The translations under genes and the position numbers were made by a program. DNA of 64,000 nucleotides from Antedon mediterranea. Taxonomy: Eukaryota; Echinodermata; Crinoidea; Comatulida; Antedonidae. Under the pieces are notes generated by a model. The model did not search any database. It was not told the origin of the DNA and saw nothing but the letters and a program-made list of their open reading frames with translations. The stretch's first letter is position 1, and the number at the start of each line of letters is the position of its first letter. Shown here one piece after another: positions 1-64,000 of this stretch. The stretch lies in the NCBI RefSeq assembly GCF_964355755.1, contig NC_092677.1:6949001-7013000 (forward strand), written 5' to 3'.

Positions 1-934
1 TTGCTTTTCATTCAAATGTCAAAAGCGGGTCGATAGGCACGTACGTCATTGAAGCTATTAAAAAAATACAATTGTTAACATTATTATATAATATTATTTA
101 TTAGACCTATAACTCAAATATCAGGCGCGGATTTAGAGGGGCCGGTCGTCTCTCCTTTTGTAAAATTCAAAAAATAAATTACACGTGCCATACGTTTACG
201 TATTCATGTAGAGCAATTTTTTTTTAAATAAGTAATAAATCAACTTAAAACTTGCTTCTATCAATTTTCATCAGATCAATTTTTGTTTTCATTAAAATAT
301 ACATCCAACCATGGAGGTAGACTATGATAAGTTTATACCTCATCCATGATCCAACCATGAAGCGGCCGGTAATCTTCTTACGCCAAGATAGTGCTTTTTC
401 GTCTGAGAAATAGGCCTATGCTAAAGTGCTAAAAACGTTTTTTTCGATATACCTTTATTATTCAAATTTTTTAGAAAAAAAAAGCACCATAAAGAAGTTT
501 CATTTTTTTAATTTTGTGAATATTCCGTGATACTAGAAAACCACGTTTTGTGGTATATGATACCATCGTACGTACATTAAGAGCTGAGATTTTTTTCCCG
601 TGATTACTTTTGCAAACGATTTTTGACAATGAGCCTTATTGTTTAAGTATGCGTAGGCCTACTCAACCAATCCAAGTCTTAAAATCTCAGAAATTATTGT
701 AAGAAATATAATAACGTCTTAGTTAAGTCGAAGATGCTCTCCGGGTGGAATGTCATCCTGAGATGAGTAGTAGTAATTAGTCTTTATTTATTATTACTTT
801 ATTTTATTTCATTTATATGTAATTTTTTACTTTCTATGGACCAGAGTTTCCGAAATAAAAGATTGAATGAATGAATAAAATAATAACACTTTCTAAAAAA
901 CTTTAAAAAATATGTATTTATTATACATTAATGC
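1..934. other. AT-rich noncoding stretch
   Basis: No coding region is supported here. The stretch is AT-rich. Its last part (about 720-880) ends in an A/T-rich tail with a short GAATGAATGAAT run at 864-875, which looks like the 3' tail of an old retroelement; that reading is weak. Confidence 0.4.
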
Positions 935-939
935 ATATA

Positions 940-1220
940 ATACCAGGCCTAGACATCGGCATCTTTATACATTTCTATGTATTTGTTCCTAATTTTCTGA
1001 CATAACTTAGATCGAAAGGAAACGGGAAGCAACAGAAAACAAATATGGTGTGCTCCCTTGCCTCTACCACGGTAAGGCTCTCTCACAGCCTTGGGTGGGG
1101 GGAGGGGGCGGAGTAACACACATCAGATGCTTTGATGATGTGGTGGAAAAGGGGGGGGGGGGGGGCGTTTAAGTCTGTGAACACAGAAGCTCGCATAGAT
1201 TTAACTTTATTCCACCGTGT
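940..1220. repeat. Diverged fragment of the 2-kb repeat unit
   Basis: This piece matches the part of the downstream repeat unit around 1770-2080: the same order of TTTCTGACATAACTTAG, the GCTCCCTTGCCTCTA stretch and the CACATCAGATGCTTTGATG word, with many substitutions. It carries an uninterrupted run of 15 G at 1151-1165. It appears to be an older, truncated member of the tandem family that follows. Confidence 0.6.
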
Positions 1221-2086
1221 TATCTCCTTCATTTTTTTTTGGGTGGGCTTCTTTTCCAGATGAACTTCTTTTCGAGATTACTTTCAAACTAAATGAGGGG
1301 ATCTGCTAGGTTCCCGCCCGGAGAAACTGTTTTTTTTTTACATCATTTGAATAATCTTCTAATGTAAAGATTAACAACATCAAAATTCCACAGTGTGGCG
1401 TGTTGACCGCAATGACTAACAATACTATCTTCCCCACTACACCTGCACCAACTCATTTGCATAATAACGCACAGCATACCAACTGTTCAATATTTGTATA
1501 GGGGTCGCAATCAATGGGTTGGTTGAATGGCCAGGCTGTTCACGTTGCTGTTTTTCATCATTTAATTCATTGTATCAGTTGTTTTGATTTCTCATTATCA
1601 ATTATTCACTTAATTCATTTCATTTATTCATGCTCAAACACAGTAAAATTTAGTACATGGTGTGAAATCATTTTCGTTTGTTCAAAGTTAAAAATTCACA
1701 CACAAATTGTGAAATTATTTATTATAATAATGCATATGTATTTAAATAAATAATAGAGAGAATACACTAGCCAGGCTAGGCATCGGTATCTTTACACATT
1801 TCTATTTATTTGTTCTTACTTTTCTGACATAACTTAGGTGTTCTTAAAATTGAGGGCGCCAAACATAAAATGTACGGGATCGGAAAAAGGCGGGAAGCCA
1901 AAAAAAAAATAAAAAATGATGGTGTGCTCCCTTGCCTCTAGCACGGTAAGGCTCTCTCACAGCCTTGGGGGTACCACACATCAGATGCTTTGATGTTATT
2001 GCCTCATGATGTGTGGTGGAAAGGGGGACGTTTAAATCTGTGAACCCCAAACACAGAAGCTCGCATAGCTTTAACTCTTTTCCACC

Positions 2087-2153
2087 GACCGGCATGGGTT
2101 TGAACCCACGATAATCGTGTTCCACGACGCTCTACCGACTGAGCTATCCGGCC
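2087..2153 (-). other. tRNA-like module with collapsed anticodon loop (copy 1)
   Basis: On the minus strand the module starts GGCCGGATAGCTCAGTCGG, an A-box and D-arm typical of tRNA-Lys or Arg type genes (stem GCTC/GAGC). The B-box reads GGTTCAAACCC. The acceptor arms GGCCGGA and GCCGGTC pair at six of seven positions, counting one G-T. The anticodon stem TCGTG/CACGA is perfect but encloses only GAA instead of seven bases, so no anticodon can be displayed. The T-loop also seems one base short. It is a tRNA-derived element or pseudogene, not a working tRNA. Confidence 0.65.
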
Positions 2154-2300
2154 CTCTGATTTATAGCAAGGTTAAAACTAGATTAGTTTCCTCAAATTAC
2201 GTCATGAATATGCAAATTTATGACGTAACGATTAGATTGACGTAATATGAAGCGCGTAGATTACACTATTGTCACCTTTCATTACTCGTGTACATTGTGT

Positions 2301-2394
2301 GGCATAACGGGTAGTGGTCTAGTAGCTATCGTTTGAGTTCTCTCAGCTCTACTTATAGCTGGGGTTCGAATCTCTACGGGTTGCTTTTTTTTTT
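2301..2394 (+). other. Second tRNA-like (Pol III) module with T-run, copy 1
   Basis: GTGGTCTAGTAGCTAT resembles the A-box region of tRNA-Glu type genes, and GGGGTTCGAATCTCT gives a canonical B-box with a pairable T-arm. A run of ten T (2385-2394) directly downstream would serve as a Pol III terminator. The would-be acceptor ends (ACGGGT and CGGGTT) are direct, not inverted, so it is not a functional tRNA. It is best read as a SINE head. It points away from the minus-strand module. Confidence 0.55.
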
Positions 2395-2703
2395 AATACA
2401 TATAAAATGTTTTTCTTTTATTTTGAAAGAGAGATATTTGGAGAGTTAAGGTAATTTAGGATAGACAGCAGGGGCTGGTCCAAGAGTCCATTTTTTCGGG
2501 CACTTACCAACTCTATTTTTCAAAATTATTAGCTCCACCCAACCATGGTGGGCTAGTCCTGTATATATTAGCTCCACCACAGCCAAACATGGTGGACTGG
2601 TCCTGTAGACTTATAATTTCGTTTCATATATCAATGTATTCATGCAACTTTCTATTGACTATGTAGGATGCAACACAAGAACATAACGCAAACCAGTCAA
2701 GTA

Positions 2704-2886
2704 AAGCTTGGTTCCCACTATAGAACGCAACGCAAGGACGTAAACGCAACGCAAGCGTTTTAACCAATGACAAGAGAAGTTATAGACAGTTAGCAATCAC
2801 AAGCGAATAAGCCATGGCTTGTGATTGGTCAATTCACTTGCGTTGTGTTACGTCATTGTGTTGCGTCGCTAGTGGGAACCACGCTT
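2704..2886. mobile_element. Small inverted-repeat element (MITE), copy 1
   Basis: Imperfect terminal inverted repeats: AAGCTTGGTTCCCACTA at the left and, reversed, AAGCGTGGTTCCCACTA at the right. The inside is rich in GCAACGCAA words on both strands and has no open frame. A partial relative lies at 57714-57770. Confidence 0.65.
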
Positions 2887-4056
2887 CAGTTGGAATAAGC
2901 CTAGCTTTCGATTAGTCAATTCGCTTGCGTTGCGGCTTACGTCAGGATATAGCCGACCTCCATTTTTTTTAAAGTTAAATTGTATTTATTTGGACCGTAT
3001 TTAATGAGGGTGATCCATCTAGCAATTGCTGATTTGGGACCCTCAGAACAGATACAATACACAAAATACAACAATAACAGAAAGTAAAAGAAAAACAAAA
3101 GCCTATAAATAAAATTAATGACATGAGAATTAAAAATCTGAATAAAAAAAATTTTGAATATAGTAAATAACTGATATGTTAAATTAAGCAAAAATAATAA
3201 ATATATATTAGCTCTAATATTTTACAATTTAAAGGCTGGAAAATTACACATAATTTGGAGAAAAGTCATAAGTATAGTTTTGAATGACTCGGAAAAGGAT
3301 AATGAATTGCGGATAGATAGAGAAGATCATAATGAGGGGCCTTGTAGCTGAAAGTGTGGCCACAGTGTGGCGTGTTGACCGCAATGACTAACAATACTAC
3401 CTTCCCCACTACACCTGCACCAACTCATTTGCATAATAACGCACAGCATACCAACTGTTCAATATTTGTATAGGGGTCGCAATCAATGGGTTGGTTGAAT
3501 GGCCAGGCTGTTCAGGCTGCTATTTTTCATCATTTAATTCATTGTATCAGTTGTTTTGAGTTCTCATTATCAATTATTCACTTAATTCATTTCATTTATT
3601 TATGCTCAAACACAGTAAAATGTAGTACATGGTTTGAAATCATTTTCGTTTGTTCAAAGTTAAACATTCACGTACACAAATTGTGAAATTATTTATTATA
3701 ATAATGCATATGTATTTAAATAAATAATAGAGAGAATACACTAGCCAGGCTAGTATCTTACACATCTTTACACATTTCTATTTATTTGTTCTTACTTTTC
3801 TGACATAACTTAGGTGTTCTTAAAATTGAGGGCGCCAAACATAAAATTTACGGGATCGGAAAAAGTCGGGAAGCCAAAAAAAAAAATGATGGTGTGCTCC
3901 CTTGCCTCTAGCACGGTAAGGCTCTCTCACAGCCTTGGGGGTACCACACATCAGATGCTTTGATGTTATTGCCTCATGATGTGTGGTGGAAAGGGGGACG
4001 TTTAAATCTGTGAACCCCAAACACAGAAGCTCGCATAGCTTTAACTCTTTTCCACC

Positions 4057-4123
4057 GACCGGCATGGGTTTGAACCCACGATAATCGTGTTCCACGACGC
4101 TCTACCGACTGAGCTATCCGGCC
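4057..4123 (-). other. tRNA-like module, copy 2
   Basis: Same sequence and same three-base anticodon loop as the module at 2087-2153. The four-base shortfall is therefore older than the duplication of the unit. Confidence 0.65.
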
Positions 4124-4270
4124 CTCTGATTTATAGCAAGGTTAAAACTAGATTAGTTTCCTCAAATTACGTCATGAATATGCAAATTTATGACGTAACG
4201 ATTAGATTGACGTAATATGAAGCGCGTAGATTACACTATTGTCACCTTTCATTACTCGTGTACATTGTGT

Positions 4271-4366
4271 GGCATAACGGGTAGTGGTCTAGTAGCTATC
4301 GTTTGAGTTCTCTCAGCTCTACTTATAGCTGGGGTTCGAATCTCTACGGGTTGCTTTTTTTTTTTT
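4271..4366 (+). other. Second tRNA-like (Pol III) module, copy 2
   Basis: Same boxes as at 2301-2394; the terminal T-run is 12 bases here (4355-4366). Confidence 0.55.
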
Positions 4367-4722
4367 AATACATATAAAATGTTTTTCTTTTATTTTGAAA
4401 GAGAGATATTTGGAGAGTTAAGGTAATTTAGGATAGACAGGGGCTGGTCCTAGAGTCCATTTTTCCGGGCACTTACCAACTCTATTTTTCAAAATTATTA
4501 GCTCCACCCAACCATGGTGGGTTAGTCCTGTATATTTATAATTTCGTTTCATATTTTAATGTATACGTAATTTCCGGGCACATAGCAGTTCTATTTTTCA
4601 AAATTATTATTAGCTCCACCACAGCCAAACAATAATTTCGTTTCATATATCAATGTATTCATGCAACTTTCTATTGACTATGTAGGATGCAACACAAGAA
4701 CATAACGCAAACCAGTCAAGTA

Positions 4723-4905
4723 AAGCTTGGTTCCCACTATAGAACGCAACGCAAGGACGTAAACGCAACGCAAGCGTTTTAACCAATGACAAGAGAAGTT
4801 ATAGACAGTTAGCAATCACAAGCGAATAAGCCATGGCTTGTGATTGGTCAATTCACTTGCGTTGTGTTACGTCATTGTGTTGCGTCGCTAGTGGGAACCA
4901 CGCTT
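4723..4905. mobile_element. Small inverted-repeat element (MITE), copy 2
   Basis: Same element as 2704-2886, carried along with the repeat unit. Confidence 0.65.
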
Positions 4906-5177
4906 CAGTTGGAATAAGCCTAGCTTTCGATTAGTCAATTCGCTTGCGTTGCGGCTTACGTCAGGATATAGCCGACCTCCATTTTTTTTAAAGTTAAATT
5001 GTATTTATTTGGACCGTATTTAATGAGGGTGATCCATCTAGCAATTGCTGATTTGGGACCCTCAGAACAGATACAATACACAAAATACAACAATAACAGA
5101 AAGTAAAAGAAAAACAAAAGCCTATAAATAAAATTAATGACATGAGAATTAAAAATCTGAATAAAAAAAATTTTGAA

Positions 5178-6725
5178 TCTATATATAAATTTACGTAAGG
5201 GCAAAATTCGGTAAATCGCGCCTTACTTTTAGAATTTTTACTCGATGGTATGTAAAGTTGGTTCGTACTTTCGGTACTGATTTTAACCACCTGATGTAAC
5301 CCTGTTTACTAATTAAATTAAGTTAGATAATTAGTTATTGACGATTAAAACGAATTTAGGTTCAAAGATTTGCCCCAAATAGGGGTGTTTTCCGATCGTG
5401 GTATACACTGTCTAATGGATGTCCATCTTGAAAAATACCCGCCACAAAAATGCGAGGAGGCTTCGCATTTTTCTATCTCCTCCTACGATAATTGTTTTTA
5501 ATAGCTGAAAACCGGTTGAACAGTTCGAGTACAGCATCATAATGTTGAAGACAGGCCGATTTTCTTTAAAAAATACTATTTTGATACATTTAATATACGT
5601 TTTTACAAATGTATTGATTTGTGATGAATGGAACATTCCAAATTATTTGGTTTAACCATACAGGTATAGATTTAGATTTATGGGCCTCCTTGGAGAATAA
5701 ACATAAATAGTATTGCAATGCTGTACAATACTGTTAAGGTATTAACCACTTTTGATCGCAATTTGAATCGCAAATGTCTTACTGTGAGTGTTGGTACTGT
5801 TAGATGTAATATAAAAATATATACAAATAAACTTTATTACTGTGAGTGTGGGTAGGCCCTACTGTTAGATTATAAACATATAATATACAAATAAACATTC
5901 CAAATTATTTGGTTTAACCATAGAGGTATAGATTTAGATTTATGGGCCCCCTTGGAGAATAAACATAAATAGTATTGCAATGCTGTACAATACTGTTAAG
6001 GTATTAACCACTTTTGATCGCAATTTGAATCGCAAATTTCTTACTGTGAGTGTTGGTACTGTTAGATGTAATATAAAAATATATACAAATAAACTTTATT
6101 ACTGTGAGTGTGGGTAGGCCCTACTGTTAGATTATAAACATATAATATACAAATAAATAAACGTTATTACTGACAGTTGCTTCTCAACGTTTGTATTAAT
6201 TAATAATTTAAAAATATATAAACGTCGTAGTGGTGTATCGTTACATGTACTTTACTATTTCAATCGACTATGACAGTGAGAGTTTTAACAAAGTACCGTA
6301 TTAAATCGTAAATGTTTTACTGTATTTAGTGGTATATTATTTATAGGCCTATAAAACATTAAAAACAATATTTCGTTACTGAGTGGATAAGAATAAATTT
6401 TAAAATGTTTCCTCTTTGTACCTATCTTCTTCCCCCATCCCTCAACCCTTAATGTTACATACAAAACACAAATTGGGTTTGTTTAAATGAGTCCAAATAA
6501 AAAAAATTGTTTCTCTCTCGGAAGTAATTCCCAGGGTGCTAATTTTGGTTGACTACATAAATCATTGTGTATATTTATTCGTTTCTGTAAACGACAATGT
6601 ATTATAGTCCTGCGGTACGTACATTTGAAATCTCCATTTTTTTCTCGCTGGAAATACTGTGTATTCGAGAACCATCTGTGGGCACGACCTAGATGGTACG
6701 CGAGCGAAGCGAGCGTGCCATCTAG
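5178..6725 (+). mobile_element. Non-autonomous Helitron-like insertion
   Basis: This 1548-bp segment interrupts repeat unit 2 and is absent from units 1 and 3, which preserve the empty site GAATATAG. It begins with TCTATATATAAATTTACG and ends with CTAG, sits between host A and T, and makes no target duplication. A hairpin (ACGCGAGCGAAGCGAGCGT, 6698-6716) lies eight bases before the final CTAG-T junction. A 5' TC, a 3' CTRR, a subterminal hairpin and insertion into AT are the defining marks of Helitrons. No Rep/helicase frame is present, so it must rely on another element. It contains a 262-bp tandem duplication. Confidence 0.8.
5632..6155. repeat. Two-copy 262-bp tandem repeat
   Basis: The segment from AACATTCCAAATTATTTGG (5632) repeats at 5894 with only a few changes. 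It lies wholly inside the Helitron-like insertion. Confidence 0.8.
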
Positions 6726-7623
6726 TATAGTAAATAACTGATATGTTAAATTAAGCAAAAATAATAAATATATATTAGCTCTAATATTTTACAATTTAAA
6801 GGCTGGAAAATTACACATAATTTGGAGAAAAGTCATAAGTATAGTTTTGAATGACTCGGAAAAGGATAATGAATTGCGGATAGATAGAGAAGATCATAAT
6901 GAGGGGCCTTGTAGCTGAAAGTGTGGCCACAGTGTGGCGTGTTGACCGCAATGACTAACAATACTACCTTCCCCACTACACCTGCACCAACTCATTTGCA
7001 TAATAACGCACAGCATACCAACTGTTCAATATTTGTATAGGGGTCGCAATCAATGGGTTGGTTGAATGGCCAGGCTGTTCAGGCTGCTATTTTTCATCAT
7101 TTAATTCATTGTATCAGTTGTTTTGAGTTCTCATTATCAATTATTCACTTAATTCATTTCATTTATTTATGCTCAAACACAGTAAAATGTAGTACATGGT
7201 TTGAAATCATTTTCGTTTGTTCAAAGTTAAACATTCACGTACACAAATTGTGAAATTATTTATTATAATAATGCATATGTATTTAAATAAATAATAGAGA
7301 GAATACACTAGCCAGGCTAGTATCTTACACATCTTTACACATTTCTATTTATTTGTTCTTACTTTTCTGACATAACTTAGGTGTTCTTAAAATTGAGGGC
7401 GCCAAACATAAAATTTACGGGATCGGAAAAAGTCGGGAAGCCAAAAAAAAAAATGATGGTGTGCTCCCTTGCCTCTAGCACGGTAAGGCTCTCTCACAGC
7501 CTTGGGGGTACCACACATCAGATGCTTTGATGTTATTGCCTCATGATGTGTGGTGGAAAGGGGGACGTTTAAATCTGTGAACCCCAAACACAGAAGCTCG
7601 CATAGCTTTAACTCTTTTCCACC

Positions 7624-7690
7624 GACCGGCATGGGTTTGAACCCACGATAATCGTGTTCCACGACGCTCTACCGACTGAGCTATCCGGCC
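7624..7690 (-). other. tRNA-like module, copy 3
   Basis: Same sequence as in copies 1 and 2, with all stems intact and the anticodon loop still three bases long. Confidence 0.65.
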
Positions 7691-7837
7691 CTCTGATTTA
7701 TAGCAAGGTTAAAACTAGATTAGTTTCCTCAAATTACGTCATGAATATGCAAATTTATGACGTAACGATTAGATTGACGTAATATGAAGCGCGTAGATTA
7801 CACTATTGTCACCTTTCATTACTCGTGTACATTGTGT

Positions 7838-7933
7838 GGCATAACGGGTAGTGGTCTAGTAGCTATCGTTTGAGTTCTCTCAGCTCTACTTATAGCTGGG
7901 GTTCGAATCTCTACGGGTTGCTTTTTTTTTTTT
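7838..7933 (+). other. Second tRNA-like (Pol III) module, copy 3
   Basis: Same boxes as in copy 2, with a long terminal T-run. Confidence 0.55.
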
Positions 7934-8289
7934 AATACATATAAAATGTTTTTCTTTTATTTTGAAAGAGAGATATTTGGAGAGTTAAGGTAATTTAGGA
8001 TAGACAGGGGCTGGTCCTAGAGTCCATTTTTCCGGGCACTTACCAACTCTATTTTTCAAAATTATTAGCTCCACCCAACCATGGTGGGTTAGTCCTGTAT
8101 ATTTATAATTTCGTTTCATATTTTAATGTATACGTAATTTCCGGGCACATAGCAGTTCTATTTTTCAAAATTATTATTAGCTCCACCACAGCCAAACAAT
8201 AATTTCGTTTCATATATCAATGTATTCATGCAACTTTCTATTGACTATGTAGGATGCAACACAAGAACATAACGCAAACCAGTCAAGTA

Positions 8290-8472
8290 AAGCTTGGTTC
8301 CCACTATAGAACGCAACGCAAGGACGTAAACGCAACGCAAGCGTTTTAACCAATGACAAGAGAAGTTATAGACAGTTAGCAATCACAAGCGAATAAGCCA
8401 TGGCTTGTGATTGGTCAATTCACTTGCGTTGCGTTACGTCATTGTGTTGCGTCGCTAGTGGGAACCACGCTT
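8290..8472. mobile_element. Small inverted-repeat element (MITE), copy 3
   Basis: Same element as 2704-2886, carried along with the repeat unit. Confidence 0.65.
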
Positions 8473-8943
8473 CAGTTGGAATAAGCCTAGCTTTCGATTA
8501 GTCAATTCGCTTGCGTTGCGGCTTACGTCAGGATATAGCCGACCTCCATTTTTTTTAAAGTTAAATTGTATTTATTTGGACCGTATTTAATGAGGGTGAT
8601 CCATCTAGCAATTGCTGATTTGGGACCCTCAGAACAGATACAATACACAAAATACAACAATAACAGAAAGTAAAAGAAAAACAAAAGCCTATAAATAAAA
8701 TTAATGACATGAGAATTAAAAATCTGAATAAAAAAAATTTTGAATATAGTAAATAACTGATATGTTAAATTAAGCAAAAATAATAAATATATATTAGCTC
8801 TAATATTTTACAATTTAAAGGCTGGAAAATTACACATAATTTGGAGAAAAGTCATAAGTATAGTTTTGAATGACTCGGAAAAGGATAATGAATTGCGGAT
8901 AGATAGAGAAGATCATAATGAGGGGCCTTGTAGCTGAAAGAGA

Positions 8944-9608
8944 GTTTGAACATTTCAGGAGAGGTTTAGAGAAGTGAAGATTTCCTTTGGAGCTTTGACG
9001 AGTATCATCATGGTCATTGTATTGTTTATCAAACAAAGAAAAACTTTATGGAAAAGACAAGTGGGATCAAGACATGACTGAATAGTATTTACCAGCAAAA
9101 ATGCTCCGGGTTGATCGAATTGTGTCATAGATGTGCGAAAGATTTTTAAGTGATAACATTTATAAAAAAAAACAACCAAAAAGTGGTAAGGGAGGGATGC
9201 AAAAGTTCAATACACATAAAAATGTTCAGGATAATCTTTAGTCGTTGTTTTAATCCTTAATTTCGTGGATATATATATATATATAATACAATGTAATAAA
9301 TTGGATTTTCAATACGTCATCGTCGATATATAATTTCTCACTAGTCAATGGCATCCGAAGAAAGTACAAAAAAACATCATTCAAAATGTATAACAATATT
9401 TATTTATCAAAATATGCATGTTAATCCAAATCAGAATATTTATAGAGGTCAACATAATATATACATCAAGCTAGCATTTAAACAGTTTAAAATATGAAAC
9501 ATCAAGTTAGCATTTATACAGTTTTAAATATGAACATTTGCATTTCCTATAGAATTATGATATTGCATTTTACCAATATATTACTATGTAGTTTAAAATG
9601 CTAGATAG
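8944..9608. other. Noncoding stretch 3' of the forkhead gene
   Basis: No gene is supported. It contains a short TA run near 9271-9285. It probably includes the 3' untranslated region of the minus-strand forkhead gene whose stop codon is at 9609-9611. Confidence 0.5.
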
Positions 9609-12109
9609 CTAATCTGAACCATAGATAACCGCCAACGCTTCAGAAGGAAGGTAGAGAGGTTGATCTAAATCGCTCTCAGACGAAACGGAGCTGAGAGAAG
9701 AAGAACTGTAAGAGGACGACGGTGATATCGGTGACAGAGACGCGTTCTCAGATGTTGTGGTTGCGAAGTTAAACGGGTATGGGTGAACGTAGCCTTCTGC
9801 AGTTGTACTAGCTGGTGGAAACATCGGACGTTGGCCTCCAGTAGTGTAGTAGTCAGATGGATATTGGTACTGGAGAGAAGTAGGAGCGTAGTACTGGTGA
9901 TAGTCGTATGGTCTGGGTACATTCGACTGGAACATTGGATACTGAACTTGTGGTTGTTCCTGCAAGATAAAAAAAATCAACAAATTGGTTAATAGCTACT
10001 AACAATGAAAAAGACATGTTGATAGATAATTAATGTTGGAATTTAGTTTAAGGCATGTTAAGTTTGAGTATAAAACATGATAAGGCCTAAGGGTAGAGGA
10101 AGAAAACATTGCTAAGTTAAAATCAATCAATCAATCAATCAATAATTTTTATTTCTCAAATAAAAACAAAATACAGTTAACATTTTCTAAAAATAATAGA
10201 TAATAAATGAGAAAAAGGGGTACCCCACTGGAAGCTTAAGCTTTAAAATGTGGGATCCTGGCAACATTAATTAAAAATAATTAAAAATAAGGTAAAGTAA
10301 GAAATATATATAATATATGATAATGAACAAAAAAAGACATTTAACTTAACAAATGCAGTTATTATTTGACTTAAGACAGATATATGATCAACTTAAACAA
10401 TAATAGTAGAAACAAGGTATTCATGTAGTTTGAACTTAAATGAAGATATAAAATTAATAATTTTAATTTCATCTGGTAAAGAATTCCAAATTTTTGGTCC
10501 TTGAAAAGTTATATCATGCTTGCCAACCTCCGTATTAAAACAATCATAAGCATAATCAAATTTATTTCTGGTATTATAATTATGAACTGAACTAAAAGTT
10601 TGAAAGTAAGTATCAAAAATTCTGGGCAGTTGATTATGTTTGAATTTAAACATAAATAAAGCAACATTCTTTGTAAGTAAGTCGTAAATATTAAGTGTAT
10701 TAGATAAGACAAAAAGAGGAGCAGAATGGTGGAGGTAATGAACATTATAAACTGATCTTAAAGCTCTTTTTTGCAAAATGTAAATACGGTTTAAATTAAT
10801 TTTTGAAGTAAAACCTCAAACGGTTATACCATAAATTAAATGTGGCAAAAAGAGTGATTTATAAATTAATAGTAAAACGGAGGAAGGCAAGGCATGTTTA
10901 AGTTTATTGAGGACACCGACCACTCTTGATAGTTTTAATGAAATTGTATTAATATGAGAAATAAAAGATAAGTACTCGTCAATAAAAATGCCAAGAAATG
11001 TTGTTGCTTTAGTTCTTTCAATTTCGCTGATGCCGTAATATAATTTAGGAATGTTGGGGGGGATTAGTTTATTAACTGAACGAAAAATGATTGAAAATTT
11101 GATTTCTAAAAAAATGAATTCATTATTGAACATGAAAACATTTCGCTGTTAGTGTCAGTTGTAAGTAAGTTAAACAAGCATAAAACGTAATGAAACAGTA
11201 AAGAATAAAACGATAATTGAAAAATACCCATACCTTTGGATAATGTTGTAATTTACAGTCTTTTCCAGCTTCGGCATCGTGGTTATACATTGAGATGTCG
11301 ATATCTGCTGCTGGCACGTACAAATCTTCTAGCATTGCAAGATCGTCGATGTAGCATGGTTGAGCAGTGGTGTAGCGACCAGAATAGTAACAAGCACTGG
11401 CTGTAGAAGTGTACGGGTGGTAGCGATTCTGATGACGAAGTAGAGGAGCATAGAAGTGTTGGTCGTAGTAAGTGCCGTAATAGGCTTCTGAAGACGTCGG
11501 TGGTCGTTGGTAGTTGGTGTACGGTGATCGATCATCTGAAGTTGCACTACACGGTTCGTCGGAAGCAGTATCTCTAGGTATAGGTGATCTAGGTTTGTTG
11601 ATAACCAGATTTAGAATGTTCTTATTGTAATTATTGTCCATGTTATGCTTTGATGTAGCAAGAATCCGTTGACAAGCAGCCTCGTTTTCATTATTACTTT
11701 TACAATGTCCACATTTGTCATTCATTGTCCAATAGTTGTCTTTGCCATATGGTCTAGTTGGGTCACGTAGAATCTTAGTGAAGCACTCACTAGCAGATAA
11801 GTTGTGTCTTACACTGTTCTTCCATCCAACGTATTTGCCACGGAAACAAGCAAACTGGTCGTACATAAAGTTGATGATTTCACGCAGAGTTAGTTGACCT
11901 GAAGGTGAAGAATTGATGGCCATACGGATCATCTCCATGTAAGAATGTGGAGGTTTGATGCGTCGTTTGTAGTCTGGTCGTTGTCTTCCCTTGGTTGATC
12001 GTCGGCATGTCGTCGATGATTCTGAAGTAGCAGAACTAACAGATGTAGGTGACAATCTTTCAGAATAAACACCGTCATAAAACACTGGTGAAACTTCTTG
12101 ATCACACAT
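9609..12109 (-). CDS. Forkhead-box transcription factor, class unsettled
   Basis: Two coding exons, 11234-12109 and 9609-9959, join in phase 0 (donor AAG/GTATGG, acceptor TTGCAG/GAA) to give 408 residues. Residues about 52-135 form a forkhead DNA-binding domain: KPPHSYMEMIRMAI, recognition helix GWKNSVRHNLSASECF, then a wing with DPTRPYGKDNYWT. It is a nuclear transcription factor by family. The spacing DP-P-GK-N-W recalls FoxH1, while other positions fit the echinoderm FoxY-type orphans, so I give no symbol. The C-terminal part is rich in Tyr, Pro and Ser (residues about 190-405), as in activation domains. The start codon is the first ATG of the frame and lies about 100 bases below a TATA box. 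The intron holds a dead retrotransposon. Confidence 0.88.
10123..11140 (-). mobile_element. 5'-truncated non-LTR retrotransposon in the forkhead intron
   Basis: In one minus-strand frame (11133 down to 10393) lies the C-terminal part of a CR1/jockey-like reverse transcriptase: TTFLGIFIDEYLSF, LIYKSLFLPHLIYG, LQKRALRSVY, HNYNTRN and GPKIWNSLPDE are typical of that family. The frame is open except for one TGA at 10815-10817, at a place where relatives carry Trp, so a single TGG to TGA change can explain it. The 3' end is a TGATTGATTGATTG microsatellite (10124-10143), as in L2/CR1 tails. The endonuclease and most of the polymerase are missing. It has the same orientation as the host gene. Confidence 0.75.
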
Positions 12110-12212
12110 GATGCAAGATCAAAGAATACTCGTAATAGCTTATGAAAATATTTATTAGAACAGTACTGAACAAACTCGATGAACGATATGATGCTATTGG
12201 AAAAAGTTTGTG

Positions 12213-12220
12213 TATTTATA
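12213..12220 (-). promoter_or_regulatory. TATA box of the forkhead gene
   Basis: The minus strand reads GGGATATAAATACAC, with TATAAATA at 12220-12213, about 104 bases upstream of the ATG. Transcription would start near 12190, leaving a 5' leader of about 80 bases. Confidence 0.5.
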
Positions 12221-15200
12221 TCCCTGCTGCTCGTGTCACTGTGTTGATAGGTCACTCAAAACTCTCCCAAGTGTTACGTAATGATGTGTAAAACAAAAGA
12301 AACAATAGCGCGTCGGTGACTTTAGCGTCTCGACGCCGGCGGCGGGGAGTGTTATCGTAAAGGGGAGATAACAGAGTGGGCGGTCGGTCTCAAAGCAAAC
12401 ACCAATCACAGTTTGAGTTTGATTCCCCGCTTCTTGCGTTTCAGGCTTCTTGTGTACAGTTTCATGAAACTTTATTTTTATTGTTGGCGTACTTTTCATT
12501 TATTTTATCTTTCTAGCTAAAGTAAATATTTGATGACGTAACATGCTACATCGAAAATGCAGTATCAAATTCTTAGTCCTTCCATGGAGAAATTAGACTT
12601 CCATGGTCTTAATTATCACAATGCAAAAAAACAATTCTCATAATATATGAATTATTTTAAGTATTTAGAACATTATGTCATGCAGTTATCTTTATATAAT
12701 TACCGTAATTTGTAGGCCTATAGAACCAAATTTGATTTATCCCAAATAAACAATTCTGTACATTATACTCTGAATATTAAAGTACAATAACCATAGAATG
12801 AATAGGGCCTACTTCAGCTTTTTATTTCCGACTCAAATTAGTCTCTGAAATGAAAGTATGTATATCATAATTTCCAAACTTATTTTTAGTTAAAATTGTT
12901 TTTATCTCAGTCTTAACCTACATTTGGATGAAACAACAAAAATGTAATCAGAATGAAATAATAAAACAGACTTTGCCTATTATTGTAAATCTGTAAGTAT
13001 CTTAAAATGTATCAAACGATAGTGACATCATTTTCATAATAGTAATAAAAATATTATTATTTATTCACAAACACAAATAAATTTTTTTTCAAAACAAATA
13101 AAAACACATAATTATTTATGGTATACAGAATATAAAAACTACTGTAAGTAATTTTCATTCCCTATTTCCAGATACTTTTAAATATAAAATCTGCTTTAAA
13201 TACAGTATTAGAACCCTATTAAGGGGTACCATATTTTGGCACCCTCAAAAGTGTCCCCTAAATAGGGGTGTTCCAAAGGAAGTACAATAGTATATTTGTA
13301 ACCAGATGGTCAACTAATATACATTTGATATGATAATACTGTAGTATGAAACAAACTCTGAAAAAGTGAGATAAGACATTATGATTCAATATTTCGAACT
13401 TTGTACATTTTTGCATTTACTGTAAAAATGTTATTTGCGAGGCCCTGGTTCTGATCATAGAAGCGTTCATAATAAGTGTATTGACGTTAATTTAGTACTA
13501 TTCTGCTATCGGAAATGGCGATAGCAACTTATCAAAATCAAATACACCGCCATATCTTATATCAATTACCAATAGGATGTCTAGGAATTGTCTCAACTTT
13601 ATCCATTGTGAAACCATTTATAGAGTTTGTCATGATATGTAATGTAAATAATTGATATGTATTTATTAGAATTTTCTCATATGTTTGTAGTTTTTCCAGC
13701 AAGGGTTTAGAGAATTTTTATTTTGATCATCGGGACGTGCGTTCTTATAAAAATCATGAAAAGAAAACTAATACAATGAAAGTCTTTTGTTTTCATGGCA
13801 GCAAACAAGACCGAAATGTTATTTCATTTTAAACTTCAATCAGACTCAAACACAAAGCTTTTGGGTGTTGAATAGAAACGAATTCAGGGCTTTTTGAAAC
13901 CAGTGAGTTCATCAAAATAAACAGCCGCACGTTATGGGAACTCCCAAGCACGCCCAAGATGACAAAGTCAAGCTTTGGAAGAAAAACAATAATTTGAAAC
14001 ACATTATCAAACTACAGTAATACAAATTATAATTACTATAGTTAAATTTAGTTTAAATTAATTAAATTAATTCCTCCATGGTTGTTAAAAATTTGTAATA
14101 ATATACAGGTCGAATAATTCCAAAGAAATGTTTTATCTTAACAAATAAGTATTTGTGACCAGTATTCTACAAACATGATAAATAAAAAGTGTTTGTTCGT
14201 AGTGGCCTAATAAATAAAAAAAGCACGCACCCAAAAGTTTTTCATATAGGCATAGACATGGAAAATGGTTTACCGAACAAAAATAAGGATCAGGTTTTGT
14301 GTTTATTTATTTTTTTTTAATAATAAAAAATGATCAATAGTTTTTTGTTTGCGTTGAAGCCTATAATAAAACAAAAACAAACCCCCGGATAGGCCTACTT
14401 GAACGCACCTTTATCATCAAAGTGTGCCCTTGCCAAAGTTTAAGTTTCCAATAAATTATTATTATTAAATAAATGATTTGAGTGAAACGTTTTGGCATGA
14501 CCATAAAACTTATATAACATGATAAAATAAGTAATATTGATTAGTATGAGTAATACCAGTCATTGACCTTACTAAAACAGTAAGCTATCATGATAAATAA
14601 TGCAACCTAAACCGAAAACTAGAAAATAATCAGGAGGAATTTCACGCCCAAATGCGTTTATGTAGGAGCTATCCATGTTGTACAACTCCTTATTTACACA
14701 TTCAATTAGGACTTATCTTCCGAGAAGCCACATGGGCGAACATGTAGAATACAAAATTGGCCTACAGCTTTTAAACATTTAATATGCACTGTTTCATTTT
14801 TTCGACTACATAATATAACAAAAGGTAGAACTCTTGGAAAAGAATACTTTTAGGCCTAAACATGTAAGAAAAGAAACAAAGCTACAACAGAGGTAACTAT
14901 ATGGAGGAAATATGGAGTTTTTTCATAATGTTCGTATAAAGATAAAGTTAATAATTATTAATCGATCGCAATGCACATTTAATTTATATGTATTTATCAG
15001 AATTTATCCCTCTTTTTCTCTTTTTTTTTTTGGCCTGAAATCTTCACAATGTTCCTTCTTTCTATAAATTTTATGTTATAACTTTATTTGAAGACTGAAA
15101 ATAATCTAAAAATTACAAAATAAAGCAAAGTAAACAATACATACAAATAATAAAACAAGTGAAAATATTAAAACGTCATTTTTATTATGTATGTGAACAG

Positions 15201-17914
15201 ACGTTAGAATATTACAATGTATTATATTTTAAAAACTACACTGTAAATGCTTTTCTTCATTTATTTTGTTTGTAAATAATTAGCTTGTCTATTTTTTCTA
15301 TTTGGGTTTCTAACATCATAATAATCTCTATGCTATCATACAACCCTCATGGTTTCCTGAGACCCCATTTCATCATTTTCTTAAAACATTGTACATTATA
15401 ATCATTTTAATTGTGATTTTATGAATAAATGTATTTGTATTAAAGTCTCCATTATTCGACCTTTTCTTGGGAAAATATGTTGGATCATGTCCTCCATGGT
15501 TGGATGTACAGACAGATGCGTGCAATTCTAGACATTATTGACTTTATTTTCCATGTGTATCTAAAAGCAAACAAGAAAAATGAGTGACATTCGCTAATCG
15601 CATTAACTTTTATGTGTTACGTAGGTCCAGGCACCTGTGTTAATTGGTTGGTGTCGAACGACCAATTCACAGTACAGTAGGCCTATCAATACAGTTTACA
15701 GGGAATAGTGAGCAGCACAGACAGAGGACAGAGTTCTGGGAAATTAAATAATAATTTATTAAATTAATAATTTCCATATTTAAATGTTTTTTTTTTCAAG
15801 ACATCTGATAATAATTATGAATCATTAAGATAGTGTTTTTGATAGATACTAATTTATATAAATAATAGTAATAGGTAGGTATTACGTAATTATTCATTTA
15901 GAAATACAGTTAGCAATACAAATGGATGCTTTATTTATATTAAAGTTCGAATAATTGAATAGTGTATGTATAATGTACATCAACTCAAATGTCTTATGTA
16001 TGGATGTCCTGTATATTTTCTACCTTTATTTTTCAATTAAATTTAACTTTGTATATTTATCACTTTTTATACTATTTATTACGTTCATTTTTACTTTGAA
16101 CAAGCAGACTATGTAGGCCTACTACTACCTACTACTTAAAAGATACACAATAAGGGAATATAGATGTGACGTAAGAATCCTAAAATCTTAATGTGGTAAC
16201 GATATTGAGGAAGATGAATCTAGAGTTGACACATTTTTAAGATATTGTAACTGTCTGCTTTCTCTATCATTACACTGTCAGTAAAAATATGCCTAATGTC
16301 ACAAGAACACGGAAGAAATGTTACTCCGTGCAAAGACAGACCATTTTGACAAAAATGCAAATAATAATGTATTTATTTATAGCGCACTAAATCCTATATT
16401 ATGTTCAAATGACGCTTTCACATCATTACCCCGGTTGCTTAAGTGGTTAAAGCAAAGTAATATAAACATGGGATTAGGTCTGGGTTGAATAATTTATTAA
16501 TATTTGTTCAAATTAATTTATTTTCATACAAAAATGATGGTATGGTAGACTACATGTAGGCCTATTAATTGTGCTGTTAAATGTTCGTATTATTTTCTTT
16601 TAAGATAACAACAATTTTATAGAAACGTAATATTTGTTGTGTTTAGATTTTGTTATTAAATTTAAATTACTATTAAGCCTATAACATGGCCTGCAGCATT
16701 TATTTTTAACTTCACTGGGAGTTGCCTCAAACGTGTCGGCTGTTTACTATGAGGAATGTAGGGTGTTCTAAAGAATTCTATAGCTATTGACCCCCTGTCT
16801 ATTGTTCGCCCATTTTCTTTAGAAATTGTATGCCGTTTGTAGAAATGAAGTTTATGCCGAAAAAAGCGTCTTTTGTTTGAATGAAAATTGGGAGGAGAGC
16901 AGACACTAAGAAAGCGCGCTTTTATTGGTCCGTCATCTTCTATACATGCGCTTTGATTTTTTTTAAATGAATGTCTACATTAGTAATAGTATAGGCCTAT
17001 GTCAACCTAAATTATTCATTACCGAATATTCTTCACGTACCCGTTTCCTCCGTTTCTTTTTCTTAAATAGTCGTGTAGTAGGCCTACACTTGTACAAATG
17101 ATTTACTTTTCTCACAACATACTAGAATAACTTGTATGGCACAAATAGTAATTACTTTTATAAAAGCCAAGCCTCTTGATCGTATCGTATTCATTTTACT
17201 ATTTTAAAATGTTTTTTTTAAAACAATTATAGCTTGACTTCCAGAACCTCCAGATTGTCCCCCTGAAAAATAATGTTACACAATCATTAAAAATGTATTT
17301 ACCTTTCAAAAAAAAGTATTTAAAGCGATAAATTGGCTGCCATTTCGTCATGTTATTGTTATAAGTGAAAACATTTTATTTCGGGTTTTGTTAGTAGTAG
17401 TTTTTATAGTAAACAAACAAATCAAAGTTTCTTTGCGCATGATTGCTGTATTGCAAATAGGCCTACCAGTACAATCGACTTATTATTTAAGACAGATTAC
17501 TGAACACTTTGTCTGACTATTTTAATTGAATAATAGGCCGACAATTATTGTTTGATCTTTCTTTCTCTTGGAGGTAAAACACACATTTATTCAGCTAATA
17601 GTAAATAAAACAATAAGTGCAAAGACAAATTACTGAATACATGTTGGGTAGTGGAGATACAAATAAAAGTAATAATCATAAATAAAATCCACTATAATAC
17701 TAATAATAATGCTTTATAGATATTCAAATATAATTAATACGAATTATAGGTCTATACACCTTTTTTTATTATTAAAATCCCCCTGTTTAAATTATAAAAG
17801 GATCCAAGCGGAAACTAAAATCCTATAAGCCTATCCTGGAAACTAAAATTCTTTTATAAATGTATTTATTTGAAATCTGTGTTTGTATGTGTTTCTTATA
17901 ATTATTTTCCTAAT

Positions 17915-18170
17915 GAATTTAAATCAAATATGGGGAAAACTGAAAGATCTCACTGTTTGAGTATGAATTTAAATCAAATATGGGGAAAACTGAAAGATCT
18001 CACTGTTTGAGTATGAATTTAAATCAAATATGGGGAAAACTGAAAGATCTCACTGTTTGAGTATGAATTTAAATCAAATATGGGGAAAACTGAAAGATCT
18101 CACTGTTTGAGTATGAATTTAAATCAAATATGGGGAAAACTGAAAGATCTCACTGTTTGAGTATGAATTT
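17915..18170. repeat. Perfect 5 x 50 bp minisatellite
   Basis: Units start at 17915, 17965, 18015, 18065 and 18115, each beginning GAATTTAAATCAAATATGGG and ending GTTTGAGTAT. By eye the five copies are identical, followed by a partial sixth (GAATTT). The unit is not a multiple of three and has no open frame. Confidence 0.92.
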
Positions 18171-19966
18171 TAGACTTAGTAGGCCTAGAGTTTGCATGCC
18201 CTTGTGCTGTTTTTTTTTCATATTTCTATTTATTTATATACTGTTTTGTAACAGGGGTTTCTACTTATAAGCTGTGCTTCAAAGATGCACCTTTTGTTTT
18301 GTAATGATTTTTTTGGTGTGTTTATGAATGGAAATAAACAAACAAACAATAATAACTCTTCCTTAGCATACAGGAAAATGTGTATTTTAAATGTATTTAT
18401 CATACTTTTGATGAAATATGCCTAATTACTGTTTAAACGTTATGTTTGATTGAATCCCGTTTACTCATGGGGGTATATGGTTTGATTGTTAGTTGAATAG
18501 CACTGCGGAACCGTAAATAATCAAATATCTAGTCTCTGTACTTCCTAAACACTTTGATGATTTTGAATTTACCGACCAAATTGATGGGTTACAAACCACG
18601 ATAGATACAATTGATAGATATGATATTATTCAGGCTGATATGTAGTATGAAATCAGTTAGCTGTATAATGCGTACATCCTATGCGTTCTGGTGTCTTTGA
18701 GTGTCGGCAAACACTTGATAATGTTATGAAAGGCCTTATCATTACACGAACTGTCAGTAAAAAATATGCCTAATGTGTTACAAAGACAACAGAAGAAACG
18801 ATTTCCTCCATGCAAAGACAGACCAGTGGCATTAATAATAATAATAATAAATAAATAATAATGTATTAATTTTTGTGGCAAAAATTCCATAAATATGTTC
18901 AAGTGGTTATTTTGCAGCCAGTAGGGCCTAATCGGTAGAGTTGTTATTTTAACCAGGCTATTCAATTCTACATCTGAGTGGAAAGAGGCAAATTATTACT
19001 AATTGAATAATTAAATAAATACATTTAGTTATTTACAAAGCTAGAATTCTATTGATAATAATTTATTTGAAATATTATGGAAGCTTTGGGAGGTGGCAGA
19101 GAAATTGAACTAATATTAAAAATGAAAATATATAGGCCTAGGCCTTTTTTAAAATATTAATTTGAACTCCTTTATGGTTGTTCAACCCAACGACCAGATC
19201 CGTTTTTAATAGTGGGGAGGGGCGGGGGTATATAACAATGAAATCTCCATTAGGCTGGGGGCCATGGAAGCCTGACTCTTTGAGTAATTTATAGGTGATT
19301 TCTGAACACATAAAAATTACGTCCGGAAGAAAAATCTATTCTTCTTAGATACTGTATTGTCTGAAATTAGGCCTACACGTCATTCGTGTCATAGAAGTCT
19401 TACTTTCTATTTCAACAATTTAATGATTTTGCTGTTGAAAAGTGAGGGAGTGAAGAGTAAAATTACACTCTTGCCTTGTTCAATTTTCTCAAATCAATGA
19501 CTCGCTAATTAGTAATTTTAAATTAAAAAATGAAATCTAATAGGCCGTTGTACTATTTTATTATTTATTTTTGTATGCTATATTTCACACAACATTTATT
19601 TTGTTTTATTTTAAGTTACTACTTGGAGGGATAGAATATCATGATTTCCGGACATTTTGTATGGTTGATCGTTAAAGTTACGGAGATTAACAGTAGTGTG
19701 CTACTGTTGTAAAAGTAAAGTTTCCAATAAATTATTATTGGAACTGTATTGCATTTTTACCTCTCAAATTGTCTTGTACCGTTCGTACGCCCAGGGTGGT
19801 TCAAAACAATGAATTACTAATTAGTCATAAACAAGACATTCAAAGCCATGACCTAGTGAGCATCACCCATGACATAAACCATGTCTTTATTATGCAAATG
19901 AGGCACCCTAAAAGACAGTACTCTTCCCTTCCTGTCGTCCTCACGCGACGCTAATCCCCCTTCAAT

Positions 19967-20002
19967 CATAGAGATATTATAGTGAACTATAATATCTCTA
20001 TG
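19967..20002. repeat. Perfect 17-bp hairpin
   Basis: CATAGAGATATTATAGT is followed, after two bases, by its exact reverse complement. TTCAATC occurs on both sides (19961-19967 and from 20003), as in a target duplication. Similar arms (TAGAGATATT) occur at about 36004-36037 as a hairpin and singly at 60358, so this looks like a minute foldback element family. Confidence 0.6.
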
Positions 20003-20840
20003 CTTCAATCAATCAAAATATTAATCCTTATTGATGGACTACATTAGGATAAATAGTAAATAAATGGGATTAAAATAATAAATTGGATTGAAACAAAAAA
20101 TAATTGGATTAAAATAATATAGCACGCGCCTGTCTACTATAATTCTTGATTCGGTATTTAGCCGAATAAGTTGATTTCACCAGCACAGTTACCAATAACT
20201 TTGGAACTAAAATGAAAATCGAATCGAAATTACTACTGCTACTAGTGCAATAAAAACATATACAATTGAATATTTATTTATATACGTAAAACATACTATG
20301 TTGAAATAAAAAAAAAATTTAGCAACAAACTTAATTATCATTTAAGATTTAATGTACAAAAATTATTATTATTATTATTTATTCAGGAAAAAGGTACATT
20401 TTAAAAAATTAAACAAACCTGACGTAAGAACAAAATATATCATAGTCACTAGCTGCCAGCAAAACACAAAAGCAGCCTAAGCTACCTCCAATCAATGACT
20501 ATTAAATAAGTATTAAAAATAATATAAATAACATAGATGATAATTGAATCAAAGTTTAAATCTAAGATTAATTAAGAATTACTAAGTTTATAGTTAAGTA
20601 ATGATGCGAATCAAACATATTTAATACAGTTTTGATCTTAACAATAATGCTATGTTCATGGTGGCCAGCAGTGTTTCATGCATGGATGAGTCTTTAACCA
20701 TGGAAGGGGATTCACATACTTTCTTACAAAGATTGATTTGATTTCAATAACAATGTCCATGTGGAGACAGTAGTAAGAATTCTCATACCTTTATCAAAAT
20801 AATTCCAGTGTGAATGAGGCTTAAGACCCCAATACATGTG

Positions 20841-23800
20841 TTATAAAACAGATTTGTATTTACATGCGAACATTACCCATGTAGCGCAGGCAGACTCAGG
20901 GTATGTGAACACGCGAACACGTACCGCTAACCTCACATGATCTCCACGGCAACAGATGATATCTTCGCAGACTTGTGACCTGCGAAAATTCATAGAAAAT
21001 ATTTTCAAAAACTGAAACATATCAAATATTGATATCTATCTATATAGGCCTATCAAATATCTTCGCAGAAGGAATTTCGTAGACAATGTTTTAATAAAAA
21101 TATGACGTAGCCCATACTTTGACTATTCAAATGGTAAGTTGTGAAAACATAAGTATTTTTTTCATTCAAATAGTAAACGTTTAATTAAAGATTTACTGTC
21201 CTCCAAAATCATGACAAATAACGATTTTTCATGTAAACATTTTTTTCAGGTAAATAATTTTTTTTTCCGATGCAATTTTTTGGACATTACAAGGCCGTAT
21301 TCAACATAAATTTTAAACAAATTGTTTTTTCAGGGAATAATATGTTTTTAAGGTTAACTACAATAAGGCTGTAATTGAGTACTAACTCAACACATTGGTA
21401 AACTGAGTAGGTTTACTTAATAGAAAAACTCAAACTTAAAGCCCAATTAAAATAATATGATAATAGTTGCGATTTTGTATGAAATGGTTTGCGTAAAAAA
21501 AATAATGGTTTGTTACCTTAAACAGGTTGCAAATGCTCTTCTTGCATTTTTGTGAATAAACTGAATTGGGAAGCCCTTAAATGTGTGTCCATCTGGTACC
21601 GACCTCCTAATGGCATGCTGAAACTCTTCATTTCCTGAGCTAACACCAGTCAAACGCTCCTGCTCATAGGCTGCCAGTGCTGGTGTCAATAGGTAGCTGA
21701 GCTGGTCATCCCAGACTGTTGTTAGGCCCAAGTCCTAAATAAATGACATTTTTATTACCTTCACCAAGAAGTTTTGCTTCATGCATGTGTGTTGTTTGTA
21801 TTTGTTATTTTTCTATATTTGTTAGTTAGCAGGATTACTCAAAAAGTTTGAAAAAAACTTATGACCTGTTTTTATTAATGTTCATTTTTCATGTTTTTGG
21901 GAGACAATACATCTTTAAGCTTAGACTAGCTAACATTCATACAAATTTAAAGAACATTATTATTACCTTCCTTTGGTCAGTAACAAACCCTCTAAGCTGA
22001 TATTCAAGATCGTTGCTGGTGAGAGAAGCGTCTGTGATGTTTGGACAGAGAGGTGAATGGTTCGGCCAACTTGGCTGGAGAAGGAGAAACGTTTATTAAC
22101 TTGAGACAATCAGTTACCGAAAAAAAAACACTTGGTCGCACACCTATTATCATTTACGCTATTGTGATTTTTAAAACGGAACTTGCCATGAACACTATAA
22201 AGCGACAAGGACTCTAATATGGGATAATACAGATAACTGTATCAGAGATTCAAGCACCCTTAATATATTTAAGTGTAGATACACTACTTGTTATCAAAGT
22301 ATATATATTCATATCAAGATACAGAATTGAGATATGTAATTTCAGAAATATTATTATCATAAAACATACGCCATTTGTGCACCTTTTCCTGTTTGGTAAT
22401 GTCATGCGCCATTTTGTTTAAGTTCCATTTTAATGTAAAAGTTTTAGTTTCTTTCCGTATTAAGATAAATAAAATATCAAACAACAAAAATATGTAAATA
22501 ATATGAAAGATGACCAAAAGGCTAAAGTATGTAAGTTAGTAAGCAACATACATACTGATTAACGCTATGTTCACCGAGTCCAGAACTGTTAATGCTACCT
22601 TATTTCGGATAATATTCCGAACAAAAAGCATGTGTGCAAGCGTAACATAACCCGGATATTTATCATGCCATTGACCAAATAATTGTGAGTAAACATAGCT
22701 TTTTTCCTGACTAATCGACTCTGTATACTTTGCATAATTTATAATCCTATATATTTTGATATAATTATTATTTAATATCCTTTTATTATAGACAGGTGTG
22801 TCACTCACCAAGTTATCAGCACCACACACAGACTGTAATGCATCAACGCTCATTGCTTTCCAGAGAGTATCATCATGAAGATGAAATCGACATAACTCTA
22901 CTGTATCAGATGGCTATAACGAACAATTAAAAGCATACAGTAAGTCTACATACTGCAGAATTTAACATCAGCCTGGAAAAACTGTCTTCTAATAAGAGGG
23001 TTGTTTAACTATACAATATTATTTTAACGCATTGGCTGCCAGATAAGTTCTGTCACATATGCAAGAATAAGTTATTAAAAACAGAGGGGTGCTACCACAA
23101 TATATATGATTTTATTACTTTCTCTAATAAAACACAAAATAAAATGCAATTATCGTCTAGGTGCGTCTTCTCTGCACTACTCCATGAAGTTGTGAATTTC
23201 TATGATGCATACAGTACATGCAGGGTAACAAAAGCTGTTTTTTTATGAGTATTATCCAGGCACCCTGGACAAAACTGATATGACGTGTAAAATCGTTGCT
23301 GTTTGCCGATATAATAAGAGGCAAACTACAGTAGTCTCTTTCACCGTATGAGATGTTATAACTGCTATCTATAAGTACTGTTTCAAATATAATGCGTATC
23401 AGTGTTACCTGGTTATTTGCATAGAATCGTTGATGGTTGAATACACAGCCTATGGCCCTGTATGGGTACTCAGTTTTGGGATGGTCTACAGCTGGTGGGT
23501 CATCCGGGTCAATAGACAGGTGTACATATCTTTAAAACAGAGACAATTTTAGTAAAGCTACATAAATTTGTTCCTAAAAATTATTATTGACATATAATTA
23601 TATAGATGTATGTTTGTTTTTATTGCTTATTTGACATTATATAACATCTAAATAAATTTCTGTCATTTGATTCGACGATTGTGGGTCACGTGGTGTGCAA
23701 AACTACGTACTATTTAATGAATATGTAATAGTTCTTACAGTTGTGTATGAAAAAAAAAATCTTGTCACGTACAAAAAAACAAAAAAAATAGTTCCTCATC

Positions 23801-26800
23801 TACATATGAGCAGCAATCATCAACAACATAACAAGAGATATATAACATAAAACTTTCATATGTTTTTATGTAACTCACCTATGACCTGTTAGGCTTTCCC
23901 AGAAAACAACATCACCATCTGGAGATATTGTCATTACCCATGTGTGTGGAACACTCTTAGCTTTTGTACCTACACACACGTATGCATCTAAACCAAATCC
24001 TAAAAGAAGGCTACATAGTAGGACTACATGGTCCTCACAATCCTAGCGGATTCAACAAAAGTTACTCAAATATTACAAGTTCAGTAATTAATACATTTTT
24101 AAATTTATGTTTTAAATTTCAACTTTATTTATAGAGGGTAACCCTTTCAGCTGGACAAATTAATGCCCTTTTAAATTCCAATAAAATACAGGGAAAAGAT
24201 AAATTACATAACGATAAAATAAAAATAAATTATTTATAAAAATAGGTTATAACATAATATACAATTTAGTTTATAAAATCGGCCTAAAAAATTATTATTT
24301 AATCAAATTAACTTTGCAAGTTTTTGACTTTGTTTTGCACAGAAAATAAAGAATAGAATCCATAGAAATATTAGCTTTCATGAAAAACAGGTAGTATTTA
24401 AAAACAATTAAAGTGCAAGTATTTCACAGAAATATGATAATTTAAACCACTACAAAGTAGCTCAGGCTTAAAGAGAACAGGGGTTTGAAGCACCCACCCT
24501 TGTACTTCAGAGTAGGGTATACCATTTGACTCAATTACTTCCATGACACAAAGCTTTTTTAAAATCCTGAAAGAAAAATACATATTTAATGAATAAAAAT
24601 ACCTATATCTTACCCCTTTATTTTTACAAAAAAATGTATGTAAATTACACCAGAGTTCCTGTTGACTACCACCACCCAGTGATGGCGCTTTTTCATAACC
24701 TATGACGCTAACAAACCGAGCAGCCTGACGTGTTGTGTCAAGGAGTCGACCAGCACGCAGTGGTTTAACAAAAGCACAGACAGGTCGATTTATGGCATTT
24801 TCATCCTGTGAAAAATGTATAGATTTTAATACCAATTGAAAAACAGTAGGCCTACAGTAAATGCACAAATAAGGTACAGTCAAATGTTGATATAAATTTT
24901 GTGGTACACCACGTATATTAGTTCTGAAAAGAACTGTTGAGTTTCTCAACGTTTCGATCAATATGCTTTGATTGTCCTAGCAATGTGTAATAGGATGTAA
25001 ATACACAATTTAAACTTGGCATGGAAATTAACTAACCTGTGCAAATATCTTCACTAGTCTATGTTGGTGCGTCTCTCTTATTTGTAGATATTCTCGCCAC
25101 CACTGTTTTGCATACACTAAGAACAGCCTTTCTCTTTCTGCTTGTCGATTCTTCTCCAAATCAATCTATGGCAGAAAAAAAAAAGTTAATATGTTGCTGT
25201 TCATAAAGAAATCCTTATGCACATGGAAAAATCATTGGCTGATTTACCTGTGTGGAAATGACATCTCTGGCAAGCTTCTGACTTGGTGTTGGAATTAATT
25301 CTATTCTGATCTGGAGCATCCCAACAGGAACCTTGTTTTCACTACCTAAGAAAATTACGTAAAATAGTATTTTATTATGCAGTCAACTCATTTACTGAAA
25401 ACCATAATTGTCTTAAGGAAGGCTGCGTTAGGTGGCTAAGGAACTCAACTGAAGGAACGCAAGTGCAAGTTGGTGAACAACTACTATTCAGTTTTGTGAG
25501 TGCTTTTGTCAACATGAAACAGATTGAAACCATCTGCAGTTACCCATACCACACTCGACTCAAAGTTGTGTTCAATTAGTAGCAACTCAATTGCATTTGT
25601 GTCAAATATTTTACATAAACTGTGTGTTACATATTGAGTTCTTTGTTGTCCTAAGTTACTATCTACAAGCTTTGGAACATTTTGAGTCAGCTCAAATCAA
25701 CCTATTCTTACCTACACCCATAATTTCAACAGCCATAGTGGTGCGAGCATCATTGGCCGACAAAACTGATCTCCACTCCAGGTAGTGTGAGGAAACCAAA
25801 CTAGTATTACCCGAACTGTCTGTCTTTATCAACACAAGGTGAATAGGATCACTCATAGAAAGCATTGAGGTACAGTCAGCCATCTTGTTGGCATCTCCTG
25901 ATAAAAAAAATATTTGTAAAAAAACTGTTATTTTCTTGTTTTTTACTGTTCAATTTTAATTTATTAGCTACTGATGCCATCAAGGGAAAATATCCGCATA
26001 AACAGGCAAAATAATATAAATACATAATAGAAAAACTAATTTAAATAATACAATTATTTACAATTCAGTGAATCTGGAAGGGCAGAAAAGGGGTTAATAT
26101 GGACCTTATAGTACCCCTTTCACACCAAAACTCCGGAGTGTCACACCAAACAGCGGGGCGTCAACAGCGGGGCGTCAACTCCGGGGTGTCTCCGGAGTTT
26201 TGCTTTTGGTGTGAAAGGGGTACTAGTGAGAGAGGTAATGGTGAAGGGTAGAGATCTTGGTTGTAGTTAGTTTCTATAACATAATGGATTGATTTGTTAA
26301 TACTGTATTTAATTTTGTTTTGTAACCAAATGAAACAGATATAATGTATAGAATTTGAAGAGAAAGGTTAAATTACTGAATAAAACTTAAAAAGCTTTAC
26401 TGCCAATATTTTGCTATAAAAATTAAAAGTGTTTATTAACCTCCTCTGTCTTTGTGTAACTCAAGCAGAAATCCTTCTTGAAAATCAGGTTCACAGGCAC
26501 AGGGAACTGGACGGGATTTGAACCTCTGCCCACGGAAGTTAATGTGCAGGGTGAAAGTTGATGTGACTTGACCAGGTACAGGTTGTGGTTCTTGAAGATG
26601 TTCGAGAAACGCTTTGCCACCCAGAACCTGCAAGTACAAATTACGGCGTGTTGGGTCAACATTACCTGAAATAAAAAAAATAAACACATTTTTTGTTTGT
26701 ATAGTTTTTTAATTACAAAAGATAGTTTAAACATACAAAATGTTTTCTCTTGTTGTGTACAAATCTCACCTTTTCGTAAAGGTACACTTTCTGTTTTCTC

Positions 26801-27481
26801 ATTTTTATTAACATAGTGAGTAGCTGGTTTAGGCTGTTGACTGCTGTATCGTTCCTGTTCAGGATTCTGGCCGATTTGTAATTGTTGTAGTATGTCATCA
26901 ACGATGCCTTTTTCTCGGAGTGCTGTTAATAGTTCTTGCTCACCAAATGCATTCCTGTCCGATGCACCAGAGTCGTGGATGGATTCTGAGAGAACTTGAC
27001 GAATTCTTGAATGAACATCCATCTAAGCATAAATAACAAACAAAAACAAATATATTAGGCCTATATAGGCCTATACAAATTACATAAAATTTCTATTTAA
27101 ATTTAATAACAAAAATTGTATGAAATTTCCAAAGTAAAAATATTCGGATAAAAACACAGAAAGCTAGACCCGGCCCATTCCATATCATCTGGCCTAATAT
27201 ATAAATTAGCTAGTAGGCCCAAACTAATCTACATAGCCTACTATGGGCCTAGCCTAGGCTAAGATTAGATAGGCCTAGCATGCGCCCGCCTGGCTGGACG
27301 GGATAGGCGACAAAACGATCCTATGCCTTGGCCTGCTTAAAACAATCTACAATTTCTTAAATTTTAAAGTCATTATTCTTAAATTTACAAGGGAAATAAT
27401 ACAGTAATGTGTCTTGACCTGACTTAATTGATTATGTATAATCTGTTTTAATTCGGCGACTTTTTCGGGTGGCAAAGCCAT
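20841..27481 (-). CDS. CEP76: Centrosomal protein of 76 kDa
   Basis: Thirteen coding exons in 5' to 3' order: 27419-27481, 26770-27022, 26441-26665, 25712-25897, 25248-25345, 25037-25165, 24614-24805, 23879-24042, 23409-23529, 22809-22913, 21967-22074, 21517-21734 and 20841-20979. All have GT/AG borders and continuous phase, giving 666 residues (human about 659). CEP76 is a centriolar protein that limits centriole reduplication. The start MALPPEKVAELKQIIHNQL matches the vertebrate N-terminus. A C2-like region follows (about residues 100-260, YLQVLGGKAFLEHLQEP and SDPIHLVLIKTD). Then comes a transglutaminase-like fold with DCEDH (Cys384) and PHTWVM (His415). The C-terminus reads FTYPESACATWVMFACKYKS. 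No frame break is seen. Orthology is very secure. Confidence 0.96.
26110..26224. mobile_element. 115-bp palindromic MITE in a CEP76 intron
   Basis: The ends AGTACCCCTTTCACACCAAA and its inverted partner GGTGTGAAAGGGGTACT flank a GC-rich core with GGGGCGTCAAC twice and CTCCGGAG motifs. It lies in the intron between the exons ending at 25897 and starting at 26441, and has no coding capacity. Confidence 0.7.
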
Positions 27482-28089
27482 CTTTTTTTGTTTTTTATTA
27501 TTTTTAGTTTCGAAAATTGCGGGTTTATTTACGCATGTGTGGTCAACCTTGACACAAAACTCAGTCAGCCATGACCAACCATACAACACGGCAAGGATCC
27601 GGCTTTAAAAAGTGATGATGTGTAGGTATTTTTACTTGAAACTTCTATGGAGTTAGTATACTCTACTTTGATTTTAATGTTATTGTTCATTATTCTGTGG
27701 TTTTATGTGTGTGTGTTTATCTAGGCTTCATGCCGTGTGTATGTGTCAAATGGTGGGCCTTGTTATTCTGGCCACCACCATATAGGGGAATCCCACCATA
27801 GCATGCAGAACACACAGACAGTGGTTGGTGGGGCTGGTCTCTATTTTATTAGGTTATACAGTACCTGTACCGTATGTAGTTCTCTCCAGTGTGAAGTCCA
27901 TCATATCAAGCTTGGAATAGGATTTCATTTTATTAGTTTAGATTGATCTAAATTCAACAAGCCAATAAATAAGATACAAGATCAATCAATGGTCAAAAGC
28001 GGCTCAAATTCATTGCAATTGTATATCGTAACGTAATTAGGTTATATGCATTATCATGCATATAACCTCTTGATTCTGTCAAAATCTTT
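27482..28089. other. CEP76 5' region and intergenic DNA
   Basis: The first about 100 bases should hold the CEP76 leader and promoter; no TATA box stands out. A perfect hairpin with 12-bp arms (GGTTATATGCAT, 28040-28067, four-base loop) lies near the right end. No gene is seen. Confidence 0.45.
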
Positions 28090-30128
28090 ATTTGTTTATT
28101 TATTCTTTCCTTAGCACTATTTTGTCCGTGAATTATCTTGATATCAGTTTCATCTAGCTAAGTCAATTTTTCAGAGTATATTCCTTATGGCCAGGAATCG
28201 ATGTGGTTATGTTTTCACGGTGCGCAATCAAACATTACGTGGTCTACGCGCGATTTAATGAAATCACGTTTGTAATCATATCTTCACAAGCATGAATCAT
28301 TTTTAAACAAAATTTGGTACTCATAAATTTCAGGTCATATTTCATCATATGGCAATACAATTACGTGCGTAGCGCATATAACGCATGCGTATGCGCGCTT
28401 AAAATGTTCAAAATTGTCAGAATTTATTTTCGATGAAATTAGAGTACGTTTCAGGCAATTTTAAGCGTTAAAAAAATTACCATGAGTGCGCAGATTTTTG
28501 CACGCGCACTGCGCGTCAAACGTTAATGCGCACTTTTTTTGTCCGATTACTGTTGTATAACCTTTCTTTAATAATATCATCATATTTTATTCACTTTTCA
28601 ACGCGAAACAGCTTTATACGAGCACGTCTAAAGTGACAGTCTACGCACGTGTAAGTTAAAGACCCCTTCCCTGCAATTTTGGACGTTTTTTGGAAAATAA
28701 TACATATATATCACTTTAAAAACATTAAACCATGTCATTCCTTGTCTTAAATGTACGTTTTATGGTAAATTATGATAAAAAGTGAGAAACAATGCACTAC
28801 CTAAGTAGCTCGCGGCGATCGACCTCTCGTGGACGGTCTCAGGCCTAGCCTAGCTAGGCTTAGTTTTGTAGGCCTAGCTGGTAAACATCGGTAACGTACG
28901 AACATCGTACGCTAGCTATATACCTAGCCTGACGTTGTATAGTTGCTGCATTAATTGTCTTTCTATTTTTGCCAGACTCCGTTGATACAAATTGGGGAAA
29001 ACCCGGTATTTTCGCTGAAAAGTTAGGAGTCTTCCATTTGTTTTGGCTTCACGATCGATCGAAAAGTGGGCGAATTACAGGTGAAAAACAACAATATCAA
29101 TCCGCGCGCAATGCATTTTGGGATTTATAGCGGGCCGCTATAATTATTAAAATCGATTTATTTTTCACATTTTTAACCGTTTAAAGACGAAAAAAGTTAT
29201 CGCAATAGGACCATATAGTATTATTTTTACATTAAATATAGTTTGTGATCTTAAATTAGATAGTAGGGAATGGGGCTTTAACAAAATGGTGAAAATATGC
29301 TAAATTTTAAAATTAATATATATCGTTAGAATGCTCGGGAACACCTATTTTTTATTTCATTTTCTTGAAGTGTATGTATCATATGTATGATTTATTATGA
29401 AATTAGGAGAAAAAAAGTTGATTAAGTCATCATTAATGGCATATTAAATTTAAAAAAATTAATTATGACAATCAATCAAATTATAACATTTTCTTAGGCC
29501 GAAATAACAAACTTAACATTAACTTTCTTCCTTAAGAAGTTCATATATTAAAGTTAAAAGTATATAGTTTGACAGTGCATCATTTTTAAAAATTTTTAAA
29601 GATGTCATCATAGTAAAACATTATAATTCATTGCGGTATGTAATAATCTATCTGCACCAAAGTGGTTACTGCATAGTAAATACACAGAGGAATCTTTCCA
29701 TAACTTTAGTCAGTTGTGTATGGCTCGATGGTCTTTGCTCGTGTCTATGGCATTCAAGGTACCGAGATAGAGTCTCACCTTGAGAAACGAAATAAGATTT
29801 TTTTTTTATTATCTGTATTGTTTGTTCAAATTTATTTCTTAGTGTATAGATTATACACATGATTTATAATGAAATCTAGATAAAAAGTAACTTATGTCTT
29901 TATTAATATATGTAACAACAAATGTGGTTTATGACATTATACGCAGAGGGATCTTTGATCGGATTGTGATACCGGCTATTGTATTCACGTTAGCAAGGTC
30001 CTATCATATATTATAAATAATTTAAGATTCTGAGAAAAACAATCAATCAATATATCTTTAAAAAATCAATTATCTTTATTTAAATCAATGCATATAACCT
30101 ATAATTCGTCATAGTGACGAATTAAATC
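28090..30128. repeat. 1.4-kb tandem duplication, left copy (interrupted)
   Basis: From TTATTTATTCTTTCCTTAGC this copy parallels the right copy (30129-31555) to its end at CGAATTAAATCTAGTTTATT, at clearly high but not perfect identity. It is longer by 622 bases because of the insertion at 28660-29277 plus its duplicated TTAA. There are no coding features; the AT-rich DNA has CpG-containing patches such as GCGTAGCGCATATAACGC. Confidence 0.85.
28660..29277. mobile_element. 618-bp TTAA-flanked non-autonomous transposon
   Basis: Bounded by TTAA at 28656-28659 and 29278-29281, with short imperfect inverted ends (AGACCCCTTCCCTGC at the left; AGCCCCATTCCCTAC when the right end is reversed). The sister copy of the duplication has a single TTAA and no insert, which fixes both borders. 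A TTAA target duplication is the mark of piggyBac-type transposition. No transposase frame is present. Confidence 0.75.
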
Positions 30129-31555
30129 TAGTTTATTTATTTATTCTTTCCTTAGCACTATTTTGTCCGTGCATTATCTTGGCATCAGTTTAATCTAGCT
30201 AAGTCAAGTTTTCAGAGTATATTCCTCATGGCCAGGAATCGATGTGGTTATATTTTCACGATGCGTAATCAAAAATTACGCGGTCTATGCACGATTTTAC
30301 GAAATCACGTTTGTAATCATATCTTCACAAGCATGAATCACAATTAAACAAAATTTGGTACTCATAAATTTCAGGTCATATTTCATCATATGGCAATAAA
30401 ATTACGTGCGTAGCGCATATAACGCTTGCGTACGCGCGCTTAAAATGTTCAAAATTGTCAAAATTTATTTTCGATGAAATTAGAGTACGTTTCAGGCAAT
30501 TTTAAGCGTTTAAAAAATGCCATGAGTGCGCAGATTTTTGCACGCGCACTGCGCGTTAAACGTTATTGCGCACTCTTTTTGCCCGATTTCTGTTTTACAA
30601 TCTTTCTTTAATAATATCATCATATTTGATTCAGGTTTCAACTCGAAATTGCGTTATACGAGCACGTCAAAAGTGACTGGCTACGCACGTATAAGTTAAC
30701 AAAATGGTGAAAATATGCTAAATTTTAAAATTAATATATATCGTCAGAATGCAGGGGAACACCTATTTTTTATTTCATTTTCTTGAAGTGTATGTATCAT
30801 ATGTATGATTTATTATCAAATAAAGAGAACAAAAGTTGATTAAGTCATCATTAATTGCATATTAAATAAAAAAAAAATAATTTCGACAATCAAACAAATT
30901 CTGACATTTTCTTAGGCCAAAATAACAAACTTAACATTAACTTTCTTCCTTCAAAAATTCATATATTAAAGTTAAAAGTATGTAGTTTGACAGTGCATCA
31001 TTTGTATACATTTTAAAGATGTCATCATAGTAAAAAATTATAATTCATTTCGGTATGTAATAATCTATTTGCATCAAAGTGGTTACTGCATAGTAAATAC
31101 ACGGAGGAATTTTTCTACAACTTTTAGTCAGTTGTGTACGGCTTGGTGGTCTGTGCTCGTGTCTATGGCATTCAAGGTACCGAGATCGAGTCTCACCTTG
31201 GGAAACGAAATAAGATTTTTTTTTTATTATCCGTATTGTTTGTTCAAATTTATTTCTTAGTGTATAGATTATACACATGATTTATAATGAAATCTAGATA
31301 AAAATTAACTTATGTCTTTATTATTATGTAACAACAAATGTGGTTTATGACATTATACGCATATGGATCTTTGATCGGATTGTGATACCGGCTATGGTGT
31401 TCGCGTTAGCAAGGTCCTATCATATATTATAAATAATTAAAGATTCTGAGAAAATCAATCAATCAATATATCTTTAAAAAATCAATTATCTTTATTTAAA
31501 TCAATGCATATAACCTATAATTCGTCATAGTGCCGAATTAAATCTAGTTTATTTA
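30129..31555. repeat. 1.4-kb tandem duplication, right copy (intact)
   Basis: The uninterrupted partner of 28090-30128. It keeps the single TTAA at 30696-30699, at the place where the left copy carries an insertion. Confidence 0.85.
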
Positions 31556-32552
31556 GATTTACATTTATTTCTATATGAATAAATTTTTTTTATAATTTTT
31601 AATTTGTTTGTTAACTCATGCATATCATTATCAACTCGTGTCACTTTATTTGAGAGAAAGTAATAAATAAATACATTAGAATAATCCAATTAATATTCAT
31701 GTTTGCAGGAAAATGTAAAAATATATAAATCAATAAATTAAACAATGCATATTAAACACAATACAAAATACAAACAGGCAATCAAATATTTTCACACCAT
31801 GTAAACACAACAAACCAAATATGAAAAACAAGTGTGTTATTGATTACCACTAGACCTAGTGAAAAGTGATTATTTTAAAAAAAAACTGTCAAGATTCATT
31901 ATAATGATACAGCAGAAACCATCATTGGGGACATCCCTTTTCAGGGATATTTCCCATGAATCAAACAAGAATCAAACAAGGGCAATACTGCTTCAACAAT
32001 ATGGCCATTCATGTCTGGGACATCCCAAATAACGTGAATACTATGTTGTGTCATGAAAGTATCCACTGAGAGGTTCTACTGTAATAACATCATCCGCAGG
32101 CAAGGATCATCTTCATTCAAGACATCAAAGAGGTGCCATAGCATCACAATGTACATCCACACTGAGATGCTTCAAGATCCTGGAGAGAATCACATACTGA
32201 CACACATTACATTTCACTATTGTAATTGTGAAAAGTCTGCAACTATCAAACTAGTTTTACAAAAAAATGTGTAATGTGCCCAAATATAGTAGTGATATGA
32301 CATTATCGTGTCCATGATATATGGGCACCTCACATTTTGTCACATAAAGTTTTATTGTGTAGATAGAACTTTATTTTAAATACAAATAAAAATTCAATGA
32401 TACATTTTCTTTTCTTTTATATTGCAGATATTATTGACTTTAAAGGATTTGACATGATGGGCCTCCAATTTGTTAAATACTTTATGATTACATATTGTAA
32501 GGAGCTTTATTAGCTGGTAGTTATCTAAAACAATTTGACCATAGAATAAACC
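31556..32552. other. Upstream region of SLC35C2
   Basis: No coding exon is supported. A plausible splice acceptor (ATATTGCAG near 32427) precedes the stretch leading to the SLC35C2 start, so a noncoding first exon may lie further upstream. Confidence 0.35.
32235..32373. mobile_element. Dispersed 100-140 bp MITE (ACTATCAAACTAGTTT family)
   Basis: The left end reads CTGCAACTATCAAACTAG and the right end AGTTTTATTGTGTAGATAGA, with an inner inverted pair around GTGCCCAAATAT and ATATGGGCACCTCACA. This family occurs at least six times in the window. Confidence 0.6.
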
Positions 32553-35500
32553 ATGTCCTCGCCGAGTGGACGCAAATTTAGCATGCGTTTAGAGCAGACC
32601 ATTTACAAGCACTCTCCACACAAATTAAAGCGATCCTTGTGGTATGATTATACGATAGTGACGATAAAGACGTTGGGACTCATATTATTCTATTACTGTT
32701 GGTCAATCAGCCTAACATTCTACAATAAATGGATACTATCAGTAAGTTAATCATTTATCAAAGACTAGTCAATATATTCATTTATTCATCAACAATTCAG
32801 TAATTATTTATTTCATAATTTTTAATTTTACACCCCAACTTCCTACAGTATGGCAGAATCTCTTTTAAATAAGATGTATTTTTTTTTAATCATGTATTTT
32901 GTGTGTATCCTTTGATCCAATTTGAGTGGTATTAATGCACTTGTCAATTGTATGACCCACTATACGACCCCCGGGAGAGGTGCGTCATGGGTGCGTCATT
33001 TACAAATAATTACTGACACAGGGGTGCGTCAAAAAACCTAGATGGTACGTCACATCAATGAACAAGGTGTGTCAATGTCCGTCACTTTACCACCTACCAT
33101 ATCATAAACAACATGGTCACAGTGCGTCAAAATGGGTGCGTCATGGTCACCTAAAGGTAAGTCACCTTTTTGACGCACGGGTGCGTCATGGTATTCAAAA
33201 GTATGACGCACATCGGACAAATGACGCACCTCTCCCGGGGGTCGTATAGTGGGTCATACAATTGACAAGTGCATAATGTTGTATTTTGGTTTTTTTTATA
33301 ATAAACAGCAATAGGCTAAGTGTCATTTAATGGTTTTATTCATTGTACATTCAACTTAAGTATGTAAATATTTTGGTAATTTTGTGCCATGCAAGGTTGG
33401 TGACTGTTCGTGTTCAATGAGTAACCTCTAGTGTGTGCTGAACAGGGGTGTCCCATTTTCTTCTGTATTGCAATATTAGGGAGCTTTCGAGTTGCATAAC
33501 TACAGTAGGTCAGGTCATTTGATGGTTGCCGCTTGAACCTAGAAACTATCAAAACTGCATCAAGGTGGTGGGGAGCGAGAAAACATGATATCTCTGCATC
33601 CGCGTTCGCACAGTGAATCAACTTTACGTAGCTTGGTCGTCGGTTCTTGCAACTCAAAAGCTCCAATAAGGCTATAGAATCCTGACACATGACATCTGCT
33701 TGTACTACTTTTACAAGGCACTAAAATATTCTCCTCGTTCAACTTTTAACCATTCATTACTTTTATTTGTAACACTTTTTTCTTTGCAGGACTTCAGTTT
33801 TCCATTGACTGTAACTATTATTCATTTCTTTGTCAAATTTTTAATTTCCATTCCTGTGCGAGCATGTTTAGCGAAGTCAGGAGGCCCTGCGCCTGTCACG
33901 TTGGATTGGAACACATACATTAAAAAAGTCGCACCAACCGGTTAGTTCATTAGTAATTTCTTTTAAATAAGGATGTACATTAACACTTCCATTCAGGAGA
34001 CGTCCTATTAAGGAAAGTGTTGTAACGTAGAGGTTTAGGGCTCTTAATAGCCCTCCCAACACTGGGAACACCTGCCGTTTTTAGCCGTTTGCGACACTTT
34101 TTAAATCCCAATGTTTCCTTTTTTAGGTTGAGTGGCTACTATTATTTTAAAAAATAAAAATGAAATTAATGTTTTTTATTGTATTCAAAATACATTCAGT
34201 AAAACCACTACTTTGGGACAACCCCCCTATTTAGGGACACTTTCCTGTGGAATCAAGAAGGGGCAATATATGTGTTAACAGAACAGCCAACACCTATTTA
34301 GAGGACATGGAAAGGGTATTGCTAAACACCGCAAACCCCCGCAAACCTCCAAAAAAACATAGCAAACCCCACCGAACCAACATAAAAGTGATTGAATCAT
34401 GTAGTGTACAACCCACTGGGTATATTCATGTAAAAAAAAAAATTAAATTTCTACTGTTAACAACTTATTTTTGGGGTAAAACATCATTTTTTGGTCAAAA
34501 ATGATTGCTAAACCCCGCAAACCTCCAAAAAACCATAACCAGGAAACCACGAAATGCTAAAGATGTCCTACTGTATATAAGAAAGAAGAAGAGTTTCGAC
34601 AGTGGTTCACACATGGTGTATCAAAATGACAGGAAATTGTACTAGGAAGGATTTAAACTACATTTGAAAAATATCTTTCTTTTTCAGCTTTGGCTAGTTC
34701 ATTGGATATAGGCCTTTCCAACTGGAGTTTGGTATTCATCACTATATCACTGTACACCATGTCTAAATCATCTTGCATTGTATTTCTCCTGTTTTTTGCA
34801 ATCGTGCTTGGTCTTGAGAAACCGGTAAATCTACTACTTCTTAGAAAAAACCGTTGTTTTATGCATTCAGTAGTCAGAAATTCATAAAATACCACATAAA
34901 ATGTAAAACTATAACTTCGTAATAAAATATGAATAACTTGTACTAATCAAAATATCTTCCTTTTTATATGAATATGTTTTGACCGACAATGTCTATGTTT
35001 ATAAAAATGTATGCATTGTTTAATATATAAAGTAATGTTTTGCTATTTTCGGCATTTGGCATGTCTGACATACCCAATGTTGTTTAATCGCACCCTCTTT
35101 AGTTTGACATTCATTTTTCCAAGTAGAGATCTCTGGATAGTTTAAATAAATTCCGTTTTTGTTTTACAGAAACTTATCCAAGGGGTAATCATAATATTTA
35201 TAGCAATTGGTCTTTTTATGTTCACTTACCAGTCAACCCAGTTTAACTTAGAAGGATTCATTTTGGTGATGTTAGCATCCTTTATTAGCGGTGTACGCTG
35301 GTCCTTAGCGCAGTTATTAACGCAGAATAAAGAAACTGGTAAGTTCTATATTTGTTTTTAAAATGGTTTTAGTATTTCCAAATTTAGAAATCAAACCAAG
35401 ATATAAGGTTATGAATCCTTGAGCTCATGACTACATTATCAAACTAGTTTGACAAAAAATATGTGATGTGTCCAAATATGGTAGTGATATTATGTCATCC

Positions 35501-37548
35501 AGTCCATATATGGGCACATCACATTTTTTCACATAAGGTTTTTAGATAGAGCTATAGTCACTGATATACTATCTTAAATGTCAAATATATTTTACCTTAT
35601 CAATCAAATTGACAAAATACAGCCTACCTGATTGTTTAATGTAATGCCTAGCCTACTACTAGACAAATTTTCATACACCTAATTTTTTAATACCGGTTGG
35701 GAGCCATCTATTCCGGTATATTATGCTTGTATAACCGTATTCGGGAGAACACTGTACTATAAGATACATTGACTACAAAAGTAATACTGGTAGTGATACA
35801 AACTATAGATATTATGGAAAATCTTAAATTAATTTTTGGGGAAGTATAAAAGATCGGTTTAGATTTTAGTCATATTACAACCTTACCAGGGCTTCAGCAT
35901 CTAACCATTTGGATTGACCATAGGTGTTACCACCACTGGTGTTTTGTAACCAAAGTTATCTGATATTTTCAATCAATACAAAGTAGAGACTTTGTATACA
36001 TCTATAGAGATATTATGTTGTTCACTACAATATCTCTAACAACATTCTGTAAATATGGCGTGTATTTTAATCTTTTTAGGATTAGTAAATCCGGTAGATA
36101 CAATATATCACCTTCAACCTATAATGATTGTGGGTTTGTTACCAATAGCAATAGTAACAGAAGGTATGTATAGATAAAAAGGATACTCAATATGTATGTA
36201 AACTTATAAGAAGAAACAATACTACAAGATGAAACTACAGTAATATCATTTGATGGCACGGCTGCTGTGTAAAGACTTCACGCTTACACGTAGAAGAACT
36301 TTGGGACACCACTATTAAGTGGACAAACAAGCGGCAATATAGGCTAGGTTTTAACACAGAGAACATCCTTATTAAGGGGGATATGATACTGTCCCATGAA
36401 CCAGATAAGGTTAAACACACTGCGCTAACACCTATTCCTGGGTTAGGGTCTAAAAGGTGTCCCCTCCTAGGGGTTCAACTGTATTTGTTGTGTTTAATGG
36501 ACAGCATGAGATAAACATAATCTTCTTTGCCACTGTGATTTTAAGGAAAACATGCTAACCACCATTTTGTGCTTTTCCACTGTCAAATCATTGTATTTTC
36601 GTTTCTTATTAAAGGTTTACCAATATCAACAACAAAACAATTCCTAGGCTTCACCGACAGTGAGTTGTTCTTGACTATGTGCTTTAGGATTGGTCTTGGT
36701 GCTGTCTTAGCGTTTTTCTTAGCCTGCTCAGAATATTTACTGGTTTCAATGACCTCATGTATAACATTATCTATTTCTGGTATATTTAAGGTAGGTAAAA
36801 TTAGGTGTTGCGTTGAGTGGAACCGGTGAATAAAAAGCAAGCTATGTAGATTATTTAGACCGAATGGTATCCAAACTGAAAAGTGCTTTTTGGTGTAAAT
36901 TTTTGTAAATTGTGAAAATTTGTATGTATTCTATAAAGGTGCAGAGGGGAAAAGTAGGAAGGGGCATCGGTGATGTTATATGGTTGGTGAACTGTAGCCA
37001 TGGTGCATGTAATGGCTATGAGCCTTCGGCCTGATCAGAGTTGGTTGGGACACATGATTACTTTAGGTGAATGATGCAGATGAGATAAATATTTAGGTTT
37101 GTGAAAATAAAGGCTTGATTTTTTAATTTGTAGGAAGTGTGTACATTATTTTTAGCAGTTCATTTTCGAGGAGATAAAATGTCCACCCTTAATAAATTTG
37201 GAATGGTTGTGTGTTTGATGGGAATCGTCGTACACGTAGGAATGAAGGCATTAGCTTCAAAAGGTAAATTGCAATAAAATAATAATACAACTAAAAATAA
37301 CAATGATAAAATCTAAACATAAAGGGCTGTCAGAAAGAGGAGTTCGCAATATCCCCAACTACAAAAATTTAATTTATTATAATCCGAATTCTAAAATACT
37401 TTTGTTTTCGTCAACAGGTAAAAAGAAACCAAAATTGTATAAGGAAGAGAGAAACGGAGAATCTGTCCAAATGCTACTGAGAGAGGGCGATCCAAATGAG
37501 AGTGCTAGCGATGAGGATGAAATATATAATCGCAATACGAATCAATGA
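32553..37548 (+). CDS. SLC35C2: Solute carrier family 35 member C2
   Basis: Eight coding exons: 32553-32741, 33790-33940, 34688-34824, 35170-35338, 36080-36163, 36615-36790, 37134-37263 and 37418-37548. Borders are GT/AG, the frame is continuous, and the product is 388 residues (human about 365). The family belongs to the nucleotide-sugar/triose-phosphate translocator group, multi-pass proteins of the ER-Golgi region; SLC35C2 has been linked to Notch fucosylation. Diagnostic stretches are YNKWILS in the first membrane segment, [40 protein letters not shown] and [19 protein letters not shown]. The C-terminal tail is acidic ([11 protein letters not shown]), as in vertebrates. Introns carry two MITEs and a hairpin. 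The start is the ATG just before RKFSMRLEQ; a leader exon upstream is possible. Confidence 0.95.
32935..33274. mobile_element. 340-bp inverted-repeat element packed with TGCGTCA
   Basis: Perfect terminal inverted repeats of about 54 bp (left ATGCACTTGTCAATTGTATG, right its reverse complement) flank a core with many copies of TGCGTCA or TGACGCA, plus near-matches, on both strands. It lies in the first coding intron of SLC35C2. There is no open frame worth the name and no clear target duplication beyond A/T bases. Confidence 0.85.
35430..35556. mobile_element. Dispersed MITE (ACTATCAAACTAGTTT family)
   Basis: Good copy with TTATCAAACTAGTTTGAC at the left, TCCATATATGGGCACATC in the middle and TAGATAGAGCTATAG at the right. 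It lies in a SLC35C2 intron. Confidence 0.65.
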
Positions 37549-37810
37549 TATTAGGTGCAGGAGTAGTGGTTAGTGCAGTTTAAAAAAAATACACTGGATT
37601 TTGAGACAGATTTAATGACCAGTTGCTTGCATAGCATATTGAATTTATCTCTACCTCACAGTTATTTCCACAATTCAGTGTACTGTATCTTAATCTGTTC
37701 AGTATCTAGGAAAGATCTCGGATACACCATACCATGTTTGTCACAAGTTACAGCTGTATCAGGAATATTTTATAATTATAAAAATGTCATATTTGACAAT
37801 GTACTTAGGA

Positions 37811-37931
37811 AAGGTCTGTGTTACAGTATAACCTGTGACACTGTATTTAGGAAGGTCTGTGTTACAGTATAACCTGTGACACTGTATTTAGGAAGGTCTG
37901 TGTTACAGTATAACCTGTGACACTGTATTTA
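37811..37931. repeat. Three-copy 41-bp tandem repeat
   Basis: AAGGTCTGTGTTACAGTATA recurs at 37811, 37852 and 37893 with essentially no differences. It lies 3' of SLC35C2. Confidence 0.85.
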
Positions 37932-39071
37932 TAAATTTGCCAATGGTACTGAAAAAGTTCTGTATCAGAAGAATTATTTTATTTGTTAGGTTTGGGTTAA
38001 AACAATGTCACTTGACACAGAATTTTGGAATTAATATGACATACATTTGAAGAATTGGTAATTATAGGTAATATATTAATTTTGTATTGCCTAAAAATGT
38101 TAAATTCTTTCCTTTAAAGAGAATTTATGTCATGATTTTAGGTAAACCGTAATTGCATATGTTGCCTATTACTTTTAGTATACATGTCTTAATTATTTTT
38201 ATATAACTCTTTCAATTCTGTTTATATTGTCCTCTTGTTGCTTTGTTTAAGGTGAATATACCAACTCGTACTCGCAGCAAGTGTTTGCTTCACGTTCCTT
38301 GTGGTCGTGTTGAATGTACAAAACGAGGTATTTTTCAGCGGTTACCCAACACATTTAATAGTGTGCTTGTTACTGGTTTGGATATTGATTTATTTTATGA
38401 TGTTTAAATGTATTTAAGGGTAAAATTGTTAAATCTCTGTAATGTTCCAATCTTTGTTTATGTTATTGTTGCTTATTTGAATTAATTATTATAGTTTATT
38501 AAGTTTAGATTCAACCTGTTAGTGGCAGTTTCATCGCTGTTGGTTGTCAACTGAATAAAATAAATAAATTTGTGGGAAGGGAGGGGGAAAAATTTGGGTG
38601 GTAATTGGTAAATGACCTACTGTTTGCAATACCAACAATAATATTTATTATCACAAACCTTACGCGAGACTTCATTCATTATTCTTCCTTGAGGAAGTTA
38701 AGCATTACAGTTACAGAATGCGGATTGTATTATACCTAAATGATATATTACAGTACAGTATTTATAAATCCAAAGGCAAATTACTGAAAAATGACAATGC
38801 TGTAGGTATCAGTGGCTGGATCCCAATAGAGATACAAAAAAAAAGCGAAAAGCTAAATCAAAACAAAGTAAAACAGCCAGAAAAATTAGCAGAGCTTTCG
38901 GGCAACACTAGCCCTTCATCAGTGCAAGTGACAGTATTTATACATGTTTGTTGTGTTTTTAAATATTTAAAAGGCATTAAATAATTAATATTTTCACAAT
39001 GTTCTTTTCAAAATACATTTTACTAACTCAAATTGTAATCAAGCCCTTAGCCAAGCTCCGCAGTTTAAATG

Positions 39072-39341
39072 CACCAAGGCACACATTGTACAAAACGCAG
39101 GTGCACTGGTGCACTAGATGATGTGAAAGCAGTGTTTTACTGAATGGTTTAAACACAACAAGGCACACATACAAAACGCTGGTGCTCTGGTTGGTGTCAA
39201 AGCACCAAGGCAAACATACAAAACGCTGGTGCTCTGGTTGATGTCAAAGCGGTGTTTACTGAAGGGTTTAAACACACCAAGGTGCACATAAAAAACGCTG
39301 GTGCTTTGGTTGATGTGAAAGCGGTGTTTTACTGTAGGGTT
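39072..39341. repeat. Imperfect tandem array, about four units
   Basis: Words such as CACCAAGGCACACAT, ACAAAACGCTGGTGCTCTGG and AAGCGGTGTTTTACTG recur in order about four times, with indels between units. It is noncoding. Confidence 0.75.
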
Positions 39342-39726
39342 TGTATGTACTGATCTTTAAAGTTTTCAATATCTATTCATTTGACAAATCTTTTATTTGT
39401 ACAATTTAAATGAACACCACTGATATATTATTATTAATGTACTTTTTATTTGTTGTATATAAACTTGCTATTTGTTGAATAAAAATTATATTTGTTGGGT
39501 TAAGGTTAATATTGTGATGACAATTTATATTTATACACATACAAATAAATTAAAATCATGAAAAGGTAAATGTTCATTTGTTTTATTAATAATTAATAGT
39601 AGCAGTCAAGCATAGGTATACAGTCGACAAGACTCTCCGAAAAGCAGACTTTTCTTGAAGTCTAAAAAGTCTCATATCATTTTACCATTAGAAGGTACAT
39701 TTAGAATAACAGAGTTTCAGGATATC

Positions 39727-39834
39727 CTGTCTATACTATCAAACTTTATGTGACAAAAAATGTGATTGACATGACATCATATCACTACCATATTTGAGCA
39801 CATCACACTAGTTTGATAGTGTAGTCAGCTTTAC
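39727..39834. mobile_element. Dispersed MITE (ACTATCAAACTAGTTT family)
   Basis: Ends TGTCTATACTATCAAACT and AGTTTGATAGTGTAGTCAG are inverted partners; the core has CACTACCATATTTGAGCAC. Confidence 0.65.
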
Positions 39835-40171
39835 TTATTAGGCCAGGCCATGATGGGTGCCCAGTTTTCAGAGTTGACTGTAAAACTCAAAGCAAACTAA
39901 CATGTCTCAAACAAGACATAAAAATGAATGTTTACAGTACATAAAATTAAATATAAAATTCATTTTCATCCTTGAAGAAATGAGTCATCATTTTTTTAAT
40001 TTTATTTACCCACTAATAAAGCTAGTATAATTACTTTAGAATTGCACATTTGTATTTGTTTTAATTATTACAGTAGATCTCAAGAGGTTCTTTTTTAACA
40101 AATTCAGCAAAAATCATAAGAAAGCGTATTCTAATAATATTATAGTGTTTAATAGTTCTATTTGAAAGGTT

Positions 40172-41203
40172 TTAATCCCAGCTTGCAACACGTTTTTCTT
40201 CAGGTAGAACTTTCCAGTTTGGAGAACGCTTATCACTCGCCAGCCAATTGAAATCATCTACATCATCCCAGCTATTCTTGCTGCGATCCAATCCAGATAC
40301 AGCAAAATCAGCGTCAATTCCATCATAAGTCCAATTGTACGGAGCAAATTCAACACCGGACGTATCTTCTATAATTGCACGACTGGTTACATGTAGATAA
40401 AATTTACATGATTTTGTTGTGTGAACACGGAGCTGTTGACACGACAAAACAAACGTGCAATCTGTGCAGTCTGCGACAAATATCGAGCCTGATATTGGTC
40501 CGCAGAAGATGGTACAACCGGTAAGCTTATCTATATGCGCTGCACTTGGTGTACCTCTTAGAAATACTTTGCAGTTCACGAGTTTTGAAAGCCCAATGTC
40601 ATTGGAATTTATTTGATCAGAACCCATTTCTAAAACCAGAGATGAACAATCTCGGAAACCTATAGTTTCTTCTTTCTTTTGTTCTACTAACTGAACAAGT
40701 TTATTATTTTCATTTTTTACAGCGGGTTTGTCCTCTACTTTTGTGTCCTTTTTCTTCGATTTACTAAAAGTGAACTTCTTTTTGGGTTTTAATTCACTTC
40801 TCTTATCAGAGACTGCAGCATTTAGTTCATTTACTGTATCCTGCGCATGTTTTCTGTCGTAGGAAGGAAGAAATATCGTTGAATCGGTAATATACTTCTG
40901 AAACTTTTGCAGATCACCTGTAATATCATCAAAGTGATTATTCAAATCATCCGGGCCAATCGTGTTTGACCTGTCAATCTTCAGTTGTATTCCCTGCTTC
41001 TCCGTGTTGAAGGTGGATGTGAAAATTGCTACAGATTCGTCTTTTGACGAAGCTTGTTCGCGCTCCGTTCGACGTTTCTCCATATTCGCCAAACGTTGTT
41101 CATGTCTCTTCATCATTTTTTCTTTCAATTTATCCTTCATTTCATCTTCATTTACTTGTTTTATTTCTGGTACATTCTCGATTACACTACCGTGATCTGC
41201 CAT
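40172..41203 (-). CDS. TBCC: Tubulin-binding cofactor C
   Basis: A single uninterrupted exon of 343 residues; human TBCC is also about 346 residues from one exon. TBCC completes the folding of alpha/beta-tubulin dimers in the cytosol, acting with cofactors D and E as a GTPase-activating factor on beta-tubulin. Residues 20-130 form the charged N-terminal helical domain (KEKMMKRHEQRLANMEKRR). A Lys-rich linker follows at 139-175. The C-CAP/TBCC beta-helix domain runs from about 183 to 300 (GFRDCSSLVL, CKVFLRGTPSAAHIDKL, GPISGSIFVADC). The catalytic Arg finger fits CQQLRVH at Arg259, followed by SRAIIEDTSGVEFAPYNW. The frame is intact. It is head to head with FAM210B. Confidence 0.96.
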   Translation of the reverse strand: MADHGSVIENVPEIKQVNEDEMKDKLKEKMMKRHEQRLANMEKRRTEREQASSKDESVAIFTSTFNTEKQGIQLKIDRSNTIGPDDLNNHFDDITGDLQKFQKYITDSTIFLPSYDRKHAQDTVNELNAAVSDKRSELKPKKKFTFSKSKKKDTKVEDKPAVKNENNKLVQLVEQKKEETIGFRDCSSLVLEMGSDQINSNDIGLSKLVNCKVFLRGTPSAAHIDKLTGCTIFCGPISGSIFVADCTDCTFVLSCQQLRVHTTKSCKFYLHVTSRAIIEDTSGVEFAPYNWTYDGIDADFAVSGLDRSKNSWDDVDDFNWLASDKRSPNWKVLPEEKRVASWD

Positions 41204-42065
41204 TTTTATTGTCTGCTGCCACCAAAGTTAAAACTTTGATGTTTTTGAACTCCTGGAGAAGCACGTGATAGAACCAATGAAAGATCACATGATCATGATA
41301 AAAAATAGAAAACAAAACATCATCATGTTGCACGTTGTGAGGAGGTCTCATCTCATCAAGGAGTTATAAAAACTCCCTTTCTGGCCTCATTAAACGTTAA
41401 AACGTATGATTATAAGCATAAGATGATGATATAACGAATTTTATATACGATTTAAAAAGTCATTCACCTCCTAAAACTCTTACACGATATATTCACGTGA
41501 TCTGGTTTGATTGGTTGTTGCTGAATCCTGATTCTGTGGTTGATGAGCGAGGTCAAGAGGGTTGAATGTATTGTGTTATGAATGATTATGATGATCTTTG
41601 ATTTTTGCAAAGTCAGGCCGTGATAGTAGGCCCATATGTTATGTTCTTGTAGTAGAAGTACTGTATCGTACTTTAATACTGTATAATAACAGTTATCTGT
41701 CTGTATGACTAGTGATTGTGTTATGTATGTGCTTAGTAGGCCTTTTCACTAGTTAACACAGACTGACTGACAGTAGTAGTACTAGGCCTAGTAAGTAGAA
41801 CCTAGCCTATTATTATTAAATTAGAGAGGGCAGCCTATTATTAATTAAGGGTAGGCCTAGCTTAGTATGTACTGTGTATTAAAGAAGTAGGCTTGTCTTA
41901 GGCCAGGGTAGGACCATGGAGGTATAAATACCTCCATGGTAGGACCAAGAACCACACCGGTAGAAACTACTTGACCTAGTTACTAACTTACGCGGAATTA
42001 TGTAATACATTAAGGGTAAAAAGAAGCAGCTTTTTCTTTAATGGTAAAAACATTTATCTCCACAG
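41204..42065. promoter_or_regulatory. Shared divergent promoter region of TBCC and FAM210B
   Basis: The starts of TBCC (41203, minus) and FAM210B (42099, plus) diverge across this interval. Two E-box plus CCAAT modules stand out: GCACGTGATAGAACCAATG near 41262 and TTCACGTGATCTGGTTTGAT with ATTGG just after it near 41492. A splice acceptor (CTCCACAG, ending at 42065) precedes the FAM210B start, so the FAM210B leader contains an intron. Confidence 0.5.
41913..41940. repeat. Perfect 13-bp hairpin
   Basis: ACCATGGAGGTAT and its exact reverse complement are separated by two bases. Similar words occur near 309, 14072 and 15492, so it may be the end sequence of a small element. Confidence 0.6.
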
Positions 42066-42098
42066 ATCCAGGTGGTTTAACGAAAGCAATCAACAAAT

Positions 42099-43763
42099 AT
42101 GTATCGCAGCGGACCACTTCGAACTATAGTGCACACTACTACTAGAAAAAGAAATATACTGCCACTATCATCTTCACAGATACTTGCTTTGAAAGTGTCA
42201 ACCAAGACTGTCTCAAATCAGGATGAAACATCACAAGATAACAAAAGTACCAATCAGAAATTAAGAAGATATATCCACACTACTAGAAAACGCTACAGTT
42301 GTAACACACCAATGACCTTTGAACCTTGGACGGACGAAGATATAATTTGCGTTTTACAGGGTACTTGCATGCCGGGGAGCACTAGGTATTGTCGAACAAA
42401 TTCCATGTTTGGGAAGCTTGACTTGTCGGATATCATGCAAGGTGTTCCTACTACCAGGAAGTTTTCAACTCTGTCAGGGAACGCTAAAATCTCTCCAATA
42501 GTACGCGGATATCATTCAAACAGTGGCAGAACATCTCTTACAGCTTCTAAAAACCCATTACTTTTGTTCACAAATTGTTCAACTGGAAATGACTTACAGG
42601 CAGAGTTTGTTTCAAGAAACAGTAACATAACTTTGAGCAATGTTGTGAATGAATTCATACAACACCGCCAATACACACTATCATCTGTACAAAACACAGC
42701 TGAAACAAATAATACGACTGCCTCTGATACACCTAGGCAGTTGACGCAGCGTGAAAAGCTGAAGAGGGCTGTGAAGGAATATGGTGGTACTGTCGTGGTC
42801 TTCCACGTCGGTATCTCTCTAGCTTCTCTTGGTGGATTCTATCTCGCTGTGTCAAGGTAATGTAGCCCAGGTGGTATTGCATCTTAATTAATATGAAATG
42901 TTTTTTTAACAGTATAGATATTATATAATTTGTAAGAGTGATAAGTTAGATTTGAACTTGGATCTTTTGCTTCATATGCAGATGCCTACCTCTGTATACC
43001 ACTTACTGAGGCTTTCATTGGATGTTTTGAAATCTGATAATAATATATTTTACTTTAGTTTTGATAATACAGTAATCAAAGTATGTACCTTTGTTTCATG
43101 TAGATTTTTTGCCTGTGTGCTCATCTCTTGTTCACTCACCTAATCATACAATCTGCTTGATCAAACTGTTATCATTTAAATTGAAAATCAACATCAATTT
43201 TTATCTTCCAGTGGGCTCGATATGACTGTCCTTCTGAAAAGCATTGGTTTTAGCGCCGAAATGGTACAATCTAAACTAGCTACGGGTGCGAGCACATTTG
43301 TTGTTGCATATGCCGTGCACAAAATGTTTGCCCCAGTTCGAATTGGGATCACGCTTACCACTTGTCCTTTTCTTGTGAGATACTTGCGTAAGGTTGGCGT
43401 ATTGAAGCCTCCCAAGTAAAGTTGATCAAAATTGGTTTCGGTATCAGACTCTGCGTTATGGTTGTTATGGTGAACTGAGAAACTCGCAAAAAATTCACTC
43501 AACGATGCAAATAATTAAATAAATGATAAAAATCTTTCAATTCTCTCTGTAGTGGCCTCGATGTAGAAGCTCTGTTAAAGTTCTTTGGATTCAGTGAAGA
43601 AGTGATATCAGCCCGTTTGGCGGCAAACGCAAGTACATTTGTGATATCATACGCTGTATACAAACTGTTCATGCCAGTTCGTTTAGGAATAACGTTGACG
43701 GTCGCACCGTTACTTGTTCAGTATTTACGGCGAATTAACTTCTTGAAACCCCCAGTCAAATAA
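42099..43763 (+). CDS. FAM210B: FAM210B-like mitochondrial protein with two alternative last exons
   Basis: The long first coding exon (42099-42856) encodes 252 residues and ends in the split codon AG/T. It can join either 43212-43419 (exon 2A, total 321 residues) or 43553-43763 (exon 2B, total 322 residues). The N-terminus is basic and Ser/Thr-rich (MYRSGPLRTIVHTTTRKR), as in a mitochondrial targeting peptide. The DUF1279 domain starts near residue 220 (TQREKLKRAVKEYGG, then HVGISLASLGGFYLAVSSG) and is completed by whichever last exon is used. The family sits in mitochondrial membranes; FAM210B in vertebrates is tied to erythroid iron and heme metabolism. The long, low-complexity middle (about 40-215) is not recognisable. 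Confidence 0.92.
43212..43419 (+). CDS. FAM210B: FAM210B alternative last exon 2A
   Basis: The acceptor TTCCAG is followed by TGG GCT in the phase expected from exon 1. It encodes GLDMTVLLKSIGFSAEM, then STFVVAYAVHKMFAPVRIGI, and ends VGVLKPPK-stop. The stop region reads CCCAA/GTAAAG, so a weak splice donor overlaps the stop codon. Use of that donor would join 2A to 2B in frame. ATTAAA at 43514-43519 could serve as a poly(A) signal for an mRNA ending before 2B. Confidence 0.88.
43553..43763 (+). CDS. FAM210B: FAM210B alternative last exon 2B
   Basis: The acceptor CTCTGTAG is followed by TGG CCT in the same phase as 2A. It encodes GLDVEALLKFFGFSEEV, then STFVISYAVYKLFMPVRLGI, and ends INFLKPPVK-stop. 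By hand count 41 of 69 aligned residues match 2A. Framework positions are kept and changes are mostly conservative, so both copies appear to be under constraint. 133 bases separate it from 2A. Confidence 0.88.
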
Positions 43764-45288
43764 GTACAGAATTTCTGAAGAATTAAGACATTTTGTGTCG
43801 CTTTTGTACTGTATAAATAACTTTACAGAATGCAACTCAAAGAATAATTTTTAACTGCAACTATTTGTTGACAAAGTTGAAAGAATTCCACCTTCTAATA
43901 CTGTACAATCTTCACAGAGTACCATAGGAATTGTTGGTGTACTGTCCATTGAAACCACAGCCCCCACATGGGCTTGTTTGTACTGTAAACATATTTATTT
44001 TATTACAGTAGTTAATTTAATATCTGGTATAATTTTGTACAAAGTTTTTCAAGAACCACAGAAGTCTTGTGTTTGTGTTGTACTGACAGTAAGGCCTACT
44101 ATGATTTAATTATTTTTATCTAAATCTTTATTTGTATATTATATCTTTATTATTATTTGGCTACAGTTTAGTAGTACTGTATTTTAAAAACTACAACTTC
44201 TGTATAAACAAGTACAGTCGTTTATTTAAAAAAAAACCATAAAATGCCATTGTATAATTTGTTTCGTTTCTTTTTGCAATATTTCCCCATAATACAAGAT
44301 TGATCTTTACTAATAGACTTGTATTGAAATGCACAATAATGTGTATTTTGGCCAACATTATGAAGTTGCTGTCATCTATTTTGTGGTAGTGTAGTTACTT
44401 CAGTAAAAAGAAGTTAAACAACTTTATTTCAAAGATTATAATTTATATATTTCTTGCCCAATCATAGTGCATAATATAAGGTTAAATTAAATGACCTTCC
44501 AGTAATGTCAGAGCCACTTTAAATCATCAGCAACTTTAGCACCTTTAAATTTCTGTTTAGTTTAGCTCTTTGAATGCAAATTAAAATTGTTTTGTTTTAC
44601 ATGCATGTAGGCCTGTATTGCTATACAGTAATAAAAGAAGAGAAATACACATTTTTAATGAAAACCAATTTATTTTTAATATTACAATCTACAAAAACCA
44701 TTTATTTGATATACATAAGAAATAAATGCTTTATATATAAAAAAAAATGACTTGTAATGTTTGATATAGTTTAAGTGCGTATGAATTAACACCATTACCG
44801 CAGTTATCGAGTAAGTTCATTATATCGACAACAAATTGATGCATCATTTGTACTTACAAAATGTTAAAAATTATTGCGATACACGTCATTTTGTCCAACG
44901 ACCAAGGTTACAGCCCTCCCTTTTGCCATCGCAGACCCATTTTTTTTTATTTTATAAACATACCGATAATAAACCTAAATATCCTGTGATGTACCTAACC
45001 AAAATCTTCAACAACCACAGAGTTCACAAACACGATTCTACTAAATATGTATAGAATATAGTAAACAATAAATTTTGAAAACATAATCTTACAATACTTA
45101 ACGTTGTGATAATTAAATAGACTGCTTTGTACACTTTAACACCCTCCCAACAACAATGTACAGTGCAGAATGATATACATACTGTTATTGAAGTTCTACC
45201 CTCTTCTAGAAACAATAGTGCTATGCTATCAACGCCTTCATAAAGGCAGATTATAATATTGACGCACTCTCTTTGGATTGGATACATG
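43764..45288. other. 3' intergenic DNA between FAM210B and Aurora
   Basis: AT-rich 3' ends of two convergent genes. No other gene is supported; frames at 44836-45054 and 45024-45287 are shadows without a domain. Confidence 0.5.
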
Positions 45289-48200
45289 TTATGATGCAGA
45301 TGGTGGCATTGTTCGTTTTACGTCGGCATATTTCTTAATCCAAGGGTGTTCTAGTACTTCGGAAAGTCGAGTTCTTGCACTGGGATTATGTCGTAGCAAC
45401 TAAAACATGAAGACAACAATTTGATAATGTATTGCTACTACTGGATTTATACGTACACAAATCTGACAAATATTAACAAAATGTAACATATTGCACGTGT
45501 GAAAGCATTTAAATGTAATTTAGACTTAAATTTCAGTAAATAATTAAGGGTTACATTGATGTAACACAGCAGTATCTATACACCAAAGTTTTTCCTACGT
45601 TGACATATTATACACTGTGACAAGCTAGCGAGATATATCCATTAATTAGTTAAATTTGTGTATACAAAATTAATTGATAGATTTTTCAAGTTATCACTTA
45701 CTCCTGATACTAAGTTTCTTGCCTCTGGTGATACGTGGTCTGGAAATTTATAATCCACCTGTAGAACAATGAAAGTTATTAGTATAATTGCTCTCATATC
45801 AGACTTGGTTTAGAAAAATCTTTAGAAAGATTACCATTCTGTAATATGGAGTCTGTTAAGTTCTGTCTACACTATCAAACTAGTTTGCCCAAAAAAATGT
45901 GCCCAAATATGGTAGTCATACAACATCATTGTGTCCATATATGGGCATTTTTATTTTTTTTGTCACATAAAGTAGACAATGTAGACGAGCTTTAAGACAG
46001 TGAAGTTCTACTACTACTTATAAAACTCTGTCTATACTATCAAACTTTGTGTGACAAAAAACTGCACTACACTACAATATTTAGGTATAGTGTAAACTAA
46101 ATGTTATACCTTTGTTATTCGTCTATACGTTTCATTGTTTCCCTCAGCCTCAAATGGTGGTTTTCCTACTAAGAATTCATAACATAACACACCCAGGCTC
46201 CACAGATCTACGTTGGCATCATGCATCTTTCCTTCAATCATCTCTGGAGGAAGATAATCTAATGTTCCGCATAATGTTGCTCGTCTAATTTGATAAAAAA
46301 AAGAAAAATGGTTTGTGATAAATATTTAACAAGAAAATGGCATGTACATTGCTATTTCTAGTTGAATTAAATTGACAATTTCAGTTCAGAACAAAAAAGA
46401 GGAAAATAGAACACAGCAAAACAAACAAAAAATCAGGATATTCATTCAAAATGAAGTGTTAGGAGGTTTCTACGTCAAGAAGGAGACTTGTGTTTTCAAC
46501 ATTTAGGTGAGGAAATATATATATGCATTGGAAACAGAGCAAACAAAATTAATTCAAAAGATAAGTTTTAGAAGGTGGTTTCTACTTCAAGAAGACTTGT
46601 GTTTTCATCATTTAGGTGAGGTAATGTATATGCATTGTAAACACATAAAGCATACAATTCTTTTTTTTTGGTTACATTTTCTTTTTATTTTTTTTGTGAT
46701 TTTAAGCATGTGATTATTACAACCATCCTATCTAAAGCTCTTTCTTCACTATCAAACTAGTTTGATGACAAAGGTGTGATCACATCATAAAGTTTTATAG
46801 CATAGACAGAGCTTTAGAGTGTGAAATAAAATACCTTGAAGATGGTGCATGAACAGACCAGCCAAAGTCTGCAATCTTCAGATCACCTTTGAGCCCGAGT
46901 AGAAGGTTTTCTGGTTTGATGTCCCTATGTATAACTTTCTTACTGTGACAATACTGCAGAGCATTTGCTAATTGGCCAATATACTAATTGAAAGCAAATA
47001 AAAGATAATTATTAAATAACATTACAATACTTAGCAAAGGCCCAGAATAAGTGTGTTACCCCAAACACCTCCACCTTGCTAATATACTAATTGAAAGTGA
47101 ATAAAAGATAATTATTAAATAACACTATATACTTAGTAAACATACCTGGCCCAGAGTGAGAGTGTTACCCCAAACCCCTCCAGCTCCCCCACTCTGAGGC
47201 AGTTTAAATATAGTTTAAAGCCTTCCCAGCACAAGTTATTTTGATAACTCTGAAAACGCCAAAAACTCCACAAAATCCCAGAACGCGGTGGTTTTCAAAT
47301 GTTGTTCCAAGTACAATTGTAGTTATTTTGATACCCCATATGCATGGATACATGATACAATATACAGTAGGACTTCATACATAAACCTCCCCCCCCCCCC
47401 TCAAACACACGCTTTTATTCAATATTCAAAGAAATAAGTACACTGTAGAACTGATCTTACATTGGATGATCTCCTTTCATCAAATCTTCCACACTTCTGT
47501 AATTGTTTGTAAAGTTCACCCTTTGGAGCAAATTCCAGGATAAGATAAACTCTAGTTGCATCATAGAAATAGCCATAAAGTCTAAGAATGTGTGGATGCC
47601 TGCAATGGTAACAAGAACCAAAATAATACAAATTATATTAAGTCGAACATTTGTCCAATTTAAAATAATCAATCTTTATATACTACTGGACAATAACAAT
47701 TTTTAAATTTATGGTATACATGCAATACATATACTGTACAGTAATCGATAGCCAACAAATATTAATTGAAAAGAATTGTTATGTATACCTGAGATGGGCT
47801 TGAATTTCAATTTCTCTACGTAACTGATGTTCAACATTTGATTTGGAAAGCTGCGACTTGAAAAGAACTTTCAAAGCGACGATAAATTTACTTTGTTTCT
47901 CTCTAGCTAAATATACATTTCCAAATTTGCCCTTTCCCAAAGGTCGGCCAATATCAAAGTCTTGCAAAGTCCACTTTGATCTGTGTATGAAAGAAAGTAT
48001 ATTTAAAGTTTTTTAAACACTATAAAACATAAAAATATGCCCATAGTGTATATAGACACAATGGTACCAATATATGGACATGATGATGTCATATTTTGGC
48101 ACATTACACTTTTTAGTCAAAATAGTTTCTTAACATTTTATCTACACTAGAAAAATGTCTTTACTAAATTTTGAGTTTGGTTATTTCTGTTTGCCAGTGA

Positions 48201-48682
48201 CTATAGCAAAACTTTCTTGCTGAACTTTCAAACCAAAATATGCTAATGTTGTTGGGCTTTAATTTCACCAACCACTGCACCCGAGCTATCATTACAGTCT
48301 TTACACAGTCTTGGATCACCTACTTTGGTATTGATGATTCTTGTTTTGTGGCCTCAGGCTTTCCTTTTTGTTCTTTGTGACTTTGAGCAGTCTGGTTCTC
48401 CTTTTCAACAGAATGTCCTGATGATACACCTTGTTTACCTACTTGATGAATGCCTTGTGAAACGTTCACACTCGTTGGCTTCAGAACCCTCTTTGGGCCA
48501 CCATCTATTGACCGTACCAAACTAGATGTAATCTATTTAGATGTAGGTAAAGAATTTATAATTTTCATTAGAAAACTATAAATGTACCTAATCTTGTAAC
48601 AAATATTTTAAATAAATAAAGTAATTCAATATACCTTTGAATCAGCTGTTTTCCCAATAGGTGTCTGCTTAAAAGAATTCAT
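45289..48682 (-). CDS. AURK: Aurora serine/threonine kinase with mixed A and B features
   Basis: Eight coding exons in 5' to 3' order: 48635-48682, 48324-48532, 47789-47980, 47461-47599, 46835-46983, 46110-46284, 45702-45758 and 45289-45399. They give 359 residues with continuous phase. The kinase domain spans about 94-345: glycine loop [16 protein letters not shown] (Lys123), HRDIKPEN (215-222), DFGWSVHAP (235-243) and activation loop [11 protein letters not shown] with Thr249 at the autophosphorylation site. Auroras drive centrosome maturation, spindle assembly and cytokinesis. The N-terminus has GGPKRVL as in Aurora A. Gly159 in LYGYF is A-type (the TPX2-binding determinant), whereas [18 protein letters not shown] and NETYRRI are B-like. 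An acceptor just above the ATG (TTTTATAG, 48720) implies a noncoding first exon. Subtype is left open. Confidence 0.95.
45862..45994. mobile_element. Dispersed MITE in an Aurora intron
   Basis: The left end CTGTCTACACTATCAAACTA and the right end ATGTAGACGAGCTTTA are inverted partners, around a core with GTCCATATATGGGCAT. A diverged partial copy follows at about 46025-46070. Confidence 0.65.
46440..46640. repeat. Imperfect tandem duplication in an Aurora intron
   Basis: A segment of about 115 bp repeats once: GAAGGAGACTTGTGTTTTCA with ATTTAGGTGAGG reappears as AAGAAGACTTGTGTTTTCAT with ATTTAGGTGAGG. It is noncoding. Confidence 0.65.
46734..46815. mobile_element. Short MITE copy in an Aurora intron
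   Basis: Deleted member of the dispersed family: AAAGCTCTTTCTTCACTATC at the left and ATAGACAGAGCTTTA at the right, with most of the core missing. Confidence 0.6.
46974..47180 (-). repeat. Tandem duplication copying an Aurora splice acceptor
   Basis: About 103 bp, beginning in the first bases of the exon that ends at 46983 and including its acceptor, is repeated immediately upstream in transcription order. The real junction reads TTTCAATTAG/TATATTGG at 46984/46983, and the copy reads TTTCAATTAG/TATATTAG at 47087/47086. The copied acceptor has no complete exon behind it: the frame reaches a stop about 24 codons on. Confidence 0.7.
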
Positions 48683-49470
48683 CTTAAGTTCATAAATAAA
48701 AATACTACACCTATTCCTATAAAATAAAAAAGTACATTTTATTTTCAAAACCTCTAAAACATTTAATAATCCATCTAATATTATTTAATTCCATTTTCTA
48801 TACCTTTCATTTTTTGTGGGTTAGAATATGAAATACAGCAAATTACATAATGATTTTGGTTTGTTATAAATATACAGTGTAGCCTATGCTAACTTACACT
48901 TTGCTGTTAATAGTATTGAGATGTAAATAATTAAATCATTTGGAACCTAGGTGTATTTTTAAGAGAGAGGTTATCTTTTTTATTTTAGACTAAGACCGAG
49001 TACAATCAGATTAGTTAATAAATTAAATGCATAAATTTATTAATTAAATTAGTTAAATGCGCAATTTCAATTTTATTGCACAAGGATTTTCTTGTGCAAT
49101 TTGAATTTGTACAGGGATTTCCGCTTCACAATTTGAACACAAAATAGCATAAAAATTGACACATCATCCGCATTCGATCAGGTCGCACTATATTGATTGA
49201 TCAACCGAACAACGCGACAGCGAAAGGATTGCAGCCTTTTCTAAAGTAAAGTTTCTAGGCTAGCTGACTAGGCATTCTTTGCCATGCAATTTCGTCTTTC
49301 CCTCTGTGTATGATGAGGGTATAGGCCTAGGCCTATATATAACATTTTATTCTATTAATTATAATTGATATTTATTAATAAACTATTATTTATTTTGCAT
49401 TATTTATTAATTAAGGATACTATAAACATAATTAAGGTTATCATGCTTTGTTTTGTTGGTTAGGCCTATA
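48683..49470. other. Aurora 5' region
   Basis: It should contain the noncoding first exon and promoter of Aurora on the minus strand. The exact start site cannot be placed. No other gene is seen. Confidence 0.4.
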
Positions 49471-51105
49471 TGTGACCCGATCTGGCAAAACCCTCTCTTT
49501 GTCGGCAATTCAAAATTCACGTAATCAGTCAAAATACGTCCAAATCGACTACCCTGGCAGATTACATGTTTTTGCATTTTCGAAATATTTCACTATCTAA
49601 GAATACGTCTACCTGATTTAAACTCCCGAAATTTAACTAAAATTATGAAAAAAGAGAGTTTTAAAAACATGTATTTTCCTCAAGCCTAACAATTTATTCA
49701 CGATCTACGCTAAAATTTTGCGTAAATTCAGTTGAAAGTTGCCGAGTTTTACGACATTTTGATCGCCAGTTCGCTGCACAATGTTGAAAGGTCACACATC
49801 AAAATAAAGCTCATCCATTTGACATTCCAAATATGGAAGTTTTAGGGCGGAGTTTAAAGAAGGAACCAATGAAAACTTTGATTTACTATGACATCATTTC
49901 AGAAAATTCGGTTCTTCGAAGTTTCTGGAACAGCGAACTGCGTGTGTTGCTATGGCGCATCATCGCAATAACAAACGTTATTGGTCAACGCGCTAGATGT
50001 TATACGCTCTACGCGCGGAAATAAAAAGTTGTTTACATTTTTGTGAGGTTATTTTTATTGTACACACAGCATGTCGTAAATTGGAATAAAAACGATTTTA
50101 ATATTCAAAGTAAAGTGTTCTGCAATAGCTGTAGTGTGTATTTGTTTATTCCATAGTAAAATAGACAAGTCAAAAACAATTCACGTCATAAATTCAATTG
50201 TATTTTCTATATTTTCTTGGGCTAGTAGGCCCTAGGCCTAATTTTATTATGGTTGTAGGCCTACTACTACTGGGCCTAGCTTTATATTATTGTCAATAGT
50301 TTTATTTATACATTTTATATATCCAATCGGCTCTTAATTATTTATTTAATTTATTGTCCATTCCTTTCATATTAAATGTTTTGTTAAATCATTGGATTCA
50401 AGCCCAAACATCACAGCGAATCTTCCACGTTATAAAAAAAAAACAAATGTAATCGTCAATACAGTGTAATGTTAGCTTGCAATTAGCTGTGACTCTGCAA
50501 GGCGCCTAACTTGTCTAGACTAACGCTAGCCCCCGTGTCGATGCACCGCTGCCATACACGGCCTGATGAACACCCATCATCAGTAGGTCTTAATACAGGC
50601 GATGACGGCGAAAATCTGAATAGGCGCGCCTAGGCCTGCTTGGTTTTTTGCCGTTGATATCGTAAACACTTCCGAAACCAGTTAACATTAGCTTGGTACT
50701 TATAATGCTGCTTTTCAATAGTGCAAAATAGTTAATTCGAGTGACTAAATAGGTTAAAACGGCGTCTGAAATCAGTCAAATTGACCATAGTGTCCACGCT
50801 GCTGCTATATCGCACACACTTCCTGGTATGACGTCATTGTGCCTTAGACCAAAATAGCGCGTTGCTACGGAGTGAGTTTTCAGCGCGTATCAAAAAGAAT
50901 TTCATTGCAAACTTCAAACGCGATTTTCTCGTAAACTAATTGAATGAATTGTAAGTTTTTAAAATATAATAACTTTTTAAATATTTACTCAATTTTTATG
51001 AAATAAACACCATTGCAAAGCTTATGATTCAAATAATCCAAATATATAAAAAAATACAAAATGAATATTTCCGACAAAAGTAGGGTTTTGCCAGATCGGG
51101 TCACA
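49471..51105. mobile_element. 1.6-kb terminal-inverted-repeat transposon, non-autonomous
   Basis: The left end TGTGACCCGATCTGGCAAAA and the right end, its reverse complement, match perfectly for 24 bases and then imperfectly to about 36 (TTTGTCGG). TATA flanks both sides (49467-49470 and 51106-51109) as a target duplication, or as a TA duplication within it. The 1635-bp interior has no transposase frame; the 63-codon frame at 49833-50024 is not recognisable. The superfamily is unassigned. Confidence 0.8.
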
Positions 51106-51931
51106 TATAATCAAATAAATAAAATACTGAAAATACTTTACTTCTTGTACAATTTGAAATTTCCAGGAAATTTCAAACTGCGCAAAACAAATTTAGAATC
51201 TCAATCTGAATAAAAATTAAGTAAAAATAATTAATTGACATTATTCTACCGCCTAGGCAAGCCCTAGTCTGGTTTGTAGTCCTATTTCTATAGGCCTAGG
51301 CACGTGCAGAATTAATCAACACGTCGCGGATCGAGATGCGCCCGAGCCCACGAACACGGCGGGCGGGAAATGCTACCTTATCTATTATAGGCTAGGCCTA
51401 GAGTAGGCGAGTAGGCTAGCCCTACTACGTTTTGGTAGAAAACACGTCTAACTTTAATGAACATTTCATACAGATTAATACATCTTTAAGCTATAAAATA
51501 CAATTTATTTGATAGATATTAAATTAAAGAATTCATTGTTATAACTTACTAGAAAAAATAAAAAGATTCTTATCTACTTTTAGCGAAATTAATTGTCTTG
51601 TTTTTCTCTCAATTGGCAGTCTCTTCCTTCATCCTCTATCAATCAAACCTTTTAAATTTTGAAACCAAAATGTCGAATGTGATGTGATTGGCTAATAAAA
51701 TGCTCATTACCATATGAAAGAAGAGAAAGGTCATCAAACAATTTAGTTGACTATCTTCTTTTTTTAAATAATAATTTCGTAAGCGAAATAAGGTATTTCA
51801 CTTTTAATAATCAAATTATTATTATTGATAGATAATTTATAAAAGTAAATTGTATGTTTTTTAAAGACCTAGGCCTACTAGCGCACTTTTTTCATTTTAA
51901 ATCGTGACCTCTTTTAATCCAACCTTAGGAA
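51106..51931. other. Intergenic DNA upstream of GALNS
   Basis: No gene is seen. A CCAAT-type site (GATTGGCTAATAAAA) lies near 51687. Confidence 0.4.
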
Positions 51932-51957
51932 GTCACGTGATGTTTTGCCACGTGATC
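51932..51957 (+). promoter_or_regulatory. Paired CLEAR-like E-boxes before GALNS
   Basis: GTCACGTGAT (51932-51941) and GCCACGTGATC (51947-51957) lie 45-70 bases upstream of the GALNS start codon. GTCACGTGAC is the CLEAR site bound by TFEB/MITF factors that control lysosomal genes, which fits a lysosomal sulfatase. CACGTG also occurs elsewhere in the window, so the assignment rests on position. Confidence 0.5.
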
Positions 51958-52000
51958 GGTTTCAATCATCGTCGTTTTGTTTGTAAATAAAAAAGAAAAG

Positions 52001-55000
52001 ATGCAGTTTCCGAACTTTATCTTATATTTCTTGTTGAATTGGTTGACTATTTCTTATGCATCTCAACAACCAAATATTATCGTCATGTTAATGGACGATG
52101 TAAGTTGCCTATTTAGTTGTGGGCATAGGCCTAGATGCTAAAGTTAAAATAGCTAGCTATGCCTAGCCTACTGTACTGTACTACCTAGCTAGAGGCCTTC
52201 TGGATATCCATTATCCGGCCTTCTTTATTTAGAGGCTAAATAAGCCTATAAAACACGTCACACAGGGCCTAGCTAGGCCTCCTCTAGACCGCCGGCGACC
52301 CTGATTACCGGTTTACCTAGGCCTAGATCTATTATTATCAGTTTTATTGCATATTTTACCTAATTATTGGAACCTGTATAATGTAATTGTAATGTTTTTC
52401 GTATTTTTGATGTTTTTATATCATATATGTTGCCTTTATTTAAAATTGTGTATCCTTGTCTGTGTAGTGTAGCCTGTAGGCTAGCCTGGCCCTCTAGTAG
52501 TAGTAGTATTCATATCTGTTTTTAATTGATTGTTTTAAATAATATAAATATTGTATAATAATTTTATTATTATTCAATATACATTTTAAAAATGTACTCA
52601 TACCATACCATATTATTTCCATATTTAAAGTGGCAAAATAAAATTGAATCTGAATTATAGGGAAGAGATTTATTAAATTGAAGTAAAGTAAAGTATTTTT
52701 TCTTCATCATCAAACTTAGATGGGATGGGGAGATTTGGGAGTTTATGGTCAACCGGCGAAGGAAACACCAAATCTGGATAAAATGGCTTCTGATGGGATT
52801 TTACTGCCTGATTTCTACTCTGGAAATCCTCTTTGCTCACCTTGTAAGTCTACTTGCTGTTAGATAAAAAGTTGTGATTGGTCACCGTCATCATACTAAA
52901 CGTAAAAGTCGTTCCTAAATAGCTGACCTATCTACAATCTCTCTAAACTATTAAACAAAGAAAAAAACCGTCAAGCAGAGAATTTGGTCCTACAACCAAA
53001 GGGGCCATAGCCTCATCACTACTCCACTGAGCCATCCAGCTCGTCCATTTACCAGTAACTTAAATCACCTTTTTAACTGAAGATTTACAGACACAAGGAT
53101 TGTACTTGACTAAGATATTAAGATACTACTGTACTATGGTACAGGTGCATATATCTTAACATTTTGTCTATTTTCCAGCCAGAGCATCTTTACTAACAGG
53201 ACGACTTCCAATACGTAATGGATTCTACACGACAAATGCACATGCCAGGAATGGGTATACTCCACAGGTGATAGTGGGAGGAATTCAAGATTCAGAAGTT
53301 CTTTTGCCAAAACTATTACGGACAAAGGGTTACAGAAGCAAAATAATTGGTAAATGGTAAGAATACATTAAAAACAATAATGTATGGTCTTTTTTATTGC
53401 ATTTTGATGCATCCAATTAAAAAACGAAATAATTTTCCATATTTGCCAATCATGGAAATCATCTGGTATATCCAATTTTAACTACAGATAATGATTATTT
53501 GTGTCCTCTATCCTCTGTTGAATCTGTATTCCAATGCTTTTAACTAGAGAGAACATTTTTTTTTTTACTTAAATAGGCATTTAGGTCATCAACCACAGTT
53601 TTTACCGTTAAAGCATGGTTTTGACGAATTTTTTGGATCGACCAATTGTCACTTTGGACCATATGACAATAAGGCTACACCTAATATTCCAGTTTTTCGT
53701 GATGATGCCATGATTGGCCGGTACTATGAAGATTTTCCAGTCAAAAAAGGGGTGTCTAACTTGACTCAAATCTTCATTGAGGTTAGAATTTAATTTGTTA
53801 ATTTATGGACATTGTCAATAACATGGATTAATCAATTTCTCTTAATAAACAATTTTCGCACAATTTGTCTTTTTTTTACAACAAAACATACAATAAATAT
53901 ATTTTATATAACACTCTATTTGTTTAATTAAAGTTTTTATAGTTAAAAAATATACATTTTTAACACAACATCAGATTAAAAAAATAAAAAATTCTGTTCA
54001 AAGGCCCCTGTTTTGCAACTGATGTTGTACTTTTGGGCAACATAACATTAAAAACATTTATTTTGAGGCCCTGTTCAGGAGAGGGTGCGGTAAAATAATT
54101 GTACATGCCACTTCAATACCAAGTTTATTATTTTTTTTTTTTATTCTTGTTATTTAATCTTTAAATTTAAAGGAAGGTTTAAAATTCATTGAAAAAGAGC
54201 AAAGTGCAGATCAGCCATTCTTTTTATACTGGGCGCCTGACGCGACACACACGCCGCTTTACGCTTCCCAGGCATTCCAAGGTACGAGCCAACGTGGACT
54301 ATATGGTGATGTCGTTCGAGAACTTGATTCAGGGGTCGGTAGAATCCTTTCGAAGCTCAAGGAACTGAAAATCGAAAACAACACGTTTGTTTTATTTACA
54401 TCTGATAATGGAGCAGCCCTCGTTTCACGAGTTCAGGGTGAGTAATTCACGCAATATTTAATAATAATTTAATATCTTTACAGGAAGCCCTTGTTTTCAT
54501 TGAGAAACAAGCAAATGAGAAACAACCATTCTTCCTATATTGGGCACCGGATTCCGCTCACCGTCCTCACTACGCTTCTTCCGCTTTCCAGGGACGTAGT
54601 CAGCGCGGCCTGTACGGTGATGTGGTTATGGAACTCGATGATGGAGTTGGTCGTATTCGAAAACGTCTTGAAAACTTACAGATTGCTCAAAATACTTTTG
54701 TGATTTTTTCATCTGATAATGGAGCACCTTTGAATGCTAAATCTGATGGTACACATTTTCTTTCAACAAAATGATTATTTATAGTCGAACCACTGCACTT
54801 CAAATACTAATGATGCATTTTTTGTTGCTTAATTTTATTTTTCTGTTATTGCATGTACGTATATTGATTGTCTAAACAGGACATTCATGTCATTCAGTCA
54901 ACTCTCCCATATCAGACACTATTGGGCTGACCATGGAGACATAATAATAGTAATACTTACTAATAATTTTAAGTCTTGTTTTCCATTTTTAATGTTAAAA

Positions 55001-57589
55001 AAAATCCACGAAAAGGTTTTGAAAGAGTTGCTCTTTTCAGAGACTGCACATGTGTTACTTAATATTTGTGTATATCTTTATATCAGGTGGCAGTAATGGC
55101 CCGTTTCTCTGTGGTAAAGAGACAACATATGAGGGCGGTATGCGTGAACCGACTATTGCTTGGTGGCCAGGAAAGATTTCTGCTGGAAAAGTAAGATAAC
55201 TATAAGCCAGTTGCCATTAACTAGAAAATATTGATAATTCAATGTAGATTTATTATATGTAATTATAATAATTAGGCTATAATCTTAACTAAGCCATCAG
55301 CATATATCTAGTGGTATGTATCTTTTTCATTGATTTTTGCCAAATTTCAGACTAATGACTATTCAATTTATTTTAAAAGGTCAGCCATCAACTTGGTAGT
55401 GTTATGGATATTTTCAGTACAGTTCTGGACATAGTTGGGATTGATGCACCCACTGACCGAATCTATGATGGTCGATCTCTGCTACCAGCTCTACTAGACG
55501 GTCAGATCGACTCTAAAAAGGCAATATTTTATTACCGTGGAAATGAAATGATGGCAGTTAGACAAGGACTATACAAGGCTCATTATTGGACATGGACAAA
55601 TTCTATTAGTGAATTCATTAAGGTATAAATGAAATACCCAAAACATAGAGGTTGCTATGTTTTCTTTTAATACAACCAAACCTAGAGAAAATTATTTAAA
55701 AAAGATATCTGGCATGAGAATATAATATAAATAGGTATTCTGTTGTATCATATTTCCACCTTTATTTAACCAAAAGGATCCAGTTGTAGAGATGGTAAAT
55801 TTAATATTTTGTTTTATATCCAAAACAAATTGGAAGAATTTCACTTTGGGAGGTCTCTTTTTATTATGTATAGAAGCACATGTGGCCAAGGATTACCAAT
55901 AGTAAATTAATCACTATCCTACAATAATACATTGTTATTTCAATTTGATTGCACATAAAGTATCAATTTGTTTTTTTCTTACATCAGGGTATCAACTTTT
56001 GTAGAGGAGAAAATGTCACTGGTGTAATGACACACGAACAAACGAATCACACTGCACAACCACTTCTGTTTCATCTAGGCCGAGATCCCGGTGAAAAATA
56101 TCCTATTAAGTAAGGGTTTGATATATATATAAACTTTATTTATTCACAAGACTGATGTGCAGTACAACTTGTTCAATCAATATTGATTGTTTTTACACAA
56201 GTTTGTGATATTTATCTGCATGTTTTTTAATCATACAGGGTCAGATTTAAAAAATTAGTTACTTAAGTCTGTTTTAAAGATAACTTAAACAAATATATTT
56301 TTACATTTTCTTCAATATTATACATTTTTCACACCTGCAAAAAGTAACAAGTCGCACCAGGTTTGCATAGTGTGAAGACAATTTTGTGGAAAATCTCCAT
56401 CTGTGAAATCTTGGGAGACACACACACCGATGAGAGACCTGGTTTTTAATTCTGAGATTGTGTTACTGTATGCGCATATTGCCCTGATTTTAAACTGACC
56501 AATCATAGAAATCAAATAGCGTGCAACTATGCTTTTTCCTGAGATTTCTCACGGTTCGCGTATGCATGCATGAAAATGTGTAACAAATCGGGAGATCAAA
56601 CCTGGTTACAACTTGTTACAAGTTGTAACAATTTATGCAGGGACATTAGAGGACAAATTCCATCCCATAAGATAAAAAAAATACACTGGTTTGATAAATA
56701 AAGCCTTAGTTTTTCACTTAAGCAATTCTTAATTAACTGGATTGTAATGTGTTCTCTTCTCTGGAAAATAGACTAAAATATCAGTTTTGACTAGCATCCC
56801 AATAATTTGTTTCTTAGAAACAGTAGTAGGGAAACCCCCAATTCCTCAAACATACAGACCTGAATTACAGTATAAATCTCACTTAATAGTACTACAGTAT
56901 ATAATCTGACTTTATTTTAAAGTGAATAATTTTTCTTTAATATGATAATAACATAATCCTTATAAATCAGGTCAACAAGTACAGAATACAAGCAGGCCAT
57001 AGTTGATATTATAAGTGTTGTTGCAGACCACAAGGCCAATCTGAAGCCAGGAACCCCTCAGCTTAATGTGTGCGATAATGCAGTGATGGTAAGTACAATG
57101 ATGCTGCCAAATATTTATAAATAATGTTTTTCCATCATGTGATAGTTAACTCACTACATTAAATCCTACATGATTCACTATTGATATTTCACATTAAAAT
57201 TGAAAAAAAAGAAGAAAATCCAGTGCAGAATTTCTTTCCCTTTTCCAATAAATAAATATTTGTAATTTTATTTTAACATTTATGTTAGCTGATTCTCGCT
57301 GCATATGTATCCGGTAGGCCGGTATCATAGGCCATAAGCCGTAATAATTTAAGTTTGATAGTAAAAATACTTTAATAAATAATGAATAATAATAAGGAAT
57401 GGAAGGACAATACACAATATATTTATTATTATAGTATCGTGATCCTATCTGATTCTTAAAGTGTCATTTCTTAAAATTATTTAATTTTTTTTACTTTTTC
57501 AGAACTGGGCTCCACCGGGTTGTGATAAAATAAATCGTTGTTTAAAGGCACCTGCATCTAACCCAAAAAAATGTACCTGGCCTCATTAA
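52001..57589 (+). CDS. GALNS: N-acetylgalactosamine-6-sulfatase with a duplicated exon
   Basis: Coding exons: 52001-52099, 52720-52843, 53179-53356, 53577-53781, either 54173-54437 (5A) or 54484-54748 (5B), 55087-55190, 55380-55622, 55988-56109, 56971-57088 and 57503-57589. The product is 514 residues (human 522). GALNS is the lysosomal enzyme that removes 6-sulfate from galactose or GalNAc in keratan and chondroitin sulfate. A signal peptide (about 1-20, [15 protein letters not shown]) precedes the metal site Asp32-Asp33. The sulfatase signature [12 protein letters not shown] has Cys72, the formylglycine precursor. Lys133 and His135 lie in GKWHLGH, His228 and Asp280-Asn281 in exon 5, and the [10 protein letters not shown] Lys in exon 6. 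The C-terminus NWAPPGC matches human. All recalled active-site residues are present. Confidence 0.96.
52974..53050 (-). repeat. Possible tRNA-derived SINE fragment
   Basis: On the minus strand GGATGGCTCAGTGGAGTAG resembles a tRNA A-box region, followed by TTGTAGGACCAAATTC as a poor B-box. There is no cloverleaf. It lies in a GALNS intron. Confidence 0.3.
54173..54437 (+). CDS. GALNS: GALNS exon 5A (mutually exclusive)
   Basis: 265 bp, entering at phase 0 and leaving at phase 1 (acceptor TTTAAAG, donor CAGG/GTGAGT). It encodes [19 protein letters not shown], then [14 protein letters not shown] and [14 protein letters not shown]. It supplies the catalytic His (ATH-TP) and the Asp-Asn pair (SDNG). 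It contains a glycosylation sequon (NNT, residues 271-273). It is closer than 5B to the human sequence at the His motif (human ATHAP). Confidence 0.92.
54484..54748 (+). CDS. GALNS: GALNS exon 5B (mutually exclusive)
   Basis: Also exactly 265 bp with identical phases (acceptor CTTTACAG, donor GATG/GTACAC). It encodes [19 protein letters not shown], then [14 protein letters not shown] and [14 protein letters not shown]. By hand count 57 of 88 residues equal 5A. The catalytic His and Asp-Asn are kept, but the residues around His change (ATHTP to SAHRP, adding an Arg) and the NNT sequon becomes QNT. The frame is clean and the splice sites usable, so it does not look like a dead copy. Confidence 0.92.
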
Positions 57590-57713
57590 TGAAAGAGGAA
57601 CGAATGACTTACCTCATGTATAAACAGTACTGTGTTATTATAATGTATTATTCATAATTATATATATTATAAATGAAATACAAATATATTTGGTAGCTTC
57701 CATTTAAGTATTA

Positions 57714-57770
57714 AGCTTGGTTCACGCTGGGACGCAACGTCCTAGATGCAAATGCAACACAAGTAATTTG
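57714..57770. mobile_element. Partial copy of the GGTTCCCAC-type MITE
   Basis: AAGCTTGGTTCACGCTGGGA followed by GCAACG and GCAACACAAG resembles the left half of the element at 2704-2886. The right end is missing. Confidence 0.45.
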
Positions 57771-57810
57771 ACCTATCATGACATGAAAACTAAGAATTAA
57801 GATATCTAAT

Positions 57811-57926
57811 TCTCCGTCTACACTGGTTGGGAAAAGAAGTATGATGTGCCAAAATATGTTGTATTACGCTATCGTGTCCATATATGAGCATATCACATAA
57901 AGTTTGATAGTGTAGACAGAGCTTTA
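57811..57926. mobile_element. Dispersed MITE (ACTATCAAACTAGTTT family)
   Basis: TCTCCGTCTACACT at the left and AGTGTAGACAGAGCTTTA-type sequence at the right, with GTGTCCATATATGAGCA in the core. It lies just 3' of GALNS. Confidence 0.6.
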
Positions 57927-60747
57927 GTTTCCTAGACTGTAGATGTAGTAGGTCTTAGAATTCTTGGCTTGATTTGTCTAATTACATGCGTTCTACTTAT
58001 GTTCTTGCCAGCGTATTCTTTATAATAGGAAAGTAAATACAGTATATATTTTATATTCTTTTCTTCTTTTCAGGGTCGAGGAATGGTGGGGTGGCGGGCT
58101 GGGTTAATGGTTTTTACTAAGTTTGTGACCAGAATATCAAATCATAACATATTGTAAAAACAATAAAATAAAGTTTCACTAAATACAGTTTTAAGTGTAA
58201 AAGTATAATAACCATAAGGGTACTTAATGATAATTGTGTTATTCCAAAGCAATATACTTTTGTTCCATGGGAGATTTTTCTGTTTCAGTTTCTGCTGTGT
58301 GAAATAAATCTGAAACAGATTTTTCCATGAGGGTTTCCTTGCAAATTAATCTTTCATAATGTTTATAAATTTGTATTATGGTACAGTTTAAAGGAGAACT
58401 GTGTAAATGTAAATTTTTTAAATCGAAATTTCCACGTCAACTTTAGGAAAGTAAAATGTATACATAAAAGCAATATAAAACTTGTGCAAAATAACAGTAA
58501 TATTTTGTTATAAAGAGATTTGTGTACAAAAATACAAAAACAACTGAAATAAACTAGATATTAAGATAAAGATATGTATTTATATCTTATTGGAAAATTC
58601 CAATTATATTTCTGTAACTAAAAAAAAGACTAATAGGGCCTACATAATATAGGCCTGTAATGCATTGCATTGTCCTACTATATCCGTAATTTGTAAAGGT
58701 AACAACGATGTATTGTCATTTTTAAACAACATGGTAAAAATTGATTTCCATATCCATTCATTCATTCACGTTCCGATTGTCTTGTGAAATCTACAGTACT
58801 GGTGTGCTGGGTTTTTTCTATTCTGATAAATATAACATCTGATTTAACTTGGTTACATCATTTTTCTAATATGTTTGTGACATTAAACATTTTTTAAACT
58901 TTTAAAAATTATACTTTGGTTATGGGTTATTTGAACGGATATTTTTGGTTTTTTTTCGGTTATACAGAAATCATGGTGAAATTTAGAAAGCATAGTTTAT
59001 TATTATAATACATAGTACTATGTATTAATTTAAGTAAGTTTTGAACACTTAGTAAAAATTCCTGAATGATTTGTATATTCAACTTTTATTGCCACACAAA
59101 ATAATAATATATAAATATATATTTTTAACAAATTGCAGCATGGCAATAGGAGGTTTAAAAAATAGTTTAACCCCCTTTACAAATATAAATTACAAAAAAA
59201 TACAGGTGAAATTGAAAAGAAGAAGATTGTACAATCTAATGTCAACTTTTGAGCTGATTTTCGACATCTACGTTTTTTTTTTCATGTTTCAGAATACATA
59301 CAAGAACTATAACAGAAAAAAAGTAGTAACAAATTCCTAGATTAGAAAAAATGAAAAAATGTAGTAACAAATTCCTAGATTATTATTAAATAGATTAAGA
59401 CATTACAACTTTGTCGGTAAAACAATAATTCCATTATACACTGAGAATTCGGCATACGTAGACACATGACAAGATAATTGGACCAAAGCAGTTGTTAGAT
59501 TGCCTCAACCAAGATGATATTTCTTTTACAAAAAATACAAAAACAAGATTTACAAAAAATACAAAAACAAGAACATTTTATATTTTTGATGTTTGTATGT
59601 ACTCATTAAAGATTGCTCACTGGGCTAATAAATAAATAAATAAATATTTCTTTACTATGTACATTCCATTTCAATTGTTTTGTGATATCTTAATAATATT
59701 CAATAGTAAAATCATGATAAATATCACTATTGTATATTTTTTATTCCCAAATTGGGTAATATTTTCATTTATGTTAATTTTTATAACATTTTTGTAATAA
59801 ATATTTGTGTTCATATTCATGTTATTATTTGAATTCAACATTGGTTTGGGATTTGTATTGATAATGTAACGTTTCCATTTCGAAATAAAAATGTAAAACA
59901 TCTTTCGTTTTGAGTGCATACAAACGCATACAAATGTTGCCGCAAATGAAGGGAAAGAAGTCTAAATACGGCGGATTAAATACAGGTACAACGCTTTAGT
60001 TATGTATATATTATATACAATGTTGAAGATTTATTTATATCTATATTTTTTTTTATACCAATAGGCCAATGCATAGTAGGCCTATGCAATATGCCATTCT
60101 AATGTCACATATGCTAATGGTTATTCACTTTGACCAAAATTATTAAATGTAAGCGAAAAAAAAATATATTCACCTGAAAACTAAAGCAATCAAAAATGTC
60201 AAATTGTCTGTCGGAGACAATTTGGTTTTTGATTTTTGGGTAAATTTAAATCAATGTTTTTACTCTTTTTTCTACGTAAGTGAATAACTTTAACTGCAAA
60301 ATCGCCTTTCGAAGTCTGATTTTATCAATCTTCATTTTTTCAATGTTTATGAGGACAATAGAGATATTATAAGTTATCAGTGAGTTATCCATTGTGAATA
60401 TGTCCAACAAAAACCATAACAGTCTTTGATATTAAAATAATAATATAGGCCTACATATGATTTACCAGTAGACATTTTATTTTGATTCTCTTGGAATACA
60501 GTTCTTCCTGGATCGTATTATAATATTAAACAACCAAATACATTTTTCACCAATCTCAAGTGAAAAATTGATGGTTCGAGAGCAAAACCTATTATTTTTA
60601 TTTTTTCCCCGCAAGAATGAGCAGCAATAAAAAGGTATACAACATTACAATAATGAAAATGGCTTACAATGCCATCATTGAATAAATTACTGTGTAAATG
60701 TCATGGAATAGTACTGTGTACATGGCAGTGCCAATTTTTATTATTGT

Positions 60748-61560
60748 ATTATTAATTATTTTCATAGTAACCGTTGCTAACTACTCCTACATCATATACG
60801 AATTCTCATCACAAATCATCACTCGTCTCATCATTCTAAAAAAAAAAAGAATTGACTACTTTTAGCTAAAAACTGTTTACATCATCGGTACAAAACTGAA
60901 GTTTAACTCATATATTTAGGAAAACTTTCGGGATCCAACAATCCAACAGTCACCCCCCGACCTAATCGTTGGTATATAGGCCTCTGTCAATAACAATATA
61001 TTCATTTTGTTTGAAATATTTATTTTCTTAAATTCGTTCACATTATTCTTCATACTCGTGAATCAATGTCGGTAATAGCCCAACCCCACAACTACTGGTG
61101 CTATCATAGCAGAATCGTATTTTCATTAACAAATTGATTCGGTATGGTGTTTTTCCATTTCGTTTTTCTTTCTTTTCTTTTTTTGCTGGCTCAGTTCCAT
61201 AAAGCCCTAAAGCCATGTTATGGAAAAAGGATCACTGTTGTTGTGCTGTGACAATAATACTGAAAACAAATTGAAGCATTATTAATTATTTTCATAGTAA
61301 CCGTTGCTAACTACTCCTACATCATATACGAATTCTCATCACAAATCATCACTCGTCTCATCATTCTCAAACAAAAAGAATTGACTCACTTTTAGCTAAA
61401 AACTGTTTACATCATCGGTACAAAACTGCAGTTTAACTCATATATTTAGGAAAACTTTCGGGATCCAACAATCCAACAGTCACCCCTCGACCTTAATCGT
61501 TGGTATATAGGCCTCTGTCAATAACAATATATTCATTTTGTTTGAAACATTTATTTCTTT
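60748..61560. repeat. Two-copy duplication of about 283 bp
   Basis: 60748-61030 and 61279-61560 share almost the whole sequence from ATTATTAATTATTTTCATAG through CTTTCGGGATCCAACAATCC to TTCATTTTGTTTGAAA. An unrelated spacer of about 250 bp separates them. Differences are few. Confidence 0.85.
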
Positions 61561-61907
61561 CATTCATATTTGAGTAAAAAAACATTATAATTTCTGATAT
61601 TTTATAAATAAATATATATTTTTTTTTTTAGAGATATAGGCCTAATACAGTAAATCATAATGTATAAAAAGATGATTCAGTTATATACAAAATGAAAGAG
61701 GCAAAAAACCCCAAGAAAGTATCGATCAATTGGAAACAAAAATCCAATTGAAACTTGTATGTTGGGAAGCCATGTAAGAAGATTATATACTTATATATAT
61801 AAATGTAAACATATAACTACACATACACATATAGATCAACAGACACACACACACACACCAACAGAAAAGGAAGCAATTTCGAAAAAGTTTCTAAAGTTAA
61901 AAAAATA

Positions 61908-62297
61908 TTACAAAATAGAGAAAACAATATAGTTATAATTTGAATTTGAAATAAGATATTCTTTAAGTTTAAAAGAGAACATTTTGCTAGAAGACGATGA
62001 TGAAATTTCGGGAGGTAGATTATTGAATAGTTTAGAACCACTATAGCGAATGTTATGTTTCATTTTAGTTAGTTTAGGTTGAGGAAGATGAAGGTCCCGT
62101 GATGCTCTTGTGTTATACGAATGGATTTCAGAGTTAGTTAAAAAATTACAGGAAAAGTTAGAAGGCAGTTTGGAATTAATATGTTCATAAACGAAAATGC
62201 ATTGTTGGAGTTTATTAATATCGTGCACAGTTAAGAGTTTAAGGTTATAAAAAAGGATATTAGTATGAGCAAGACGTGAGTTGGCATCAAATGGCAT
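61908..62297 (-). mobile_element. Reverse-transcriptase C-terminal fragment
   Basis: A 129-codon frame with HTNILFYNLKLLTVHDINKL, then HSYNTRASRDLHLP, YSGSKLFNNLPPEI and FKLKEYL. This is the same C-terminal region of CR1/jockey-like reverse transcriptases as in the forkhead intron, but a different, diverged copy. It lacks the catalytic palm and is a 5'-truncated relic. Confidence 0.65.
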
Positions 62298-63062
62298 GTT
62301 TCCAATTCAAATAAAAAACCGGATACCGTATTTTTTTACCAATGATATTTTGCCTTTAGAAATTGGTCGTATAGTCGAACCACAACAAAAGAATAACGGT
62401 AACAAATTGTTAATAATTATTTTTTAATCGCCAAAAGTACATAAATAATTCTAACATAATTTTAGTTTAGGAAAATATCTACAGAAAATCGTACTTTATC
62501 AGGCTTACGTCCACGTTTCTAGTGAACAGCAAAAAAAAAATAAATAAAAAAAATAAAATAAAAAAAAATTTTATATTTAAAAAATATTTGTTCAATAATT
62601 ACATAAAGCAATCAGTAATATTAAATATGCGTTCTTGTTTGCGTTCATCCGTTAAGGTATGATTTAAACCACCCTGTTATTGAATTTTTAAGGCCTCCAC
62701 ACCTCTCACATTATTTTACAAAATAATAGCTATGCGCACTCTAATTATTTATCTTAGCCACCTACGCTAATAAATTTACGCTGTAATAACAATAATTAAT
62801 ATATAAAGTCCTAAAAATAAAGACCCGTATCGATATTAACCTATATATTTTTGTAGTAGGCCTAGCCTTGGATTCATGAACGGATATGATGTTAATAATA
62901 TCAATTTATTCATGGAACGCAAAACGGATCAAAGAGAAGATCCAAAAAATTACATTGCGCAATGGAAAATAACCGCTTATTTAAATAATATACGTTATTT
63001 TTGGACTCTGGGGGAACTTTCCCTATTATCAATTATTATGCATAATGAGTTACGACGTGTAA

Positions 63063-63165
63063 TGACGTCAATTGTATTTGAAAAGCACCGATTGGTGAAT
63101 GGTGATGTAATGTCACACAGCCAATAAAAATGGCCGAAAGCTAAATTGTAGAGAATAAACCAATG
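63063..63165 (+). promoter_or_regulatory. Candidate promoter with CRE and three CCAAT boxes
   Basis: TGACGTCA (63063-63070) is followed by ATTGG at 63091, CCAAT at 63121 and CCAAT at 63160, at spacings of 30 and 39 bases. Closely spaced CCAAT boxes are typical of NF-Y-driven cell-cycle promoters. It lies just upstream of the candidate first exon. Confidence 0.4.
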
Positions 63166-63270
63166 AAAATCCGTCCCTCGGCACATTCGTCTACAGATCG
63201 TCGAAGGAAGAAGTACGTATAGTTGATAACAGAAAATTTTCGGATAATCACGTTCTTCTGGATTGAAAAT

Positions 63271-63958
63271 ATGGATGCTTCATTATTTGAAGTCTCAAAT
63301 AATTGCTTGAGCTATCTAGATTCACCTGAAAGCTTGTATTCAAGTCAAGGTGCGTTTGTAAAAAATGGCTTGCCTTGTTGTTGGCCGCCATTTTTATGTT
63401 TTGTCTCTTATCGATCTGATCACGGGATCGAATGATGGCGGATTGATATTTGCAAGTTGAAAACTAGTTTTATTTTGTCAATGAAAGTAATTTAGAATTA
63501 AACAGAATGCTCTAATTTTGAGTAAATTATATCGTGTGAATTGTTTGTTATTTCTTCAACAATGTTAGGATGTTTTACATAAAATTATTAATGCTGGATA
63601 AAAGTAGTTCCATAAATACGATTACCTCCGAGTAGTAGTAAAATGTCGTCCCTAGGGCGTGTCCTTGTCACGTGACTATGCAATCGCGCGCATCATCGAG
63701 GCATGTGGTAATAATTTTTTATACAGTATAAATTTTTTGCTGTCAAGTCTAGCTGTACACCTAACTTGTTTTTTTAATATTTGAATATAATTTCACACAT
63801 TTATTATTGGAATAATGATGATAACAGATAAATAAGTGTGACAATAAGAAGACTTATTATAAACAATACAATGTGCTAACAATTTTTTAAAAATTTAGAT
63901 GGAACTGAAAAGATGAAAGAAAACAGATTTTTCCCACAGACTAATCCAAAGGATAATT
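63271..63958 (+). CDS. Possible first two coding exons of an unidentified gene, partial
   Basis: Exon 63271-63349 begins ATG GAT GCT (MDASLFEVSNN) and ends CAAG/GTGCGT. Exon 63899-63958 follows an AATTTAG acceptor and ends AATT/GTAAGT. The phases agree (1 to 1) and give about 46 residues, ending near KENRFFPQTNPKDN, with the rest beyond the window. I do not recognise the protein. Support is the matching phase, the strong second donor and the promoter-like motifs upstream. A perfect GTCACGTGAC site lies inside the intron at 63667-63676. Confidence 0.4.
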
Positions 63959-64000
63959 GTAAGTCAACACATTTTCGTAAAGTTCAATCAAATTATTTGA

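Follow-up and report, generated by a model that had tools for sequence, protein, structure and literature searches.

A putative pair of mutually exclusive active-site exons in a GALNS sulfatase gene

The question raised by this locus is whether a single sulfatase gene, GALNS, makes two versions of its enzyme by choosing between two homologous copies of an exon that encodes part of the active site. The gene was assembled within the window, i.e., the entire 64,000-nt stretch of DNA analysed here, and its features are listed in Table 1. Judged by its predicted protein, the gene is GALNS (sulfatase S1_5): human GALNS (4fdi) aligns end to end with scores of 793 bits for the isoform carrying exon 5A (isoform A) and 780 bits for the isoform carrying exon 5B (isoform B), compared to ~260 bits against arylsulfatase A (ARSA) and STS, and the formylglycine signature C-x-P-S-R is present as CSPSRA in exons 2-3. 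All of the GALNS introns are of the GT-AG form, with the U12 type not indicated, and a search of the genome (354 Mb, 18 contigs) found this to be the only GALNS locus. The exon lengths of 124, 178, 104, 122 and 118 nt are presumably identical to those of human GALNS, and we take the 265-nt exon 5 to be equivalent to human exons 6+7 (c.634-898), which presumably also total 265 nt.

Table 1. Coordinates of the GALNS gene and of its two exon 5 versions, numbered from the first position of the window.
Feature	Position	Strand	Remarks
GALNS coding region	52001-57589	+	10 exons in each transcript; 514 aa whichever exon 5 version is used
Exon 1	52001-52099	+	assembled exon by exon
Exon 2	52720-52843	+	assembled exon by exon
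Exon 3	53179-53356	+	assembled exon by exon
Exon 4	53577-53781	+	common upstream partner of 5A/5B; ends at phase 0; donor GAG/GTTAGA
Exon 5A	54173-54437	+	265 nt; near-ancestral; catalytic His in ATHTP, Asp-Asn in TSDNGAAL
Spacer intron	54438-54483	+	46 nt; GTGAGT...TTTACAG; candidate branch points 12-35 nt from donor
Exon 5B	54484-54748	+	265 nt; derived; catalytic His in SAHRP, Asp-Asn in SSDNGAPL; weak donor ATG/GTACAC
Exon 6	55087-55190	+	common downstream partner of 5A/5B; entered at phase 1
Exon 7	55380-55622	+	assembled exon by exon
Exon 8	55988-56109	+	assembled exon by exon
Exon 9	56971-57088	+	assembled exon by exon
Exon 10	57503-57589	+	assembled exon by exon

The first-pass annotation had described exons 5A and 5B as equal in length, entered at phase 0 and left at phase 1, identical at 57 of 88 residues and separated by a 46-nt spacer of the form GT...AG; these values and the coordinates of both exons were reproduced exactly. 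Isoforms A and B each possess an open frame of 514 codons. Translation of the spliced assembly containing both exons encounters a stop at codon 297, skipping of both leads to a stop at codon 255, and retention of the 46-nt intron leads to a stop at codon 293. Chance similarity is ruled out, since the translations of 5A and 5B match human GALNS with E values of 1.6e-32 and 4e-26, respectively, and the next best match in the genome reaches only 39% identity. Homology, equal length, and the shared frame and phases of the neighbouring exons are all found here, as in mutually exclusive tandem exons generally; the splice donors of both exons lie at the low end of the scores, in what is a small sample. 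The exon pair, its frames, its splice sites and the selection acting on 5B can be demonstrated from the DNA itself. The forced choice between the exons that had been proposed is well supported by the frame logic, the splice sites, the 46-nt spacer set against a sampled minimum of 84-88 nt, and purifying selection, and one GALNS gene probably makes two enzyme variants, with one exon version per mRNA. The reading favoured here, to which a probability of about 0.82 is given, is that 5A and 5B represent an old tandem duplicate kept as a functional, mutually exclusive pair, with exclusivity presumably imposed by steric block and NMD, and that 5B would be active with an altered pocket rim.

The best match of 5B in the genome outside of itself is 5A (68%), with other sulfatases at 39% or below; with only one GALNS locus present, this indicates that 5B is a tandem duplicate of the gene's own exon, and its derivation from another sulfatase gene was rejected. 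Only 160 of 264 nt are identical between the copies and their flanks are unrelated, so the duplication is neither recent nor an artefact of assembly. Compared to human GALNS, 5A is identical at 52 and 5B at 49 of 87 residues, with derived states confined to 5B at 8 sites and to 5A at 5 sites. In a tree with bacterial sulfatases as outgroups, the GALNS rows formed one clade (100/99) within which the branching order was left unsettled, and the branches measured 0.063 for 5A, 0.44 for 5B and 0.54 for human GALNS, lengths that are rough because the alignment is short (84 columns). As 5A has the shortest branch and that of 5B is near the human one, 5A is near-ancestral, and 5B, the derived version, has diverged about as far as human GALNS while remaining constrained. 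The extent of this divergence suggests that the duplication is old. When the exon pair was sought outside its own genome, none was found in viral contigs, and prokaryote genomes yielded only bacterial sulfatases, 80 of which served as the outgroup and conservation set.

Differences between 5A and 5B are distributed over the three codon positions as 30/18/57. A dN/dS near 1 for 5B had been named in the first-pass annotation as a result that would speak against its proposal; in a codon model fitted to the pair by maximum likelihood, omega = 1 is rejected (2dlnL 86), and omega = 0.5, which corresponds to roughly one neutral branch, is rejected by ~53. Silent sites are saturated, amino-acid divergence is about 0.25-0.3, and omega is near 0-0.1. 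In neutral simulations of a single branch with 0.5-1 changes per site, only 0.7-2.4% of runs were free of stops, and on average 16-33 of the 88 residues survived. Both exons keep all 16 of the positions in the interval from residue 20 to residue 80 at which the 80 bacterial sulfatases are conserved to 85% or more, even though 5A and 5B differ at 18 of the 61 positions of that interval (P 0.0013). By these measures both exons are under purifying selection, and 5B is not a decaying copy.

Equivalents of the catalytic His (human 236) and of the Asp-Asn pair (288-289) are kept in both exons, as had been claimed, and the reported change from ATHTP to SAHRP beside the His was also confirmed, the surrounding residues reading ATHTPL in 5A and SAHRPH in 5B. 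Block 14-32 is otherwise invariant, with 5A and 5B differing only at positions 24, 25, 27 and 29, around the His. Few of the 80 bacterial relatives share the states found in 5B: none has Arg at 27, and His at 29 and Ala at 25 are found in one each. The residue preceding the catalytic His varies (T, A, P, M, V) among the other sulfatases of this genome, so an Ala at this position is compatible with activity. Of the human GALNS variants, T235K has been classed as likely pathogenic (PMC9456254), and R259Q figures in a list of surface mutations associated with an attenuated phenotype (PMC7073202); the R259 position is occupied by Met in 5B, as it is in human ARSA and in one in four of the bacterial relatives. 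One earlier claim did not hold in its original form: 5B was said to have dropped an N-glycosylation sequon, present in 5A as NNT, and the polarity of this change is doubtful, as human GALNS also lacks the sequon (it has D at that position) and a loss in 5B is thus not demonstrable. Exon 5A would keep the ancestral GALNS activity on the 6-sulfate of GalNAc/galactose, and 5B would encode an active sulfatase with a different pocket rim around the catalytic His, in which (human numbering) Thr 235 is replaced by Ala, Ala or Thr 237 by Arg, and Val or Leu 239 by His. A changed rim in 5B can reasonably be inferred from these substitutions and altered substrate handling is plausible; the rim would probably tune the substrate, the pH optimum or the kinetics in a particular tissue or stage. 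The different substrate preference proposed in the first-pass annotation is compatible with these observations. The further suggestion of two sulfatases with different substrate ranges, in which the Arg after the His in 5B would read a differently sulfated or charged glycan, is tentative and on balance doubtful.

The 46-nt spacer, which the first-pass annotation considered probably too short for splicing, is shorter than any other intron sampled in this genome: 22 dynein introns that could be delimited exactly have a minimum of 88 nt and cluster at 88-113 nt, the other introns of the GALNS gene are at least 189 nt long, and the shortest other intron in the genome sample, the spacer of a myosin exon pair, is 84 nt. 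It also falls below the mammalian limit, as human reporters with a donor-to-branch-point distance of less than 47 nt show profound-to-complete splicing failure (PMC11291888), and both the human exon-pair atlas (PMC5740500) and the work on OGDH (PMC7969005) set the threshold for steric interference at less than 50 nt; the branch-like sites found here fall well inside that distance. On the other hand, human cells splice introns of 43, 49 and 56 nt (PMC4463651), and the block posed by a 46-nt spacer is therefore not absolute. The 43- and 49-nt human introns are G-rich, a feature not seen in this spacer, which contains 5 G and no GGG. A steric block combined with frame and NMD is the likely mechanism of exclusivity. 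Each mRNA would join exon 4 to one of the two versions, 5A or 5B, followed by exon 6; joining of 5A to 5B would be blocked by a donor and branch point too close to accommodate U1 and U2 together. The occasional transcript with both exons or with neither would contain a premature stop and be removed by NMD, a second safeguard. Intronic docking/selector pairing was sought in the surroundings of the exons, and the inverted repeats seen there were all AT-rich and of low complexity. A single TGCATG (Rbfox-type) is located at 54850-54855, ~100 nt downstream of 5B, and could be due to chance; a single such motif is too weak a sign of Rbfox control.

One alternative is that 5A alone is in use and that 5B is a pseudo-exon, a tandem copy that is silent or decaying and normally skipped. 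The weak 5B donor (GTACAC) and a 5B branch ~7x longer than that of 5A are in keeping with this, but an open frame despite saturated silent divergence, the low omega, the retention of every family-conserved position and a divergence comparable with that of human GALNS, a functional orthologue, make it improbable; a very recent loss of 5B use is possible. Even less probable, and rejected, is an assembly or haplotype artefact in which two alleles were placed in tandem: nothing was found in its favour, and copies of such low nucleotide identity, 46 nt apart with unrelated flanks at the genome's one GALNS locus, speak against it.

Two further alternatives accept both exons as functional and differ from the favoured reading in what the choice does or how it is enforced. 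The isoforms may be biochemically interchangeable, with the swap serving regulation (e.g., with double inclusion acting as an NMD-coupled off switch) or reflecting a neutral old duplication held by dosage. The identical catalytic residues, the early stops after double inclusion or skipping, which are suited to NMD, and the mostly conservative residue changes of human tandem exon swaps (PMC9741552) are consistent with this, but the unusual residues of 5B are concentrated beside the catalytic His, some in states absent from the 80 relatives, and the 46-nt spacer makes efficient double inclusion unlikely, so that interchangeability, although the strongest of the competing explanations, is itself unlikely. 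It is rather less likely still that the 46-nt intron is spliced efficiently and that no steric block is involved, the choice being left to a trans-acting regulator or to frame and NMD only; the canonical donor and acceptor of the spacer and the short human introns noted above would permit this, but no other intron below 84 nt occurs in the genome sample and the spacer is without the G-rich feature of its human counterparts.

Tandem-duplicated mutually exclusive exons are a well-known gene switch, described in a human atlas (PMC5740500, PMC9741552) and exemplified by exons 4a/4b of OGDH (PMC7969005), and GALNS would be a new case. As in OGDH and other known pairs, the homologous exons lie side by side, match in length and phase and break the frame unless exactly one of them is used, and the spacer between them is short, with a donor-to-branch-point distance of less than 50 nt. 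Unlike OGDH, GALNS is a lysosomal sulfatase, its spacer measures 46 nt versus 118-131 nt in birds and mammals, and the pair is predicted from sequence. The protein resembles human GALNS (SulfAtlas S1_5, PDB 4fdi) over its whole length and in its catalytic residues, but the human structure contains a single version of this segment, from which 5B differs at 38 of 87 aligned residues, the flanks of the His included. Searches of the open-access literature returned no report of such an exon pair in a sulfatase, in agreement with the first-pass annotation, which knew of no such switch in GALNS. To our knowledge, no second copy of the segment exists in human GALNS. Among the open-access papers searched, GALNS and mutually exclusive exons are mentioned together in only one, which reviews splicing-based treatment of the mucopolysaccharidoses. 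If confirmed, the pair would provide two active-site variants from one lysosomal sulfatase gene without gene duplication, and with them a natural comparison for how residues around the catalytic His set GALNS specificity, which has a bearing on T235K and other Morquio A variants. It would also show very cleanly how a sub-minimal intron enforces exclusivity.

Alternative exons adjoining an enzyme active site are also known from cluster-3 of muscle myosin heavy chain (loop-1 to switch-1; PMC3912159). A muscle-type myosin gene of this genome (G000:C1:19159546-19159821) contains tandem homologous exons of 102 and 90 nt with an 84-nt spacer, spanning the end of loop-1 to switch-1 and thus corresponding to cluster-3 (PMC3912159). 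Unlike in the GALNS pair, the frame does not force a choice between these exons, because both lengths are multiples of three. Only cluster-8 has been reported in sea urchins and the acorn worm (PMC3912159), so the myosin pair may inform the affinity of the organism, possibly an echinoderm or crinoid; no match to mitochondrial COX1 was found in the assembly. Elsewhere (G000:C3:19.6-25.1 Mb), the same exons of the myosin head (profile positions 342-408 and 564-640) recur ~20 times over 5.5 Mb on both strands, which suggests either a large array of myosin heavy chain genes or copies carried by repeats. Compared to the single GALNS, 105 sulfatase-domain exon matches were found genome-wide, and many-gene sulfatase clusters are located on contigs C5, C9 and C11 (e.g., C5:9599883-9682895 and C11:7802570-7861051).
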